A stretch of DNA of 64,000 nucleotides from Neotamlana sedimentorum (GTDB lineage Bacteria > Bacteroidota > Bacteroidia > Flavobacteriales > Flavobacteriaceae): the NCBI RefSeq assembly GCF_000943565.1, contig NZ_JTDW01000017.1:1-64000 (forward strand). The letters run 5' to 3'. The position numbers were made by a program, and so were the translations under genes. The first letter of the stretch is position 1. Every line of letters begins with the position of its first letter. The notes below the pieces were generated by a model. That model did not search any database. It was not told the origin of the DNA and saw only the letters and a list, made by a program, of their open reading frames with translations. Shown here in pieces: positions 1 through 64,000 of this stretch.

Positions 1-528
1 AATGTTACGGTAGCGCTACCAGTTTGTCCACACTCATCAGAGATTGCGTTATAATCGTTAGACCAAGTGATTGTAGAACACGCATCGGAAGCAGCGGCAC
101 CACCATTAGAACTTAACCAATTGTTAAGGTCAGTTGTATTACCATTCCCATCACATTCTACGGTTAAATCACTAGCAGCAGTATCGATAGTAGGCGCGGT
201 ATTATCTTCAATAGTAAATGTAGCCGATGTAGTTGTCTCGTTACCACAATCATCAGTAGCTGTAAATGTTACGGTAGCGCTACCAGTTTGTCCGCACTCA
301 TCAGAGATTGCAGTATAATCGTTAGACCAAGTGATATTTGCAGAACAAGTATCAGAGGCCAGGGCATTACCGTTATTATTTAACCAATTGTTAAGGTCAG
401 TTGTATTACCACTCCCATCACATTCTACAGTTAAATCGCTAGCAGCAGTATCGATAGTAGGCGGGGTGTTATCTTCAACAGTAAAAGTAGCTGTAGTTGA
501 AACAGAGTTTCCACAAGCATCCGTAGCT
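1..528 (-). repeat. Near-identical 264-bp tandem repeats in the surface-protein gene
   Basis: The sequence at 1-30 recurs almost unchanged at 265-294, a period of 264 bp or 88 codons. The two units stay highly similar through 528, and a more diverged unit follows to about 700. Each encodes one HYR-like module. The period is an exact multiple of three, so unit gain or loss would keep the frame. Confidence 0.85.
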
Positions 529-2579
529 GTAAAGGTAACCTCTCCACTTCCTGCACTTCCGCAATCGATATCTAAATCAGAGAAGTTGTCCGACCAAGTT
601 ATAGCTGTACAACTATTAGCTACTGTAGCTCCACCGTAACTAGTAATCCAGTTAATTAAATCAGCCGAATTATCGCCATCACATTCTACTGTTAAATCAC
701 TAGCTTCTGTTAAAAAACTTAATGCTGTTTGATTACCACCGGTATGTGTAATTGTTTCATCCTTTAATTTATTACCACATTCATCTAGAACATCGTAAGT
801 ATAAGTTAATGTCCAAGAACAATCATCTCCTGTAATTTCAGTATTTGTTAAGGACACAGATACGTTGGTACAATTATCTGAATAACCAGAAGCAACAGTA
901 GCCGCATCGAAAGGTGCATTTGTTTCGGCATCGGCTGAACATGAATTAATTCCTGTCTGACCACTCGGTGCACTACCTGTTGGAGCAGATAGGTCACTCC
1001 CAGAATAAACAATTGTTTCATTTTCTAGTTTATTCCCAGAAAGATCAACAACATCATAAGTGTAAGTTAAGGTCCAACCACAATTATCGCCTGTTAAAGT
1101 TGTATCGGTTAGGTTAATAGTTAGGCTTGTACTACAATTATCAGAATAGTTTGTGGCTATAGTGGCTGTATCAAAAGTATAAGTAGATTGCGCATCATCG
1201 CTACACAAATTAATTCCTGTTGCTCCGGTTGGAGCTGTTCCAGTAGGGACTTCATTATCATTTATTAGTTCGGCATCAGAATCGGCCGACCTAACACATG
1301 AAGTATAAGCACTTTTAACAGTAACCGTGTAAGTCCCTTCAGCTAAACCTGTAAATAAAGTTGATGTTTGATAATTAACACCATCAATTGAATATTGATA
1401 TTGATTAGGATCTGTATCAGAATTTAGTGGACTAGTTACGGTTAAAGAAAAATTATCGTTACCACCGCTACAATCAATATTATAAGTTGGTGCTGGTGGT
1501 AAATCTACATAAGATAAAGTAACGCTGCCAGTATCACAAACCGAAGTATTAGGAGGAGGTAGGCATAATTCATATGTAAATGTTACATCACCAGTAAAAC
1601 CAGGATTTGGCTCATAAGTATAAGTACCATCAGTATTAAATACAAAAGACTCTCCAGTATTAGTAGGAGGGGAGATTAATTTGTACTTAGAATTTTGTGG
1701 TTCATTGTTTAAAATGTTTAAATCTCCGTTATAAGTTTCATCTAAACATTCAATTAATTGCTGATCTACAGCATATTTTTGAAGTAAGAAGAACTTACCA
1801 TCGCCATGATCGTTAGTTGCACCAATAAACTCAATTCTAGTAATACTTGAGCCGGTAGGAGCTAAATCATTTAAGTAAAATAATGCAATAGCAATAGTTT
1901 GCCCATTATTATTGACACGGCCAGATCTCCAGTAATCTGAGCCCGTTACAGGAGGCTGAAAGACACTGCCGTAATGATTTCCATTATTAATAACAAAGGT
2001 TTGTCCTAGTTTTTGTTCTGGTCCGCCACCAACAGGGATGCCATAAACTTCTACATAAAAACAGTTATTGCCTCCTCGCTCAGTTACAGCTAAAACTCCA
2101 CCGTCGTTTGATGGAATTGGATCACCATAACTTAGTGTTTGCCTTTGTACCGTAGTATTTAATGCTGCCGTGTAGTCTCCACAAATATTTGCTCCATTTG
2201 GATTGGCAGCAAAATAATGATTTAAGTTTTTATCCTGAAACGCATCAAGAGCCGCCGCATTCCATGCAGGATTTGCACTATTAAACGGTTTAGTAATACC
2301 ATTTTCTATTAATTGATTTGTAGCGTGATTACTCGTACCTATTTCCAAATCGTAAGAACTAGGCACAACAAAGGTATTATATAGAGTTCCATCGATGGTT
2401 AAAGATTCGATTGTGGCAGGATTTAAATTTGATACTTGAGTATCGGACCACTGAAAGGTAACACCGGTTTGAATTGATGGAGCTTGTGCATATAAACCAT
2501 GTATTAAAAAGGTAAAAACCATAAAGGTTAAAACTTTAAAGCTTTTTAATAATGAAACATAATAGTACTTATTTTTCAT
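1..2579 (-). CDS. Repeat-rich secreted surface protein, 5' part only (runs off window)
   Basis: An open frame of about 859 codons starts at the ATG at 2579-2577 and has no stop before the window edge, so the C-terminus is missing. The N-terminus is a Sec signal peptide: Lys/Tyr-rich start, hydrophobic core, probable cleavage after LYA near residue 31. A non-repetitive domain of roughly 450 residues follows, then a SprB/PKD-like segment, two modules with the phrase WTLTYTYDV, and finally HYR-like modules with the phrases DLTVECDG and VTFTATD. Such modules are typical of very large flavobacterial adhesins and gliding-related proteins exported by the type IX system. The sorting domain would lie outside the window. 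Function as an adhesin is inferred from architecture. Confidence 0.85.
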   Translation of the reverse strand, partial: MKNKYYYVSLLKSFKVLTFMVFTFLIHGLYAQAPSIQTGVTFQWSDTQVSNLNPATIESLTIDGTLYNTFVVPSSYDLEIGTSNHATNQLIENGITKPFNSANPAWNAAALDAFQDKNLNHYFAANPNGANICGDYTAALNTTVQRQTLSYGDPIPSNDGGVLAVTERGGNNCFYVEVYGIPVGGGPEQKLGQTFVINNGNHYGSVFQPPVTGSDYWRSGRVNNNGQTIAIALFYLNDLAPTGSSITRIEFIGATNDHGDGKFFLLQKYAVDQQLIECLDETYNGDLNILNNEPQNSKYKLISPPTNTGESFVFNTDGTYTYEPNPGFTGDVTFTYELCLPPPNTSVCDTGSVTLSYVDLPPAPTYNIDCSGGNDNFSLTVTSPLNSDTDPNQYQYSIDGVNYQTSTLFTGLAEGTYTVTVKSAYTSCVRSADSDAELINDNEVPTGTAPTGATGINLCSDDAQSTYTFDTATIATNYSDNCSTSLTINLTDTTLTGDNCGWTLTYTYDVVDLSGNKLENETIVYSGSDLSAPTGSAPSGQTGINSCSADAETNAPFDAATVASGYSDNCTNVSVSLTNTEITGDDCSWTLTYTYDVLDECGNKLKDETITHTGGNQTALSFLTEASDLTVECDGDNSADLINWITSYGGATVANSCTAITWSDNFSDLDIDCGSAGSGEVTFTATDACGNSVSTTATFTVEDNTPPTIDTAASDLTVECDGSGNTTDLNNWLNNNGNALASDTCSANITWSNDYTAISDECGQTGSATVTFTATDDCGNETTTSATFTIEDNTAPTIDTAASDLTVECDGNGNTTDLNNWLSSNGGAAASDACSTITWSNDYNAISDECGQTGSATVT

Positions 2580-2979
2580 ACTTAATTTATTAGTTTAGAT
2601 AGACTAAGGATATTATGTTCATTTTTTTAAATGAACATAAGCATAAATGAAATTTTTATATAAATATATTGAAGGGAAAAACATTAACACAAAACACTGA
2701 TATAGAATGTTACGGATATGTCTAAAGTTTAGATTTAGGGTCATAATGTGAAATTTTGTAGGTATAACAAAACAAATCATCTCATATGTTTATTTGAAAA
2801 AAAAATGTTAAATCACTTATAAAATCGTTTAAAAGTTATTGCAGTACAGATTATCGGCATAAAAAGCTGTATAGCGATTCAAATATTTATCATTTTTTTA
2901 ATAATTTTATAAGCAAATATCATGAATTATATCGATTTAAAAACATTTATCGACATATAATATCTTTTTATCGATAAAT
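2580..2979. other. AT-rich divergent intergenic region (400 bp)
   Basis: This spacer separates the minus-strand surface protein from the plus-strand phosphatase and should carry both promoters. I found no exact TAnnTTTG element on either strand, and no convincing hairpin or small gene. Confidence 0.5.
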
Positions 2980-3465
2980 ATGAAAAAACTAATAATAGTT
3001 CGGCATGCTAAATCTTCTTGGGAGCACAATGTGAGTGATCATGAGAGACCTCTTAATAAAAGAGGTTTTAACGACGCAGATTTGGTTTCTAAATACTTGA
3101 TTAATTTAAAATTAAAATATGATAAGTTAATTTCTAGTGATGCTATGCGAGCTAAAACTACAGCCAATATTTTTATTGAAAACTTAAAAATTACCAAATC
3201 AATATGCTTTTTAGATCATAATTTGTACGATTTTTCAGGAGAAAAATTGATTCAAGTTGTTAGGGAATGCCCAGATTCTGTTAATAATTTAATTATTTTT
3301 GGTCACAATCATGCTATAACAAGTTTTGTGAATTTATATGGGGATGTTTATGTTGATAACATACCCACATGCGGAGTAACTATTTTAGAGTTAAATATTG
3401 AACAATGGGACAACTTAAAACCCGGAAAAACTTTTAGAACTATTTTCCCTAAACATTTAAAATAA
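2980..3465 (+). CDS. sixA: SixA-like histidine phosphatase
   Basis: This 161-aa protein belongs to the histidine phosphatase (phosphoglycerate mutase-like) superfamily. The phosphoacceptor motif RHA is at residues 8-10 inside the N-terminal strand KLIIVRHAKSSW. The SSDAMRAKTT segment matches the family's S-x-x-R-A-x-x-T-A motif. The second catalytic histidine is probably in IIFGHNHA near residue 110. The length and compact fold match SixA, which dephosphorylates phosphohistidine on histidine-containing phosphotransfer proteins; the substrate here is unknown. The gene ends 94 bp before ppk1, which has its own promoter candidate. Its position next to two polyphosphate genes may mean a broader role in phosphate metabolism, but that is only inferred. 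Confidence 0.85.
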   Translation: MKKLIIVRHAKSSWEHNVSDHERPLNKRGFNDADLVSKYLINLKLKYDKLISSDAMRAKTTANIFIENLKITKSICFLDHNLYDFSGEKLIQVVRECPDSVNNLIIFGHNHAITSFVNLYGDVYVDNIPTCGVTILELNIEQWDNLKPGKTFRTIFPKHLK

Positions 3466-3523
3466 TTTTCTGTTTTAGTAATTTCGTATCATTATATTAA
3501 CTTACATTTAAGTTTAAATAGAA

Positions 3524-3531
3524 TATATTTG
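3524..3531 (+). promoter_or_regulatory. Candidate -7 element for ppk1-ppx
   Basis: TATATTTG fits the Bacteroidota -7 consensus TAnnTTTG and lies 28 bp before the ppk1 start. No clear TTG is seen at -33, so support is partial. Confidence 0.45.
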
Positions 3532-3559
3532 TTTTCCTATAAAAAATCCAAACAATTAA

Positions 3560-5623
3560 ATGAGTAAAACAGAAACTATAAGTAATAGTTATGTAAACAG
3601 AGAAATAAGTTGGCTACAATTTAATGCTAGAGTATTACAAGAAGCATCAGATGAAACCGTTCCTTTAATTGAAAGGTTTAGGTTTTTAGGGATATTTTCA
3701 AACAATTTAGATGAATTTTTTAAGGTGCGATATGCTACGGTAAAACGTATAGTTGAAGCTGGTAAAGGCGCTAAAAATGAATTAGGAGGTATTAAAGCAA
3801 AAGAACTTCTCGAAATAATTACTCAAATTGTTATAAAACAACAAAGTGAGAGCTTAAAAATTTTAAGCGATATTCAATTAAAATTAGAAAGTGAAAATAT
3901 TTATGTTATCAATGAGAATAACATAAGTGGGAATCAACATGATTTCGTTAAAAATTATTTTTTCCGAAAAGTTTTTCCTGGTTTAGTTACTATTATTTTG
4001 AGCGATGAAGTTAATATTCCAAATTTAAAAGATAGTGCAGCCTATTTAGCGGTAAAATTGCAAATGAAAGACAATAGTAAGCAGTTTGCTCTTATTGAAA
4101 TACCTAAATCAATCGATAGATTTGTTGTTTTACCAAGGCAAGCAGGTAAAAACTATATTATAATGATTGATGATTTGCTACGTTATTGCTTATCAGATAT
4201 TTTTAATATTTTCGATTACCGAAACATCTCTGCTCATATGATTAAAATTACTAGAGATGGTGAGCTTGATTTCGATAGCGATTTAAGTAAAAGTTTTATA
4301 GATAAAATATCAGATAGTGTAAAACATAGAGAAATAGGAGAACCCGTGCGTTTTGTTTACGACAAAACTATTGATGAGGACACTTTACAGTATTTAATGA
4401 ATAAAATGGGTATAGATAATACCGATAGCATAATTCCTGGAGGTAGATATCATAACCGTCGCGATTATATGGGATTTCCAAGTTTAGGGCGAACCGATTT
4501 AATGTATAATAAAATTGAAGCTTTACCTGTTAAAGGTTTAAGCCTACAAGAAAGTATTTTTAATGCTATTGCCCATAAAGATTATTTGCTTCATACTCCT
4601 TATCAAACCTTTTCTTATGTTGTTAAGTTTTTACGTGAAGCCGCGCTCGATCCTAAAGTAAAAACCATTAAAATTACGATTTATCGTTTAGCTGAGATAT
4701 CTCATGTTGCAAGTTCACTTATAAATGCTGCTATTAATGGCAAACAAGTTACTGTGGCTATAGAACTTCGAGCTAGGTTTGATGAACAAGCTAATATTGA
4801 ATATGCCGAACAAATGAAAGGTGAAGGCGTAAATTTAATTTTTGGTGTTGCAGGCTTAAAAGTGCATAGTAAGATGTGCGTTATAGAACGTGAAGAAAAT
4901 AAAAAAATAAAACGATACGGCTTTATAAGTACAGGTAATTTTAACGAATCGACGGCCAAAATTTACACCGATTATACACTTTTTACATCTAGTCAAAAAA
5001 TACTTAAAGATGTGAGTAGAATTTTCGATTTTTTCCATACCAATTACCGCATTCAACGTTATAAACATTTAATTGTATCACCACATTACACACAAAAATC
5101 ATTTTTTAAATTAATTGATAAGGAAATTGATATTGCTAAAAGTGGTGGAGACGGATCTATTCGTTTAAAAATGAATAGCCTTTCAAGCTACACAATGGTA
5201 GATAAACTTTATGAAGCTAGTAGAGCTGGGGTGAAAATACAAATGGTGGTTCGTGGTATTTGTTGTTTAATTCCAGGAGTTCCAGGTATGAGCGAAAATA
5301 TTGAAGTTATTAGTGTAATAGATAAATTTTTAGAACATTCTAGGGTTTATATATTTGGTAATGATGGTGATACAAAAGTATATATAGCTTCTGCTGATTG
5401 GATGACCAGAAATATTGAAAATAGAGTAGAAGTAACTTGTCCTATTTACGATGAGGACGTTAAAAAAGAAATAATAGAAACTTTCGAAATAGGGTGGAAA
5501 GACAATGTAAAAGCTCGTTTAATTAATCAAAAAGAGGAGAACACGTATAGACAAAATAATAATGAAAAGGTAAGATCGCAATTTGCCATTTACGATTATT
5601 ACGTTAATAAATTAAAAGAATAG
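3560..5623 (+). CDS. ppk1: Polyphosphate kinase 1
   Basis: This 687-aa protein matches full-length PPK1, which reversibly polymerises the gamma-phosphate of ATP into inorganic polyphosphate. The N-terminal domain begins with YVNREISWLQFNARVLQEA, a strongly conserved PPK1 start. The two catalytic histidines are in VHSKM (His436) and EHSR (His593), in phospholipase-D-like C-terminal domains, at nearly the same spacing as in the E. coli enzyme. The stop codon lies one base from the start of the exopolyphosphatase gene, so synthesis and breakdown of polyphosphate are almost certainly co-transcribed. Confidence 0.96.
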   Translation: MSKTETISNSYVNREISWLQFNARVLQEASDETVPLIERFRFLGIFSNNLDEFFKVRYATVKRIVEAGKGAKNELGGIKAKELLEIITQIVIKQQSESLKILSDIQLKLESENIYVINENNISGNQHDFVKNYFFRKVFPGLVTIILSDEVNIPNLKDSAAYLAVKLQMKDNSKQFALIEIPKSIDRFVVLPRQAGKNYIIMIDDLLRYCLSDIFNIFDYRNISAHMIKITRDGELDFDSDLSKSFIDKISDSVKHREIGEPVRFVYDKTIDEDTLQYLMNKMGIDNTDSIIPGGRYHNRRDYMGFPSLGRTDLMYNKIEALPVKGLSLQESIFNAIAHKDYLLHTPYQTFSYVVKFLREAALDPKVKTIKITIYRLAEISHVASSLINAAINGKQVTVAIELRARFDEQANIEYAEQMKGEGVNLIFGVAGLKVHSKMCVIEREENKKIKRYGFISTGNFNESTAKIYTDYTLFTSSQKILKDVSRIFDFFHTNYRIQRYKHLIVSPHYTQKSFFKLIDKEIDIAKSGGDGSIRLKMNSLSSYTMVDKLYEASRAGVKIQMVVRGICCLIPGVPGMSENIEVISVIDKFLEHSRVYIFGNDGDTKVYIASADWMTRNIENRVEVTCPIYDEDVKKEIIETFEIGWKDNVKARLINQKEENTYRQNNNEKVRSQFAIYDYYVNKLKE

Positions 5624-5624
5624 C

Positions 5625-6530
5625 ATGCTATCTATTAAAAAATATGCGGCTATCGATATTGGTTCGAATGCCGTGAGATTACTCATTTCTAATATAATTG
5701 AACAAAAAGATAGACCGGTTCAATTTAAAAAAAACTCATTAGTTCGTGTGCCAATTCGCTTAGGTGCAGATGTGTTTATTAAAAATAAAATATCGAAGGA
5801 AAACACACAACGCATGCTAGATACTATGTTAGCATTTAAAATGCTAATGAAAACACATAAGGTAGTAAAATACAAAGCATGTGCAACTTCTGCAATGCGA
5901 GAATCCGAAAATGGAAGAAAAATTGTTGATTTAATTTATGAACATTCAGGAATTAGTATAGATATTATTGATGGAGAAGAAGAAGCAGCTATTATTGCAG
6001 CGACTGATTTAAACAAGTTTATAGACCAAACCAAAACCTATTTATACGTAGATGTGGGAGGAGGTAGTACCGAGTTTACAATTATAGATCAAGGTAGGCA
6101 AAAAGCATCTAGGTCTTTTAAAATAGGTACAGTAAGATTATTAAATGACATGGTGCAAAATGAAACTTGGCAAGATTTGCAGGTTTGGATAAGTAAATAT
6201 ACTATGGGGTATGATAAAATTGATGTAATTGGCTCAGGTGGAAACATCAATAAAATTTTTAAAATTTCAGGAAAGGCCATAGGAAAGCCATTGTCTTTTT
6301 TTTACATGACATCATATTATAATACTTTACAGCGCTACTCATACGAAGAACGTATTACAGAATTAAACCTAAACCAAGATAGAGCTGATGTAATAATTCC
6401 AGCTATGCGTATTTATTTAACGGCTATGAAATGGAGTGGCGCAAAAAATATTTACGTACCTAAAATTGGTTTGGCAGATGGAATTATAAAAAGTATATAT
6501 TACGATACGGTTTCAAGTAATACACAGTAA
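5625..6530 (+). CDS. ppx: Ppx/GppA-family exopolyphosphatase
   Basis: This 301-aa protein has the ASKHA ATPase fold of exopolyphosphatases and pppGpp phosphohydrolases. The first phosphate loop is AIDIGSNAVRLL (Asp11) and the second is YVDVGGGSTEF. It has only the core two-lobed domain and lacks the C-terminal HD-type extension of long E. coli-like Ppx. It starts one base after the ppk1 stop, so translation is probably coupled. The neighbour favours polyphosphate over pppGpp as main substrate, but sequence alone does not separate the two activities. Confidence 0.9.
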   Translation: MLSIKKYAAIDIGSNAVRLLISNIIEQKDRPVQFKKNSLVRVPIRLGADVFIKNKISKENTQRMLDTMLAFKMLMKTHKVVKYKACATSAMRESENGRKIVDLIYEHSGISIDIIDGEEEAAIIAATDLNKFIDQTKTYLYVDVGGGSTEFTIIDQGRQKASRSFKIGTVRLLNDMVQNETWQDLQVWISKYTMGYDKIDVIGSGGNINKIFKISGKAIGKPLSFFYMTSYYNTLQRYSYEERITELNLNQDRADVIIPAMRIYLTAMKWSGAKNIYVPKIGLADGIIKSIYYDTVSSNTQ

Positions 6531-6616
6531 AATTTTGCATTTTACCTTTTATTGTTGTAATTTTTTTTGATATTCCTATATATTAGCTTATAACTTTATT
6601 CCCAAACCTATTGATT

Positions 6617-7195
6617 ATGAATAAAATATTATTTGCAGCGTTATTACTTATGGCATCTTATAGTTTTTCACAAAGTATAGATTCTACAGATGTTCAAGCT
6701 CCTGAAAAAAAAATACCTATGTTTAAGGGGGTAAAATATGGCGTTCGCGGAGGCTATAATATTTCTAATTTAGATTTTAAGGAACATCCCTCGGTATCTA
6801 ACAAGCATAGAAATAGTATTTATTTTGGCGCTTTCGCGGAAATTGCTTTATCAAATAAAGTAGCTGTTTCACCAGAATTACAATTTTCGGCTGAAGGAGC
6901 AAATGAAGAAACCTTGCATTTGGATTATATTCAGATGCCAATTTTATTAAATTTTAGAATCACCGAAAAAATTAGCGCTGGTTTAGGGCCGCAAGTTAGT
7001 TTAAAAGTTCACAAATACGAAGATGGAGTAAAAAACTTTGCGTATTCTGGAGTTGGTGGTGTAACATATAAAATTAATTATGCACTTTTTGCCGATGTTC
7101 GTTATACTTACGGAATTAGCAATATTTTCGACGACAAATTAAGTATGGAAGCCAGAAACACCAATATACAAATTGGGGTTGGTTATAAGTTTTAA
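6617..7195 (+). CDS. PorT-like outer-membrane beta-barrel protein
   Basis: This protein of about 192 aa starts with a typical signal peptide (MNKILFAALLLMASYSFSQ). It continues with alternating beta segments and ends in an aromatic residue (VGYKF), as small outer-membrane barrels do. The segment VKYGVRGGYNISNLDF resembles the start of the PorT/outer membrane beta-barrel domain. I chose the ATG at 6617 rather than the TTG two codons upstream because the signal peptide then begins with Met-Asn-Lys. It overlaps the convergent miaE gene by 4 bp. A possible promoter, TAACTTTA near 6590, is weak. Substrate and role are unknown. Confidence 0.8.
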   Translation: MNKILFAALLLMASYSFSQSIDSTDVQAPEKKIPMFKGVKYGVRGGYNISNLDFKEHPSVSNKHRNSIYFGAFAEIALSNKVAVSPELQFSAEGANEETLHLDYIQMPILLNFRITEKISAGLGPQVSLKVHKYEDGVKNFAYSGVGGVTYKINYALFADVRYTYGISNIFDDKLSMEARNTNIQIGVGYKF

Positions 7196-7773
7196 CCGTG
7201 TATTGTTTCTTTTTTACTTAAGTTTTTCATTATTTTAGCTTCGTAGTCTAAAAGATCTTGCCATTTTTTATCAACTTCCTTTCGGTCTCCATATTGTCTA
7301 GCAAAACCTAAAAACATAGTGTAATGGTTAGCTTCGCTTACCATTAGGTTTTTATAAAAAGTAGCTAATTCTTTGTCATCTAACTCTTCCGATAATAAGC
7401 GAAATCGTTCACAACTTCTAGCTTCTATTAAAGCAGCATAAAGCAAACGATGTACTAATTGTGTTGTTCTGCTGCCTCCTTTAGGGAAAAACTTAAGTAG
7501 CTCGATTACATAATCGTCGCGACGGTCTCTACCAAGTACCCAACCACGTTTAATAATAATGTCGTGCACCATTTTAAAATGGCTAATTTCTTCTTTAACT
7601 AAAGCTGTCATTTCTTGAACAAGCTCGGTATATTCTGGAAAGCTAACAATTAACGAAATAGCTGTACTTGTCGCTTTTTGTTCGCAAAAGGCATGGTCTG
7701 TAAGTATTTCTTCAATATTTTTTTCTACAATATTTACCCAACGAGGGTCTGTTGGTAATTTTAAGCCTAACAT
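7192..7773 (-). CDS. miaE: tRNA-(ms2io6A)-hydroxylase MiaE
   Basis: This 193-aa protein matches the MiaE family of ferritin-like diiron monooxygenases. These hydroxylate the isopentenyl side chain of 2-methylthio-N6-isopentenyladenosine at tRNA position 37. Family landmarks are DHAFCEQKATSTAISLI, the EEISHF iron-ligand helix and the SEANHYTMF helix; together they give the Glu/His ligands of a four-helix diiron site. It is the last gene of a minus-strand set with dnaX and an unknown protein and starts 2 bp after the end of the latter. Confidence 0.92.
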   Translation of the reverse strand: MLGLKLPTDPRWVNIVEKNIEEILTDHAFCEQKATSTAISLIVSFPEYTELVQEMTALVKEEISHFKMVHDIIIKRGWVLGRDRRDDYVIELLKFFPKGGSRTTQLVHRLLYAALIEARSCERFRLLSEELDDKELATFYKNLMVSEANHYTMFLGFARQYGDRKEVDKKWQDLLDYEAKIMKNLSKKETIHG

Positions 7774-7775
7774 AA

Positions 7776-8363
7776 TTATATAATATTTTGCGTTAGTTGT
7801 TTTTCTTTAATTTGTATAATTCCAAACTTATTAATTGAAATTACAAAGTCTCTATAATTTTCTGTTTCAGGAATATGAAATGCTGTGTTTAAACAAATTG
7901 TGTTTTTGGTTGATGCTTCAAAATCTATCCAAACATACTGCAATATAGCTTTGTTAAAAAAATCATTATTTTCAAAATTACTAAAACTAGATTTATTTAC
8001 TAAAAATTGATGGGGTAAACTATTATTTTTTGAGACTGTAATTTGCGCCTCAAAGTTTTTATACTCAGTTTTTTGCAGCGTGTCATTTTTGCTTAGTTTG
8101 TCTATAATTAGTGGAGCGTCTTCAATGGAATGGTAGTTAATTTTGATATTGAAGCCATTGTTTAAAATAGTATCGGTTATAATTATAACAGGTTGTTTGG
8201 GTATGTAATTTATTGTTTCACTAAAGTTTTTAAGTAGGTTGTTTTCTTTTAAAACTTCGGCATTTGTTTTATAAATTCTTGATTGGCCATCATTACTAAA
8301 AAATGCTATTGCTAACAGAATTACTAAAAGAGGTAGAATGCGGTATTTTAAATTTTTAAACAT
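7776..8363 (-). CDS. Membrane-anchored protein of unknown function
   Basis: I do not recognise a family for this 195-aa protein. Residues 1-28 form a signal anchor or uncleaved signal peptide (KYRILPLLVILLAIAFFSN). The rest is a soluble domain rich in Asn, Lys and beta-prone stretches, presumably periplasmic. There are no cysteines suggesting a lipoprotein. Its start overlaps the 3' end of dnaX by 8 bp and its stop lies 2 bp before miaE, so the three genes are probably co-transcribed. Confidence 0.7.
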   Translation of the reverse strand: MFKNLKYRILPLLVILLAIAFFSNDGQSRIYKTNAEVLKENNLLKNFSETINYIPKQPVIIITDTILNNGFNIKINYHSIEDAPLIIDKLSKNDTLQKTEYKNFEAQITVSKNNSLPHQFLVNKSSFSNFENNDFFNKAILQYVWIDFEASTKNTICLNTAFHIPETENYRDFVISINKFGIIQIKEKQLTQNII

Positions 8364-10071
8364 CTAAATCGAAGGTTTTTCTTAAAAGGGCTATGTTTGG
8401 ATTTTTCTCTTTAAGCTTCTCGAATTTTTCTTGGCCTGTATATGCGTATTTTTTTTCTAAGACTTCGTTAATTTCTATGTTAAGGGAAATATCGTAATTA
8501 CTTAGTGTTTTTCTAATGTATTGCAATAAATCGTGTTGCGAACGTTCTACCTCAATTTTATTGGTTTCGTTAGGATAAACAACATGTATTTCTGTACTGC
8601 TTTTTAGTTTAGGTTTGTCAATATTTAAAATTGATGCTAAATTATGTTTTCCTTTTTTCTTTATTATTTCCACATATTCGTTCCAGGTAGCAACTAGGGC
8701 TTTCTCGGTAAATGGTTCTTTTGGTAAATCATCCTCATTTACAACAACTTCTTTTTGTTTTTCTAAATGATTTTTTTTCGCTCGAATACTACTTAGCGAT
8801 AAACCTGATGAACGTTTGGTTTGTGCATTTAAAATTATTTTTGGCGTTTTGTTTTCTTGTGGTTCAGGTTGTTTTGTTTTACTAGTAGTTTGAGTTGGTT
8901 GTGCTTTTGCTGAAGATTCTTCAACCTTTTTTACGTCTACAAGTACAGGTTTTACACCTAGTTTTTTAAAGTAAGAAGCAGGAATTATGTAATGTCTGCT
9001 ATTTTTTTTTTCTCCATCGAAAGTGATAGAGGCCAATTGCATTAAACAGAGTTCAACGAGTAATCGCTGATTCTTACTGGATTTGTATTTGAGATCGCAG
9101 TCGTTTGCTAAATCGATTCCTTTTAATAAAAAGTCTTGCGAGGCTTTTTTAGATTGCTCTAAATATTTGGTTTTTGTTTCATCGCCAACTTCTAGCAACG
9201 GAATTGTTTCTGGAGCTTTACAAACTAATAAATCTCTAAAATGTGATGCTAAACCAGCAATATAATGGTGGCCATCGAAACCTTTTGATAGGGTGTTGTT
9301 AAAATGCAATAATAAATCTGGTATTTTGTTTTCCAGAATTAAATTGGTGCTTTCAAAATAAGTTTCGTAGTCTAAAACATTTAAGTTCTCGGTTACGGCT
9401 TGTCGGGTTAGGTTTTTACCTGAAAAACTCACCACACGATCGAATATTGATAAGGCATCACGCATGGCGCCATCTGCTTTTTGAGCAATAATATGTAGTG
9501 CATCGTCTTCGGCGGTTACACCTTGCTCTTCGGCAATGTATTTTAAGTATTCTTTAGCATCGGTTACCGTAATGCGTTTAAAATCGAATATTTGACAACG
9601 CGATAAAATGGTTGGTATTATTTTATGTTTTTCGGTAGTTGCTAGTATAAAAATACAGTGTTTTGGTGGCTCTTCTAAAGTTTTTAAAAAGGCATTAAAA
9701 GCGGCTTGAGATAACATGTGTACCTCGTCGATTATATACACTTTGTATTTACCTACTTGCGGTGGTATACGAACTTGATCGGTTAGGTTACGAATATCAT
9801 CAACGGAGTTATTTGATGCGGCATCGAGCTCAAAAATATTGAAAGCAAAGTCTTCGTCTTCGTTTTCTTGTCCGTCGCTATTTATCATTTTTGCCAAAAT
9901 ACGTGCACAAGTGGTTTTACCAACTCCACGTGGCCCTGTAAATAATAGGGCTTGGGCTAAATGATTATTCTCGATGGCATTAAGCAAAGTATTGGTTATA
10001 GCCTGCTGTCCTACAACGTCTTTAAACGTTTGTGGGCGGTATTTACGTGCAGATACTATAAAGTGTTCCAA
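8356..10071 (-). CDS. dnaX: DNA polymerase III subunit gamma/tau
   Basis: This 571-aa protein is the clamp-loader ATPase of the replicase. The AAA+ core has Walker A GPRGVGKTT (residues 46-54), Walker B IIDEVH (113-118), sensor 1 LATTEKHKI and the SRC motif LSRCQIFDF that carries the arginine finger. The C-terminal half after about residue 370 is a low-complexity linker and a tau-like tail. The usual four-cysteine zinc module between Walker A and the FELDAAS strand is absent and is replaced by an acidic stretch (EDEDF). The start sits about 20 nt downstream of a probable transcription start. It leads the dnaX, unknown, miaE set. Confidence 0.95.
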   Translation of the reverse strand: MEHFIVSARKYRPQTFKDVVGQQAITNTLLNAIENNHLAQALLFTGPRGVGKTTCARILAKMINSDGQENEDEDFAFNIFELDAASNNSVDDIRNLTDQVRIPPQVGKYKVYIIDEVHMLSQAAFNAFLKTLEEPPKHCIFILATTEKHKIIPTILSRCQIFDFKRITVTDAKEYLKYIAEEQGVTAEDDALHIIAQKADGAMRDALSIFDRVVSFSGKNLTRQAVTENLNVLDYETYFESTNLILENKIPDLLLHFNNTLSKGFDGHHYIAGLASHFRDLLVCKAPETIPLLEVGDETKTKYLEQSKKASQDFLLKGIDLANDCDLKYKSSKNQRLLVELCLMQLASITFDGEKKNSRHYIIPASYFKKLGVKPVLVDVKKVEESSAKAQPTQTTSKTKQPEPQENKTPKIILNAQTKRSSGLSLSSIRAKKNHLEKQKEVVVNEDDLPKEPFTEKALVATWNEYVEIIKKKGKHNLASILNIDKPKLKSSTEIHVVYPNETNKIEVERSQHDLLQYIRKTLSNYDISLNIEINEVLEKKYAYTGQEKFEKLKEKNPNIALLRKTFDLDV

Positions 10072-10098
10072 GGTTTATTTTTGCTTTTTTGTGGATAA

Positions 10099-10106
10099 CA
10101 AAGTTA
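10099..10106 (-). promoter_or_regulatory. Candidate -7 element for dnaX
   Basis: On the minus strand this reads TAACTTTG, an exact TAnnTTTG match, 27 bp before the dnaX ATG. No clear -33 TTG is visible. Confidence 0.45.
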
Positions 10107-10182
10107 AAAATTCATGTTTAGAATTTAGAATATTAAAAATAGATTTTAATAGGAGTTATTAACAATATTTTTTATCGTGCAA

Positions 10183-10270
10183 GCTGCATTAGGGATAGCA
10201 GTGGAAAGCCCACAGCGAGGTACGAGCGCGGACTTGTAATGAATAGCCCGACCCCTTGTGGGTAATGCCA
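10183..10270 (+). repeat. Structured intergenic element, copy A
   Basis: This segment shares its ends with 36517-36633. Both begin with GC-T/A-TTA-GGGAT-T/A-GCAG and finish with AGCCCGACCC, a short hairpin and an AATGCC or AACGCC end. Here the outer stem is GCATTA (10186-10191) with TAATGC (10263-10268), and a terminal hairpin forms from ACCC/GGGT near 10250-10263. The middle differs from the second copy. It sits between dnaX and rnpB, just upstream of the rnpB promoter. The name and function of the element are unknown to me. Confidence 0.65.
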
Positions 10271-10291
10271 TAATTATTATTACGGATTTTG

Positions 10292-10323
10292 TTGTTTTGT
10301 GGTTGTTTTGTGTTGTATTTTTG
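10292..10323 (+). promoter_or_regulatory. Probable rnpB promoter
   Basis: TATTTTTG (10316-10323) is an exact TAnnTTTG -7 element. TTG at 10292-10294 (21-bp spacing) or TTTG at 10296-10299 (16 bp) can serve as -33. Transcription would start about five bases downstream, where the RNase P P1 helix begins. Confidence 0.65.
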
Positions 10324-10328
10324 CGGCG

Positions 10329-10671
10329 AGTAGATTGCCTTATCGCTAAATGCCCAACTTGATTGGGTATTTAGAGGAAAGTCCGAACACCGTAGTGCAA
10401 CATAGTGGTTAACAACCACCAGTCGTGAGGCTAGGAAAAGTGCAACAGAAAGTATGTACAGGTAATGCTGTAGTGAAACCGGGTAAACTCTATGTGGTGC
10501 AATGTCATGTAAACCAACGTTTGAGGGCGGCACGCTCGATTGTTGGAGGGTAGGCAGCTAAAGTGTACTGGCAACAGTGCTCGCAGATAAATGATAGGGT
10601 AGTTCTGACTTGTTATGGAGAGATCCTGAAACGAGTTCAGGATGAACAGAATTCGGCTTATAGATTTACTT
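10329..10671 (+). ncRNA. rnpB: RNase P RNA
   Basis: This is the catalytic RNA that removes 5' leaders from pre-tRNAs. Near the 5' end it has the universally conserved GAGGAAAGTCCGAACAC. Mid-gene it has GTGCAACAGAAAG and GTGAAACCGGGTAAAC. Near the 3' end it has ACAGAATTCGGCTTATAG. P1 closes the molecule: AGTAGATT (10329-10336) pairs with AGATTTACT (10662-10670), allowing G-U pairs. The conserved boxes, the promoter and the terminator on both sides agree on the ends within a few bases. The last hairpin before the 3' box contains a dispersed repeat. Confidence 0.95.
10621..10646 (-). repeat. Dispersed hairpin repeat inside rnpB
   Basis: ATCCTGAA pairs with TTCAGGAT around a five-base loop. Read on the minus strand, the unit matches the intergenic repeat at 33324-33350 at roughly 20 of 25 positions. 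It forms the tip of the helix just before the conserved 3' box of RNase P RNA. Confidence 0.65.
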
Positions 10672-10682
10672 AAAAAAACAAG

Positions 10683-10711
10683 AAGCTATCTTTTTAAAGA
10701 TGGCTTTTTTG
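10683..10711 (+). terminator. rnpB terminator
   Basis: AAGCTATCTTT pairs with AAAGATGGCTT (one G-U pair) and is followed by a run of T's, 12 bases after the end of RNase P RNA. Confidence 0.8.
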
Positions 10712-10740
10712 TTTGGAACTGATGTGTTAAAATTTTGTAC

Positions 10741-10770
10741 AAAAAAAAGCCCAACCTGTTGGTTGGACTT
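10741..10770 (-). terminator. Terminator of the OmpA-type lipoprotein gene
   Basis: CCAACC (10751-10756) and GGTTGG (10761-10766) form a hairpin around TGTT, extended by AAG/CTT. On the minus strand it is followed by eight T's, 24 bp after the stop codon of the gene at 10794-11630. Confidence 0.85.
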
Positions 10771-10793
10771 AATATTTTGTTGTTTAGAAACGG

Positions 10794-11630
10794 TTAGTTA
10801 CCTGCTTCCAAATTTTTCATTTCTTTTTCAATCATATCGTAAAACTGATCGATTTTAGGTAAAATAACAATACGCGTTCTACGGTTTTTAGCACGGTTTT
10901 CGGCAGTATCGTTATCTACTAATGGCACGTAGTGGCTACGACCAGCAGCGATTAACTGGCTTGGGTTAACTTCTAAACTTTCTAACACACGAATAATAGA
11001 GGTAGAGCGCTTAACACTTAAATCCCAGTTGTCTAATAAAGGTTCTTTACGGTATGGTACGTTGTCTGTATGACCTTCTACCATACACTCGAAATCTGGT
11101 TTGCTGTTTACTACTTTAGCAACTTTTGCAAGTACATCTTTAGCTTTGCTTGTTACGTTATAGCTTCCGCTTTGGAATAATAATTTATCGGCAATCGAGA
11201 TAAAAACAACACCTTTTTCTACGTTTACTTCAATATCTGGGTCGTTAATACCAACTTCACGCTTTAAACTTGTAACTAAAGCAAGTGTTACGCTGTCTTT
11301 TTTAGTAAGCGCATCTTGTAAACGGGTAATTTTTAAATCTTTTTCTTTTATGCTTTCAAGCGTTTTTTCAACGTTGCTGGCTCCTTTAGCCGATAGAACT
11401 TGTAAGTTTTCGTTATACTTGCGTAAGTCTGCAATTTGCTCTTCTAGAGCAGTAGATCTTGCTGTGGTTGAAGCTTTTTCTTCCAAACAAGAGTTTAATT
11501 TTACGGTTGCAGAGTTAAGCAAATCTTCTTTCTCGTTGAGTTTCGCTTGTAAGTCTGTAAATTGTTTTTTTGATACACAAGAACTTAGTGCCAACATAGC
11601 CGATACACCGAGTATTAAAACTTTTTTCAT
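10794..11630 (-). CDS. OmpA-family lipoprotein
   Basis: This 278-aa protein has a lipoprotein signal with lipobox LSSC (Cys18). A coiled-coil region of about 100 residues follows (KLNEKEDLLNSATVKL onward). The C-terminal OmpA domain binds peptidoglycan and begins around LLFQSGSYNVTSKAKDVL. Its signature is VEGHTDNVPYR with NWDLSVKRSTSIIRVL, and RAKNRRTRI near the end. It should tether the outer membrane to peptidoglycan. It is transcribed alone, with its own promoter candidate and terminator. Confidence 0.92.
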   Translation of the reverse strand: MKKVLILGVSAMLALSSCVSKKQFTDLQAKLNEKEDLLNSATVKLNSCLEEKASTTARSTALEEQIADLRKYNENLQVLSAKGASNVEKTLESIKEKDLKITRLQDALTKKDSVTLALVTSLKREVGINDPDIEVNVEKGVVFISIADKLLFQSGSYNVTSKAKDVLAKVAKVVNSKPDFECMVEGHTDNVPYRKEPLLDNWDLSVKRSTSIIRVLESLEVNPSQLIAAGRSHYVPLVDNDTAENRAKNRRTRIVILPKIDQFYDMIEKEMKNLEAGN

Positions 11631-11677
11631 AATAATGTTATAGGATTAATTTCTGTTAATTTCTCTTTAGATTCACA

Positions 11678-11685
11678 CAAAAATA
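11678..11685 (-). promoter_or_regulatory. Candidate -7 element for the OmpA-type lipoprotein gene
   Basis: The minus strand reads TATTTTTG, an exact TAnnTTTG match, 47 bp before the ATG at 11630. No TTG was found at a good spacing. Confidence 0.4.
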
Positions 11686-11735
11686 TATAAAAAAGAGTTG
11701 AATTTAACATTTTAACAAAACTTTTGCTATCCAAA

Positions 11736-12725
11736 TTACAATCTGTTAAAATGCTTTATTTTCCTTAAGAAATATGCAACAACAATAGATTTTTTATGAT
11801 AATATGTTACCTTATTTTTCATTAATTTACGTTGTTTAAGTAAAATATTACAATGTTTGTAAAAAGCAAAATGTGCTTTTATTATAGCGATTGTATGTTT
11901 GGGCTTAAATTCGAGCGCAAATTTTATGCCAGCGACACCGTCTAATAACATTCTTATAAAAATTAACTGAAACAAGCTACCTTTAGCATTTTTAGTTAAA
12001 GTATATAAACTATTTCTAAAATTAAGATACGTTTTTTGAGGATTTGCAGCATTTAAAGTGGCTCCACCAACATGATAAACAACAGATTTGCTAATATATT
12101 TTATACCGTAACCATAGTTTTTAGCACGCCAACATAAATCTATTTCTTCCATATGAGCGAAGAAGTGTTCGTCAAAACCATGTAAATCATTAAAGGTCGA
12201 ACTTTTAATGAACAAACAGGCGCCGGTTGCCCAAAAAATGTCACAATTGTTGTTGTATTGTCCATTGTCCTTCTCAAGTGTATTAAAAATGCGTCCTCGA
12301 CAATAGGGAAATCCGTATTTATCTATGAATCCACCAGCAGCCCCAGCATACTCAAAAAATGTTTTATCTTTATAATCTAATATTTTGGGTTGAATAATAG
12401 CTGTGTTTGGATGGTTATCAAATTCTGATAAAATAGGTTGAAGCCAATTTTTTGTAACTTCTACGTCATTGTTTAATAAGCAAAATATATCCGCATTAAT
12501 ATGTTTTAAAGCATCGTTATAGCCTTTGGCGTATCCGCCATTTTGGTTGTTTATAATTATATTTACCTCTGGGAAGGTAGTTTTTAAAAATGGAATAGAA
12601 TCATCAGTCGATGAGTTATCAGCTACATAAATATCGGCCTCAGTGGAATTAATTATTACAATTGGTAAAAACTGTTTTAATAAATGTTTTCCGTTCCAAT
12701 TCAGTATTACAATGGCAACTTTCAT
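11736..12725 (-). CDS. Family 2 glycosyltransferase
   Basis: This 329-aa protein has the GT-A fold of rhamnosyl/N-acetylglucosaminyl-type transferases. It starts with VAIVILNWNGKHLLKQFLP. It continues with DNSSTDDSIPFL and the nucleotide-sugar/metal motif FCLLNNDVEV. The acceptor-side segment is HFFAHMEEIDLCWRAKNYGYGI with the E-x-D-x-x-W signature. The C-terminal 70 residues are basic and hydrophobic and probably associate with the membrane. The likely role is cell-surface or O-glycan assembly; the sugar cannot be named. Its start overlaps the upstream HsdR-N-like gene by 4 bp, so the two are co-transcribed. Confidence 0.9.
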   Translation of the reverse strand: MKVAIVILNWNGKHLLKQFLPIVIINSTEADIYVADNSSTDDSIPFLKTTFPEVNIIINNQNGGYAKGYNDALKHINADIFCLLNNDVEVTKNWLQPILSEFDNHPNTAIIQPKILDYKDKTFFEYAGAAGGFIDKYGFPYCRGRIFNTLEKDNGQYNNNCDIFWATGACLFIKSSTFNDLHGFDEHFFAHMEEIDLCWRAKNYGYGIKYISKSVVYHVGGATLNAANPQKTYLNFRNSLYTLTKNAKGSLFQLIFIRMLLDGVAGIKFALEFKPKHTIAIIKAHFAFYKHCNILLKQRKLMKNKVTYYHKKSIVVAYFLRKIKHFNRL

Positions 12726-13168
12726 AATGAATAATTGGGAATGTCGGTTAAAAAGTTATAACATTCATTTTTTAGGTCCATAGCACAATAATAATGATTT
12801 AAACCATTGGTGACCATTAGATAATTAGCTTTTAAATTTAAATTATAACGCGCAATTTGATCGAAAGTGGCTTGAGTAATATTTACGTTCGGTGCTTTGC
12901 ATTCAACTATTAATTGAATACTTCCATTAGATTTAAAAACCACGATATCGTAGCGTTTTCTCAAATCATTAATAATAATTTCTTTTTCAATATTTATTAA
13001 AGAAATAGGATAATTTTTTTCGTGTATTAAAAAGTTAACACAATGCTGGCGAACCCATTCTTCGGGTTGTAAAATCACAAATTTTTTACGAATACTATCG
13101 AAAATAGAAACTTTATTTTTGCTATTTTTGAATCGAAACGAATATGTTGGGAAATTAAGCTTTTGCAC
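12722..13168 (-). CDS. HsdR N-terminal-like PD-(D/E)XK nuclease-fold protein
   Basis: This 148-aa protein corresponds only to the N-terminal nuclease-fold domain of type I restriction subunits (HSDR_N_2 type). The visible core is RYDIVVFKSNGSIQLIVECKAP: an Asp in the first strand and the E-C-K of the PD-(D/E)XK motif. No helicase or specificity genes are nearby, so this is not a restriction system. The start codon is GTG at 13168; homologous proteins that I recall begin with the same KLNFPTYSFRF phrase. It is divergent from holA and co-transcribed with the glycosyltransferase. Confidence 0.75.
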   Translation of the reverse strand: MQKLNFPTYSFRFKNSKNKVSIFDSIRKKFVILQPEEWVRQHCVNFLIHEKNYPISLINIEKEIIINDLRKRYDIVVFKSNGSIQLIVECKAPNVNITQATFDQIARYNLNLKANYLMVTNGLNHYYCAMDLKNECYNFLTDIPNYSL

Positions 13169-13270
13169 TAGGCAAAGTTATAATTATAAAGTTATTTTGG
13201 GTGTTTTTCTGCTGAAATAATTACTGAGAAATTTACAATTTTAGGTTTCATAATTTTTAATAATTCAAGT

Positions 13271-14275
13271 TTGGACGAAGTAAAACAACTGGTAACTGAT
13301 ATTAAAAACGGTCAATTAAAACCGATTTATTTTTTAATGGGAGAGGAAGCTTATTATATTGATAAAATTTCCGATTTTATTGAAAACACTGTATTAACTG
13401 AGGAAGATCGCGGGTTTAACCAAATGTTGTTGTATGGTAGGGATGTTACAATTGAAGATATTGTAAGTAATGCAAAACGTTATCCAATGATGGCTGAATA
13501 CCAGGTTATTATTGTTAAAGAAGGGCAAGATTTATCTAGAAATATTGAAAAATTGGCAAGTTATGCAGCTAATCCGCAGCCAACTACGATTCTTGTAATT
13601 AACTATAAATATAAAAAGATTGATAAGCGCAAATCGTTATATAAAACCTTAAAAAAAACAGGAGTTATTTACGAGAGTAAAAAGCTTTACGAAAATCAAG
13701 TAGCCGATTGGATTCGACGTGTATTATCTCCAAAAAAATATACCATTACACCAAAAGCGGCGCAAATGCTGGTAGAGTTTTTGGGTACAGATTTAAGTAA
13801 AATAAATAACGAGCTAGAAAAATTGCAAATTATTTTACCTAAAGGTACCGAAATTAATCCTACGCATATTGAAGAAAATATAGGTATTAGTAAAGATTAT
13901 AATAATTTTGAGTTACGTAAAGCCGTTGGGGAGCGCAATATTAAAAAGGCTTTTAGTATTGTAAATTATTTTGCAAATAATCCAAAAGATAATCCTATGG
14001 TAGTTACAGTAGCTTTACTTTTTAATTTTTTTTCACAATTGTTATATTTTCATGGGTTATCAGATAAATCTCCTAGAAATGTAGCTTCTGCTTTAAAAGT
14101 AAACCCATATTTCGTAAATGAATATATTAACGCAGCCCGAAATTTCCCAATGCGAAAAGTAAGTACAGTAGTAGCTACTTTACGAGAGTTTGATGTAAAA
14201 AGTAAAGGTGTTAATGCTAATGCTGTGCCACAAGGTGATTTATTAAAAGAATTACTTTTTAAAATTTTCAATTAG
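13271..14275 (+). CDS. holA: DNA polymerase III subunit delta
   Basis: This 334-aa protein is the clamp-opening delta subunit of the replicase clamp loader. The N-terminus KPIYFLMGEEAYYIDKISDFI is characteristic. AAA-like domains and the C-terminal collar domain (QGDLLKELLFKIF) follow, at normal length. The start is a TTG at 13271; no in-frame ATG fits the conserved N-terminus. ung follows after 3 bp, so the two genes form an operon. Confidence 0.93.
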   Translation: MDEVKQLVTDIKNGQLKPIYFLMGEEAYYIDKISDFIENTVLTEEDRGFNQMLLYGRDVTIEDIVSNAKRYPMMAEYQVIIVKEGQDLSRNIEKLASYAANPQPTTILVINYKYKKIDKRKSLYKTLKKTGVIYESKKLYENQVADWIRRVLSPKKYTITPKAAQMLVEFLGTDLSKINNELEKLQIILPKGTEINPTHIEENIGISKDYNNFELRKAVGERNIKKAFSIVNYFANNPKDNPMVVTVALLFNFFSQLLYFHGLSDKSPRNVASALKVNPYFVNEYINAARNFPMRKVSTVVATLREFDVKSKGVNANAVPQGDLLKELLFKIFN

Positions 14276-14278
14276 AGT

Positions 14279-14944
14279 ATGAAAGTAGATATTCACCAAA
14301 GTTGGTTGCCATATTTACAAGAGGAATTTAACAAACCCTATTTTAAAAGTTTAATGGAGTTTGTAAACGAAGAATACCAAACACATGTTTGTTTTCCTCC
14401 AAAAAACGAAATATTTAACGCTTTTAATGTTTGTCCTTTTAATGACGTTAAAGTAGTAATTATTGGACAAGATCCGTATCACGATTTTAACCAAGCTAAC
14501 GGATTATGTTTTTCGGTAAATGATGGTATAAAACACCCACCGTCTTTAGTTAATATTTTTAAAGAAATTGAAGCCGATTTAGAGATTCCGTATCCAGAAA
14601 GTGGCAATTTAATGCGTTGGGCTAATCAGGGAGTGTTACTTCTTAATGCTACATTAACAGTAAAAGCACACGAGGCTGGAAGCCATCAAAACAAAGGTTG
14701 GGAAATCTTTACAAACACTATAATAAAACAGTTAAATAAAAATAAAAACAACCTTATATTTTTACTTTGGGGTGGTTATGCAAAGCAAAAAATAAATTTA
14801 ATAAATACCAAAAAAAATCATGTCCTTACATCAGGACACCCATCACCATTAAGTGCTAATCGAGGTTATTGGTTTGGAAACAAGCACTTTAGTAAAACTA
14901 ACTTCCTGTTGGAGCAAGCTCTTCATCAATCTGTGAAGTGGTAA
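14279..14944 (+). CDS. ung: Uracil-DNA glycosylase
   Basis: This 221-aa family 1 enzyme removes uracil from DNA as the first step of base excision repair. The catalytic water-activating loop GQDPYHD is at residues 63-69. The uracil-binding LLLNATLTV follows, and the DNA-intercalation loop HPSPLS is near residue 188. Length and motifs are those of an active enzyme. It follows holA by 3 bp. Its last 47 bp are overlapped by a small convergent gene on the other strand. Confidence 0.97.
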   Translation: MKVDIHQSWLPYLQEEFNKPYFKSLMEFVNEEYQTHVCFPPKNEIFNAFNVCPFNDVKVVIIGQDPYHDFNQANGLCFSVNDGIKHPPSLVNIFKEIEADLEIPYPESGNLMRWANQGVLLLNATLTVKAHEAGSHQNKGWEIFTNTIIKQLNKNKNNLIFLLWGGYAKQKINLINTKKNHVLTSGHPSPLSANRGYWFGNKHFSKTNFLLEQALHQSVKW

Positions 14945-15068
14945 TTTCTGGTCTTAAAACAACAGGTTTTTTGTTGTTTGGTTTAGAAATCTTATTGCAA
15001 CTAAATTTAAGCAATAACATATTAGTTAAAATTAAAGTTGATAAGACTAGTGTAATTGTTAAAATCAT
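14898..15068 (-). CDS. Small single-pass membrane protein (56 aa)
   Basis: An ATG at 15068 opens a 56-codon frame ending with TAG at 14898. Residues 2-22 are a clean membrane helix (ILTITLVLSTLILTNMLLLK), followed by a short basic, Pro-rich tail ending PTGS. It overlaps the 3' end of ung by 47 bp on the opposite strand. A hydrophobic start followed by a polar tail is more gene-like than a random shadow, but I do not recognise a family. Confidence 0.5.
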   Translation of the reverse strand: MILTITLVLSTLILTNMLLLKFSCNKISKPNNKKPVVLRPEITTSQIDEELAPTGS

Positions 15069-15430
15069 ACAAATTCGGGTTTTATTTTTTAGTTTAAATG
15101 CTTAAAATAACGGTAAAATACATGTTTTTCGTTTTACGCTCGTTGTTTTATGTTAAAAAAACTACAACAAAAATATATAATTAGTATTATTTTTAGCTGT
15201 GGAAATCCCTCATTTCTTGCATTTTTATAGGATATATAATTTAATTCACGGTTTTGTGATAGATTCATAAAAAATTAATTAAAAATTTGTTAATTAAGTT
15301 TCGTGTTTTTATTAAAATAGACATGATTTCCTTACGAAACACAAAAAAATGTAAGTAAAACACCTTTATGATTATACTTTTTAACTTATCAATTTGAAAA
15401 TAAAACTTACTTTTGATTAAAATAAAATTT
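15069..15430. other. Intergenic region upstream of menB (362 bp)
   Basis: AT-rich leader of the menaquinone operon and of the small divergent gene. I see no exact TAnnTTTG element, no terminator-like hairpin and no further small gene. Confidence 0.45.
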
Positions 15431-16270
15431 ATGAAAGAACCTAAATGGGTAACCGTAAAAGAGTATACGGATATTACATATAAAAAATACAATGGAGTGG
15501 CAAGAATAGCCTTTAACAGACCAAATGTTCGTAATGCCTTTCGTCCAAAAACCACAAGCGAACTATATGACGCATTTTATGATGCTAATGAAGATGTAAG
15601 TATTGGTGTTGTATTGCTTTCAGCAGAAGGACCATCAACCAAAGATGGCGTTTACAGCTTTTGTTCTGGTGGCGATCAAAAAGCACGTGGCCATCAAGGT
15701 TATGTTGGAGAAGATGGCTATCACCGCTTAAATATATTAGAAGTTCAACGTTTAATTCGTTTTATGCCAAAGGCAGTTATTGCCGTTGTTCCTGGTTGGG
15801 CCGTTGGTGGTGGGCACAGTTTACATGTGGTTTGCGATTTAACTTTGGCTAGTAAAGAACATGCTATTTTTAAACAAACCGATGCTGATGTAACGAGTTT
15901 TGATGGCGGTTACGGTTCGGCATATTTAGCTAAAATGGTTGGACAGAAAAAAGCAAGAGAAATATTTTTCTTAGGAAGAAATTATTCTGCGCAAGAAGCT
16001 TACGAAATGGGCATGGTAAATGCTGTAATTCCTCATGACGAATTGGAAAGTACAGCCTACGAGTGGGCTCAAGAAATATTAGCAAAATCACCTACTTCTA
16101 TTAAAATGTTAAAATTCGCAATGAATTTAACCGATGATGGCATGGTAGGGCAACAGGTTTTTGCTGGTGAAGCAACACGTTTAGCTTACATGACAGATGA
16201 AGCTGTTGAAGGTAGAAATGCTTTCCTTGAAAAACGTAAGCCTAACTTCGATAAAAAATGGATTCCTTAA
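15431..16270 (+). CDS. menB: 1,4-dihydroxy-2-naphthoyl-CoA synthase
   Basis: This 279-aa crotonase-fold enzyme cyclises o-succinylbenzoyl-CoA in menaquinone synthesis. Landmarks are FCSGGDQKARG, the oxyanion-hole segment VVPGWAVGGGHSLHVVCD and FDGGYGSAYLAKMVGQKKAREIFF. I chose the ATG at 15431 (MKEPKWVTVKEY) rather than the upstream TTG at 15413. It is the first gene of the men cluster in this window, and menA starts one base after its stop. Confidence 0.96.
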   Translation: MKEPKWVTVKEYTDITYKKYNGVARIAFNRPNVRNAFRPKTTSELYDAFYDANEDVSIGVVLLSAEGPSTKDGVYSFCSGGDQKARGHQGYVGEDGYHRLNILEVQRLIRFMPKAVIAVVPGWAVGGGHSLHVVCDLTLASKEHAIFKQTDADVTSFDGGYGSAYLAKMVGQKKAREIFFLGRNYSAQEAYEMGMVNAVIPHDELESTAYEWAQEILAKSPTSIKMLKFAMNLTDDGMVGQQVFAGEATRLAYMTDEAVEGRNAFLEKRKPNFDKKWIP

Positions 16271-16271
16271 T

Positions 16272-17174
16272 ATGAATAAATTTTCGGTATGGATTTCAGC
16301 AATGCGTTTACGAACGTTACCATTGTCGGTTTCCGGAATTATTTTAGCTTCATGTTTAGCGCAATATAAAGGTGTTTTTAATTGGAGTATTTGTATTCTA
16401 GCTATTATAACAACTTTAAGTTTTCAAATTCTATCCAATTTCGCAAACGATTATGGCGATGGTGTAAAAGGAACAGATAATGCCGAACGCATAGGGCCAG
16501 AACGTGCTATTCAATCGGGGAAAATAACACCAAAACAACTTTTTAATGCCATAAAAATAAATATCGTAGTGGCTTTGTTATTGGCAGTTGCACTCATTTA
16601 TATGGCTTTTGGTTCGCAATATATACTTTTAAGTGTATTGTTTTTAGTATTGGGTGTAGCTTCAATTATTGCAGCCATGAAATATACAGTTGGCGAAAAT
16701 GCGTATGGCTACAGAGCTATGGGAGATATTTTTGTTTTCATTTTTTTCGGATTAATAAGTGTTTTAGGGTGTTATGCATTATTTGCCAAAACCCTTCATT
16801 TTATTGCCGTTTTACCTGCTTTTGTGGTGGGTTTGTTAAGTACTGGTGTGCTTAATTTAAATAATATGAGAGATAGAATTCCAGACGAAAAAGTAAATAA
16901 AATTACTTTAGCTGTTAAACTAGGTGCGCAAAAGGCCAAATTGTATCACTATACGTTAATTGGTATGGCATTAGGTTTGGCTCTAATTTTTGGAATTATT
17001 TATTATAAAAATCCTCTAAATTTAATATTTTTAATAGCTTTTATTCCTATAATAAAACATGTATTAACAGTAGTTAAAAACACCGAACCAGCACAGTTAG
17101 ATCCAGAGCTGAAAAAATTAGCATTATCAACGGTTTTATTAGCTATATTAATGGGAGTAGGGCAATTATTTTAA
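16272..17174 (+). CDS. menA: 1,4-dihydroxy-2-naphthoate polyprenyltransferase
   Basis: This 300-aa integral membrane UbiA-family prenyltransferase attaches the polyprenyl chain to dihydroxynaphthoate. The first Asp-rich motif is NDYGDGVKGTDN, followed by ERAIQSG. The second active-site loop is LNLNNMRDRIPDE. About eight or nine hydrophobic helices can be counted. The start is ATG 16272, one base after the menB stop; a longer reading would overlap menB without a conserved start. Part of the menB-menA-hydrolase-menC set. Confidence 0.95.
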   Translation: MNKFSVWISAMRLRTLPLSVSGIILASCLAQYKGVFNWSICILAIITTLSFQILSNFANDYGDGVKGTDNAERIGPERAIQSGKITPKQLFNAIKINIVVALLLAVALIYMAFGSQYILLSVLFLVLGVASIIAAMKYTVGENAYGYRAMGDIFVFIFFGLISVLGCYALFAKTLHFIAVLPAFVVGLLSTGVLNLNNMRDRIPDEKVNKITLAVKLGAQKAKLYHYTLIGMALGLALIFGIIYYKNPLNLIFLIAFIPIIKHVLTVVKNTEPAQLDPELKKLALSTVLLAILMGVGQLF

Positions 17175-17185
17175 AACAATAAAAA

Positions 17186-17863
17186 ATGAAAATTACATTT
17201 TATGGTCATGCCTGTTTAGGTATTGAAATAGATGATATTAGTATTATTGTTGATCCGTTTATAATACCAAACGAAAAAGCTTCAGCAATTAATATAGAAA
17301 ATTTAAAAGCAGATTATATACTAATTACTCACGGGCATCAAGATCACATTGCAGATGTTGAAGCTATTGCAAAACGAACAGATGCTACTATAGTTTCAAA
17401 TTATGAAATTGCAGTGCATTATCAAAATAAAGGTTTTGAAGCGCACCCAATGAATCATGGTGGAAAATGGGATTTTGAGTTTGGCTCTGTAAAATATGTA
17501 AATGCCATTCATACGTCGTCTTTTCCAGACGGAAGTTATGCTGGGCAACCAGGAGGTTTTATAATTGAAAGTGAGCATAAAAACATATACATTGCTGGCG
17601 ATACTGCTTTAACTTACGACATGAAGTTAATCCCTTTAAGCACAAAATTAGATTTAGCAATTTTACCAATAGGAGATAATTTTACTATGGGTATTGACGA
17701 CGCTATTCTTGCAAGCGATTTTGTAGAATGTGATAAAATTTTAGGCTATCATTTTGATACTTTTGGTTACATCGAAATAAACCACGAAGAAGCAAAACGT
17801 AAATTTTTCGAAAAAGATAAAGATTTAATGCTTTTAGAAATTGGTGAATCTATAGAATTGTAA
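17186..17863 (+). CDS. UPF0173-type metal-dependent hydrolase (MBL fold)
   Basis: This 225-aa protein has the metallo-beta-lactamase fold. The metal motif is HGHQDHI near residue 50, with later ligands in MNHGGKW, IAGDTAL and LGYHFDTFG. It matches the stand-alone metal-dependent hydrolase family (UlaG-like). The substrate is unknown. It lies 11 bp after menA, and its stop touches the menC start. A role in menaquinone synthesis, such as the missing thioesterase step, would be speculative. Confidence 0.88.
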   Translation: MKITFYGHACLGIEIDDISIIVDPFIIPNEKASAINIENLKADYILITHGHQDHIADVEAIAKRTDATIVSNYEIAVHYQNKGFEAHPMNHGGKWDFEFGSVKYVNAIHTSSFPDGSYAGQPGGFIIESEHKNIYIAGDTALTYDMKLIPLSTKLDLAILPIGDNFTMGIDDAILASDFVECDKILGYHFDTFGYIEINHEEAKRKFFEKDKDLMLLEIGESIEL

Positions 17864-18901
17864 ATGATTACAGCAAACTACAAACAATACATTCTTAACT
17901 TTAAACAACCCAGCGGTACATCGCGAGGTATTTTAAGAACTAAAGAAACCTGGTTTATAATTCTTGAAGAAGATAATAAAAAAGGGATTGGCGAATGTGG
18001 TTTGTTTCGAGGACTTTCTATTGACGACAAACCTAATTATGAAGAGAAATTGCTTTGGGTTTGTAAGAATATCAATTTAGGATTATCTGAGTTATTAGAA
18101 GCTTCAAAAGAATTCCCGAGTATTCAAATGGGTTTAGAAATGGCTTTTAAGTCACTTGAAGCAGAGGATTCGTTTTCAATTTTTCCATCAAAGTTCACAA
18201 AAGGTGAAGCACAAATTAATATTAACGGATTAATTTGGATGGGAAGCGAAGCTTTCATGAAAAAGCAAATTGAAGACAAAATTAAAGCTGGGTTTTCATG
18301 TATTAAAATGAAAATTGGAGCTATCGATTTTGAAACGGAAATCAATCTTTTAAAATCTATAAGACAAAGTTTTTCAAAAACAGATATCGAACTTCGAGTT
18401 GATGCCAATGGTGCTTTTTCGCCACTTGAAGCTTTAGAAAAACTAAAAAGATTATCAGTATTAGAACTTCATTCCATCGAGCAGCCAATTAAACAAGGTC
18501 AAATTGAATCTATGGCAAAATTATGCGAGCAAACACCGTTACCAATTGCTTTAGATGAAGAATTAATAGGTGTGTTTTCTGTAACAAACAAAGCACAATT
18601 GCTACAAACTATAAATCCGCAATATATTATTTTAAAACCAACTTTAGTTGGCGGATTTAAAGGTAGTGACGAATGGATAAATTTAGCTGAAAAAAATAAT
18701 ATGGGTTGGTGGATTACTAGTGCTTTAGAGAGCAATATTGGTTTAAACGCCATTGCACAATACACTTTTAAAAAAAAAACAACAATGCCACAAGGCCTAG
18801 GCACAGGCGGTTTATTTACTAATAATTTCGAGAGTCCGTTACAAGTTAATAATGGTAAATTAAGTTTTAATAAAAACGTATTATTTAATTTTAATTTATA
18901 A
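17864..18901 (+). CDS. menC: o-Succinylbenzoate synthase
   Basis: This 345-aa enolase-superfamily enzyme dehydrates SHCHC to o-succinylbenzoate. The catalytic K-x-K motif is in CIKMKIG. The metal ligands are the Asp of LRVDANGAFS, the Glu of HSIEQPI and the Asp of ALDEEL. The barrel-closing lysine is in IILKPTLVGGF. It starts directly after the stop of the hydrolase gene and is followed by a CPBP protease after 1 bp. Confidence 0.94.
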   Translation: MITANYKQYILNFKQPSGTSRGILRTKETWFIILEEDNKKGIGECGLFRGLSIDDKPNYEEKLLWVCKNINLGLSELLEASKEFPSIQMGLEMAFKSLEAEDSFSIFPSKFTKGEAQININGLIWMGSEAFMKKQIEDKIKAGFSCIKMKIGAIDFETEINLLKSIRQSFSKTDIELRVDANGAFSPLEALEKLKRLSVLELHSIEQPIKQGQIESMAKLCEQTPLPIALDEELIGVFSVTNKAQLLQTINPQYIILKPTLVGGFKGSDEWINLAEKNNMGWWITSALESNIGLNAIAQYTFKKKTTMPQGLGTGGLFTNNFESPLQVNNGKLSFNKNVLFNFNL

Positions 18902-18902
18902 A

Positions 18903-19835
18903 ATGAATTATATACAACAAGCTTACAAAGGCAAGCGTGAATTATGGATGTTTTTGTTAACAGCATTTTTAATTTCAGGAATATTTATATTAAATTTTAT
19001 AATGTTTCTGTTTACAAGTAAAGAAGATATGGAAATGCTTTACGATTCTATGAAAGCCATTCCATCAAACATATCTTTAGTTGCAAATTTATTACCGTTT
19101 GCTTTTTTACTCGGTTTGTTATTCGTGTTAGTTCGTTATATGCATGAGCGTAGTTTACTATCGCTTACAACAACGCGAAAAAAAGTCGATTTTAAACGTA
19201 TTTTTCTGGCTTTTTTCGTCATCGTTGTGCTAACTGTAGGTTCGTTTGCAGTATCTTATTATGCCGATCCAAGTCAAATTGAATTTCAGTTTAAACCAGT
19301 AAAGTTTGCCATTCTTTTTGTTATAAGCATTTTACTTTTTCCATTTCAAATCGGGTTAGAAGAATATTTGTTTCGCGGCTATTTAATGCAACATATTGGT
19401 GTATTAGTTAAAAATAAATGGTTTCCGTTAATTTTTACTTCGGTAATGTTTGGTATAGCGCATAGTGCGAATCCAGAAGTAGCAGAAATGGGCTATATTA
19501 CTATGGTTTTTTATATTGGAACAGGATTGCTTTTAGGAATTATGACCTTAATGGATGAAGGTTTAGAGCTTGCGTTAGGGTTTCATTTAGGAAATAACTT
19601 AATGGCTGCATTGTTAGTTACCAGCGATTGGTCTGCATTACAAACCGATGCTATTTTTAAATACACAGCTGAAGAAGCAAATACAAGCATAACCGAAATT
19701 TTACTTCCAGTTATCGTATTTTATCCAATAATTCTGTTTATTTTTTCAAAAGTTTACAAATGGAGTAATTGGAAAGAAAAACTGTTTGGAAAAGTAGAAG
19801 AACCTTTAGAAGAAAACTATAAAATAATCGAATAA
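18903..19835 (+). CDS. CPBP family intramembrane metalloprotease
   Basis: This 310-aa protein has about seven or eight membrane helices and the CPBP (CAAX protease/bacteriocin-processing) signature. The active site is EEYLFRGYLMQ (E-E-x-x-x-R), with histidines in FGIAHSANPE and the later LGFHLGNN segment. The family performs intramembrane proteolysis or processing; the target is unknown. It lies between menC and menE with spacings of 1 and 14 bp, so it is expressed with menaquinone genes without an obvious biochemical link. Confidence 0.9.
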   Translation: MNYIQQAYKGKRELWMFLLTAFLISGIFILNFIMFLFTSKEDMEMLYDSMKAIPSNISLVANLLPFAFLLGLLFVLVRYMHERSLLSLTTTRKKVDFKRIFLAFFVIVVLTVGSFAVSYYADPSQIEFQFKPVKFAILFVISILLFPFQIGLEEYLFRGYLMQHIGVLVKNKWFPLIFTSVMFGIAHSANPEVAEMGYITMVFYIGTGLLLGIMTLMDEGLELALGFHLGNNLMAALLVTSDWSALQTDAIFKYTAEEANTSITEILLPVIVFYPIILFIFSKVYKWSNWKEKLFGKVEEPLEENYKIIE

Positions 19836-19849
19836 TTAAAAGCTTAGCT

Positions 19850-20920
19850 ATGACACCAACTTACAAAAACGTCCATTTAAAATTTAAACTCGATGGCCTT
19901 AGTTACAAGTACGATGATTTAATGGAAATCGCTTATAATTATGTAAAGGAAGGTTATCCTTTTCAGCAAGAATTAGGGGAGTTTTTGTTAGATTGGTTAG
20001 ATCAACATGACTATGTTGAAGTAAATACATCTGGCTCAACTGGTAAACCTAAAAAATTAAAAATAGAAAAAGCAGCTATGATAAATTCTGCTTTAGCTAC
20101 AGGCGATTTTTTCGGATTAAAACCAGGCGATAAAGTGCTTAACTGTTTACCTTCAAATTTTATTGCAGGTAAAATGATGATGGTTCGCGCCATAATTTTA
20201 GGACTAGAAATAGATATGTTGGCACCAACATCGAAACCTGTTATCGATTACGATAAACCATATGATTTTTGTGCATTTACACCTATGCAGCTTAAAAATT
20301 TTGATACATACATCAATAATATAAAAACTATAATTGTTGGTGGAGGCATGGTTTCTAAGCCTATAATTGAGTCTATTCAAGACAAAAAAGCTAATATATA
20401 CGAAACCTATGGCATGACTGAAACCGTAACACATATTGCGGTAAAAAAATTAAATCATATCAAAAATCCTTTAACAGATAATTATTTTAAAACTTTACCA
20501 GACGTTACCGTTTCAACAGATGATAGAAATTGTTTGGTTATAGATGCGCCTAAAATTTCATCGGAAACAATTGTAACTAACGATATCGTAAAAATACATT
20601 CCAAAAATAGTTTTGAGTGGTTAGGTCGCTTCGATAATGTTATAAACTCTGGTGGTATAAAATTGTATCCGGAGCAAATCGAGAAGAAGCTTCAAAACAA
20701 AATAAAAGAAGAGTTTTTTGTGACCTCGATACCAGACGATACTTTAGTAGAAAAGTTAATTCTATTAATTGAAACGAAAGAAGAAAATTTCGATACTTCG
20801 ATTTTCAATGCTTTAGATAAGTATGAAAAACCAAAAGAAATTATTAAACTGCCTAAGTTTATTGAAACAGCTTCAGGTAAAATTCACAGACAAAAAACAC
20901 TTAATTTAGCCAAATTTTAG
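19850..20920 (+). CDS. menE: o-Succinylbenzoate-CoA ligase, short form
   Basis: This 356-aa AMP-forming ligase activates o-succinylbenzoate with CoA. Motifs are the P-loop TSGSTGKPKKLKI, YETYGMTETVTHIAV, WLGRFDNVINSGG and the C-terminal lysine loop TASGKIHRQK. It is shorter than the roughly 450-480 aa of E. coli MenE, a compact form I associate with Bacteroidota. With menB, menA and menC it gives four menaquinone steps in one operon; menD and menF are not in the window. Confidence 0.92.
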   Translation: MTPTYKNVHLKFKLDGLSYKYDDLMEIAYNYVKEGYPFQQELGEFLLDWLDQHDYVEVNTSGSTGKPKKLKIEKAAMINSALATGDFFGLKPGDKVLNCLPSNFIAGKMMMVRAIILGLEIDMLAPTSKPVIDYDKPYDFCAFTPMQLKNFDTYINNIKTIIVGGGMVSKPIIESIQDKKANIYETYGMTETVTHIAVKKLNHIKNPLTDNYFKTLPDVTVSTDDRNCLVIDAPKISSETIVTNDIVKIHSKNSFEWLGRFDNVINSGGIKLYPEQIEKKLQNKIKEEFFVTSIPDDTLVEKLILLIETKEENFDTSIFNALDKYEKPKEIIKLPKFIETASGKIHRQKTLNLAKF

Positions 20921-20938
20921 TGTAAATTATATTTAAAT

Positions 20939-22702
20939 ATGAACTTTATAAAACGCGTTTTTTCTACCGTTGTTGGTATTATTGTATTCTTAGTTTTATG
21001 TTTTTTTGCAATTTTAGCCCTCGGCATGTTATTGGGCTCAGGACAAGATGAAATAGTAAAACCAAAGGCAAATTCTGTTTTAGAGCTTACTTTAGATTTT
21101 CCTATTAAAGATTATGCAGGTAAAATTAAATTTCCAGAATATCCATTTTTAGACGAACAAGAAAAAAACGGATTATTTAATATTATCGATGCGATACATT
21201 ATGCTAAAACCGATGATAATATTAAAGGTATTTCTATCGATAATAATTTTATAAATGCTGGTATAACACAAACTAAAGAACTTCGTAAAGCATTACAAGA
21301 TTTTAAAGAATCTGGTAAGTTTGTTGTGGCTTACGCCGATATTTTTACTCAAAAAGATTACTATTTAAGCTCAGTTGCCGATTCGGTTTATTTAAACCCT
21401 GCAGGAATGATGGAGTTTAAAGGTTTATACAGCGAACATTTATATTTTAAAGATTTTCAAGAGAAAACAGGTTTAAAAATGGAAGTTATTCGTTTAGGAA
21501 AATACAAAAGTGCTGTAGAGCCTTATCTTGATAATGTAATGAGCGATAACAACAGAGTGCAAATAAACGCTTATTTATCTTCACTTTGGACTGAAATTAA
21601 AAGCGATATTTCTGTTAGTAGAAATATTCCCGTTGAAACTTTAAATACCATTGCAGATAGTCTGTTAGGAAGAAATCCAAACCTAGCATTAACAAATGGA
21701 TTAATTGATAAAATAGCCTATCATGACGAGTATGTTTATGCCATGAAGCAAGCTATTGGAGTTAGTGAAACTAAAGCATTAGAAACTATAACAATTGAGG
21801 ATTATTCCAACTATGCGGCTACAAAACTACCTATAAATTATAGTGCAAGTAAAATTGCAGTTATTTATGCCGAAGGAGAAATAATTTATGGAGAAGGAGA
21901 CGAAAATAATGTCGGACAAGGCACTATGACAGCGTCGTTACAAGAAGCAAGAAATGACGATAAAATTAAAGCCGTTGTTTTAAGAATTAACTCACCAGGA
22001 GGAAGTGCTTTGGCAAGCGAACTTATTTGGCGTGAAATAGAACTTACCAAAAAAGTAAAACCAGTTATTGTTTCAATGGGAAATTTAGCAGCTTCGGGCG
22101 GTTATTATATAGCAAGTAATGCAGATAAAATTATAGCAGAACCAACTACAATTACCGGAAGCATTGGTGTATTTGGTATGTTACCAAACGGAAAAGCTTT
22201 AGCTGATAACATTGGTATAAACGCAGAACAAGTAAAAACTAACGAAAATGCCGTTACATATAGTTTTTTTGAACCGTTAGATGACACACAGCGTGCATTT
22301 ATTAAAGAAGGTGTTTTAGATATATATGATTTATTTACAAAACGCGTTTCTGATGGTAGAAGTTTAACAAGAGAGCAGGTTGAAGCCATTGCGCAAGGAC
22401 GCGTTTGGACGGGTGCCGATGCTTTAAATATTGGTTTGGTTGATGAATTAGGTGGTTTAGACTTAGCGTTAAAATACGCGGCTGAAGCTGCTGAACTAAG
22501 CGAATATAGAAAAGTAGAATACCCAATTTTTGAAAAAGATTTAGATAGAATTCTAGAAAGTTTCGGAATTGTAAAAGCTAAAGAAACCTTGTTAAAAGAA
22601 GAGTTAGGAGAGGAACAATATAAAATGTACAAGAAAGTAAAAGCCATTTCAGAGAAAAAAGGAATTCAATTATTATTCCCTTTCGATACTGAAATAAAAT
22701 AA
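20939..22702 (+). CDS. sppA: Signal peptide peptidase SppA, 67K type
   Basis: This 587-aa membrane-anchored serine protease degrades cleaved signal peptides. One N-terminal helix (residues 9-31) anchors it. Two tandem ClpP-like domains follow. The first carries the general-base lysine in RLGKYKSAVEPY, and the second carries the nucleophile serine in NLAASGGYYIAS. The double-domain length is that of the E. coli type. It follows menE by 18 bp and may be the last gene of that transcript. Confidence 0.94.
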   Translation: MNFIKRVFSTVVGIIVFLVLCFFAILALGMLLGSGQDEIVKPKANSVLELTLDFPIKDYAGKIKFPEYPFLDEQEKNGLFNIIDAIHYAKTDDNIKGISIDNNFINAGITQTKELRKALQDFKESGKFVVAYADIFTQKDYYLSSVADSVYLNPAGMMEFKGLYSEHLYFKDFQEKTGLKMEVIRLGKYKSAVEPYLDNVMSDNNRVQINAYLSSLWTEIKSDISVSRNIPVETLNTIADSLLGRNPNLALTNGLIDKIAYHDEYVYAMKQAIGVSETKALETITIEDYSNYAATKLPINYSASKIAVIYAEGEIIYGEGDENNVGQGTMTASLQEARNDDKIKAVVLRINSPGGSALASELIWREIELTKKVKPVIVSMGNLAASGGYYIASNADKIIAEPTTITGSIGVFGMLPNGKALADNIGINAEQVKTNENAVTYSFFEPLDDTQRAFIKEGVLDIYDLFTKRVSDGRSLTREQVEAIAQGRVWTGADALNIGLVDELGGLDLALKYAAEAAELSEYRKVEYPIFEKDLDRILESFGIVKAKETLLKEELGEEQYKMYKKVKAISEKKGIQLLFPFDTEIK

Positions 22703-22703
22703 C

Positions 22704-24695
22704 TTAAAAGCGTTTTCTTAAAACCTGATCTTCATTAAAATTATAGGCGCGCCAAGTTCCACTTTGTGCGCCATTTTTATATTTACCGCTTATTTTTAAT
22801 CGTCCGTTTTTGTAATAGCTATAATATTTACCATGCGGTTTACCATCTTTTAACTCAACCGAAAACCTTGTTTTGCCGTTACTGTGTTTTCTGCTAAAAT
22901 AACTAGCAGTTAAATCGTTAGGATATATTTCGGGAATATTAAAAACAACATCAGCATTCATTTTATCTGTTAGTTCTTTTTCAGCTAAACTATTGGTTTT
23001 TGTTGCTTTTAAAGTATTGTTTATTTGGTACTTTTCTTTAACCAATTCAACATCTAAATAACTAATAGCTATACGACTTTCAAAAAAATCTTGTTCAGGT
23101 GATAATTGAAATCCAATTTGTTGAAAACAGATAAAATAATCTTTATTTACTGTTAAACTTTGTTTCATTGAAGCATCAGAAAAATGATAAAGATTATTGT
23201 ATAAATATGGCGTGTTGGCATAAGTAAAAACAGATGTTCTACTATTAAAATGATCATTAAAATCTATAAAATCGTTAGAGTAGGCTAACGTTTCTTTTTC
23301 GGTATAATTTTTTATAATGGTTTTTAAAGTGTTAGGGTTATTGCTAAACACTACAAAATCTTCAATTACTGTATAATAAGGTTTTTCAATGTTTTTAAAC
23401 AAATTACCAAGAACGACTTTAAAGAAGCTTTTAATGGATAGATAATTAATATCGTGTCCTAAATAATTAACGGTTTTAAATTTTACTGGGCTTCGTTTTT
23501 TTATTTGATTTAATATGAAGTTTAAATTTTCTGTAGCATCATCTACATCTTTGGTTTTTAATACTAAAGCCACATCTTTGGTAGATTTACTAACGGAAGA
23601 TTGCATTTGTAGTAATGCCATTTCATCATCAATCCAACTAAAAAAATGTTCTTTTAAATTGATATTTAAATAGTTTTCAATTTGTTCTGTACCATCTAAA
23701 TAGCTTTTAAATTGTTCGGGGTTTTCTTTTTGAATAGCTTCAAAATTACTGTAAAATTCAGAAAAACTACTAAATGTAAAACTGGTGTATAATGCTGTTT
23801 GTTTGGGTGCAATATTGTAAATACTACGTTTTGATGTTCCCGATTTTTGTAAGGCTTGTAAATAAATAGAAGCGTTTGTATTTGTTTTGGTAACGCCGTT
23901 TGCAATAATGTTATTTTCCTTATCAATATTAAAACTGAATCCGCTCCAATTTAAGCTATTGTTTAAGGTTTTAATGTATTCGGTTTCTTCATTAAAAAAT
24001 ACATTAGTAAAATCGTTTAAATAATTAAAATTGAAGAACAATCGGAATAAATTACCATCATTAACTTCTTTATTTACTTCAATAAAATTTAAATCTCTAC
24101 CAATTTTGGGCTCGTTGTAGTGGTCTATCGACGCTTCAACTAAAGTGTGTACATAAGATAAAATCATTTGATTTTTTATGAAACTTATATACATAGTTTC
24201 GCGCGTTAAACGGCTATAAATTTCAATAATATCATGCTGATGGTAAATGCGATTGCTAACTTTAAAGTCATCATTTATAAATGTATTTAAATGATTTTTT
24301 ATCAGGTTAAGTTTTGCGATTTTTTGTAAATCTATAGCATATAAAAAGCTATATTTTTTAGGTGTATAAACATGAGCAGATATAAGAATTTCTCGGTTTC
24401 CAATGTAGTTTAAAACTGTTTGTTCTTGTTTAAAAATGGTATCGAGCGTATTTAAATTCTCCGATAATTCGTTAAAATAGCTATTGGTATTTAAGTGTTT
24501 CCAAATAGGACTTTCGCTAATTGTATTCCAGTCGTCAAGTGGTTTTTGGCTTTCAATTATATAAACGGCATCTTCTGGAATGAGGTAAACAGATTTTATG
24601 TTATCGTTATTATCAATATAAAAAACATAAAATAAGTAGATTATAAAACTAAGGGTTATAAATAAACCTAAAAATAAAAGATGCCTTTTTTTCAT
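22704..24695 (-). CDS. Membrane-anchored protein with C-terminal MORN/YwqK-like repeats
   Basis: I do not recognise the main domain of this 663-aa protein. Residues 6-26 form a membrane anchor. A large beta-rich extracytoplasmic region of about 580 residues follows, vaguely like DUF3352-type proteins. The last 50 residues contain repeats of the form GKYYSYYKNGRLKISGKYKNG, typical of the MORN-like strands of YwqK proteins. It ends one base after the convergent sppA gene and begins 3 bp after the carboxylase gene, with which it is probably co-transcribed. Confidence 0.75.
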   Translation of the reverse strand: MKKRHLLFLGLFITLSFIIYLFYVFYIDNNDNIKSVYLIPEDAVYIIESQKPLDDWNTISESPIWKHLNTNSYFNELSENLNTLDTIFKQEQTVLNYIGNREILISAHVYTPKKYSFLYAIDLQKIAKLNLIKNHLNTFINDDFKVSNRIYHQHDIIEIYSRLTRETMYISFIKNQMILSYVHTLVEASIDHYNEPKIGRDLNFIEVNKEVNDGNLFRLFFNFNYLNDFTNVFFNEETEYIKTLNNSLNWSGFSFNIDKENNIIANGVTKTNTNASIYLQALQKSGTSKRSIYNIAPKQTALYTSFTFSSFSEFYSNFEAIQKENPEQFKSYLDGTEQIENYLNINLKEHFFSWIDDEMALLQMQSSVSKSTKDVALVLKTKDVDDATENLNFILNQIKKRSPVKFKTVNYLGHDINYLSIKSFFKVVLGNLFKNIEKPYYTVIEDFVVFSNNPNTLKTIIKNYTEKETLAYSNDFIDFNDHFNSRTSVFTYANTPYLYNNLYHFSDASMKQSLTVNKDYFICFQQIGFQLSPEQDFFESRIAISYLDVELVKEKYQINNTLKATKTNSLAEKELTDKMNADVVFNIPEIYPNDLTASYFSRKHSNGKTRFSVELKDGKPHGKYYSYYKNGRLKISGKYKNGAQSGTWRAYNFNEDQVLRKRF

Positions 24696-24698
24696 ATG

Positions 24699-26327
24699 TT
24701 AAACTTGCAAAACGCCCATGTTAAAAGGTTTTTCAATAGGCGCGTGGTTGGCAGCTTCAATACCCATGCTAATCCAAGTTCTGGTATCTAACGGATCGAT
24801 AATTGCATCGGTCCATAGTCTTGCTGCCGCATAATATGGCGATACTTGGTTATCGTATTTAGCTTTAATTTTATTGTAAAGCGCTTCTTCTTTTTCTTTG
24901 GTTATTTCTTCACCTTTCTTTTTTAATGAAGCAGTTTCTATTTGTAAAAGTACTTTTGCAGCAGAGTTTCCACTCATTACAGCAAGTTCTGCACTTGGCC
25001 ATGCGACAATTAATCGAGGATCGTAGGCTTTACCGCACATGGCATAATTACCGGCACCGTAGCTGTTTCCAATAACAATGGTGAATTTTGGCACAACCGA
25101 ATTACTTACAGCATTTACCATTTTGGCACCATCTTTTATAATACCAGAATGTTCACTTTTACTGCCTACCATAAAGCCGGTAACATCTTGTAAAAATACT
25201 AGCGGAATTTTCTTTTGGTTGCAATTAGCAATAAATCGAGTGGCTTTATCGGCGCTATCGTTATAAATAACACCTCCAAATTGCATTTCGCCTTTTTTGG
25301 TTTTAACCAGTTTGCGTTGGTTGGCCACAATACCAACAGCCCAACCATCAATTCTAGCATAACCCGTAATAATAGTTTGCCCAAAGCCTGCTTTGTATTC
25401 TTCAAATTCCGAATTATCAACTAAACGTTTAATAATGTCGTTCATATCGTATTGGTCGGCGCGACTTTTGGGTAAAATACCATAAATATCTTGCGGGTTT
25501 TCTTTTGGTTTTTTAGAATCGGTGCGATTAAAACCAGCTTTATCGTACTCACCAATTTTATCTATTATATTCTTTATTTTATCGAGGGCATCTTTATCAT
25601 CTTTAGCCTTATAATCGGTTACACCAGAAATTTCGCAATGTGTTGTAGCACCTCCAAGCGTTTCGTTATCGATACTTTCTCCAATGGCAGCCTTAACTAA
25701 ATAGCTTCCTGCTAAAAAAATACTACCTGTTTTATCTACAATTAAGGCTTCGTCGCTCATAATAGGCAAGTAGGCACCACCAGCAACACAGCTACCCATA
25801 ACCGCGGCAATTTGGGTTATTCCCATACTGCTCATAATAGCATTGTTTCTAAAAATGCGTCCAAAATGTTCTTTATCCGGAAAAATTTCATCCTGCATAG
25901 GTAAATAAACGCCAGCAGAATCTACAAGATAAATTATTGGTAATTTATTTTCTATAGCAATTTCTTGAGCTCTTAAATTCTTTTTTCCAGTAATAGGAAA
26001 CCAAGCTCCGGCTTTAACGGTGGCATCATTAGCAATAACAATACATTGTTTTCCTTTTACGAAACCAATTTTTACAACCACACCACCAGAAGGGCAACCA
26101 CCATGTTCGGCATACATATCTTCGCCAGCAAAAGCCGCAATTTCAATAGAACTTTTATTGTCATCTAACAGATAATCAATGCGTTCTCTAGCGGTAAGTT
26201 TGCCTTTAGCATGAAGTTTTTCTATTCTGGTTTTACCACCACCTAGTTTTACTTTGGTAAGCTTTTTTTTAAGTGCGCTAAGTAAAAGTTTGTTATGATC
26301 TTCGTTTTTATTGAAGTTGATGTCCAT
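24699..26327 (-). CDS. Acyl-CoA carboxylase beta subunit (carboxyltransferase)
   Basis: This 542-aa protein has the two crotonase-like halves of biotin-dependent carboxyltransferases. It carries RERIDYLLD, the acyl-CoA site stretch MGSCVAGGAYLPIMSD and the carboxybiotin-side stretch GNSYGAGNYAMCGKAYDPR. Length and motifs fit methylcrotonyl- or propionyl-CoA carboxylase; the substrate cannot be assigned. No biotin-carboxylase alpha subunit is next to it. It heads a two-gene minus-strand set. Confidence 0.92.
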   Translation of the reverse strand: MDINFNKNEDHNKLLLSALKKKLTKVKLGGGKTRIEKLHAKGKLTARERIDYLLDDNKSSIEIAAFAGEDMYAEHGGCPSGGVVVKIGFVKGKQCIVIANDATVKAGAWFPITGKKNLRAQEIAIENKLPIIYLVDSAGVYLPMQDEIFPDKEHFGRIFRNNAIMSSMGITQIAAVMGSCVAGGAYLPIMSDEALIVDKTGSIFLAGSYLVKAAIGESIDNETLGGATTHCEISGVTDYKAKDDKDALDKIKNIIDKIGEYDKAGFNRTDSKKPKENPQDIYGILPKSRADQYDMNDIIKRLVDNSEFEEYKAGFGQTIITGYARIDGWAVGIVANQRKLVKTKKGEMQFGGVIYNDSADKATRFIANCNQKKIPLVFLQDVTGFMVGSKSEHSGIIKDGAKMVNAVSNSVVPKFTIVIGNSYGAGNYAMCGKAYDPRLIVAWPSAELAVMSGNSAAKVLLQIETASLKKKGEEITKEKEEALYNKIKAKYDNQVSPYYAAARLWTDAIIDPLDTRTWISMGIEAANHAPIEKPFNMGVLQV

Positions 26328-26416
26328 TGAAATTTCAGTTTGTGCTAAATTATAAAATATTGTAATAAAGTTAATCGAAATTGTTAATGAAAAATCAAGA
26401 TTATGTTACATGGAAA

Positions 26417-26455
26417 TATATTCCTTGGAATATAAAAATATTTAAAGTAATTTTG
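26417..26455 (+). promoter_or_regulatory. Promoter with overlapping palindrome (probable MarR operator)
   Basis: TTG at 26425-26427 and TAATTTTG at 26448-26455, 20 bp apart, form a good Bacteroidota promoter. A perfect inverted repeat, TATATTCC (26417-26424), TT, GGAATATA (26427-26434), is centred on the -33 element. Binding there would block the polymerase. The operon ends in a MarR-family gene, the natural candidate to bind it. Confidence 0.65.
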
Positions 26456-26475
26456 CAGTATAAAATTTATATAAA

Positions 26476-26832
26476 ATGAAAACGAACAAGATTATTTATT
26501 ACATTTCTACAGGTTTACTTACTGCAATTATGCTTTTTTCGGCGAGCATGTACTTTTTTAAACATGATGCTATCTCTGAAGCTTTTAAACATTTTGGCTA
26601 TCCAACATATATAATTTATCCTTATGCAACGCTAAAATTATTAGGTCTAATTGCAATTTGGAGTCCAAAATTTAAAGTTTTAAAAGAATGGGCATATGCT
26701 GGTTATTTCTTTGCTTTTATATTGGCCTTTTTTGCACACGTCATGGTAAACGATGGTCAACAAGGTACTGCGATAATTGCTTTTGTTGCATTAATTGTAT
26801 CTTACATATTTAATAAAAAAATAAACAACTAA
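26476..26832 (+). CDS. DoxX-like family membrane protein
   Basis: This 118-aa protein has four hydrophobic helices and the DoxX-like pattern, with YFFKHDAISEAFKHFGYPTY after helix 1 and LKLLGLIAIW in helix 2. Such proteins often sit in redox or thiol-stress operons as quinol/thiol-linked membrane partners, but the biochemical role is unclear. It is the first gene of the palindrome-controlled operon, 4 bp before the flavin reductase. Confidence 0.85.
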   Translation: MKTNKIIYYISTGLLTAIMLFSASMYFFKHDAISEAFKHFGYPTYIIYPYATLKLLGLIAIWSPKFKVLKEWAYAGYFFAFILAFFAHVMVNDGQQGTAIIAFVALIVSYIFNKKINN

Positions 26833-26836
26833 GAAT

Positions 26837-27367
26837 ATGAAAAACATAATAGCTTTTGCCGGAAGCAATAGTAAAACCTCAATAAATAAACAATTAGCCA
26901 TTTATGCTTCTAGTTTGGTTGAAGGTGTAGAAGTAAATGTATTAGATTTAAACGATTACAATTTACCCCTTTTTGGAACAGATTTAGAAAGTGAAGCGGG
27001 TATTCCAGACGATGCACACAAACTATTAAACATTTTAAAAAATACCGATGGTATTGTATTATCGTTAGCCGAACATAACGGTGCATATTCGGTTGCTTTT
27101 AAAAATGCTTTCGATTGGTTATCGCGCATCGAAGGTAAATTGTTTTTTAACAAGCCCATGCTTTTAATGGCAACATCACCAGGTGGTCGTGGTGGACAAA
27201 CCGTGTTAGACATTGCCAAAGGCCGTTTTCCTTTTCACGATGGTAATATTATTGAAACATTTTCTTTGCCATTTTTTAGCGAAAACTTTAAAGATGGAAA
27301 AATTGTTAATGAGGATTTAGATACACAACTTAAAAACTCAGTAAAACAGTTTCAAAAAGCACTTTAA
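26837..27367 (+). CDS. NADPH-dependent FMN reductase family protein
   Basis: This 176-aa flavodoxin-fold protein starts with the FMN-phosphate loop FAGSNSKTSINKQLA. It has the family segments LAEHNGAYSVAFKNAFDWLSR and MATSPGGRGGQ. These are flavin, quinone, azo or chromate reductases. Given the MarR regulator, a quinone- or electrophile-detoxifying role is plausible but not shown. It lies 4 bp after the DoxX gene and 3 bp before marR. Confidence 0.9.
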   Translation: MKNIIAFAGSNSKTSINKQLAIYASSLVEGVEVNVLDLNDYNLPLFGTDLESEAGIPDDAHKLLNILKNTDGIVLSLAEHNGAYSVAFKNAFDWLSRIEGKLFFNKPMLLMATSPGGRGGQTVLDIAKGRFPFHDGNIIETFSLPFFSENFKDGKIVNEDLDTQLKNSVKQFQKAL

Positions 27368-27370
27368 ATT

Positions 27371-27808
27371 ATGGGAGATATTTCAAAAGATATAAAATCG
27401 AAATTTCCAAACGCTAAAGTAAAAGCATTAATAAATGTTATTTACACCGCAAACTGGATTAATAGTTTACAAAACGATTATTTTAAAACCTACGGAATAT
27501 CACCACAGCAATTTAATGTATTACGAATTTTACGCGGAGCAGAAGAACCTTTAAAAGTACAAACTATTAAGGAACGCATGGTAGAACGCGCACCGAATGC
27601 CACAAGGTTAATGGACAAGCTTTTCGATAAAAATTATATTAACAGATTGCCTTGTCCCAACGATAGGCGAGTAGTACATATCGAAATTACCCAACAAGGT
27701 TTAAACCTTTTAAAAAACATTGATAAGGATAATAAAGTTGATATTTTAAAGAATTTAAGCAACGAAGAAGCCGAACAACTAAGTGATTTGTTAGATAAAC
27801 TCAGGTAA
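27371..27808 (+). CDS. MarR-family transcriptional regulator
   Basis: This 145-aa protein has the winged-helix MarR fold. The DNA-recognition region is LKVQTIKERMVERAPNATRLMDKLF, and the wing is NRLPCPNDRRVVHIEITQQG, with the D-x-R motif. Regulators of this family usually repress their own operon and release DNA on ligand binding or thiol oxidation. A single cysteine (LPCPND) lies in the wing. The palindrome at 26417-26434 in the operon's promoter is its probable operator. Confidence 0.92.
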   Translation: MGDISKDIKSKFPNAKVKALINVIYTANWINSLQNDYFKTYGISPQQFNVLRILRGAEEPLKVQTIKERMVERAPNATRLMDKLFDKNYINRLPCPNDRRVVHIEITQQGLNLLKNIDKDNKVDILKNLSNEEAEQLSDLLDKLR

Positions 27809-27853
27809 AACTTTAGTTTTTGATTTTTAAAATAAAGAAAGGATACAAATAAC

Positions 27854-28579
27854 ATGAAAACAATATTTCATAAAGCAGATACACGTGGTTTTGCAAATCA
27901 TGGTTGGTTACAAGCCAATCATTCATTTAGTTTTGCAAGATGGTACGATCAAGAACGTTTACATTTTGGGGCGCTTCGTGTTTTAAATGATGATATTATT
28001 GCTCCTAAAATGGGTTTTGGAACACATCCGCATGAAAACATGGAAATTATTACCATTCCATTAAAAGGTGTTTTAAAACACAGAGATAATATGGGTGATG
28101 AATGGATTCCGGTAGTTCCTGGCGAAGTACAGGTTATGAGTGCTGGAACAGGTGTAGAACATTCAGAGATAAACGGATCGAATGATGAATATTTAAGTCT
28201 TTTTCAAATTTGGATTATTCCTGAGAAAGAAGGCGTTTCCCCAAGATACGATCAAAAAACATTTTCTGTTGAAGATAGAAAAAACAAACTTCAAGCTTTA
28301 GTAACTTCTTTTAACGATGAAGATTCAGAAAGTTTGAAAATTCATCAAGACGCAAAAATATCTCGAATCGATTTAGCCAAAAACACAGCATTCAATTACC
28401 AATTAAAAAGTAAAGATCATGGTGTTTATATAATGACTATTTCAGGAGATTTAGAAATTGAAAATCACATGCTCGAATCTAGAGATGCTCTCGGTATTAT
28501 GGAAGCTACAGATGTAAGTATAAAAAGCCTAAGTGATAGTCAAATTTTGTTTATAGAGGTTCCAATGTTGGTGCTTTAA
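27854..28579 (+). CDS. Pirin-family protein (quercetinase-like bicupin)
   Basis: This 241-aa protein is a pirin/YhaK-type bicupin. The N-terminal metal site is visible in FGTHPHENMEIITIPLKG (two His and a Glu), with a later His in GTGVEHSE. Some homologues are quercetin 2,3-dioxygenases and others redox sensors. It follows marR by 45 bp and precedes a strong terminator, so it is probably the last gene of the redox operon. Confidence 0.9.
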   Translation: MKTIFHKADTRGFANHGWLQANHSFSFARWYDQERLHFGALRVLNDDIIAPKMGFGTHPHENMEIITIPLKGVLKHRDNMGDEWIPVVPGEVQVMSAGTGVEHSEINGSNDEYLSLFQIWIIPEKEGVSPRYDQKTFSVEDRKNKLQALVTSFNDEDSESLKIHQDAKISRIDLAKNTAFNYQLKSKDHGVYIMTISGDLEIENHMLESRDALGIMEATDVSIKSLSDSQILFIEVPMLVL

Positions 28580-28605
28580 CGCATTAATTTTAACAATTAT
28601 TAAAG

Positions 28606-28633
28606 AAAAAGCATCAAAATAACGATGCTTTTT
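28606..28633 (+). terminator. Terminator after the pirin gene
   Basis: AAAAAGCATC and GATGCTTTTT form a perfect 10-bp hairpin with an 8-nt loop, followed by more T's. Confidence 0.9.
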
Positions 28634-28788
28634 TTGTTTTTACACTACGACGAAAATTGTTAAAATTCCGATTAACATTTTCTAAAAATCAGTTTAACGG
28701 TAAAACGCATAATTTTAAAGTTTTTTTTTCTAGGGCAGGTTTATTTATATAAAATTTGCTGTAAACAATCCTCAAATCTTATTAAAAA

Positions 28789-29955
28789 ATGAAACTTAAA
28801 AACAAACTATTGTTTTTCGTACTTATGGTTAATGTATATACAGGATTTTCTCAAATACCTGTATTAACAAAAAATGATTCTATTATAAAAAGCTCTTGGA
28901 TAATTGGTGTAGGCTATCATTTTGTAGATGACTCTGGCGATGTGTTCGATAATTTATTGAATTTTGATTCTACATGGAATGCCGTGTCTTACCCTTCAAG
29001 AATTAGCGTTGGTAAATATTTTGAAAACGGATTAGGATTAGAGCTTATTGGTGCGTATTTAAAATATAATTCTGGTACCATAGTAGATAAACAAACGTTG
29101 GAAGAAGGTAGCGATTTTTTATCGATAGATACCCGATTAAGCTATGATTTAAATAAAATAATAGGAGAAACTGGTTGGTTCGATCCTTATGCAGGTGTTG
29201 GAATTGGCTATACAGATGCTAGAAATGCACCGCGCGGAACGTATAATGCAGTTTTAGGTTTTAGAACTTGGTTTTCCGATAGAATTGGTTTAGACTTTAG
29301 TGCATCTGGAAAATGGGCAATGAATTTTACTCCTGAAACTACAAATTATAAGCAATATGCAGCAGGTGTTGTGTATAGATTTGGTTCGAAAAAGAAATTA
29401 ACAGAAGAAGGCGAAGAAAAAGTTTCTATTATAGAACAACTTAATCAAGAGCGCGTTAACGATTCTATTGCATTTGCACAAGAACAAGAAAAAGCTTTAA
29501 AAGAAAAATTAGCTAAAGAAAAAGAGCAAGCACGATTAGCAAAAATTGAAGCAGAAAAAGAACAAGCTAAAGCTGAAGAACGAAATAAAATTGAAGAAGC
29601 TATTAAAGCTTTAGATAAAGTAAACTTTAATTTTAGTTCGGCTTCGGTAAAAACCGAATCTAAAGCAACTATTTTAAAGCTGGCTAAAATTTTACAAAGT
29701 CACCCTAATTTAGTAATTGAAATTAGTTCGCATACCGATTCTAGAGGATCTAAAGATTTCAATCAAAAATTATCAGAAAAACGCTTAAAAGCTACAATCG
29801 ATTATTTATTATCTTTAGATGTAAATGCAGAGCGTGTAGTTGGTAAAGCTTTTGGTGAAGATAAATTATTAAACGAGTGTGACGATAACACTAAATGTAC
29901 CGAAACAAAACATGAAGTAAATCGACGCTCGGAGTTTAAAATACTAAAACATTAA
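28789..29955 (+). CDS. OmpA-family protein with N-terminal beta-barrel
   Basis: This 388-aa protein begins with a signal peptide (NKLLFFVLMVNVYTGFSQ). It continues with an eight-stranded-type barrel of about 190 residues and a charged Lys/Glu coiled-coil linker (KEKLAKEKEQARLAKIEAEK). It ends with an OmpA domain that binds peptidoglycan (FNFSSASVKTE, ISSHTDSRGSKDFNQKLSEK). The order barrel, linker, OmpA fits the OprF type. Two cysteines near the C-terminus (NECDDNTKC) may form a disulfide. It is transcribed alone and ends at a hairpin. Confidence 0.92.
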   Translation: MKLKNKLLFFVLMVNVYTGFSQIPVLTKNDSIIKSSWIIGVGYHFVDDSGDVFDNLLNFDSTWNAVSYPSRISVGKYFENGLGLELIGAYLKYNSGTIVDKQTLEEGSDFLSIDTRLSYDLNKIIGETGWFDPYAGVGIGYTDARNAPRGTYNAVLGFRTWFSDRIGLDFSASGKWAMNFTPETTNYKQYAAGVVYRFGSKKKLTEEGEEKVSIIEQLNQERVNDSIAFAQEQEKALKEKLAKEKEQARLAKIEAEKEQAKAEERNKIEEAIKALDKVNFNFSSASVKTESKATILKLAKILQSHPNLVIEISSHTDSRGSKDFNQKLSEKRLKATIDYLLSLDVNAERVVGKAFGEDKLLNECDDNTKCTETKHEVNRRSEFKILKH

Positions 29956-29982
29956 TTGCAATTTAATTCCAAAGCAATTTTT

Positions 29983-30017
29983 AAGAGGCTATTATTTAAT
30001 ATTAATAATAGCTTCTT
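29983..30017. terminator. Terminator between convergent ompA-type and MFS genes
   Basis: AAGAGGCTATTATT and AATAATAGCTTCTT form a long stem with one G-U pair, followed by T's on the plus strand. The hairpin overlaps the last codons of the MFS gene. Confidence 0.8.
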
Positions 30018-31170
30018 TTTTTGTTTTATTTTTTCTTAGCATGGAAATAGTAAAAGCTATAACAATTCCGCAAGCAGCCATAGCAGCACCAACCCAATCG
30101 GCAGAAGTAAAACCATAACCCATTGCTATGGGTAAGCCTGCAAAATAAGCACCAGAAGCATTACCAATATTAAATGCACTTTGATTAAGAGAAGATCCTA
30201 AACGCTCAGATCCTTTAGCCGATTTTATAATAAGCATTTGAATGGGGGTAGAAATAGCAAAAGATACAGCGCCAATTAAAAATGTCATTAATAAAACTAA
30301 TATTTTATTATGTGCTAAATATGTGTTTAGTATTAAACAGAAAACCATTGTAAATAAAACAAGTGTTACTGTTGTAAGTAATGAAAATTTCTCTGTTAAT
30401 TTGGCTCCAATAAAATTACCAATTACCATACCTAAACCAGCAATAACCATGGCATAAGGTACTATGCTACTAGAATATTCAGCAACATCGGTAATTAAAG
30501 GAGCAATATAGCTGTACCAAGCAAAAAAGCCACCAGTACCAATTGTTGTCAATAAAATTATTAGCCATAATTCCAGACGCTTAAATACTTTAAATTCACT
30601 TTTAAATGTACCATCCGAAGATGTTGTTATACTAGGCATCCAAAATTTCAACCCAATAACAGTTAAAACACCAACAACACCAACCATTAAAAACGAAATA
30701 CTCCAATTATAATGTTTACCTAAATAAGTTCCTAAAGGAACCCCTAGTAAGTTTGCTATAGTAAGTCCGCTAAACATTATGGCTATACCTTGGGCTTCTT
30801 TACCTTTATTTGCCAATTTACCAGCTACAACAGCACCAATACCAAAAAATGCACCATGAGGTAAAGCAGCTAAAAATCTTAAAGTTAAAAAGGAATAATA
30901 ACCTGTTGCAAAAGCTGATAGAGTATTAAATACAGTAAACCAAATCATTAACCCAATTAAAGCTTTGTTAGAATTCCATTTACTAGCAAAACCTGTTAAA
31001 ATAGGCGCACCTACCACAACGCCTAAAGCGTAAGCAGAAATAAAATGACCAGCGGTTGGAATACTTACGGAAAATGCATTTGCAACATCTGGTAAAATAC
31101 CCATAATAACAAATTCAGTTAAACCAATTCCAAAACCTCCAATGGCTAATGATAATAATGCTTTATTCAT
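29992..31170 (-). CDS. MFS exporter, DHA1/AraJ-like
   Basis: This 392-aa transporter has 12 hydrophobic helices. The early motif GLTEFVIMGILPDVANAFSVSIPTAGHFISAYALGV, read in parts, is typical of AraJ/NepI-type drug and sugar exporters. The loop RFLAALPHGAFFGIGAV carries the family's conserved Arg-Pro-Gly-like turn. It probably exports small molecules by proton antiport; the substrate is unknown. It is convergent with the OmpA-type gene and divergent from the CAL67264-type gene. Confidence 0.9.
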   Translation of the reverse strand: MNKALLSLAIGGFGIGLTEFVIMGILPDVANAFSVSIPTAGHFISAYALGVVVGAPILTGFASKWNSNKALIGLMIWFTVFNTLSAFATGYYSFLTLRFLAALPHGAFFGIGAVVAGKLANKGKEAQGIAIMFSGLTIANLLGVPLGTYLGKHYNWSISFLMVGVVGVLTVIGLKFWMPSITTSSDGTFKSEFKVFKRLELWLIILLTTIGTGGFFAWYSYIAPLITDVAEYSSSIVPYAMVIAGLGMVIGNFIGAKLTEKFSLLTTVTLVLFTMVFCLILNTYLAHNKILVLLMTFLIGAVSFAISTPIQMLIIKSAKGSERLGSSLNQSAFNIGNASGAYFAGLPIAMGYGFTSADWVGAAMAACGIVIAFTISMLRKNKTKKEAIINIK

Positions 31171-31308
31171 TAAAAATATAATTAAGAAGCAAAATTAGTA
31201 GGAATACAATGCTTTAAAGAATTAATAATGCTAATAAAAAGTTAATTAGAAATATATTAATTTATAACGCTATTATATGTGTATGCTTAAAAAAACAATA
31301 GTTTTTAA

Positions 31309-31338
31309 TTGAATTTTTTACTTAAAAAACGATATTTG
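31309..31338 (+). promoter_or_regulatory. Promoter candidate for the small membrane protein and ettA
   Basis: TTG (31309-31311), 19 bp, then GATATTTG (31331-31338), one mismatch from TAnnTTTG. It lies 28 bp before the ATG at 31366. Confidence 0.5.
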
Positions 31339-31365
31339 TATTCTTAACTAAATAATAAACACAAA

Positions 31366-31548
31366 ATGGCGATGAATAAGAATACTGTGTTGGCGTGGGC
31401 CACATGGATAATGATTTTTGTAGGGTTAGCTTTAATTGCTCTTGGTGCATTTCGGTACGACGATGTTGCAGGATGGGGTTTTGCATCTGTAGGTATTGGT
31501 TTTTTCGCTGTTGCCTGGGTGTTTAATGCATTAAAAGGTAGAGTTTAA
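31366..31548 (+). CDS. CAL67264-family small membrane protein
   Basis: This 60-aa protein has two hydrophobic helices (residues 8-26 and 37-54) around a short polar turn with RYDD. It matches my memory of the flavobacterial CAL67264 family, whose members share the NKNTVLAWATWIMIFVG start and the FNALKGRV end. The function is unknown. An alternative start is the ATG at 31372. It lies 40 bp before ettA and may share its transcript. Confidence 0.8.
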   Translation: MAMNKNTVLAWATWIMIFVGLALIALGAFRYDDVAGWGFASVGIGFFAVAWVFNALKGRV

Positions 31549-31588
31549 ATTTTAAAATATTCTTACAAGTAACTAAAATATATAAATA

Positions 31589-33280
31589 GTGAGCGACGAT
31601 AAAAAAATAATTTTCTCAATGTCTGGTGTTACAAAAACGTTTCAAAGCGCAAATACACCAGTACTTAAAAATATATACTTAAGCTTTTTTTACGGGGCTA
31701 AAATTGGTATTCTTGGTCTTAACGGCTCTGGTAAATCTACTTTACTTAAAATTATAGCTGGTGTAGATAAAAATTACCAGGGCGATGTTGTGTTTTCTTC
31801 AGATTATTCGGTTGGATATTTAGAGCAAGAACCTATACTCGATGAAGAAAAAACAGTTTTAGAAGTTGTAAAAGAAGGCGCTGCAGAAACGGTTGCTATT
31901 CTTGATGAATACAACAAAATAAACGATATGTTTGGTTTAGAAGAAGTGTATAGCGATCCAGATAAAATGGAAAAGCTTATGAACCGTCAAGCCGAACTTC
32001 AAGATCAAATTGATGCGGCTAACGCTTGGGAACTAGATACTAAACTTGAAATTGCTATGGATGCCCTTAGAACTCCAGATGGCGATAAAAAAATAGGTGT
32101 ATTATCTGGTGGTGAGCGTCGTCGTGTGGCATTATGTCGCTTACTTTTAAAAGAACCAGATGTGTTACTACTAGATGAGCCAACAAACCATTTAGATGCC
32201 GAATCGGTACATTGGTTAGAGCATCATTTAGCACAGTATAAAGGAACTGTAATAGCGGTAACACACGACCGCTACTTCTTAGATAATATTGCGGGTTGGA
32301 TTCTAGAATTAGATAGAGGTGAAGGCATTCCATGGAAAGGAAATTACTCATCTTGGTTAGATCAAAAATCGAAACGATTAGCACAAGAAAATAAAAGTGC
32401 TTCTAAACGTCAAAAGACGTTAGAACGTGAGTTAGAATGGGTTCGACAAGGCGCTAAAGGACGTCAAACTAAACAAAAGGCACGTTTAAAAAATTACGAT
32501 AAATTATTAAGTCAAGACCAAAAACAATTGGACGAAAAACTTGAAATTTATATTCCTAATGGACCACGTTTAGGCACAAACGTTATCGAAGCCAAAGGCG
32601 TAAGTAAAGGATATGGTGATAAATTATTATACGAAGATTTAAACTTTAATTTACCACAAGCGGGAATTGTTGGAATTATTGGACCAAACGGTGCTGGTAA
32701 AACCACTATTTTCAGAATGATTATGGGTGAGGAAACTCCAGATAAAGGCGCTTTTGAAGTTGGTGAAACTGCTAAAATCGCTTATGTCGATCAAAGTCAC
32801 TCTAATATTGATCCTGAAAAAACCATTTGGCAAAACTTTAGCGATGAGCAAGAATTGGTAATGATGGGAGGCCGACAAGTAAACTCTAGAGCCTATTTAA
32901 GCAGATTTAATTTCTCTGGAAGTGAGCAAAATAAAAAAGTAAACCTACTTTCTGGTGGTGAGCGTAACCGCTTGCATTTAGCAATGACACTTAAAGAAGA
33001 AGGCAACGTGTTACTATTAGATGAGCCAACAAACGACCTGGATGTTAATACCCTTCGAGCTTTAGAAGAAGGTTTAGAAAATTTTGCGGGTTGTGCCGTA
33101 GTAATTAGTCACGACCGTTGGTTTTTAGATAGAATTTGTACACATATTTTAGCTTTTGAAGGCGATAGTCAAGTATATTTCTTTGAAGGTAGTTTTAGCG
33201 ATTACGAAGAAAATAAAAAGAAACGCTTGGGAGGCGATTTAATGCCAAAACGTATTAAGTATAAAAAGCTAGTGCGATAA
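31589..33280 (+). CDS. ettA: Energy-dependent translational throttle protein EttA
   Basis: This 563-aa ABC-F protein has two ATP-binding domains and no membrane part. Walker A motifs are GLNGSGKST and GPNGAGKTT; signature motifs are LSGGERRRVALC and LSGGERNRLHLA; both Walker B sites read LLLDEPTN. Between them lie the arm and the linker that contact the ribosomal E site and P-site tRNA. Length and motifs fit EttA, which gates the first elongation cycle according to the ATP/ADP ratio. The start codon is GTG at 31589; no ATG fits the conserved SDDKKIIFSMSGV start. Confidence 0.95.
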   Translation: MSDDKKIIFSMSGVTKTFQSANTPVLKNIYLSFFYGAKIGILGLNGSGKSTLLKIIAGVDKNYQGDVVFSSDYSVGYLEQEPILDEEKTVLEVVKEGAAETVAILDEYNKINDMFGLEEVYSDPDKMEKLMNRQAELQDQIDAANAWELDTKLEIAMDALRTPDGDKKIGVLSGGERRRVALCRLLLKEPDVLLLDEPTNHLDAESVHWLEHHLAQYKGTVIAVTHDRYFLDNIAGWILELDRGEGIPWKGNYSSWLDQKSKRLAQENKSASKRQKTLERELEWVRQGAKGRQTKQKARLKNYDKLLSQDQKQLDEKLEIYIPNGPRLGTNVIEAKGVSKGYGDKLLYEDLNFNLPQAGIVGIIGPNGAGKTTIFRMIMGEETPDKGAFEVGETAKIAYVDQSHSNIDPEKTIWQNFSDEQELVMMGGRQVNSRAYLSRFNFSGSEQNKKVNLLSGGERNRLHLAMTLKEEGNVLLLDEPTNDLDVNTLRALEEGLENFAGCAVVISHDRWFLDRICTHILAFEGDSQVYFFEGSFSDYEENKKKRLGGDLMPKRIKYKKLVR

Positions 33281-33300
33281 TAACAAAGGAAATAATAAAA

Positions 33301-33396
33301 GGGTTTTAAAAGTTATAACACTTGTCACGCTGAACTAGCTTCAGGATCTTAAGTAAATTTAAGATAGATAAGACTTGAGCTTTTAAAACTCTTTTT
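33301..33396 (+). terminator. Long-loop terminator-like inverted repeat after ettA
   Basis: GGGTTTTAAAAG (33301-33312) and CTTTTAAAACTC (33380-33391) pair at 11 of 12 positions, and TTTTT follows. The 67-nt loop contains a dispersed repeat and a second small hairpin (ATCTTAA/TTAAGAT). It starts 20 bp after the ettA stop. Confidence 0.6.
33324..33350 (+). repeat. Dispersed short intergenic repeat
   Basis: The unit begins GTCACGCTGAAC and ends TTCAGGATCTT. It matches the minus strand of the rnpB hairpin at 10621-10646 and resembles 43194-43221. Its GCTGAA/TTCAGG arms are partly self-complementary, like a REP-type element. Confidence 0.65.
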
Positions 33397-33456
33397 GGGT
33401 TATTAACCCCTGATTTTAAATTGACAATTATTCAAAAATAATGTAAACACTATTTT

Positions 33457-33738
33457 TTATTTATATAAATGGCTGTCAATTAATGTGTAATCATTTTTAG
33501 AAGTAATATCATCAATACTTTTAATGTTTTCTTTAAAATCTTTCAATTCCTTTCTAATTTTCGAATCGTGTTCGTGTATATATAAATACTTTTTACAGAC
33601 GATAATTAGCGGAATAAAAATTAAAAAAACAGAATAAAAAAAATCATATTTATTGTTCAGGTGTTTTGGTGTCTTTTGAAGTGCCACCGTACAAATGTCC
33701 TTCTGTAAAGTCTTGATAGGTATCTTCCGATTCATCAA
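33457..33738 (-). CDS. Small membrane protein, downstream partner
   Basis: This frame of up to 93 codons encodes a membrane helix (FFYSVFLIFIPLIIVC) followed by a charged, Lys/Asp-rich tail. The ATG at 33738 would overlap the upstream small gene by 89 bp in another frame. A GTG at 33687 gives a 76-aa protein with less overlap and is the better start. No family recognised. Similar topology to its neighbour suggests a pair. Confidence 0.45.
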   Translation of the reverse strand: MMNRKIPIKTLQKDICTVALQKTPKHLNNKYDFFYSVFLIFIPLIIVCKKYLYIHEHDSKIRKELKDFKENIKSIDDITSKNDYTLIDSHLYK

Positions 33739-33919
33739 ATTTTTCCGACATGGATTCTAGTTTTTCGTTTTCTTTTTTTAATTTATAAGATTTAATTACT
33801 CCAGAAATTAATAAAATCAAGAAAAACCCTAGTACAAATATTATTAATACAGTAAAATAAAACGTGCTAATTAGGGGTGAAATTGAGAAAACTTTAAAAA
33901 TAACGTTAGTAAATAACAT
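33650..33919 (-). CDS. Small single-pass membrane protein (89 aa)
   Basis: One hydrophobic segment near residues 16-43 (STFYFTVLIIFVLGFFLILL) is followed by a Lys/Glu-rich helix and an acidic tail (KFDESEDTYQDF). The Met-Leu-Phe-Thr-Asn start and the clean topology support a real gene. No family recognised. It precedes and overlaps the second small membrane gene. Confidence 0.6.
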   Translation of the reverse strand: MLFTNVIFKVFSISPLISTFYFTVLIIFVLGFFLILLISGVIKSYKLKKENEKLESMSEKFDESEDTYQDFTEGHLYGGTSKDTKTPEQ

Positions 33920-33986
33920 TTTGTAGGTTTGATAGGGGATTTTTAGTAATCAAATATACACAAAATTATCATGTTCTAATAAATTA

Positions 33987-34781
33987 TTATTTATTAGGAT
34001 ACCAATTAAGTATAGTAACTTTAATATTTTTATCTCCTTGGTTAACCAATTTTTTAAATTTTTCAACATCGCTTAAGCCATCAGTTCCTCTGTAATGATA
34101 TGGTAAAACTTCTTTAGGTTTAAAATCTAGTACAGCACTAGCAGCACTTTCAACAGTCATAGTATACGGTAAGTTCATGCAAACAAAAGCACGATCAATA
34201 TTTTTTAGGTTACGCATTTCGGGAATATCTTCAGTATCACCAGAAAAATAAACACGTTCCTCACCAAAAGTAAATATATAGCCGTTTCCACGACCTTTAC
34301 TATGAAATTTTAAAGCTTCCTCGCGTAAATTATACATGGGTATAGCTTCAATAGTAAAAGTATCAAGCGTTTTAATGTCACCATTATTCATTACTAAAGT
34401 TTTAGTAGTAATATTGTTTGCTATTAATTTTTCATGCACTGCTTTCGGAGCAATTATGGTTGCGTTACTTAAGTTTAAAGCTTTTAAAGTATCGAAATTT
34501 AGGTGGTCGCCATGAATATCTGTGATTACAACAAAATCAGGATCTCCATAAGTTTTATAAGGTTCAGCACCAAGAGTTGGGTCTAAAAATATAGTTTTAT
34601 TATTGTACTTTATTACCGTGCTTGCATGTTCTATTGGGAAAACTTCAGCTTTTTTAGGCGTATCTATTTTAACTTCAGCTAGTTTTGCTTCAGCAATCTT
34701 ATTTGTAGTGCTATCGCTTCCTTTTTTACAGCTTATTATACTTAATAATGTAATTGCAATAAATAACCATTTCGTTTTCAT
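33987..34781 (-). CDS. MBL-fold metallohydrolase lipoprotein
   Basis: This 264-aa protein has a lipoprotein signal with lipobox IISC (Cys18) and a UlaG-like metallo-beta-lactamase fold. Metal ligands are in DIHGDHLNFD, FSGDTEDIPEM and the last His of LPYHYRGTDG. The signal places it in the periplasm or outer membrane, unlike the cytoplasmic hydrolase of the men operon. The substrate is unknown. It is transcribed alone, divergent from the coiled-coil gene at 34993. Confidence 0.88.
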   Translation of the reverse strand: MKTKWLFIAITLLSIISCKKGSDSTTNKIAEAKLAEVKIDTPKKAEVFPIEHASTVIKYNNKTIFLDPTLGAEPYKTYGDPDFVVITDIHGDHLNFDTLKALNLSNATIIAPKAVHEKLIANNITTKTLVMNNGDIKTLDTFTIEAIPMYNLREEALKFHSKGRGNGYIFTFGEERVYFSGDTEDIPEMRNLKNIDRAFVCMNLPYTMTVESAASAVLDFKPKEVLPYHYRGTDGLSDVEKFKKLVNQGDKNIKVTILNWYPNK

Positions 34782-34992
34782 AGAATTTATATTTTTTATT
34801 GATACCTGTAAATTTACTGTTATTAAAATGAAACTTAAAATGTAACATTTTAAAGTTATGTTATACTTATAAGTTAAACAGCAAAATTTTAAGAAAATAT
34901 TATAAAGTAGCTCTTATTTACTTTTAGAAACCATTTTTTTTATCGAAATTGCTTGTTAAAAATATGTTTAATTTAATATACTAGCCATTACC

Positions 34993-36333
34993 ATGTCTGA
35001 TGATTTTGATTTATTAGAAACCTCTTCCAACGAAAAAACAGAAAAAGTAGATGTTAATTGGGGAAAAGCCATTGACACTATGAAATCTAAATTATCGCAA
35101 GAAGATGATCCTGAGGTACGCCAAAAAATATTAAATGCCACACTTGATGATGTTGTGCATATGGCCGAAAAGGATAGAACTACGCTTCTTGATGCGATTA
35201 AAGATTTAACCGATTATCAAGATGAAGTAGGTATAATTTTCGAAAAATTCTCTTCATTAAATGCTACCGAACAAAAAGTAATAGATGATGCTCAAAAAGC
35301 GCTAGAACGTGCAAAAATAGAACTTGAAGATGCCGAAGCTAAACCAGACACATGGTGGAATAACCTTTGGGGACGAAAAAGTAAGATTGCCAAAGCTCAA
35401 GAGATTTTAAAAGTTGCCGAAAAAACACGAGCAGCCTCCGATAATAAAGCAAAAGCGATGTTTCAAGAACGTATCGAAAGTGCCGATGTACAAACTTTGT
35501 TAAGTGAGTTGTCGTACAAATCGCAAGCAGCTGTAAAACGTTTAAAAGACCGTGAGGTTGAAATTAAAGAAGTAGAAGATAAGTTGCAAGATGCTATTGT
35601 TGAAGCGACAAAAAACCACACTAAAGCTTTAGAAAAGAAAAAAGAAGTTGAAACTAAGCTTGAAGAGCAATACGCTTTATTAAAACAAGCCCGCCAAGAA
35701 CTTGAAGATATTGCCGATAAACAATCTGCAGAATATGCCCAAGCCATTGGTAAAGTAACGAAACTTGAGCAAAAAGTAGAGGAACTTGAAGGTTTAAAAA
35801 ATGCTTATACCACGTTAGCTGCCAGTAAAGATAGCTTTGTACATAAACACAATTTAACGATTAAGGTTTTAACCTCGTTACGCAGTAATTTACAAACACA
35901 TCGTGCAAAATTAAAAAGTGATACGGAAGAACGTTTAAAATATTACGATGGTTATGTAGTTGCTTTAAAAGCAAGAACAGACCAAGAATTTGCTGCTATT
36001 TTAGAGCATTTAGGTGTAAAAACCGATGAGCATATTGGTCAAACTTTAGCTTCAATGCATACGGCTAGTGCTAAAGCACGTCAGGAAATGATGGACAACA
36101 TACCGGTACACGAAAAAGTAATGAATGGCGTATACAGTAGTTATGCCGAAGCGTTACAAGAAATTCGCGCTAAAGATGGGGAAATTCAAAAGAATTTTGC
36201 AGAGCGCTATGGTATTGATATGAAAGAAATTTTTGAAGATTATTATAAAGCCGATGCAAATAAACCTGCTGGAGATGGAGAACCTGCAGATGCACCAAAA
36301 CCAAGTTCAAGTGATGATGATTTATTGAGTTAA
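34993..36333 (+). CDS. Cytoplasmic coiled-coil protein, first gene of the AAA+ cluster
   Basis: This 446-aa protein has no signal peptide or membrane helix. Residues 80-300 are long heptad-rich helices with alternating Glu/Lys/Ala. A short insertion, TWWNNLWGRKSKIAK, sits near residue 120. The C-terminus is acidic and ends in a Ser/Asp tract (SSSDDDLLS), mirroring the acidic N-terminus SDDFDLLETSS. I recall similar flavobacterial proteins labelled microtubule-binding, which is only a coiled-coil hit. The overall look is reminiscent of TelA-type stress proteins. It leads the co-directional cluster up to 44972. Confidence 0.8.
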   Translation: MSDDFDLLETSSNEKTEKVDVNWGKAIDTMKSKLSQEDDPEVRQKILNATLDDVVHMAEKDRTTLLDAIKDLTDYQDEVGIIFEKFSSLNATEQKVIDDAQKALERAKIELEDAEAKPDTWWNNLWGRKSKIAKAQEILKVAEKTRAASDNKAKAMFQERIESADVQTLLSELSYKSQAAVKRLKDREVEIKEVEDKLQDAIVEATKNHTKALEKKKEVETKLEEQYALLKQARQELEDIADKQSAEYAQAIGKVTKLEQKVEELEGLKNAYTTLAASKDSFVHKHNLTIKVLTSLRSNLQTHRAKLKSDTEERLKYYDGYVVALKARTDQEFAAILEHLGVKTDEHIGQTLASMHTASAKARQEMMDNIPVHEKVMNGVYSSYAEALQEIRAKDGEIQKNFAERYGIDMKEIFEDYYKADANKPAGDGEPADAPKPSSSDDDLLS

Positions 36334-36405
36334 TAAATCATCAATTAGAACTTAAAAATTTAAGGAGAGGTCATCTTTTTAAAAATAAAATAATAAATAG
36401 TTAGT

Positions 36406-36460
36406 CTGGGTTTGTTGTAAGCCTAATGCAAATTTTAATTAGAAATGTCAACAAACTCAG
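36406..36460 (+). repeat. Inverted repeat in the 339-bp spacer before 36673
   Basis: CTGGGTTTGTTG (36406-36417) and CAACAAACTCAG (36449-36460) pair at 11 of 12 positions with a 31-nt loop. No T-run follows, so it is not a standard terminator. It may be an RNA structure that reduces read-through or shapes the leader of the next gene. Confidence 0.5.
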
Positions 36461-36516
36461 TTTACTAAAGTTTCAAGCTGTTAATTAACAACTTAAAAGT
36501 TGATTTGTAAACGTAA

Positions 36517-36633
36517 ACTGCGTTAGGGATTGCAGCGGCATCCTTTTTATTTATTCTCGAGTGATGCGTAGCATAATCTTGAGAATAAATAAAAAGATAT
36601 AGCGTAAAGCCCGACCCTTTTAGGGAAACGCCA
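36517..36633 (+). repeat. Structured intergenic element, copy B
   Basis: It shares both ends with 10183-10270. The outer stem is GCGTT (36520-36524) with AACGC (36627-36631). GGAT/ATCC and CCCT/AGGG make small side hairpins. The central part is a 19-bp stem, 36543-36561 with 36578-36596, having one G-U pair and capped by ATGC/GCAT. It ends 40 bp before the start of the gene at 36673, so it is in that gene's leader. Confidence 0.7.
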
Positions 36634-36672
36634 TAAAACACATAAATAAAAAATTAAAAAGAACACTTTTTA

Positions 36673-37737
36673 ATGTCTTTAAACCAAATAGTTACACCTT
36701 TAGATTCTGCAACCTTAGACTCTAAGGATCAATACGAATTTTATCACACCATGATCGATTTTGCTTTTAAACAGCTTATTGTAGCTGTACAAAGGCAAGC
36801 AATTTGTAATGCGCAAGAAATACTTTTATTTAAGCAATATGCAGATTTGTTACTCTATTCTATTGATGCCATGCGTATTAAATATAAGTATGATGAAGAG
36901 GATAATATGAAGGTGGATTTAACCGATTCGGGATTCCCTAATTATTTGGAATTTAGATATTTATTTAACGATTTAGAGCTAAGAGCATCCTATTTAGATA
37001 AGTTAACACCTATTGAAGATTTAAAGGCTGAATTTTTACATACTTTAATGCATAAAAAGCAGCCAATTAAACAAAGTAAATTGTTTCAAGCGGCGTCTAT
37101 TGTGTATTATTCTTCGGTTAAAAAGGAATATATTTTTAATCGTTTTGTACAAGGAAAAATTTTGGAAGCTACAGAAAATGTACCTGCAAAATACTTAACC
37201 AGTTGGAGTTTTTATGATGTGTCGCATAACCGCCCATTTATTTGTTTTATGTATTTTAATTATGATGGTGGCGATGTAAACGATTATAAATCTGAAATTT
37301 ATGATGTTTTAAAAACAGTTGCCGATAGGGAAATGAATTTAGATATGATGGCGCATACCATTGATAGAAAGTTGCCAAAAGTACTTCCTAAATTTATAAA
37401 ACGAATAGATTTAGGCCCGCTACACAATGTTTTTGCAAAAGATGAAAATTTAATTACACATGCTATTTTAGAGAGTATTGGTAAAAAAGAAATTCCTTTA
37501 GAGGCTTATGCTGTTTCATTAAAAATAGATGAAGTACTGTCTGATAGCGAATTTAAAGAAGGTGGTTTTTTTAACAAACAAACCTTGCAAAAATGGGGCG
37601 ATGTTTTTAAAAAACAATACGTTTTTGCACCACATAGAATTATTCAATTATTGCATAATAAGACGCCTGAAATTTTAAACAAATTAGAGAAATCTCCAAT
37701 TGAGTTGGCGGAACTTAAAATAGACTTAAAAAAGTAA
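36673..37737 (+). CDS. Unknown protein of the AAA+ cluster (354 aa)
   Basis: I do not recognise this family. The protein is predicted soluble, without signal peptide or membrane helix. The N-terminal part (to about residue 150) is largely helical. The middle holds an aromatic, beta-prone segment (SWSFYDVSHNRPFICFMYFNYDG), and the C-terminus is helical and basic. It sits 60 bp before the AAA+ ATPase gene and after structured element B. Its position makes it a candidate adaptor or substrate of the ATPase. Confidence 0.75.
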   Translation: MSLNQIVTPLDSATLDSKDQYEFYHTMIDFAFKQLIVAVQRQAICNAQEILLFKQYADLLLYSIDAMRIKYKYDEEDNMKVDLTDSGFPNYLEFRYLFNDLELRASYLDKLTPIEDLKAEFLHTLMHKKQPIKQSKLFQAASIVYYSSVKKEYIFNRFVQGKILEATENVPAKYLTSWSFYDVSHNRPFICFMYFNYDGGDVNDYKSEIYDVLKTVADREMNLDMMAHTIDRKLPKVLPKFIKRIDLGPLHNVFAKDENLITHAILESIGKKEIPLEAYAVSLKIDEVLSDSEFKEGGFFNKQTLQKWGDVFKKQYVFAPHRIIQLLHNKTPEILNKLEKSPIELAELKIDLKK

Positions 37738-37738
37738 A

Positions 37739-37784
37739 CAGTCACAGTCGCGGTTTTCAGTACTGACTACAGTGACTGCGACTG
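37739..37784 (+). repeat. CAGTC-type intergenic hairpin repeat
   Basis: The spacer is built of CAGTC/GACTG words. CAGTCACAGTCGCGG on the left pairs imperfectly with CAGTGACTGCGACTG on the right, and TCAGTACTGA in the middle is a perfect palindrome. It occupies almost the whole 60-bp gap between the 36673 gene and the ATPase gene and ends 13 bp before the ATPase start. I have seen similar words in other flavobacterial intergenic regions. Confidence 0.65.
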
Positions 37785-37797
37785 AACACTAAAAAAA

Positions 37798-39756
37798 ATG
37801 GAACACAACACAACATTCCCAATAAAACAAAGCGAACTCGATGTATTGCGAGATGAAGCTTCATCATATTTAAAAAGCGTACAATGGGAGCAAAGCGCAA
37901 GAGCTAAAAATAGAGATAACGATGGTAAAGACGAATCTATTTTATTGTATTTGTCAAGAGCAAATAATGGAAGTAATGTAGAAATTACATCGGTTTCCAA
38001 AACTATTTTAGCATTAAAAAAGCGATTATTGCCCGATTCGGTAGCAATTCCTATGTTTTTAAATCAGACGCTATATGCTGTTCAAGAAGGTTTAACACTT
38101 GGTGTTTGGATAAAAGATAGCTTTTACGATTCCTCAGGATTAACTAGTTTAAATCAAAATAAATCGGCTTTAGATTCTAGTGGAAAGCGTGAGTACGAAA
38201 GTAAAATGCACACCGCTACAGCGTACATGCTTTTTGCAACGGCTTATAAAGTTTTAAACGATTTAAAGCCTCATGCTTCCGACGATTTAAGCGTAATGAA
38301 ACAGAAGTTTGCCGGCATTCCAGAAGTATCTTTATTATCGCCAATAAAAGGTGTTTCTTGTGCTTTATTTTATTTCGACAAGTACTTAGGTCACCCAGAA
38401 ATTGTAAAAACAGATAAAGATGTTATCGATTTTACCGTGGTGTATTTTGAAGCTTTAATTGATGAAATACAATTAAGAAAAAGCACGCTGGAATACACCG
38501 AAACTATTGAAGATAGAACCTATAAATTAGAAAACTCTGAATTTGCTATTTCAGGTTGGAACAACGTATTTCAAGGCACAGCTAAAAGTGTAGAATTTAA
38601 TAAAATTAAGTTCGAACAAATTGTAGGTAATCGTGATGCAAAACATTTTGCACGTCGTTTAACCGAGCGGATGTTGAGTTACGATTTTGAAGCTAAAAAG
38701 AATCCGTTTCAAGAATTAGGTGGTTTTATGCCTGTTTTTATGGGATACGGTATTCCAGGAACAGGTAAAAGTATGCTTATTGCTGCTATTGCAACACGTT
38801 TAAAAGAACATTGCGATACTTTAGATATTCCATTTTTGTTTCACCCTATGCCAGATACGTTAATTAGTACGTTTCAAGGTGGTTCTGCCGAAAAAATGGT
38901 AGAGTGGATGAAACCTATGCAAGATCCTACAAAGCTTATTTTCGCACCTATTGATGATGCCGAAAATAATTTACAAGAACGAACAACTCAAGGTGTATCT
39001 GCAGGTGTTAAAGAAGTTATTGGTGTGTTTTTACGCTATACCGAAGGTGCATATGCGGTAAATTACGGTAACAGTTCTATTGGTTTATTTACAAATTTAC
39101 CAGAAATGTTAGATAAGGCTGTGATTTCACGTGTGCAAGGGCGTTTTAAAATTGATGGTGCTAGAACAGAGCACGATTTTCTAGATCAAGATCATTTATG
39201 GTGGCGAAAATTTGAAGACACCATGCCCGATTTTGTAAACATGCAAGGCCCTGAAAATTATAGTTATCTTCAAAATCAAGGTTTGGCAAAAAACATGGGA
39301 GAAATTTTAAATCAGATTGAAAAACCAACCGAAGCTCGTGTTCATGCTATTTATGATGAAGTTGAAAAGCACTTTAAAAGCGATCAGCATTTGTTTTTTG
39401 CTAATTTATACAAAGCCATGCAAGATGCGTTTCCTTTTTTCTCTTCTCGTGATGTTAGAAATATACAAAGTGCTATTTCGTTGCGTTTAACCGATTTCGA
39501 TTTAGAAGAAGATTGGTTTAGCAACCCCGAAATCTATTTTAAAAAGGATTACGATACCAAATTTAATATGTTACAAGAATTAATGCGTGGCAATATGAAA
39601 GGTTTAGATTTTTCTGAAATTCGTCGTCAAGAAGTTGTTCGTTATTTAGATAATGTAGCAACAATTGCCGATACCGAGTTTAAACGAAAAGTAGATGCAA
39701 GAGTAAATCAATTAAATATTGAAACGGCAGCACGAAAAACCTTCGAAGGGTTATAG
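37798..39756 (+). CDS. AAA+ ATPase of the coiled-coil cluster
   Basis: This 652-aa protein has a helical N-terminal domain (1-280), one AAA module (about 285-500) and a helical C-terminal domain. Walker A is GIPGTGKS (318-325). Pore loop 1 is TFQGGSAEKM (about 358-367), with the aromatic-x-Gly pattern of AAA unfoldases. Walker B is IFAPIDDAEN (381-390), with DD where DE is usual. Sensor 1 and the arginine finger lie in TNLPEMLDKAVISRVQGRF (432-450). This predicts a hexameric remodelling or unfolding ATPase. Its partners are probably the co-oriented neighbours. It belongs to no named system I know. Confidence 0.88.
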   Translation: MEHNTTFPIKQSELDVLRDEASSYLKSVQWEQSARAKNRDNDGKDESILLYLSRANNGSNVEITSVSKTILALKKRLLPDSVAIPMFLNQTLYAVQEGLTLGVWIKDSFYDSSGLTSLNQNKSALDSSGKREYESKMHTATAYMLFATAYKVLNDLKPHASDDLSVMKQKFAGIPEVSLLSPIKGVSCALFYFDKYLGHPEIVKTDKDVIDFTVVYFEALIDEIQLRKSTLEYTETIEDRTYKLENSEFAISGWNNVFQGTAKSVEFNKIKFEQIVGNRDAKHFARRLTERMLSYDFEAKKNPFQELGGFMPVFMGYGIPGTGKSMLIAAIATRLKEHCDTLDIPFLFHPMPDTLISTFQGGSAEKMVEWMKPMQDPTKLIFAPIDDAENNLQERTTQGVSAGVKEVIGVFLRYTEGAYAVNYGNSSIGLFTNLPEMLDKAVISRVQGRFKIDGARTEHDFLDQDHLWWRKFEDTMPDFVNMQGPENYSYLQNQGLAKNMGEILNQIEKPTEARVHAIYDEVEKHFKSDQHLFFANLYKAMQDAFPFFSSRDVRNIQSAISLRLTDFDLEEDWFSNPEIYFKKDYDTKFNMLQELMRGNMKGLDFSEIRRQEVVRYLDNVATIADTEFKRKVDARVNQLNIETAARKTFEGL

Positions 39757-39838
39757 TTTAAAACACAAGATAAGTGTAGTTTTATAAAAAATATAATTTA
39801 GAAATTTCTTGTAATCGTAAATGAAATTTTAATTGAAG

Positions 39839-40423
39839 ATGGAAGATAAATTAAGAAACATAAAAAAGAACATATTAGCCAACGAATGGGCAACTTTGTA
39901 TCGTGTAGATTACGATTATAAATTTGAAAATGGTGATTGGCGCACATTATCGCGCGAAAGTTACGATCGGGGCAACGGCACAGGTATTTTGTTGTACAAT
40001 AAAGCAAAAAAAACGGTAATTTTAACTAAACAATTCCGTATGCCTGCTTATGTAAACACACCTGCAGACGGTATGTCTATTGAAGTTTGCGCTGGAGCTT
40101 TAGATAAAAATGAAGAACCAGAAGTATGCATTATTCGCGAAGTAGAAGAAGAAGTTGGTTATAAAATTGATAGTGCTAAAAAGGTTTTGGAGTGTTACAC
40201 TTCACCTGGAGCTGTAACCGAAAAAATGTTTCTTTTTATTGCTGAATATGATGATAGTATGAAAATAAATGATGGTGGCGGACTAGAAATTGAAGATGAA
40301 GAAATTGAAGTTCTAGAACTTCCTTTTGCAAAAGCTATTGAGATGATGCAGAATTTTGAAATTATTGATGCAAAAACCATTATGCTTTTGCAGTATGCGC
40401 AAATAAATGGCTTATTAAGTTAG
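39839..40423 (+). CDS. nudK: Nudix hydrolase, NudK (GDP-mannose pyrophosphatase) type
   Basis: This 194-aa protein has a full Nudix box: GALDKNEEPEVCIIREVEEE followed by VG, fitting G-x5-E-x7-R-E-U-x-E-E-x-G-U. The N-terminal half (YDRGNGTGILLYN, KQFRMPAYVN) is that of NudK/ADP-ribose pyrophosphatase dimers. It hydrolyses GDP-mannose or related nucleotide sugars. I chose ATG 39839 over the TTG two codons upstream. It is 82 bp after the ATPase gene. Whether it works with the cluster or is a bystander is unclear. Confidence 0.9.
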   Translation: MEDKLRNIKKNILANEWATLYRVDYDYKFENGDWRTLSRESYDRGNGTGILLYNKAKKTVILTKQFRMPAYVNTPADGMSIEVCAGALDKNEEPEVCIIREVEEEVGYKIDSAKKVLECYTSPGAVTEKMFLFIAEYDDSMKINDGGGLEIEDEEIEVLELPFAKAIEMMQNFEIIDAKTIMLLQYAQINGLLS

Positions 40424-40494
40424 AGTAATCCTCTATAAAAACAAACAAAATCGAAATCTAGTTTTCTAGTTTAATATTACAATATCTAAAACCA

Positions 40495-41340
40495 ATGACA
40501 TATAATTTCCAAACCACTTACATAACCATAATTTTAATTTTAGGCATGCTAAACTTCTCTAATGCACAATCTTTATATGGAAATAATAATGAAGTAGGTA
40601 ACTTTATATCGGTTAATGGAGATAAGCAATATTATGAAATATATGGTGAAGGGCAACCGCTCGTGTTAATTCATGGCAACGGTGGAGATATTGCGTATAT
40701 GAAGCCACAAATTGAGTACTTTTCTAAAAAGTATAAAGTCATCGTGATGGATTGCAGAGGACGCGGAAAAAGCGAACTTGGAGACGAAAGTTTAACCTAT
40801 AAGCAAATTGCCAAAGATATCGTTGCTATTTTAGATCATGAGAATTTAGACTCAACCTATGTTTTAGGTAGAAGCGATGGAGCAATTTTAGCTTTGTTAT
40901 TGGCAATTCACTACCCTGAAAAAGTGAAAAAAATAGTAGCATTTTCAGCGAATCTTACACCTGATACTACGGCGCTTTATCCTGTGGTATACAAGCAAAT
41001 TAAGGAACGACGAAAGCATGCAGATGAAATGCTGGCAAAGAAAGATACTACTCAAAACTGGAAGGTAACACAGCAAAGAGTTCGCATGATGGAATTTCAA
41101 CCTAATATTACCATAGAGGATTTGCATAAAATTAAATGTCCTGTTTTAGTGATGTCTACCGACAGAGATATGATTCGAGAAGAACATACTTTCAAAATTT
41201 ACCAGAATATTGAAAAAGCTAACTTATGTTTCCTTCCTGGGGTAAATCATTTTGTATCTAAAAATGGTCCAGAATTATTTAATCAAATTATAGAAACCTT
41301 TTTTTACAAACCATTTAAAGGTGATGAAATAAGACTTTAA
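40495..41340 (+). CDS. Secreted alpha/beta-fold hydrolase
   Basis: This 281-aa protein has a signal peptide (ITIILILGMLNFSNAQ) and an alpha/beta-hydrolase fold. The oxyanion region is LIHGNGGD, the nucleophile elbow is GRSDGA (a G-x-S-x-G variant), the acid is in MSTDRDMI and the catalytic His is in PGVNHFVS. It lies in a cluster of otherwise non-secreted proteins, with spacings of 71 and 39 bp, which may mean a later insertion. The substrate is unknown. Confidence 0.87.
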   Translation: MTYNFQTTYITIILILGMLNFSNAQSLYGNNNEVGNFISVNGDKQYYEIYGEGQPLVLIHGNGGDIAYMKPQIEYFSKKYKVIVMDCRGRGKSELGDESLTYKQIAKDIVAILDHENLDSTYVLGRSDGAILALLLAIHYPEKVKKIVAFSANLTPDTTALYPVVYKQIKERRKHADEMLAKKDTTQNWKVTQQRVRMMEFQPNITIEDLHKIKCPVLVMSTDRDMIREEHTFKIYQNIEKANLCFLPGVNHFVSKNGPELFNQIIETFFYKPFKGDEIRL

Positions 41341-41379
41341 AAAAAAGAATAGAATATATTTCAACGTATTTATTTAAAA

Positions 41380-42618
41380 ATGAATAAACTAAAACAAGCC
41401 AATTTATACAGAAGTGAGCTTATTCCGGTAAGCGGCAAGCTTGTAGAACGTTACAATAAGGGCTTGGTAAAACTAGGGTTTACAGAAACTAAGCTAAAAA
41501 CATTTAGTATAGATGGCATAGGTTGGAGTCCGGAAATTGCTGAAGAAAAAAACGATTTAAATTATTTAAATAACGGCGAAGCAAACCCACATGGTATTTT
41601 AATTTCGCCACAGCAAAAAGGAAAACCAGTGTATTTACCGTTTCATACTTTTGATAGAGAGGTTATGAAGCATGTTTTTAAAGTTCACGGAGATAAAATT
41701 AAAGACATCACACGAGATTCGGCTTTGTGTCTTGATTTCGATCAAGGTATTGATGCTTTTTATGAGCCACTTGATGTTTTAAAATACAATAAAATTAAGG
41801 TTCATTTTCATTTTGTTGACGATTTAAACAAAATTCAAAATGAGCAATTAGAGCTTGTTGAAATTTTTAAAAGAGACAATAATTTTATAGACGAAAGTAT
41901 TCATAAGCAATTATTAGCTTCCGCGAAAGCGTATGGCGATTTGCGCAATAGGAATTTAAACTTACATGTTTTAGAACATCAAACCAATTCCTTTTATACC
42001 AGGGCATTTGGTGGCGTTTACGTTTTGCGTGATTTTATTTCACCAATCGTGATTTTTGAAGATGAAAAATGGCATAAAGAAGCCATAAAAGATACCAATT
42101 ACGATGTGTTAATTTATCATATTAAGCAACCAGAATTAATGGATAAATTACGCGATCACATGATTATTGAATGTAATTTAGAAGAAGTTGTAAAAACCAA
42201 ACGTTACGAGCGCATAAAATTGTTTGAAATGGCACAACTTTTAAAGGGAACTCAGCATCCTTTATATGATATTTTAACCAATTCAATTTTAACTAAAAGC
42301 TATTTAAATAAACTTACAATTGACGATAGAAAGCGATTAATGAGTGTAGAGCGTTATCTAGAAAAGCTAGAAGTAAGCAATCAATTTAAACGCGCCGATA
42401 TTGTAGATGATGCACTTTTTGAAGCTTTGCACAAACCACATTCGTCGCTGCAAGCGTCTCACCAAGATTTAATTTGGCAATTACTGGTAAATGTGGCGCC
42501 AAAAGATGTTTTATTTTGGTATTGGTACGATAAACCTGCATTTTATAAAGCTTTCGAAACTTGGGACGATTCTTTTAAAGACTGGGTAATTGAAACTATT
42601 AGTAACAATATTGAATAA
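41380..42618 (+). CDS. DUF6638-like protein of the AAA+ cluster
   Basis: This 412-aa protein has no signal peptide or membrane segment. It resembles flavobacterial proteins that I recall under DUF6638; that name is from memory. The conserved-looking core is FSIDGIGWSPEIAEE, DSALCLDFDQGID, HFHFVDDL and SFYTRAFGGVYVLRDFI. The C-terminal third is helical. The function is unknown. Its position between the ATPase and two membrane proteins suggests that it belongs to the same functional unit. Confidence 0.78.
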   Translation: MNKLKQANLYRSELIPVSGKLVERYNKGLVKLGFTETKLKTFSIDGIGWSPEIAEEKNDLNYLNNGEANPHGILISPQQKGKPVYLPFHTFDREVMKHVFKVHGDKIKDITRDSALCLDFDQGIDAFYEPLDVLKYNKIKVHFHFVDDLNKIQNEQLELVEIFKRDNNFIDESIHKQLLASAKAYGDLRNRNLNLHVLEHQTNSFYTRAFGGVYVLRDFISPIVIFEDEKWHKEAIKDTNYDVLIYHIKQPELMDKLRDHMIIECNLEEVVKTKRYERIKLFEMAQLLKGTQHPLYDILTNSILTKSYLNKLTIDDRKRLMSVERYLEKLEVSNQFKRADIVDDALFEALHKPHSSLQASHQDLIWQLLVNVAPKDVLFWYWYDKPAFYKAFETWDDSFKDWVIETISNNIE

Positions 42619-42676
42619 TTTAAGAAAAATAAAATAAAGGTTCTGTAACAAGCTTCAAACTTCAAAATCATAAACC

Positions 42677-43189
42677 ATGACACTAGAATTAATAATTTTT
42701 ATCGCATCCATTTTATTTGGTGCATTTATTTACTGGAGAGAATCGCACAGTAATAAAGTTTACAGATTTTTTAATAAAATCATGTATTCCAAAGAATTAC
42801 AAATAAAATCAACTGATAAAACAGGTTTTATTTATCAGCAAAAATTTTTAATACGCTTATTGTTTTTAGGTTTTTTATTTTTAATAGGGATTGTGATAGT
42901 GCGTTTTTTAATTCCAATTGATTTAGCCACAATTTCAATATTCGCATCGATGTTGGTTGGTACTTTAGCTGGAACTTATTTAGCACATTTTATTTTTAAA
43001 TCGTCGGAAGTTATTGAAGAGCAAACAGATTCTTTAGAAGATATGGTGCAAGACACCATTGAAAAAGGAAAGGATTTTATAGAAGATTTAAGAACAGGAG
43101 AAAACGAAGAGGTTAAAGTCATGAAGGAAGAAAAGAAGCCAAATGAAAAAAGTGCTCGCGAACGTTTAAAAGATAAAGGACTTCTTTAA
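42677..43189 (+). CDS. Two- or three-helix membrane protein with charged tail (170 aa)
   Basis: One helix spans residues 2-20 and two hydrophobic segments lie between about 55 and 110. The C-terminal 60 residues form a Glu/Lys-rich cytoplasmic helix ending in SARERLKDKGLL. No family recognised. It is 58 bp after the DUF6638-like gene. The amphipathic tail could dock the soluble cluster proteins to the membrane. Confidence 0.75.
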   Translation: MTLELIIFIASILFGAFIYWRESHSNKVYRFFNKIMYSKELQIKSTDKTGFIYQQKFLIRLLFLGFLFLIGIVIVRFLIPIDLATISIFASMLVGTLAGTYLAHFIFKSSEVIEEQTDSLEDMVQDTIEKGKDFIEDLRTGENEEVKVMKEEKKPNEKSARERLKDKGLL

Positions 43190-43193
43190 TTTT

Positions 43194-43221
43194 GTCACAC
43201 TGAGCGAAGTCGAAGTGTCTT
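43194..43221 (+). repeat. Dispersed short intergenic repeat, variant form
   Basis: The unit starts GTCACACTGAGC and ends CGAAGTGTCTT. ACACT pairs with AGTGT around a 12-nt loop. The first 12 bases match the repeat at 33324-33350 at 10 positions. A second hairpin, TTCCTG/CAGGAA, follows at about 43247-43263. Confidence 0.6.
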
Positions 43222-43274
43222 GAAAACGAAAATTAATTTAAAATAATTCCTGCCTGTTCAGGAACAATAAAAAA

Positions 43275-44972
43275 ATGATAAAAAACTACTGGAAAAAAGG
43301 AACTAAGCAAAAAGTATTCACAATTTTAGGTTTACTAATTCTACTTACTGTTTTATTTGTTTTACGAGACGATTATCAACCGGCATTATTGTTTGTACGC
43401 AAATATATTTTTGTAATTCTACTAAGTTTAATTGTGTTAATTCTAGGTTTGCGTAAGTTTAGAAACAGTTCTAGCACAGCGGGTCGCTTAGGTATTTTAG
43501 CATTAATGCTTGTGTTTTTTGGAGCACTTTATGTAGTTGGTTGGCATTTTAAAATGTACGATTACATGAAAACTTATTATGTGTTTAATAATTTAAATAA
43601 AGTTGAAATTCACGAATTGCCATTAACCCAAAACGAGCGTATCCAGCCTTTACGAAATGTGTTTTCTATGGCTAACGAAAGTGTAGGCGAAACTAAAGAT
43701 GTGTCGTTACCACATTTAGTTAGAATTGGAGACGATAATAAGTGGACTATGGCCATTCAGCCAACCGAAAAATACATGTGGCAAGGGATGACAGATAACA
43801 CAGAAGAAGTTTTTGCGGTATCTAGTACAACGCCTTTTCCTAGATTTTCAAACGAAAATAGAATATCGGTTACTTTTTCAATTGGAGAATCGTTAAAGTT
43901 TAGCCGAAACACCTATAACGCTGTTGTGCAACGCTTCAATATTTTTCAGTTGTTTAATATGGAGCCTAGCGATACGTATTACATGAAAAACGATTCGGGA
44001 AAATGGGTGGAAGTCGTGAGTTTAATTAAATGGAAAGGCTTTTTATTTCCGTACCCAACCTTTGGTGGCGTTATGGTTATTGATAGCGGCGAGCATGATA
44101 TGAGCGATTATATTGAGCGTATTTTAATTGGAAAAGGAACCTACGTGAGTCCAGACGAAATGAAAAATCATGAGTATTTAACGCGCCAAAATACTTTAGC
44201 TGAATCAGTTTCACAATTACAGGCAGAATCTTTAAAGTTTTTAGGTGGTTTTAGCGATCCGTTACCATGGAATATGGAAACAGCCGTTAAAATACCAGAA
44301 ATGCCAAAAGACCAAAACCAACAACCTTACGTTACTGATTTCGACTTTTCGGACACAGAAACAGGTGCTTACAGTGGTTTATATCATTGGTTTGGTTTAG
44401 AGCCCGTAGGCGAGGAGCGCACTAGTTTAAGCTTTAGTGTGTTTGTACCTGCCGATGGCACAGATAAATTATATTATTACAATCATGCATCTAAAAAACA
44501 GGGTTATGCTGGAGTTTCTGCAATGCCATTAAAAGTAAAAGAGTCTCGTAAAGAATACGATTGGTCGGCAAACACGCCTGTCGAATTTCGTCCTTATATA
44601 AAAAATATAGCAGGAAAAAAACGTATGTTTTTTATGGGTACGGTGTCTTCAATTAGCAAGTCGAATTCACAACAATTCGATGGTTCTGCAACACCAGACT
44701 TAGTTTTGGTTGATAGTGAGTACCGAGATGTTATCTGGATAGATGTTAAGCATCCAAGCCAATGGGATAAAACAGTTTACGATCAATTAAATGAAGCGTG
44801 GCGTGCAAGCGAAGGTATTGGCTATTATTATCAAGAAACACCAAAAGAAATCGATATTGCCGAAGCTTACAAAGATTCAATTAGTAAAATCATTCCTGTA
44901 AAAGACGATAAAGCAGAATTATTAGAAAAACTTCAAAAACAAATAGATTCTTTAAAGGCATCTTCAAATTAA
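43275..44972 (+). CDS. Large membrane-anchored unknown protein, last gene of the AAA+ cluster
   Basis: This 565-aa protein begins with three membrane helices (about 13-29, 40-60, 72-92) joined by short basic loops. A globular domain of about 440 residues follows, rich in aromatics and beta-prone segments. It contains GVMVIDSGEHDMSDYIERIL and two Asp-rich strands (VTDFDFSDTETGAYSGLYHW). The end is a short coiled coil (AELLEKLQKQIDSLKASSN). No family recognised. With an even or odd number of helices in doubt, the domain's side of the membrane is uncertain. A 303-bp gap follows. Confidence 0.75.
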   Translation: MIKNYWKKGTKQKVFTILGLLILLTVLFVLRDDYQPALLFVRKYIFVILLSLIVLILGLRKFRNSSSTAGRLGILALMLVFFGALYVVGWHFKMYDYMKTYYVFNNLNKVEIHELPLTQNERIQPLRNVFSMANESVGETKDVSLPHLVRIGDDNKWTMAIQPTEKYMWQGMTDNTEEVFAVSSTTPFPRFSNENRISVTFSIGESLKFSRNTYNAVVQRFNIFQLFNMEPSDTYYMKNDSGKWVEVVSLIKWKGFLFPYPTFGGVMVIDSGEHDMSDYIERILIGKGTYVSPDEMKNHEYLTRQNTLAESVSQLQAESLKFLGGFSDPLPWNMETAVKIPEMPKDQNQQPYVTDFDFSDTETGAYSGLYHWFGLEPVGEERTSLSFSVFVPADGTDKLYYYNHASKKQGYAGVSAMPLKVKESRKEYDWSANTPVEFRPYIKNIAGKKRMFFMGTVSSISKSNSQQFDGSATPDLVLVDSEYRDVIWIDVKHPSQWDKTVYDQLNEAWRASEGIGYYYQETPKEIDIAEAYKDSISKIIPVKDDKAELLEKLQKQIDSLKASSN

Positions 44973-45275
44973 TTAAAATATAATTTTAACAAAATTTTAA
45001 TTTTCTTTTAATGTATTGATATTTATGGGTTTGCATAATTCTATGTGGTCTTTGTGATTTATAAAAATAATTGTAACGTCTATTTTTTTTTGTAAACCGT
45101 ATATTGATAAAAGCTGTAATATTTAAAATGTTTCAAAAATCTAGATAAAATGATGTTATTTATTTTACTTTTTTTAAGTAAAATAAGGTTATTATTGAAC
45201 TTCTTATATTTTTGTGAATTAAAAATTATATTAAGCGTTAAATCAAATTATTAAATAGGATTAATAGTATTAATT
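44973..45275 (+). promoter_or_regulatory. Intergenic region with candidate promoter for 45276
   Basis: TATTTTTG at 45207-45214 is an exact TAnnTTTG match, 61 bp before the next ATG, but no good -33 TTG is seen. A short palindrome, TTACTT/AAGTAA, lies near 45166-45182. Nothing else stands out. Confidence 0.4.
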
Positions 45276-46157
45276 ATGGAAAACAAAAGTAGCAAAGGGC
45301 TTAAAATAGCGTTAGGTATAGCGGTAGTGTTATTTTTAGCAACTGGTTTTTATGCCATGAATCTTCATAAAAAAGCCAGTGACGAAAAGAAAGAATTAGC
45401 TGAACAGAAACAGTTAGTTATGAACGATTTAAACGCCATGGCAAAACAATATGATGAGGCCATAGGTGAAAATGAAATTACAAATAATAATTTAATTGAA
45501 GCAAGAGGTAGAATTCAAGGTTTAATCGATTCGCTTAAAATATCTGAAACGAACGTAAAAAGTTTATGGAGATACAAACAAAAATATGTGTCCTTGCAAA
45601 AGGAAATGGATGTTTTATTAGCTCAAAACGATTCTTTACGCATTGAAAATTCGTATTTAGCAACTTCATTAGACAGTACTCGTATCCGTCTAGAAGAACG
45701 TTCTATTTTTACAGATTCTTTACTAGTGCAAAATAATGCTTTAGCCGAAGTAGTATCAGATGCCTCTGTTTTAAGTGCTGTAGATTTAAAGGCTTCTGGT
45801 GTAATTGTTAGAACATCTGGTAAAGTCATTCCTACAGAACGTGCAGGTCGTAGCGATAAAATAAGAGTATGTTTTATTGTCGCTAAAAACAAATTAATTC
45901 AGGCAGGCGAGCAAGAATTATATGTTCAGGTTATAGATCCTAGTGGAACTACTTTAGGTTTAAATGAACAAGTTGATTTTGAAGATAAAACGTTAAATTA
46001 TAGTTTAATTAGCAAGTTTAACTATGAAAACGCAAACTTAAATATATGCGAATTTATTAATCCTGCTGAAGGTGATGATTTTGATAAAGGCAATTATATT
46101 GTAAATGTATATAATGAAAAAGACTTGGTTTCAACTTCAGAGTTTAGTTTGAGATAA
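45276..46157 (+). CDS. Membrane-anchored coiled-coil protein of unknown function
   Basis: This 293-aa protein has one N-terminal membrane helix (residues 10-26). A periplasmic coiled coil of about 140 residues follows (KKASDEKKELAEQKQL to LLVQNNALAEV). The C-terminal beta domain of about 130 residues contains KASGVIVRTSGKVIPTERAGRSD, split here for reading, and ends FSLR. Homologues appear common in flavobacteria, but I know no function. It is monocistronic between its promoter candidate and a strong terminator. Confidence 0.8.
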   Translation: MENKSSKGLKIALGIAVVLFLATGFYAMNLHKKASDEKKELAEQKQLVMNDLNAMAKQYDEAIGENEITNNNLIEARGRIQGLIDSLKISETNVKSLWRYKQKYVSLQKEMDVLLAQNDSLRIENSYLATSLDSTRIRLEERSIFTDSLLVQNNALAEVVSDASVLSAVDLKASGVIVRTSGKVIPTERAGRSDKIRVCFIVAKNKLIQAGEQELYVQVIDPSGTTLGLNEQVDFEDKTLNYSLISKFNYENANLNICEFINPAEGDDFDKGNYIVNVYNEKDLVSTSEFSLR

Positions 46158-46184
46158 GCTGATATAACTTAAAAAAAACTCTTT

Positions 46185-46214
46185 AATAACCTTACATATT
46201 TATGTAAGGTTATT
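46185..46214 (+). terminator. Terminator after 45276 gene
   Basis: AATAACCTTACATA (46185-46198) and TATGTAAGGTTATT (46201-46214) form a perfect 14-bp stem followed by eight T's. Confidence 0.92.
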
Positions 46215-46377
46215 TTTTTTCTTGACATGAAAAATATGCTGTTTAACGTTTTATCGGATGACCTTTATCCAATCAACTATTAATATTTGCACATCACAGA
46301 AAAAGAGATCTTTCTATTTATTAATCATTATATCTTAGTAGAATAATTAACAATTTAATAATTGATTAATTCATTTT

Positions 46378-46962
46378 ATGAATCAAATAATTCAATTTTT
46401 ACGCACATTTTATTCTATTTCAGATCAAACTTACCTCGACCTTTTAAGTATTTCTAAATTAAGACGCGTAAAGGCAGGAGAATGCTATGTTAATTCTGGA
46501 GAAATACCTGTACATATGTTCACCTTAGTTACAGGTGTTGTTCGTGCTTATGTAAGAACAGAAAATGGAAAAGAGTATAACAAAAAAATATATATTGGAC
46601 CATCTATAACTGGTTCATTGGCTGCAATAATTAAGAATGAACCTTCTATTTATTCTTTGGAGGCTTTAACAGATTGCGAAGTTTACACAACCAATTATAA
46701 GGAGTATTTAGAACTTGGAGAAAAAAATCCCGAAATAAAAGAACTTTATATAAAAATGTTGGAAATATTCTTTATGGAGTACGAGCGTAGACAATTGGAT
46801 TTTTTAACCATGAGTGCCACCGACCGCTATTTAAAGCTTAAAGATGAAGTTTTTAACATTGAAGATTTAATTCCTCAATATCAAATTGCAGCTTATTTAA
46901 GCATTACTCCTGTTCAATTAAGTAGAATTAGGAAAAAATTGAAGGAGATTAACATGTTATAA
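46378..46962 (+). CDS. Crp/Fnr-family transcriptional regulator
   Basis: This 194-aa protein has the cyclic-nucleotide-binding beta-roll at residues 10-110 (RRVKAGECYVNSGEIP, MFTLVTGVVRAYVR). A dimer helix follows, then a short C-terminal helix-turn-helix (IPQYQIAAYLSITPVQLSRIRKKL, in two parts). The cAMP-contact Arg-Ser pair is not obvious, and there are no clustered cysteines for an Fe-S centre. This is the common Bacteroidota type with unknown ligand. No target site is evident. Confidence 0.88.
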   Translation: MNQIIQFLRTFYSISDQTYLDLLSISKLRRVKAGECYVNSGEIPVHMFTLVTGVVRAYVRTENGKEYNKKIYIGPSITGSLAAIIKNEPSIYSLEALTDCEVYTTNYKEYLELGEKNPEIKELYIKMLEIFFMEYERRQLDFLTMSATDRYLKLKDEVFNIEDLIPQYQIAAYLSITPVQLSRIRKKLKEINML

Positions 46963-47040
46963 TAAATAAGTAATTGTTAATACGTACTTTTATTTTATAA
47001 TTTTCTGTTTTGAAATTGATTAATAGCAAATCAACCAAAA

Positions 47041-47070
47041 AAAAGCAGGTAGAATATTCAACCTGCTTTT
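47041..47070. terminator. Bidirectional terminator between crp-type gene and fumC
   Basis: AAAAGCAGGT and ACCTGCTTTT form a perfect 10-bp stem with T-runs on both strands. It serves fumC on the minus strand (20 bp after its stop) and probably the regulator gene on the plus strand. Confidence 0.9.
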
Positions 47071-47089
47071 TTCCTATTTTAATGTAAAT

Positions 47090-48487
47090 TTATTTTAAAC
47101 TACCAACCATGTCTTCTGGTTTAACCCATTCGTCATAGTCTTCAGCAGAAACGTAACCTAAATTAATAGCTTCCTCTTTTAATGTTGTACCATTTTTATG
47201 AGCTGTATTTGCTATTTCGGCAGCTTTATAATATCCAATTTTGGTATTCAAGGCTGTAACTAGCATTAATGAGTTATTAAGTAATTTTGTAATAACTTCT
47301 TGATTAGGTTCAATACCAGAAGCACAATTAACTTCAAAACTTTTACAAGCATCTCCAATTAATTGAGCCGATTGTAAAATGTTTGCGGCCATTACAGGTT
47401 TAAAAACATTCAGTTCATAATGTCCTTGTAATCCTCCAATAGAAATAGCAACATCGTTACCAATAACTTGAGCACAGACCATAGTAAGCGCTTCACACTG
47501 TGTAGGGTTTACTTTTCCTGGCATTATAGAACTTCCAGGTTCGTTTGCAGGAATGGTTATTTCACCAATACCACTTCTTGGTCCAGAAGCCATTAATCTA
47601 ATATCGTTTGCAATTTTATTTAAAGAAACTGCAAGTTGTTTTAAAGCACCATGCGATTCTACAATAGCATCATGAGCCGCTAAAGCTTCAAATTTATTAG
47701 GAGCTGTAATAAAAGGTAACTTTGTAAATTCTGCAATATACTCTGCAACACGTTTGCTGTAACCCTTAGGCGTATTTAAGCCAGTACCTACAGCTGTTCC
47801 TCCTAAAGCTAATTCGCTTAAATGAGGTAAGGTGTTTTCTAAAGCTTTTAAGCCATGGTTTAATTGAGCCACGTAGCCAGAAAGTTCTTGTCCAAGTGTT
47901 AATGGCGTTGCATCCATTAAGTGAGTACGTCCTATTTTTACTACATTTTTAAAAGCTTCAGACTTTTTTTGAAGAGTATCGCGTAGCTGTTTAACCCCAG
48001 GAATAGTTACTTCAACTATTTTTTTATAAGCAGCAATATGCATGCCAGTAGGGAAGGTGTCGTTTGATGATTGCGATTTATTTACATCATCATTTGGTTG
48101 TATGGTTTTGTCGCCTTCACCAATAACTTTACCAGCCAATTGGTGTGCTCTGTTAGCAATAACTTCATTAACATTCATGTTACTTTGCGTACCAGAACCT
48201 GTTTGCCATATCACTAAAGGGAACTGATCGTCATGTTTACCTTCTAAAATCTCGTCGCAAACATTTGCTATTAAATCTCGCTTTTCAACAGGTAAAACAC
48301 CTAATTCGCAGTTAGTATAAGCAGCAGCTTTTTTTAAGTATGCAAAACCATAAACGATTTCTAGTGGCATAGAAGCAGGAGCTCCTATTTTAAAATTGTT
48401 TCTTGAGCGTTCTGTTTGGGCACCCCAAAGCTTATCGGCCGGTACTTTAACCTCGCCCATAGTATCTTTTTCTATTCTAAAACTCAT
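47090..48487 (-). CDS. fumC: Fumarate hydratase class II
   Basis: This 465-aa enzyme interconverts fumarate and malate in the TCA cycle and belongs to the aspartase/fumarase superfamily. Signatures are [30 protein letters not shown] and the mobile loop [15 protein letters not shown], which carries the catalytic serine. It is full length, iron-free and heat-stable by class. It is transcribed alone, divergent from the peroxiredoxin gene. Confidence 0.97.
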
Positions 48488-48514
48488 GTTTAATGCTTTT
48501 TAATTGTAATAGAA

Positions 48515-48522
48515 CAAAGTTA
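48515..48522 (-). promoter_or_regulatory. Candidate -7 element for fumC
   Basis: The minus strand reads TAACTTTG, an exact TAnnTTTG match 27 bp before the fumC ATG. No clear -33 element was found. Confidence 0.4.
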
Positions 48523-48594
48523 CTGTTTACTACTTTTTTTATCTATTATTTTCATGGATTTTTTTAACAGATATATAACATAAGATATTTTTAT

Positions 48595-48626
48595 TATCCT
48601 ATTAAATCTATTAATTTAGTAGGATA
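48595..48626. promoter_or_regulatory. Large palindrome upstream of the peroxiredoxin gene
   Basis: TATCCTATTAAAT (48595-48607) and ATTTAGTAGGATA (48614-48626) are inverted copies matching at 12 of 13 positions, separated by 6 bp. It lies 26 bp before the peroxiredoxin ATG and is therefore placed like an operator or a leader hairpin. Confidence 0.6.
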
Positions 48627-48652
48627 TAAAATTACTAAAAAAACAATTCATT

Positions 48653-49294
48653 ATGGCAACAATAAGATTAGGAGATGAAGCTCCAAATTTCAACGCAAAT
48701 TCTACCGAAGGTTCTATAAATTTTCATGAATGGTTAGGAGATAGCTGGGGGATTTTATTCTCGCATCCAGCCGATTATACACCTGTTTGTACAACAGAAC
48801 TTGGTACAGTAGCAAAATATAAAACTGAGTTTGAAAAACGAAACGTAAAAGTTGTAGCGTTAAGTGTTGATGGCTTAGAATCGCATAAAGGTTGGATTAA
48901 CGATATTAATGAAACACAAAATACAACTGTAAATTTTCCAATTATTGCAGATGAAGACCGTAAAGTTTCTGAATTGTATGATATGATTCACCCAAATGCC
49001 GATAGTAAACTTACAGTGCGTTCGGTATTTGTTATTGGCGACGATAAAAAAGTGAAGCTAATTATTACTTATCCAGCTTCAACTGGAAGAAATTTTGATG
49101 AGTTATTGCGTGTAATCGATTCGTTACAACTTACAGCTTATCACAAAGTGGCTACACCAGCAAATTGGAAAAACGGTGAGCATGTGGTGGTAAGTCCCGC
49201 TATTTCTACCGCAGATGCAAAAAATATTTTTACAAAAGGGGTAGAAGAGGTGAAGCCTTATTTAAGAATGACACCGCAACCCAATTTAAATTAG
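48653..49294 (+). CDS. Peroxiredoxin, Prx6/1-Cys type
   Basis: This 213-aa thioredoxin-fold peroxidase reduces hydrogen peroxide and organic peroxides. The active site is SHPADYTPVCTTELG, with the peroxidatic Cys near residue 46 and the usual Pro and Thr. The length, the missing resolving-Cys motif and the long C-terminal domain (TPANWKNGEHVVVSPAIS) fit the Prx6 subfamily. It is preceded by a large palindrome, so redox-responsive control is likely but unproven. Confidence 0.95.
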   Translation: MATIRLGDEAPNFNANSTEGSINFHEWLGDSWGILFSHPADYTPVCTTELGTVAKYKTEFEKRNVKVVALSVDGLESHKGWINDINETQNTTVNFPIIADEDRKVSELYDMIHPNADSKLTVRSVFVIGDDKKVKLIITYPASTGRNFDELLRVIDSLQLTAYHKVATPANWKNGEHVVVSPAISTADAKNIFTKGVEEVKPYLRMTPQPNLN

Positions 49295-49327
49295 TTAAAA
49301 ACTCTGTTAATAATTTTTACTTACGTA

Positions 49328-49358
49328 TTGTGTAAAAAATAACATTACACTATATTTG
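49328..49358 (+). promoter_or_regulatory. Promoter of the 59-aa membrane protein gene
   Basis: TTG (49328-49330), 20 bp, then TATATTTG (49351-49358): both elements match the Bacteroidota consensus. It lies 32 bp before the ATG. Confidence 0.7.
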
Positions 49359-49390
49359 CGGTAAATTAATAATAGAAGCAATTAATAATT

Positions 49391-49570
49391 ATGTTTGATT
49401 TTGACCAATATTTAGGCTTTTTAGCATTTTTAACCATTTTAACCATTGGGTTTTGGTTAATGATATTTTTGTTAACTTTTGTTATTCCTTACTGGATTGG
49501 TGGGGCTTTAATTGAAAGATTAAAAGAAATTAAAGAAGAGAAAAAAGCTAAAAGAGACGACGCCAACTAA
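49391..49570 (+). CDS. Small membrane protein (59 aa)
   Basis: ATG 49391 opens a 59-codon frame ending in TAA. Residues 8-37 form one or two hydrophobic segments (LGFLAFLTILTIGFWLMIFL and the following TFVIPYW). The tail is a charged Lys/Glu/Arg helix. A consensus promoter lies upstream and a perfect terminator follows 25 bp after the stop, so this is a complete, independent transcription unit. The function is unknown. Confidence 0.8.
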   Translation: MFDFDQYLGFLAFLTILTIGFWLMIFLLTFVIPYWIGGALIERLKEIKEEKKAKRDDAN

Positions 49571-49595
49571 TTAAGCATAACTTATTACAACATAT

Positions 49596-49627
49596 AAAGG
49601 GAAACTAAATAATTTTAGTTTCCCTTT
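49596..49627 (+). terminator. Terminator after the 59-aa gene
   Basis: AAAGGGAAACTAAA and TTTAGTTTCCCTTT form a perfect 14-bp stem with a TAAT loop, followed by T's. Confidence 0.92.
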
Positions 49628-49703
49628 TTTTATTGACCTATTTTTTGAAGCTTAAAATATTAAAGATTGACTTTTTAAGCATTTAAATTTTTGGAGTTAG
49701 GAG

Positions 49704-52226
49704 TTAGCCTTCAAATTCAAAATCGTCTTCACCACCGTTACCATGACCTTCTCGTTGATTTTGTTTTTTGTGTTGCTGATTAAATCGATATCGTAACGAC
49801 AGGTTTATTTGTCGTTGTCTCCATTGCATTTCACTATAACTTTCATAAGTATCGGTAAATGTGGTTGCCTTTCGTTTTCTAGAGTTTAACAGGTCTCTTA
49901 CATTTAAAGAAACCGTAGCGTTGTTGCTAAAAAGCTCTTTGCTAAAAGCTAAATCTAACGTAAAAACACCTTCGTTATCACTTTGTGCATCTTGACTAGG
50001 ACCTCTATAAAATGCATTAGTTTGCCAATCTACTTTTGCAGGTAAAGTTACTTTACTGCTAAATCGTGTAAACCAACTGGTGTTTTTTGCGCTATAATCT
50101 ACATCGTTAAATTCACCATCGGTTTCAAACTGAAAAAAGTTAAAACTAGAATTTAAACGCATCCATTTTACAGGATTATAAAGCACGCCTAATTCGGCAC
50201 CAGTACGTTTATTAGTAGATAAATTAACAGGAATGGTTCTAATAATATCAATTCCGTCTGATGTTTGTTGGCCTGTATTTTCCTGTATACGCTCAAACGA
50301 ATTTGTTTCATGTTGATAATAAACAGAGGAGGTTAAGGTTAACTCATCCCAACGTTTTAAATAACCAATATCGAATGCACTTGCAAAAGCGGGTCTTAAA
50401 TTAGGATTTCCTTGCCATATATTGGTACGACTAGAGCGCGATGGAAACGGATTAATATACCAGCCTCTTGGGCGGTTAATGCGTCGGTTATAACCAAAGG
50501 TTAAGCTTTCTTCGGCGTCGTCTTCGTTTTCAGATAAATCGTAAATAACATTAACTGTTGGGAATAATCCAAGATAATTGTTGTTAAAATTAGTCTCAAT
50601 TGGGAAGCCATAAGATGCTTCTAAATCTTCAGCAGATAACCTAGAATCGATATCTCCTTTTAATTGGGTGTTTTCTAAACGCAAACCTAATAAAAATGAA
50701 AACTTGTTAATTTTAGTACCATATTGCGAATAAATGGCATTTACATTTTCGGTATAATCAAAAATATTCGAAAGGGTATCGTTTACAAATAAACTACCTG
50801 TGCTTAAATCTTCTTGTTCTAGTAAATAATCGGTAACAGAGTTTTCAAAATTACCTCTATAACCAGCTTCAAATCGAGCATTTTCTCCTATTGGAAGCAC
50901 ATAATCTACTTGAACTAACGATTCGTTATCGCTTTCGTTTTGTGTTATATTTTCAATTTGAAAAGGTTCTGCATCTGTTTGATATGTTGTAATATAATCT
51001 TCGTTGTAAAATGTAAACTGTTCGTCATTTCCAGTTTCAATTTGAAAATCGGCTGTAAGTTGATGGCCATCATCGTTAAATTTTGTAATGTAATTTAGGG
51101 CGAACTGAAGGTTACCACCGTCTTCATTTTCTTTTTCAACACGTTGGGTTTGTTCCACAAGGTTACCATCAATAAAACGATCGCTAATGTTTATGCCTGT
51201 ATCTCTATCTTCGCCGTAGTTATAAAAAACGGTACCAGTTAACGAGGTTTTTTCCGAAAGGAAATATTCCATTCCTAAACTACCGTTATAGTTTCGGTTA
51301 AGGCGTTCTGTATCTTCATCTTCGCGCACTCTATCTATTTCATCTGCTTCAGCGTTAAAATAATCGGTATCGCTAAAGCTATTTCTTGGCGAATTATAAT
51401 AGCGGAACCCTAAGTTTGAAAATAAATTAAACTTCTCGGTGCGGTAGTTTAAATTTGTTGAAAGTCCTATATTATCTGGATTACCTACAGTTGCGTTTAT
51501 AGAGCCGTTAAAGCCTAAAGTTTCTTGCTGTCGTAAAATAATGTTTAAAATTCCTGCGGTTCCTTCGGCGTCGTATCTAGCCGATGGCGAAGTTATTACC
51601 TCAACACGTTCAATGGCTTCGGCAGGTAACTGACTTAACACATTAGTATCGCCAAAACCAGCCATTGCCGATGGTTTACCGTTAATTAATATTTTAACGT
51701 TTTCATTTCCGCGTAAACTAATAGCGCCTTCAACATCTACAGCTACAGATGGTACATTATTTAAAGCATCACTTACGGTACCGCCAGCAGTGGTTAAATC
51801 TTTACCAATGTTATAAACTTTTTTATCAAGTTTAATTTCTACTGTAGTTTTTTCAGCTATAATTTGAACGGCATCGAGAGTGGCTAAGTCTAAATCCATC
51901 GAGATGGTGCCGAGGTTTTCGTTTTTATTTAAGGTTTTATCTGTAAATGTTATAGTTTTATATGAAATATATTCTATTAAAACATTATAAATTCCTTGGT
52001 TAACAGAAACACTAAAATTGCCATTAATATCTGTAATGCCTCCGTTAACTATTTTGTTTTCGGTTTTACTAAAAATAGAAACCGAAGCATATTCTAGAGG
52101 GGCATTCGTTTCAGAATCAATTACTTTGCCTTTTATTGTTATTTCTTTGTTACTATTTTTTGATTGTGAAAAACTTGGGAAAATAATCAATACAGCCAAA
52201 GTAGCAGTAATTATACATTTGTTCAT
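49704..52226 (-). CDS. TonB-dependent receptor family outer-membrane protein
   Basis: This 840-aa protein starts with a signal peptide (ATLAVLIIFPSFSQ). A carboxypeptidase-like regulatory domain follows (ITIKGKVIDSETNAPLEYAS, residues 28-110), then a plug domain (VSDALNNVPSVAVDVEG, SLRGNENVKILINGKPS). The barrel of about 600 residues is of the OMP_b-brl_3 type. No TonB box is obvious, and there is no SusD partner next to it, so it is not a glycan-uptake pair. The C-terminus is Gln/Gly/Glu-rich (GHGNGGEDDFEFEG), unusual for a barrel end. The substrate is unknown. Confidence 0.9.
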   Translation of the reverse strand: MNKCIITATLAVLIIFPSFSQSKNSNKEITIKGKVIDSETNAPLEYASVSIFSKTENKIVNGGITDINGNFSVSVNQGIYNVLIEYISYKTITFTDKTLNKNENLGTISMDLDLATLDAVQIIAEKTTVEIKLDKKVYNIGKDLTTAGGTVSDALNNVPSVAVDVEGAISLRGNENVKILINGKPSAMAGFGDTNVLSQLPAEAIERVEVITSPSARYDAEGTAGILNIILRQQETLGFNGSINATVGNPDNIGLSTNLNYRTEKFNLFSNLGFRYYNSPRNSFSDTDYFNAEADEIDRVREDEDTERLNRNYNGSLGMEYFLSEKTSLTGTVFYNYGEDRDTGINISDRFIDGNLVEQTQRVEKENEDGGNLQFALNYITKFNDDGHQLTADFQIETGNDEQFTFYNEDYITTYQTDAEPFQIENITQNESDNESLVQVDYVLPIGENARFEAGYRGNFENSVTDYLLEQEDLSTGSLFVNDTLSNIFDYTENVNAIYSQYGTKINKFSFLLGLRLENTQLKGDIDSRLSAEDLEASYGFPIETNFNNNYLGLFPTVNVIYDLSENEDDAEESLTFGYNRRINRPRGWYINPFPSRSSRTNIWQGNPNLRPAFASAFDIGYLKRWDELTLTSSVYYQHETNSFERIQENTGQQTSDGIDIIRTIPVNLSTNKRTGAELGVLYNPVKWMRLNSSFNFFQFETDGEFNDVDYSAKNTSWFTRFSSKVTLPAKVDWQTNAFYRGPSQDAQSDNEGVFTLDLAFSKELFSNNATVSLNVRDLLNSRKRKATTFTDTYESYSEMQWRQRQINLSLRYRFNQQHKKQNQREGHGNGGEDDFEFEG

Positions 52227-52436
52227 CTAAAAATATGTTGGTTTGGTTTAGATTGTAAAAATATAATATGCTTCAAGCAAAACAGGTTAAAATTCTGTTA
52301 ATACGAGGCGAATTTAGTTAAATGATTTACTAAGTATTGATGGTTTTTGTACAACTACTTTATTTCTGATAATAATCACTTACTTTAAATACACAATACT
52401 TATAAAAAATTTACATTTAGTAGGTTTTGAATTTTT

Positions 52437-52778
52437 TTAAATTATAGTAGAAATTTGCTCAGGCGGTCGACCAACTACAGCTTTATCGCCATTTATAACG
52501 ATAGGACGCTCTATTAACTTTGGAAATTTTGCTAAAGCAGCAATAATTTGGGGATCTGATAATTCTTTGCCTTTAAAATGCTCTTTCCAAATAGCTTCGT
52601 TTTTTCTAACCAATTCTAAAGGTTTTATGCCTAATAACGCAATAATTTCTTTTAATTTTTCTTCGGAAGGCGTATCTTCTAAATACTTTACAACTTTAAA
52701 TGTTTTACCAGAATCTTCAAGAATTTGTAAACCTTCTCTCGATTTTCTGCAACGGTTATTATGGTAAATAGTAATCAT
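52437..52778 (-). CDS. arsC: ArsC/Spx-family reductase-like protein
   Basis: This 113-aa protein has the ArsC fold. The catalytic cysteine is in HNNRCRKSR (Cys9). Arginines that bind the oxyanion are likely in ELVRKNE and IERPIVI, and GRPPE closes the fold. These match glutaredoxin-linked arsenate reductases (YffB/ArsC). No other ars genes are near, so a general thiol-reductase role is equally likely. Its ATG overlaps the stop of the upstream HAD gene by one base (TAATG), so translation is coupled. Confidence 0.88.
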   Translation of the reverse strand: MITIYHNNRCRKSREGLQILEDSGKTFKVVKYLEDTPSEEKLKEIIALLGIKPLELVRKNEAIWKEHFKGKELSDPQIIAALAKFPKLIERPIVINGDKAVVGRPPEQISTII

Positions 52779-53398
52779 TATAAAATATTTATGTTGTAAC
52801 TTTTTAATTGTTCGATTAGTAATTCGGGAGATTTAAAACGAATGCCGTTAATACCTAGTTTATTAGCAGCTTCAATGTTTCTTAAGTTATCGTCTATAAA
52901 AATGGCATTTTCGGCAGTAATATTATAACGTTCTAAGGTTAAATTATAAATCTCATCGAAAGGTTTACGCGTATTTTCATCGCCAGAAACCACAATGCCT
53001 TCAAACCATTTTAAAAACTCGTATCTTTTTAAGGCAATAGGGAATAACTCCGAACTCCAATTGGTTAAAGCAACTACTTTGTAATTAGGGTTCTTTACAA
53101 AATAATCTAAAATTTTTACAGTGCCCTCAATAGGACCAAGGAGCATTTCTTCCCAACGGCCATAGTATTGTAGAATTTCGGTTTCGTGTTCGGGGTACTT
53201 TTCAATTAAAACTTTATTAGCTTCTTTTATGGTGCGTCCAGCATCTTGGGCTTCGTTCCAATCTAAAGTACAAATGTTTTGTATAAACCATTTCGCTTTT
53301 TCGGCATTGCCATTAAAAACGCTAGTAAAAACATGTTCTGGACTCCAATTAATTAAAACGCCACCTAGGTCGAAAATTACTGTATTAATTTGTTTCAT
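52778..53398 (-). CDS. HAD-family (YihX-like) phosphatase
   Basis: This 206-aa protein has the HAD hydrolase motifs. Motif I is [10 protein letters not shown] (the second Asp of DxD is replaced by Gly, as in YihX/epoxide-hydrolase-type members), motif II is in ALTNWS, motif III is the Lys of TRKPF and motif IV is IFIDDN. It probably dephosphorylates small phosphometabolites. It starts within the prfB stop (ATGA overlap) and overlaps arsC by one base, so prfB, HAD and arsC form one operon. Confidence 0.9.
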
Positions 53399-54505
53399 AA
53401 TTGATTATTATCTTCTGTTTTTTGCCCCATGAGCATTAAATACGATTTTAAAAAGGCATCGATATTACCATCCATTACGGCATCGACATTTCCAGTTTCG
53501 AAACCAGAACGAACGTCTTTTACCAATTTATAAGGATGCATTACATAGTTTCGAATTTGGCTTCCCCATTCAATTTTCATTTTACCTGCTTCAATATCTT
53601 CGCGTTGGGCTAATTGCTTTTGCAATTCTATTTCGTACAATTGCGATTTAAGCATTTGCATGGCTCTGGAGCGGTTATCGTGCTGCGAACGTGTTTCGGA
53701 ACATGAAATTTGAATACCAGTAGGTTTGTGGGTAAGTTGCACCTTAGTTTCAACTTTGTTTACGTTTTGTCCGCCAGCACCACTTGAACGCGCCGTGGTA
53801 ATTTCAATATCGGCGGGGTTAATTTCTATTTCAATGGAATCGTCAACTAAAGGATAAACGTAAACCGAAGCAAAACTAGTATGGCGTTTGGCATTGCTAT
53901 CAAATGGAGAAATTCGCACTAAACGATGTACGCCATTTTCGCCTTTTAGCCAACCAAAAGCAAAATCACCTTCAATTTCTAAGGTTACTGTTTTTATACC
54001 TGCAACATCGCCTTCTTGAAAGTTAAGTTCTTTTACTTTAAATCCACTTTTTTCGGCATACATTAAATACATGCGCATTAACATGCTTGCCCAGTCACAA
54101 CTTTCGGTACCACCAGCGCCAGCAGTTATTTGTAAAACGGCACTTAGGCTATCACCTTCGTCCGATAACATATTTTTAAACTCAAGTTTTTCTATTACTT
54201 CGAGTGCTTTTTGGTAGCGGTTTTCAACATCTTCAGCGCTTGCTTCATCTTCTTTATAAAACTCGTAAATAACTTCTAAATCTTCAACTAAAGTTTTGGA
54301 AGTATCGTAGTCTTTTACCCAACTTTTCTTTTCTCGAAGCGATTTCATAACCAATTCGGCTTGTTTGGAATCGTTCCAGAAATTAGGATCGAAGGTTTGT
54401 TCTTCTTCGTTTTGTATTTCTATAAGTTTGGCTTCTATGTCAAAGATAGTGCCTAAGTTTGTCAAGGCGGGTATTTAGATCTTTTACTTGATCGAGTGTA
54501 ATCAT
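53395..54505 (-). CDS. prfB: Peptide chain release factor 2 (programmed +1 frameshift)
   Basis: RF2 releases finished proteins at UGA and UAA codons. The gene is in two frames. ATG 54505 opens a 21-codon first part ([20 protein letters not shown]) that ends at an in-frame TGA at 54442-54440. A +1 shift at CTT-TGA-C continues at GAC ([14 protein letters not shown]) for 348 more residues, giving 369 aa in all. The stop-codon recognition motif SPF is in [10 protein letters not shown], and the catalytic GGQ is in [12 protein letters not shown]. Length and domains are normal. This is autoregulated expression, not a pseudogene. Confidence 0.96.
54439..54454 (-). promoter_or_regulatory. prfB programmed frameshift site
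   Basis: The minus strand reads AGGCACTATCTTTGAC. It contains the slippery CTT, the TGA stop and the following C, with a Shine-Dalgarno-like AGG six bases before the CTT, the same spacing as the classical AGGGGGTATCTTTGAC of E. coli. Confidence 0.93.
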
Positions 54506-54567
54506 GGTTATTTATAATTTGCCATAAAAATACTATACTTTTTGATAAATGTGCAAACATTTACCTT

Positions 54568-55338
54568 TTATTGTTGTTGCGAATGTTGTTGTGTTTTTAT
54601 TCCTGTTTCATTTGAAGATATTACCATTTTTACAGGATCGCAATCGCTAAGGGAAGTGCCATGAGCAATTTTTATATGGTTGGTTGTTAGCAGTGAATTA
54701 TGCATTACATTGAACGCTGTCCAACCTATTTCCGGCACGTAGCATTCTGCCCAAAAATGTATATTGAAGTTGTTTTTAAAATGAAAATATCCAGAAACAA
54801 AACGGGCAGGAATTTGGTTTAATTTAGAAAGATAAACGAATGCTTTAAGAGTTTCGGTTGAAGATTTTGAAGCTTCAGAAACATATAACGAGCGCATTAA
54901 TTCTTGTAAATTGCTGAATATTGATGTTTTTTTATTGAAGTTAAATTTTAGTAACTCATTATTTTTAAAGCTGTTTAATTTTAAAAATTGATTGAATTTA
55001 GTCTTAAAAGCTTCAGAAGCTATGGTTCGCTGAATTAAAGCAATTTGTTTTATTGAAGATTTAAAATCGGGACGTTTTTTGGATGTTATTTCAACTTTAA
55101 ATTCAGCTTCAAAATTAATAAAGTTAACTGCTTTATTTGATTTTACTAAAATGGTTTCGGCATTATAATCATTTAATACTTTTTCTAAAACGGTGTTAAT
55201 ATTAGTTTTAAAATGACTCGAAATTAACCTTTGTGACGAATTACATTCGGGAGTTATTAAAAACAACCAAGCAGCACGTTGTATGGGCTGCTTGATGGAG
55301 TTTGTGTAATTATATGTTATGGTGTAATGTTTTGTCAC
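54568..55338 (-). CDS. Transglutaminase-like protein lacking the catalytic Cys and Asp
   Basis: This 256-aa protein has the N-terminal beta domain and transglutaminase-like core of the family found with alpha-E and ATP-grasp proteins. Recognisable phrases are LNQIPARFVSGYFHF, HFWAECYVPEIGWTAFNVMHN and NHIKIAHGTSLSDCDPV. In active members the segment before the helix reads like GVCQDFAH, whereas here it is ASKSSTETLKAF with no cysteine. The Asp of the FDPTN motif is replaced by Asn (FNVMHN), and only the His remains. It may be a non-catalytic binding protein. It follows the alpha-E gene by 12 bp. Confidence 0.8.
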   Translation of the reverse strand: MTKHYTITYNYTNSIKQPIQRAAWLFLITPECNSSQRLISSHFKTNINTVLEKVLNDYNAETILVKSNKAVNFINFEAEFKVEITSKKRPDFKSSIKQIALIQRTIASEAFKTKFNQFLKLNSFKNNELLKFNFNKKTSIFSNLQELMRSLYVSEASKSSTETLKAFVYLSKLNQIPARFVSGYFHFKNNFNIHFWAECYVPEIGWTAFNVMHNSLLTTNHIKIAHGTSLSDCDPVKMVISSNETGIKTQQHSQQQ

Positions 55339-55350
55339 ACCTTGATAAAT

Positions 55351-56295
55351 TTAATAGTCAAAATATTCTTCCTCTAGTTTAGAACTAATATCCATTAAAC
55401 AACAAAGTGTGTCATCTATAAATTTTCTAACGTCCTGCTGAATTTCACTAATAGTTTTAAATTGATATTCTGCTCGCATTTTACCAATTAAAAAAGCCGA
55501 TGAATTTAAATTATTAATATTGTTTCCTCCAATTTGACAAATGTGAGCGTAGGTTTGGTTTAAGCTATTCATTACAGAGCGTGGACAATTAGGATTTAAA
55601 ATTAAAAACTCCAACGTACTTAGTTGAGATGGTGTACGTCTATTTAAACCTCTCATCATATCATAGGATTCGGCACATTTTAATAGGGTTGTCCACTCGT
55701 AGCTATTTTTAATTGGTTTAGAGTAGCTACTTATGGCTTTTTCAGCATCATGCAATTTGGTTTGTATAATACGTGTAATTTGTGTAGCTCGTTCTATATT
55801 TATTCCTAGTAGAATTAAGGCGTAAATTTCATTATGGAATATAGTCCCTCTAATTTTGGCTCGTAAAATAGCAGTATTTTCGGTAACAGTGGTGGTGAAA
55901 TCGTAAAGTCCATTTTTTACAAGTTTATCTTTCGGATAATTCATAACGAAATGGTAAAACTTGTTTAATGCTTCATAAAACTCGGTCGATATTAAATCGC
56001 GAGCGTTATTGGCATTTTGTCTCGCTGCTTTTATACAGCTCAAAATGGAATATAATTTTTCTGGATTTAAACCAACATTGTAAATTACTTCCTCTTCAAT
56101 TAATGTACTTTCGTCTTCAACACGATCGTCTACCATTCCATAAACAGAATTTAATACAAAAGGTCTGGATTGCGATAGCATGTTAGGCGCATCAAGCGAT
56201 GAAAAATAGTTTACGTTTAAAAATCGAGCAGTATGTTCTGCTCGTTCAATATAGCGCCCCATCCAAAATAGGTCGTTTGCAACTCTAGCTAGCAT
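55351..56295 (-). CDS. Alpha-E domain protein
   Basis: This 314-aa all-helical protein matches the alpha-E (DUF403) family. The N-terminus MLARVANDLFWMGRYIERAEHT, shown here in parts, is its hallmark, with further Glu/Arg-rich helices (KAARQNANNARDLISTEF). It always occurs next to circularly permuted ATP-grasp proteins and is thought to take part in making or modifying a small peptide. It lies between the ATP-grasp gene (10 bp) and the transglutaminase-like gene (12 bp). Confidence 0.92.
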   Translation of the reverse strand: MLARVANDLFWMGRYIERAEHTARFLNVNYFSSLDAPNMLSQSRPFVLNSVYGMVDDRVEDESTLIEEEVIYNVGLNPEKLYSILSCIKAARQNANNARDLISTEFYEALNKFYHFVMNYPKDKLVKNGLYDFTTTVTENTAILRAKIRGTIFHNEIYALILLGINIERATQITRIIQTKLHDAEKAISSYSKPIKNSYEWTTLLKCAESYDMMRGLNRRTPSQLSTLEFLILNPNCPRSVMNSLNQTYAHICQIGGNNINNLNSSAFLIGKMRAEYQFKTISEIQQDVRKFIDDTLCCLMDISSKLEEEYFDY

Positions 56296-56305
56296 ATAGT
56301 TTAAT

Positions 56306-57778
56306 TTATTTTTTTAATACCCAAGTGTCTTTTGATCCACCACCCTGTGAAGAATTTACTATTAAATTTCCTTTTTTTAATGCCACTCTTGTTAAACCTC
56401 CTTTTAGAACAAACTCTTTATCTTGGCCTAATAAAGTAAAGGTCCTTAAGTCTACATGACGTTGCTCGAAAGAGTTGTTGTCTTCAATATATGTAGCATG
56501 AACAGATAGTGACATTATGGGTTGAGCTATGTATTTTCTTGGGCTTTGTTTTATTACTGTTTTAACCTTTTCTATTTCCTCTTTGGTTAATCTATTTCCA
56601 ATAGAAATACCATAACCACCTGCTTCATCAACTGGTTTTATAACGAGTTTATCAATGTTTTCTAGAATAAATTTTAAATCGTCAGGCTTACTACAATGAT
56701 AGGTGTGTACATTTTTTAATACAGGTTCTTCCTTTAAGTAATATTTAATAATTTCTGGCATGTAGGTGTAAATGGCCTTATCATCTGCAACTCCGGTTCC
56801 TGGTGCGTTTGCTAAAGTAACGTTACCGCTAATATAAGCTGAGAATAAACCTTTTACCCCTAAAACTGAATCTTTATTAAAAACATCCGGATCTATAAAA
56901 TCGTCATCAATTCTGCGGTAAATAACATCAACTCTTTTAGGACCATAAATGGTTTTCATGTAAACAAAATCGTTCTCTACAAATAAGTCGCGTCCTTCAA
57001 CTAGTTCAATTCCACTTGTTTTTGCTAAAAATGAATGTTCATAGTATGCTGAATTGTAAACGCCGGGTGTAAGAATTACACAAGTTGGAGAATCAACACT
57101 ATGCGGTTTTACCGATTCTAGCATTTCAAGTAAATTCTCTGAATAATCTGTTACATTTTGAATTTCATAATGATTAAAAACCCCAAATAGTGCACGTTTT
57201 AAAGCATTTCTGTTACCTACAACATAGCTGACTCCAGAAGGACATCTAATATTGTCTTCTAAAACATAATAATTACCATCAGAGTGTTTTATTAAATCAG
57301 TTCCAGAAATATGATTGTAAATTTTATTCGGTGGCGTAAAATTCATCATTTGCTTTAAATAATTCCCAGAAGAATTAATTAATTCTATAGGTACTATACC
57401 ATCTCTTATTATATTGCGATTATGGTAAATATCCCATAAAAACTCATTAAGTGCTTTGCAGCGCTGTAAAACACCTGTTTCTAAAATTTCCCATTCCTCG
57501 GCTTCAATGATTCTTGGGAATAAATCGAAGGGAAATATTTTTTCCTGTGCTTTATCATCATTGTAAACTTGAAATGTTATGCCTTGATTAAAAAAAGAAG
57601 CTTTGGCTTTTTCGTTTAAGGCAGCAAAATCCTGGATTGAATGATCACTATATAAATCTAAAATTTTCTGATAAATTGGTCTTACATTTTGATTTTCATC
57701 AAAGATTTCATCAAATAATTTTGAATCTTTTTGATAGGAAGAAAATATAGGGTTTGTATTCATGTAATCTATTTTCAT
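56306..57778 (-). CDS. Circularly permuted type 2 ATP-grasp protein
   Basis: This 490-aa protein is a DUF404/DUF407-type ATP-grasp enzyme. Typical segments are EDNIRCPSGVSYVVGNRNAL, DVIYRRIDDDFIDP, YISGNVTLANAPGTGVADDK, KPVDEAGGYGISIG and the C-terminal RVALKKGNLIVNSSQGGGSK. It is predicted to form amide bonds with ATP; the substrate is unknown. It is the first gene of the three-gene minus-strand operon with alpha-E and the transglutaminase-like protein, divergent from the threonine aldolase gene. Confidence 0.93.
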   Translation of the reverse strand: MKIDYMNTNPIFSSYQKDSKLFDEIFDENQNVRPIYQKILDLYSDHSIQDFAALNEKAKASFFNQGITFQVYNDDKAQEKIFPFDLFPRIIEAEEWEILETGVLQRCKALNEFLWDIYHNRNIIRDGIVPIELINSSGNYLKQMMNFTPPNKIYNHISGTDLIKHSDGNYYVLEDNIRCPSGVSYVVGNRNALKRALFGVFNHYEIQNVTDYSENLLEMLESVKPHSVDSPTCVILTPGVYNSAYYEHSFLAKTSGIELVEGRDLFVENDFVYMKTIYGPKRVDVIYRRIDDDFIDPDVFNKDSVLGVKGLFSAYISGNVTLANAPGTGVADDKAIYTYMPEIIKYYLKEEPVLKNVHTYHCSKPDDLKFILENIDKLVIKPVDEAGGYGISIGNRLTKEEIEKVKTVIKQSPRKYIAQPIMSLSVHATYIEDNNSFEQRHVDLRTFTLLGQDKEFVLKGGLTRVALKKGNLIVNSSQGGGSKDTWVLKK

Positions 57779-57974
57779 TTATTTTTACCAATTTACATAA
57801 TTATTATATTTTTAGTTGTGATAATTACTTATTTATATAAAGCTTTTGTTATTAAAATATTAAAATTTAGCATATTAAATTGCTACAATCATATTTTATA
57901 CTGTTTTTATAACTTTATTTTTAATAAAAGTTAATATAATATTATTTGTTGAAAAATTTGATTAAGAGGTACTT

Positions 57975-58994
57975 ATGGTTATAGATTTAAGAAGTGATAC
58001 AGTTACAAAGCCATGTAAAACCATGTTAAGTGTAATGATGCAAGCTAAAGTTGGAGATGATGTTTTTAGGGAAGACGTAACAGTTAATTTATTGGAAGAA
58101 CGTATTGCAAAAATGTTTGGTAAAGAACAGGCATTATTTTTTCCAAGCGGCACCATGGCCAACCAAACTGCAATAAAACTACATACGCAACCTGGAGATC
58201 AAATAATTTGCGATAAATACTCACATATTTTTAATTATGAATCTGGTGGAGCATCTTTTAATAGTGGTGTATCCTGCAACTTAATTGATGTAAACAATGG
58301 TTTTTTTACCGCAAAAGATGTTGAAAACGCTATTAACCCAAGTGCATATTATTTTAGTAAAACCAGTTTGGTAGAAATTGAAAATACGGCAAATAGGCGA
58401 GGAGGTTCGTGTTGGGATTTTAATGAAATAAAAAAGATAAAAGAAGTTTGCACTAAAAATAATTTAGGTTTTCATTTGGATGGCGCACGTTTATGGAATG
58501 CTTTAGTTGCTAAAAAAGAAACAACCGAACAATTCGGAGAAGTTTTCGATACAATTTCAGTATGCTTAAGTAAAGGTTTAGGGTGCCCAATTGGATCTGT
58601 TTTAGTTGGTGATGCCAAAATTATGGAAAATGCTATTAGAATTCGGAAAATATTTGGAGGAAACATGCGGCAAGTAGGATATTTAGCTGCTGCAGGTATT
58701 TATGCTTTAAATAATAATGTAGAGCGATTAGCTCAAGATCATTATAAGGCAAAGGATCTTGCAGAAACATTATCTAAATTATCAGTTATAAAATCTGTTG
58801 AGCCTACCGAAACTAATATTATAATTTTTGAATTAAATAAAGATGTTTCAGAAGACGAATTCGTGAAAAAGTTAGCTGCTAAAAATATACATATTATTAG
58901 TATGGGCGGAAACAAACTTCGCATGGTTACGCATTTAGATTATACCGATGCTATGCACGAAAAGGTTTTATTAGCCTTAAATAAAATAGCTTAG
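57975..58994 (+). CDS. ltaE: Low-specificity threonine aldolase
   Basis: This 339-aa PLP fold-type I enzyme splits threonine or allo-threonine into glycine and acetaldehyde. It begins with DLRSDTVTKP. It has FFPSGTMANQTAIKLH and the Asp of HLDGARLWNALVA that pairs with the cofactor. The PLP-binding Lys is in VCLSKGLGCPIGSVL. It is transcribed alone and ends before a strong terminator. Confidence 0.94.
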   Translation: MVIDLRSDTVTKPCKTMLSVMMQAKVGDDVFREDVTVNLLEERIAKMFGKEQALFFPSGTMANQTAIKLHTQPGDQIICDKYSHIFNYESGGASFNSGVSCNLIDVNNGFFTAKDVENAINPSAYYFSKTSLVEIENTANRRGGSCWDFNEIKKIKEVCTKNNLGFHLDGARLWNALVAKKETTEQFGEVFDTISVCLSKGLGCPIGSVLVGDAKIMENAIRIRKIFGGNMRQVGYLAAAGIYALNNNVERLAQDHYKAKDLAETLSKLSVIKSVEPTETNIIIFELNKDVSEDEFVKKLAAKNIHIISMGGNKLRMVTHLDYTDAMHEKVLLALNKIA

Positions 58995-59018
58995 CTAATA
59001 ACTTAAAATAATTCCACC

Positions 59019-59049
59019 AAAAAGAGCCCTCAATTAGAAGGCTCTTTTT
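59019..59049. terminator. Terminator between ltaE and ybaB
   Basis: AAAAAGAGCC and GGCTCTTTTT form a perfect 10-bp stem with an 11-nt loop and T-runs on both strands. It can serve both convergent genes. Confidence 0.88.
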
Positions 59050-59069
59050 GTTATACAAAACACTTAGTT

Positions 59070-59393
59070 TTATTTAAATAAATCCATACCAGGTATATTC
59101 GGCATGCCTTGTTTAGCTACAGCAGCAAGTTCTGCTTCATTAATTTTTGTCGCTTTTTCAATCGCTTTGTTTAAGGTTAAAATTAAATAATCGTCAAGTT
59201 CTTCCTTATCTTGCATTAAAGCATCATCAATTTCAATAGATTTAATAGATCTATTTGCTGTTAAAGTTATTTTTAATTTACCATCATTACTGGACTCATC
59301 AACCAAAACAGTATCTAAACGCTTTTTAGTATCTTCTACTTTTTGCTGGGTTTCTTTAAGTTTTCCCATCATATTCATCATATCTCCAAACAT
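59070..59393 (-). CDS. YbaB/EbfC-family DNA-binding protein
   Basis: This 107-aa protein is a small nucleoid-associated protein of the YbaB/EbfC family, which forms tweezer-like dimers on DNA. The pattern Met-rich N-terminal helix ([20 protein letters not shown]), central beta strands ([20 protein letters not shown]) and C-terminal helix is typical. It starts 84 bp from the divergent S9 peptidase gene. Confidence 0.9.
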
Positions 59394-59477
59394 GTCGCTT
59401 TTAATTTTAATATTACAGTTACAAAACTATTTAATTTTTCTATTTTTGAGGGCTAAAATTTTAAGATTTATTTCCTT

Positions 59478-61538
59478 TTGAAAAAAGATATACAAGCCCC
59501 AGTAGCAAAACAAATAGCCAAGACTTTACAAATTCATAATGATAGTAGAGTCGATAATTATTACTGGTTAAAAGAAAGAGAAAACCCAGAGGTTATTAGT
59601 TATTTAAATGCCGAAAACGATTATACCAAAAGTATGATGGCGCATACCGAAGAGTTTCAAAAACAATTGTTTGATGAAATGAAAGGTAGAATAAAGGAAG
59701 ACGACACCTCTGTGCCATACAAACTTAATGGGTATTGGTATGTTACACGTTTTGAAACGGAAAAGGATTATCCTATTTACTTACGAAAAAAGGAAACACT
59801 AGAGGCTCCAGAAGAAATTATCTTCGATTGTAATATTTTAGCTAAAGATCATTCGTATTTTAATTTAGGAAGTATTGCTATTAGTCCAGATAATAAAATG
59901 GCTGCATTTTCAACAGATACGGTTAGCCGAAGGCAATACAATATTCAAATAAAAAACTTAGAAACCGGAGAGATTCTTGAAGATAAAATTATAAACACAA
60001 CAGGACGAGCCACTTGGGCAAACGACAATAAAACATTGTTTTACACCAGAAAAGATGAAGTTACCTTGCGCTCGCACAAAATTTTTAAGCATAAATTAGG
60101 AGAAAGTGTGGAGCAAGACAAGGAAGTGTTTTTTGAAACCGATGAAACCTTCAATACATTTGTTTACAAAACAAAATCGAAAAAGTATATTGTAATTGGC
60201 TCTTCCAGTACGTTAACTACCGAATACCGTATTTTAAATGCCGACACACCTGATGGAGATTTTAAAATTTTCCAAGAGCGGACACAGGATCTAGAGTACT
60301 CTATTGCGCATTATAAAAATAGTTTCTACATTATTTCTAATGCAAATGGCGCTCAAAACTTTAAGTTATCTAAAACAAACGAAAACAACACAGAACTAGA
60401 ACATTGGGAAGATGTTTTACCACATCGAGCAGAGGTTTTAATTGAAGATATAGAAATTTTCAAAGACTATATAGTAGTTAACGAGCGCGAAAATGGGGTA
60501 AATAAACTACGTATTATAAGCTGGAATGGCGATGAAGATTATTATCTTCCATTCAACTCAGAAACCTATACAACATACATTGGTAATAACCCAGATTTTA
60601 ATAGTAACGAACTGCGATATGCATATAACTCGTTAACTTCGCCAAGTTCTGTAATAGATTATAATTTTAAAACTAAAACTAGTCAAATTAAAAAAGAGCA
60701 AGAGGTTTTAGGAGGGCAGTTTAAAAAAGAAAATTACGAATCTAAACGCATTTGGGCTACAGCCAGAGATGGTGTAAAAGTTCCAATGTCTTTGGTTTAC
60801 AAAAAAGGAATAAAATTAGATGGCAACAATCCGCTTTTGCAATATGCATACGGTTCGTATGGCTCAACTATCGATCCTTCTTTTTCAAGTATCCGTTTAA
60901 GCCTGCTAGATCGTGGGTTCATTTATGCTATTGCGCATATTCGTGGTGGCGAATATTTAGGTCGCCATTGGTACGAAAACGGTAAATTATTAACTAAAAA
61001 AAATACGTTTACAGATTTTATAGATTGTTCAAAGCATTTAATAGAACAAAATTATACTTCAGCAAAACATTTATATGCTTACGGAGGTTCTGCTGGTGGC
61101 TTGCTTATGGGGGGGGTAATTAATATGAATCCAGAATTATATAATGGTGTAATAGCTGCCGTACCTTTTGTAGATGTAGTTACTACAATGTTAGATGATA
61201 CTATTCCATTAACCACAGGAGAGTATGACGAATGGGGAAACCCAAATAAAGCAGAATACTACTTTTATATGAAGTCTTACTCACCCTACGACAATGTAGA
61301 GGCTAAAGCGTATCCTAATATATTGGTAACGACAGGTTTGCACGATTCGCAAGTGCAATACTGGGAGCCAGCTAAGTGGGTGGCTAAACTAAGGGAGTTA
61401 AAAACCGATAAAAATAAATTACTTTTACATACCGATATGGATGCTGGACATGGTGGGGCATCTGGACGGTTTGAAAGCTTAAAAGAAGTCGCTCTAGAGT
61501 ATGCTTTTTTATTAGATTTAGAGCGAATTTATGGCTGA
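59478..61538 (+). CDS. S9 family prolyl oligopeptidase (oligopeptidase B-like)
   Basis: This 686-aa protein has an N-terminal seven-bladed propeller and a C-terminal alpha/beta-hydrolase domain. The nucleophile serine is in YGGSAGGLLMGG, the Asp in TTGLHDSQVQYWEP and the His in MDAGHGG. There is no signal peptide, which fits the cytoplasmic oligopeptidase B type. The start codon is TTG at 59478; the following KKDIQAPVAKQIAKTL is conserved-looking and no ATG fits. A run of eight G's encodes part of the MGGV after the nucleophile. Confidence 0.92.
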   Translation: MKKDIQAPVAKQIAKTLQIHNDSRVDNYYWLKERENPEVISYLNAENDYTKSMMAHTEEFQKQLFDEMKGRIKEDDTSVPYKLNGYWYVTRFETEKDYPIYLRKKETLEAPEEIIFDCNILAKDHSYFNLGSIAISPDNKMAAFSTDTVSRRQYNIQIKNLETGEILEDKIINTTGRATWANDNKTLFYTRKDEVTLRSHKIFKHKLGESVEQDKEVFFETDETFNTFVYKTKSKKYIVIGSSSTLTTEYRILNADTPDGDFKIFQERTQDLEYSIAHYKNSFYIISNANGAQNFKLSKTNENNTELEHWEDVLPHRAEVLIEDIEIFKDYIVVNERENGVNKLRIISWNGDEDYYLPFNSETYTTYIGNNPDFNSNELRYAYNSLTSPSSVIDYNFKTKTSQIKKEQEVLGGQFKKENYESKRIWATARDGVKVPMSLVYKKGIKLDGNNPLLQYAYGSYGSTIDPSFSSIRLSLLDRGFIYAIAHIRGGEYLGRHWYENGKLLTKKNTFTDFIDCSKHLIEQNYTSAKHLYAYGGSAGGLLMGGVINMNPELYNGVIAAVPFVDVVTTMLDDTIPLTTGEYDEWGNPNKAEYYFYMKSYSPYDNVEAKAYPNILVTTGLHDSQVQYWEPAKWVAKLRELKTDKNKLLLHTDMDAGHGGASGRFESLKEVALEYAFLLDLERIYG

Positions 61539-61553
61539 TAAAAAAAAAAATTA

Positions 61554-61561
61554 TACTTTTG
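61554..61561 (+). promoter_or_regulatory. Candidate -7 element for the cysteine-synthase-like gene
   Basis: TACTTTTG is an exact TAnnTTTG match, 35 bp before ATG 61597. The -33 region shows only TTTATGG, so it is a partial match. Confidence 0.45.
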
Positions 61562-61596
61562 TTGGGTTATAAGCCACTTTTTATCCTAAAATAAAA

Positions 61597-62658
61597 ATGG
61601 GTTTTAAAATAACTTTTATGAAAAACAGAAATCAAGTATTTGATAATGTATTAGATTTAGTAGGCAATACACCACTTGTTAAACTAAATAGAATTACTTC
61701 GGATTTTGAAGGTGATTTTTTCGCAAAAATAGAATCTTTTAATCCTGGACAATCCTCAAAAGACAGAATAGCACTTTATATTATTGAAGAAGCCGAACGC
61801 AAAGGTATACTTAAACCTGGAGATACAATAATTGAAACAACATCAGGAAATACTGGTTTTAGTATCGCTATGGTAAGCATTATTAAAGGTTACGAGTGTA
61901 TTTTAGCAGTTAGTTCAAAATCTTCAGCAGATAAAATCGATATGCTTAAAACTATGGGGGCAAAAGTTTATGTTTGTCCTGCTCATGTAAGTGCAGACGA
62001 TCCAAGATCTTATTATGAAGTTGCAAAACGATTACATGAAGAGCGCAAAGGTTCTGTTTATATTAACCAATATTTTAACGAATTAAATATTGAAGCGCAT
62101 TACCAGTCGACAGGCCCAGAAATTTGGAAGCAAACTAATGGGGAAATCACACATTTTGTTGCTTGTAGTGGTACTGGTGGAACTATTTCAGGAACAGCAC
62201 GATACTTAAAAGAGCAAAATCCTAATATTAAGGTAATAGGGGTTGATGCTTTTGGCTCAGTAATTAAGAAATATCATGAGACAAGAGAATTCGATGATAA
62301 AGAAATATATCCTTATCGTATTGAAGGCTTAGGTAAAAACTTAATACCTGCAGCAACAGATTTTGATGTGATTGACGAATTTGTGAAAGTAACCGATGAA
62401 GAAAGCGCACATACAGCTAGACAAATAGCTAAAACCGAAGGTATTTTTGCAGGATATACTTCTGGTGCCGTTATGCAAGCAATAAAGCAATTAGGTGAAG
62501 AGGGAAGATTTAAAAAAGGTGATAAAGTAGTGGTTATTTTTCCAGATCACGGGTCACGATACATGAGTAAAGTTTACAGTGAAAAATGGATGAATGATCA
62601 AGGGTTTTTCGACAGTGTTAACGAAGCATCTACTCAAAAAATAGAGTATATAAAATAA
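61597..62658 (+). CDS. Cysteine-synthase-like PLP enzyme (possible cysteate synthase)
   Basis: This PLP fold-type II protein has 353 aa from ATG 61597, or 346 aa from ATG 61618; the second is conserved-looking ([20 protein letters not shown]). The PLP Lys is in [12 protein letters not shown], the phosphate loop is TTSGNTG and the glycine loop is [11 protein letters not shown]. The Pro-Gly-Gln-Ser-Ser-Lys order differs from the usual NPxxSVKDR of CysK. The C-terminus is longer than plain CysK. Position before an alpha-oxoamine synthase gene suggests cysteate rather than cysteine synthesis, as inference. Cystathionine beta-synthase-like activity is the alternative. Confidence 0.82.
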
Positions 62659-62678
62659 GGAATTGCATTTTATTACAT

Positions 62679-62714
62679 AAAATGGTGTTTTACCTAAAAG
62701 TAGAGCACCATTTT
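62679..62714 (+). terminator. Terminator after the cysteine-synthase-like gene
   Basis: AAAATGGTG (62679-62687) and CACCATTTT (62706-62714) form a 9-bp stem, followed by T's, 20 bp after the stop. Confidence 0.8.
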
Positions 62715-62732
62715 TTGTTTATTTTAAGAATA

Positions 62733-62779
62733 ATTGAACATTAAAAATTATGTTCAATATTATAAAATACGTAATTTTG
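62733..62779 (+). promoter_or_regulatory. Promoter with overlapping inverted repeat for the alpha-oxoamine synthase gene
   Basis: TAATTTTG at 62772-62779 is an exact -7 match. Upstream lies a perfect inverted repeat, ATTGAACAT (62733-62741) and ATGTTCAAT (62750-62758), with an 8-bp spacer. Its right arm covers the -33 position, so a dimeric regulator bound there would act directly on this promoter. The leader to the ATG is about 100 bp. Confidence 0.6.
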
Positions 62780-62880
62780 CGTCCACTAAATAAAAACGAT
62801 TTTAATTTTTTAACCCTTAGCTGCTTAATATAAAACGAATCGTTTAAGTTATAACTATTAATAGCCATAAGAATTAATAA

Positions 62881-64000
62881 ATGAAAGATTTATTTGATAA
62901 AATTTACAGAGATAAAGGACCTCTAGGAAAATGGGCGTCTCATGCTGAAGGATATTTTGTATTTCCTAAATTAGAAGGAGAAATTTCAAATAGAATGAAA
63001 TTTCAAGGAAAAGAAGTTATAACTTGGAGTATTAATGACTACTTAGGGTTAGCTAACCACCCAGAAGTAAGAAAGGTAGACGCTGAAGCTGGTGCTAAAT
63101 ATGGTTCAGCTTACCCAATGGGAGCTAGAATGATGTCTGGTCATACCGATTTACACGAACAACTTCAAAACGAATTAGCTGCTTTTGTTAAAAAAGAAGC
63201 TGCATATTTATTGAATTTTGGATATCAAGGAATGGTTTCTACCATAGATGCTTTGGTATCTAAAAATGATATTATTGTTTATGATGTAGATGCTCACGCA
63301 TGTATTATTGATGGTGTGCGTTTACACCATGGTAAACGTTTTACATATAAGCATAACGATGTTGAAAGTTTAGAAAAAAACTTAGAGCGTGCTACTAAAA
63401 TGGCAGAACAAACAGGTGGAGGAATTTTAGTGATTTCTGAAGGTGTTTTTGGAATGCGTGGAGAACAAGGACGCTTAAAAGAAATTGTTGAACTTAAAAA
63501 GAAGTTTAACTTTAGATTGTTCGTTGATGACGCACATGGTTTTGGTACTTTAGGAGCTACTGGGGCAGGTGCAGGTGAAGAGCAAGGTGTACAAGATGAT
63601 ATTGACGTTTATTTTGCTACGTTCGCAAAATCTATGGCAAGTACAGGAGCTTTTATTGCAGCAGACCAAGAAATTATTGATTATTTAAAGTACAACCTGC
63701 GTTCGCAAATGTTTGCTAAATCTTTACAAATGCAATTAGTTGTTGGTGCTTTAAAACGTTTAGATATGTTACGTACAATGCCAGAGTTAAAACAAAACTT
63801 GTGGACTATTGTTGATGCTTTACAATCTGGATTAAAAAAACGTGGTTTCGATATTGGTACCACACAAAGTTGTGTAACTCCAGTTTACTTAAAAGGAAGT
63901 ATTCCTGAGGCTATGGCTCTTGTAAAAGATTTACGTGAAAATTATGGCGTATTTTGTTCTATTGTGGTTTATCCTGTAATTCCAAAAGGATTAATTTTAT
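62881..64000 (+). CDS. Alpha-oxoamine synthase (KBL/SPT family), 5' part; runs off window
   Basis: The frame is open from ATG 62881 to the right edge: 373 codons of a protein that is usually about 400-420 aa. It is a PLP fold-type I enzyme condensing an amino acid with an acyl thioester. Motifs are INDYLGLANHPEV, SGHTDLHEQL, VDDAHGFGTLG and the PLP Lys250 in ATFAKSMASTGAF. The family includes glycine C-acetyltransferase, serine palmitoyltransferase and the cysteate acyltransferase of sulfonolipid synthesis. Long hydrophobic-substrate types begin like this one (KDLFDKIYRDKGPLGKWA). Serine or cysteate as amino donor fits the lipid habit of flavobacteria, but the substrate is not proven. Confidence 0.85.
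   Translation, partial: MKDLFDKIYRDKGPLGKWASHAEGYFVFPKLEGEISNRMKFQGKEVITWSINDYLGLANHPEVRKVDAEAGAKYGSAYPMGARMMSGHTDLHEQLQNELAAFVKKEAAYLLNFGYQGMVSTIDALVSKNDIIVYDVDAHACIIDGVRLHHGKRFTYKHNDVESLEKNLERATKMAEQTGGGILVISEGVFGMRGEQGRLKEIVELKKKFNFRLFVDDAHGFGTLGATGAGAGEEQGVQDDIDVYFATFAKSMASTGAFIAADQEIIDYLKYNLRSQMFAKSLQMQLVVGALKRLDMLRTMPELKQNLWTIVDALQSGLKKRGFDIGTTQSCVTPVYLKGSIPEAMALVKDLRENYGVFCSIVVYPVIPKGLIL

Follow-up and report, generated by a model that had tools for sequence, protein, structure and literature searches.

PspA-AAA operons bring together a coiled-coil protein, an AAA ATPase and membrane proteins, and membrane remodelling has been proposed as their role (PMC11237479). A second system to be considered is ESCRT-III/Vps4 (Cdv), whose homologs were reported by a survey in archaea and not in bacteria (PMC10936438); a third is TelA/KlaA-YaaN. 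The gene set described here shares some features with each of them. It lies in the window, i.e. the whole 64,000-nucleotide stretch of Neotamlana sedimentorum DNA that was analysed, from a genome very near Tamlana: its AAA protein, AAA652, is 99% identical to that of T. laminarinivorans.

As in the PspA-AAA operons, the genes of a coiled-coil protein (CC446), an AAA ATPase and membrane proteins are grouped in a single operon; however, the AAA protein of those operons has two AAA domains (PMC11237479) and AAA652 one, and PF04012 is absent from CC446. As for ESCRT-III/Vps4, the set likewise has the gene of a classical AAA protein, whose pore loop is aromatic, next to that of a helical coiled-coil protein, and in some lineages there are membrane partners too, but no MIT domain is found in AAA652 and no Snf7/ESCRT-III domain in the set; U354 and the DUF6638 protein have no counterpart there, and only the AAA domain is detectably related. 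The likeness with TelA/KlaA-YaaN is limited to a coiled-coil protein of similar length to CC446, the two showing no detectable relationship. The six-gene set is so far undescribed, and it is carried by many marine Flavobacteriaceae.

A six-gene unit in Flavobacteriaceae

The array covers positions 34993-44972 of the window and consists of eight co-directional genes (Table 1), all eight open reading frames being confirmed where the first-pass annotation had placed them, on the + strand and within about 10 kb. The intergenic gaps are of 39-85 bp, with the exception of the 339 bp that separate CC446 from U354. The family calls made at that stage were also borne out: the NudK-type Nudix hydrolase and the hydrolase taken to be secreted, which has a signal-like N-terminus, are recognized by their families, the DUF6638-like protein is a true member of PF20343 (E 4.5e-32, 111.9 bits for a cut-off of 27), and the AAA+ protein announced with a TFQGGS pore loop matches PF00004 (E=5e-9) and carries ISTFQGGS at residues 356-363. 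TM170 and TM565, expected to be multi-helix membrane proteins, have three hydrophobic segments each; CC446, U354, AAA652 and the DUF6638 protein have none. No Pfam or NCBIfam family reaches its cut-off in CC446, U354, TM170 or TM565.

Table 1. Features of the array in the window
Feature	Position	Strand	Description
CC446	34993..36333	+	soluble coiled-coil protein; core gene 1
Flavo-1 RNA (RF01705)	36511..36620	+	in the CC446-U354 gap; Rfam 56 bits, cut-off 42
U354	36673..37737	+	354 aa; modelled fold without PDB match; core gene 2
AAA652	37798..39756	+	classical-clade AAA ATPase (PF00004); core gene 3
Nudix hydrolase, NudK/YffH type	39833..40423	+	TIGR00052 above cut-off; frequent passenger
alpha/beta hydrolase	40495..41340	+	PF00561; signal-like N-terminus; passenger
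DUF6638 protein	41380..42618	+	412 aa; PF20343; core gene 4
TM170	42677..43189	+	small membrane protein; charged tail; all-or-none with core
TM565	43275..44972	+	three N-terminal TM segments and C-terminal domain of ~470 aa; all-or-none with core

The six proteins were searched one by one in a genome panel that covers 60 genera of Flavobacteriaceae. AAA652 gave 24 matches at E<=1e-3 and is counted in 22 genera, two weak AAA-only matches (G001 and G025) being left out. The other five proteins (U354, TM565, DUF6638, CC446 and TM170) occur in exactly these 22 genomes, and the remaining 38 have none of them; the chance that a random gene shows this 22-of-60 distribution is ~1e-16, a figure to be read with the reserve that related genomes are not independent. 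We further compared 80 named loci, 78 of which extend far enough to show the whole set: the order CC446-U354-AAA-DUF6638-TM170-TM565 is identical in all 78. All-or-none presence over 60 genera and a single order in the complete loci indicate that the association is more than chance: CC446, U354, AAA652, DUF6638, TM170 and TM565 are one real genetic unit. The first-pass annotation had already grouped five of them (the ATPase, the coiled-coil and 354-aa proteins and the two membrane proteins), and this grouping stands; its omission of DUF6638 does not, since DUF6638 belongs to the core.

The other two genes of the array behave as the passengers they had been supposed to be. Nudix is present in 68 of the 80 loci and missing in a divergent lineage (L043-L046), and the alpha/beta hydrolase occurs in one locus out of 80. 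In the four loci of the divergent lineage the flanks are different, adjacent genes often overlap by 1-4 bp, and the longer open reading frames common to them and to the 80 loci are the six core genes and a few antisense frames. As only these six are kept there, the Nudix and hydrolase genes, the ABC-F gene, the metallo-beta-lactamase-fold gene and CC293 are to be considered as neighbours, and the six as the system. CC293 (45276-46157) was in particular rejected as a seventh member, because its distance is variable and it is absent near the divergent-lineage loci. The comparison of neighbourhoods had been expected, if the unit was real, to find the core genes together without the Nudix and hydrolase genes, and this is what it gave.

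The AAA ATPase and its partners

On its motifs AAA652 is classed in the classical AAA clade: it has Walker A (residue 316) and Walker B (IDD, 385-387), a pore loop at 356, and a second region of homology that includes sensor 1 and, at 445, the arginine-finger region. The pore loop keeps an aromatic residue, F or Y, in both phyla that carry the protein (ISTFQGGS or ISxYQGKS, see below). In the classical clade Walker B usually ends in Asp-Glu, its Glu activating water. AAA652 departs from this usage, which Pfam does not require: it has Asp-Asp, and the pair is invariant in a 9-sequence alignment of both phyla.

The nearest solved AAA domains, found with the cross-phylum alignment against the PDB, are those of VAT (profile E 8.7e-10 against the AAA652 family), Cdc48, the proteasomal ATPases (Rpt), Vps4 and katanin. 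Such matches were obtained with the cross-phylum AAA alignment and with the Vibrio AAA only; with alignments restricted to Flavobacteriaceae, neither AAA nor U354, TM565 or DUF6638 matched any solved structure. VAT, Cdc48, proteasomal ATPases, Vps4 and katanin thread or remodel proteins. AAA652 has in common with VAT, Cdc48, the proteasomal ATPases and katanin the Walker A and B motifs, sensor 1 and the arginine-finger region, but differs from them by the Asp-Asp of its Walker B, in place of Asp-Glu, and by a single AAA domain, preceded by an N-terminal region of ~265 aa. This region belongs to no recognised family and has no Pfam match above cut-off, including to an MIT-like or other substrate domain. 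A few remote AAA matches (L023, L027 and L028, seen in wider stretches as L049, L051 and L052) were set aside: they look FtsH-like and have no core neighbour.

Within the set CC446 is one of the best conserved proteins, with 83-92% identity across 20 related loci and a mean divergence of 0.126, like AAA652. It has no Snf7 or PspA (PF04012) match in Pfam, and no Snf7/ESCRT-III domain exceeds the Pfam cut-off either in CC446 or in its Vibrio and rhizobial counterparts; the idea that CC446 could be a PspA was abandoned, the profile comparison giving a probability of less than 1%. A relationship with TelA fared no better. The first-pass annotation had compared the locus with tellurite/TelA-like loci, and there is indeed a general resemblance, a coiled-coil protein accompanied by membrane partners; but TelA (PF05816), searched in the genome and in two genome panels, was not found in the genome and gave no match above cut-off in the 60 genera, and the comparison of the coiled-coil family with the TelA profile stays below 1% probability. 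That the set is a tellurite or TelA-type stress locus is hardly credible, and the comparison is dropped.

U354 has no match in Pfam, NCBIfam or PHROG. Its AlphaFold model is of good quality (pLDDT 80.5, pTM 0.77) but finds nothing in the PDB at E<=0.1, and PDB and viral fold searches stay at chance level, with a query-normalised TM of ~0.1-0.2. The same is observed for the equally good model of the DUF6638 protein (pLDDT 82.7, pTM 0.72): no PDB match at E<=0.1 and a fold search at chance level (query-normalised TM ~0.1-0.2). For DUF6638 (PF20343) no function or partner is described, and no mention was found in the literature searched. This family includes the 412-aa protein of the window as well as members in Vibrio and rhizobia that adjoin the same AAA, so that the gene set gives DUF6638 its first context.

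Concerning the membrane pair, the alignment reveals a near-invariant C-terminus in TM170, KSARxRLKDKG, and a highly conserved large C-terminal domain in TM565. By the positive-inside rule the tail of TM170 is predicted to be cytoplasmic and the large domain of TM565 would be periplasmic.

The four-gene core in Vibrio and rhizobia

Plasmid records, the source of all that is known here of the spread of the core in Pseudomonadota, were searched in six frames with DUF6638 and, separately, with AAA652. Both searches returned the same ten records, from Vibrio, Sinorhizobium, Shinella and Rhizobium. The records that were inspected show the four genes in the flavobacterial order (coiled-coil, U, AAA, DUF6638); in S. 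meliloti AAA and DUF6638 are separated by an endonuclease-domain gene and an IS4-type transposase. All four families match across the phyla by profile comparison, with probabilities of 96.7% (E 3.5e-10, 293 columns) for CC446 and the Vibrio/rhizobial coiled-coil gene, 99.3% for U354, 100% over 536 columns for AAA652 and 99.9% for DUF6638. Besides, PF00004 is above cut-off in the Vibrio and rhizobial AAA proteins too, and the DUF6638 member of locus L146 reaches 256 bits with PF20343. A block of four genes common to two phyla looks like an old molecular machine.

The membrane genes follow another pattern. A DUF2333 membrane protein comes after the core in S. meliloti, and a similar protein after that of Shinella, with no homology to TM565 or TM170 by profile comparison; the core of Vibrio and that of R. 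leguminosarum pRlX5 have no membrane gene next to them, which indicates that membrane linkage is not universal. The proposal that the set is membrane-linked may hold in Flavobacteriaceae, but not as a general rule: what is common across phyla is four soluble proteins, the membrane partner being lineage-specific. Most simply, the ancestral core would have consisted of the four soluble proteins, the membrane partner varying with the lineage; this partner can be exchanged, being TM170/TM565 in Flavobacteriaceae and DUF2333 in rhizobia.

A soluble core, without any adjacent membrane gene in Vibrio and pRlX5, would suit a cytoplasmic scaffold or cytoskeletal organiser, in which filaments of CC446 position something and are turned over by the AAA ring, the membrane association being secondary. 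Katanin-like AAA proteins sever filaments, and katanin is one of the nearest relatives of AAA652. On the other hand every flavobacterial set includes TM170 and TM565, and we consider this organiser improbable.

Anti-phage defence could be suspected from the patchy distribution of the set across genera (22 out of 60) and from a weak match of the AAA protein to IetA. But this match is confined to the AAA domain (21 bits), and no partner finds a relative in PADLOC, whose system-specific proteins beyond the AAA domain gave no match. The set is moreover single copy in most loci, with conserved chromosomal flanks (ABC-F, fumC), the core of S. meliloti has housekeeping genes as neighbours, and no relative was found in viral contigs or phage records. 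These last observations speak together against phage defence, which we hold to be very unlikely.

Possible roles of the set and the Flavo-1 RNA

We tentatively propose that the set could well be a membrane-linked AAA machine acting on its coiled-coil partner CC446, ESCRT-III/Vps4-like in principle. AAA652 would probably form a ring and pull protein through its aromatic pore loop; CC446, its most likely substrate or scaffold, would probably build a polymer or array, and U354 and DUF6638, which are obligate partners in the two phyla, would probably serve as adaptors or regulators that link CC446 with the ring. The complex of Flavobacteriaceae would be docked at the inner membrane by TM170, with its cytoplasmic tail, and by TM565, with its periplasmic domain, in which case CC446 could be assembled and disassembled, by means of ATP, in step with the state of the envelope.

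Several observations support this AAA machine: the all-or-none presence of six genes in a fixed order, which alone are kept in the divergent lineage; the same four-gene order in Vibrio, Sinorhizobium, Shinella and Rhizobium, with profile matches at 96.7-100% probability; the proximity of AAA652 to threading and remodelling AAAs, with an aromatic pore loop and IDD kept in both phyla; and the presence of membrane proteins with the set in Flavobacteriaceae and, as the unrelated DUF2333, in rhizobia. It is weakened by CC446 having no sequence link to PspA, TelA or Snf7, by the N-terminal region of AAA652, devoid of an MIT-like domain, and by the core of Vibrio and pRlX5, which no membrane gene adjoins. 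PspA was found in 7 of the 60 genera, all among the 38 without the set (7/38), and never together with the six genes (0/22; p=0.04, relatedness ignored). Its absence from all 22 set-bearing genera weakly hints at an envelope role.

The clade and the pore loop of AAA652, like the membrane partners in Flavobacteriaceae and rhizobia, would also fit the extraction or quality control of membrane proteins. The ring would then act like Msp1 or Bcs1 and unfold or extract proteins of the inner membrane or envelope. U354 and DUF6638 would be its substrate adaptors, CC446 a delivery factor or a spacer, and TM170/TM565 would be receptors and not substrates; the large and highly conserved domain of TM565 would sense the periplasm. 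However, AAA652 itself has no TM segment, CC446 is more conserved than expected of a mere spacer, and the core of Vibrio has no adjacent membrane partner. Such a role is rather unlikely in our opinion.

Extending the proposed machine that acts on CC446, one might imagine that a system assembled independently, of an AAA protein and an unrelated coiled-coil scaffold, remodels membranes in Bacteroidota and Pseudomonadota as Vps4 does with ESCRT-III, with U354 and DUF6638 as new folds in an obligate role, and that it may replace PspA in flavobacteria. We would not count this extension as likely. Be that as it may, a four-protein core in two phyla, with an ATPase of the protein-unfolding clade and partners without described family or solved fold, suggests a basic cell process missing from current descriptions, and the six genes offer a defined set for deletion and purification.

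The Flavo-1 RNA found between CC446 and U354 is a motif that a study of F. psychrophilum reports in either orientation, without known function (PMC9723704). It may give the coiled-coil gene an expression level different from that of the genes downstream. For its search a model was built from three copies taken from this gap, an origin that favours the gap. Of the 41 matches of this model over 1.68 Mb of related loci, 30, in both orientations and in 29 of 79 loci, fall in the CC446-U354 gap, to which 1.2% of the DNA searched belongs. Rfam's own model places all its matches in this same gap in the loci inspected, six of which had been picked for a match to the three-copy model.

Neighbours of the AAA set and an RNA in its first gap

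The small membrane protein of 89 aa evolves fast and is kept upstream of the AAA set (six genes, with the ATPase) in 69 of the 80 loci compared; it lies outside the core of the set. On the downstream side CC293, a coiled-coil protein, is found in 58/80 loci at a variable spacing, and its distance matrix correlates with that of DUF6638, a member of the set (Spearman 0.81). The gap between the genes of the coiled-coil protein CC446 and of the 354-aa protein U354 is strongly enriched for the Flavo-1 RNA, which occurs there in 29/79 loci (L065-L144) and in both orientations; the literature reports no known function for this element.

Features of the window outside the six genes
Feature	Window position	Strand	Location
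RNase P RNA, class A	10327-10676		
Small membrane protein, 89 aa	33650-33919	-	adjoins ABC-F gene
Flavo-1 RNA element	36511-36620		CC446-U354 gap
CC293, single-TM coiled-coil protein	45276-46157		downstream of AAA set

PspA and the AAA set

PspA (PF04012) is present in seven genera of the 60-genus Flavobacteriaceae panel, none of which carries the AAA set (p=0.04 for the exclusion, without correction for relatedness). PspA and the AAA set are possibly alternative solutions to one task.

Loci of Vibrio and S. meliloti

The Vibrio AAA (L145:7836-9740) is matched across its AAA region by phrog_3757, a phage family of unknown function (8.6e-14).

In the S. meliloti strain of locus L146 (CP090106.1) an IS4-type transposase (ISRm16) separates the AAA and DUF6638 genes. 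This 3.7-Mb record is labelled pSymB, yet it contains fhs and choline-transport genes and may be the chromosome. A fragment bound by ChvI is located within S. meliloti SMc02733 (PMC3687685), a gene which, judging from locus numbering, might lie in or near the cluster.
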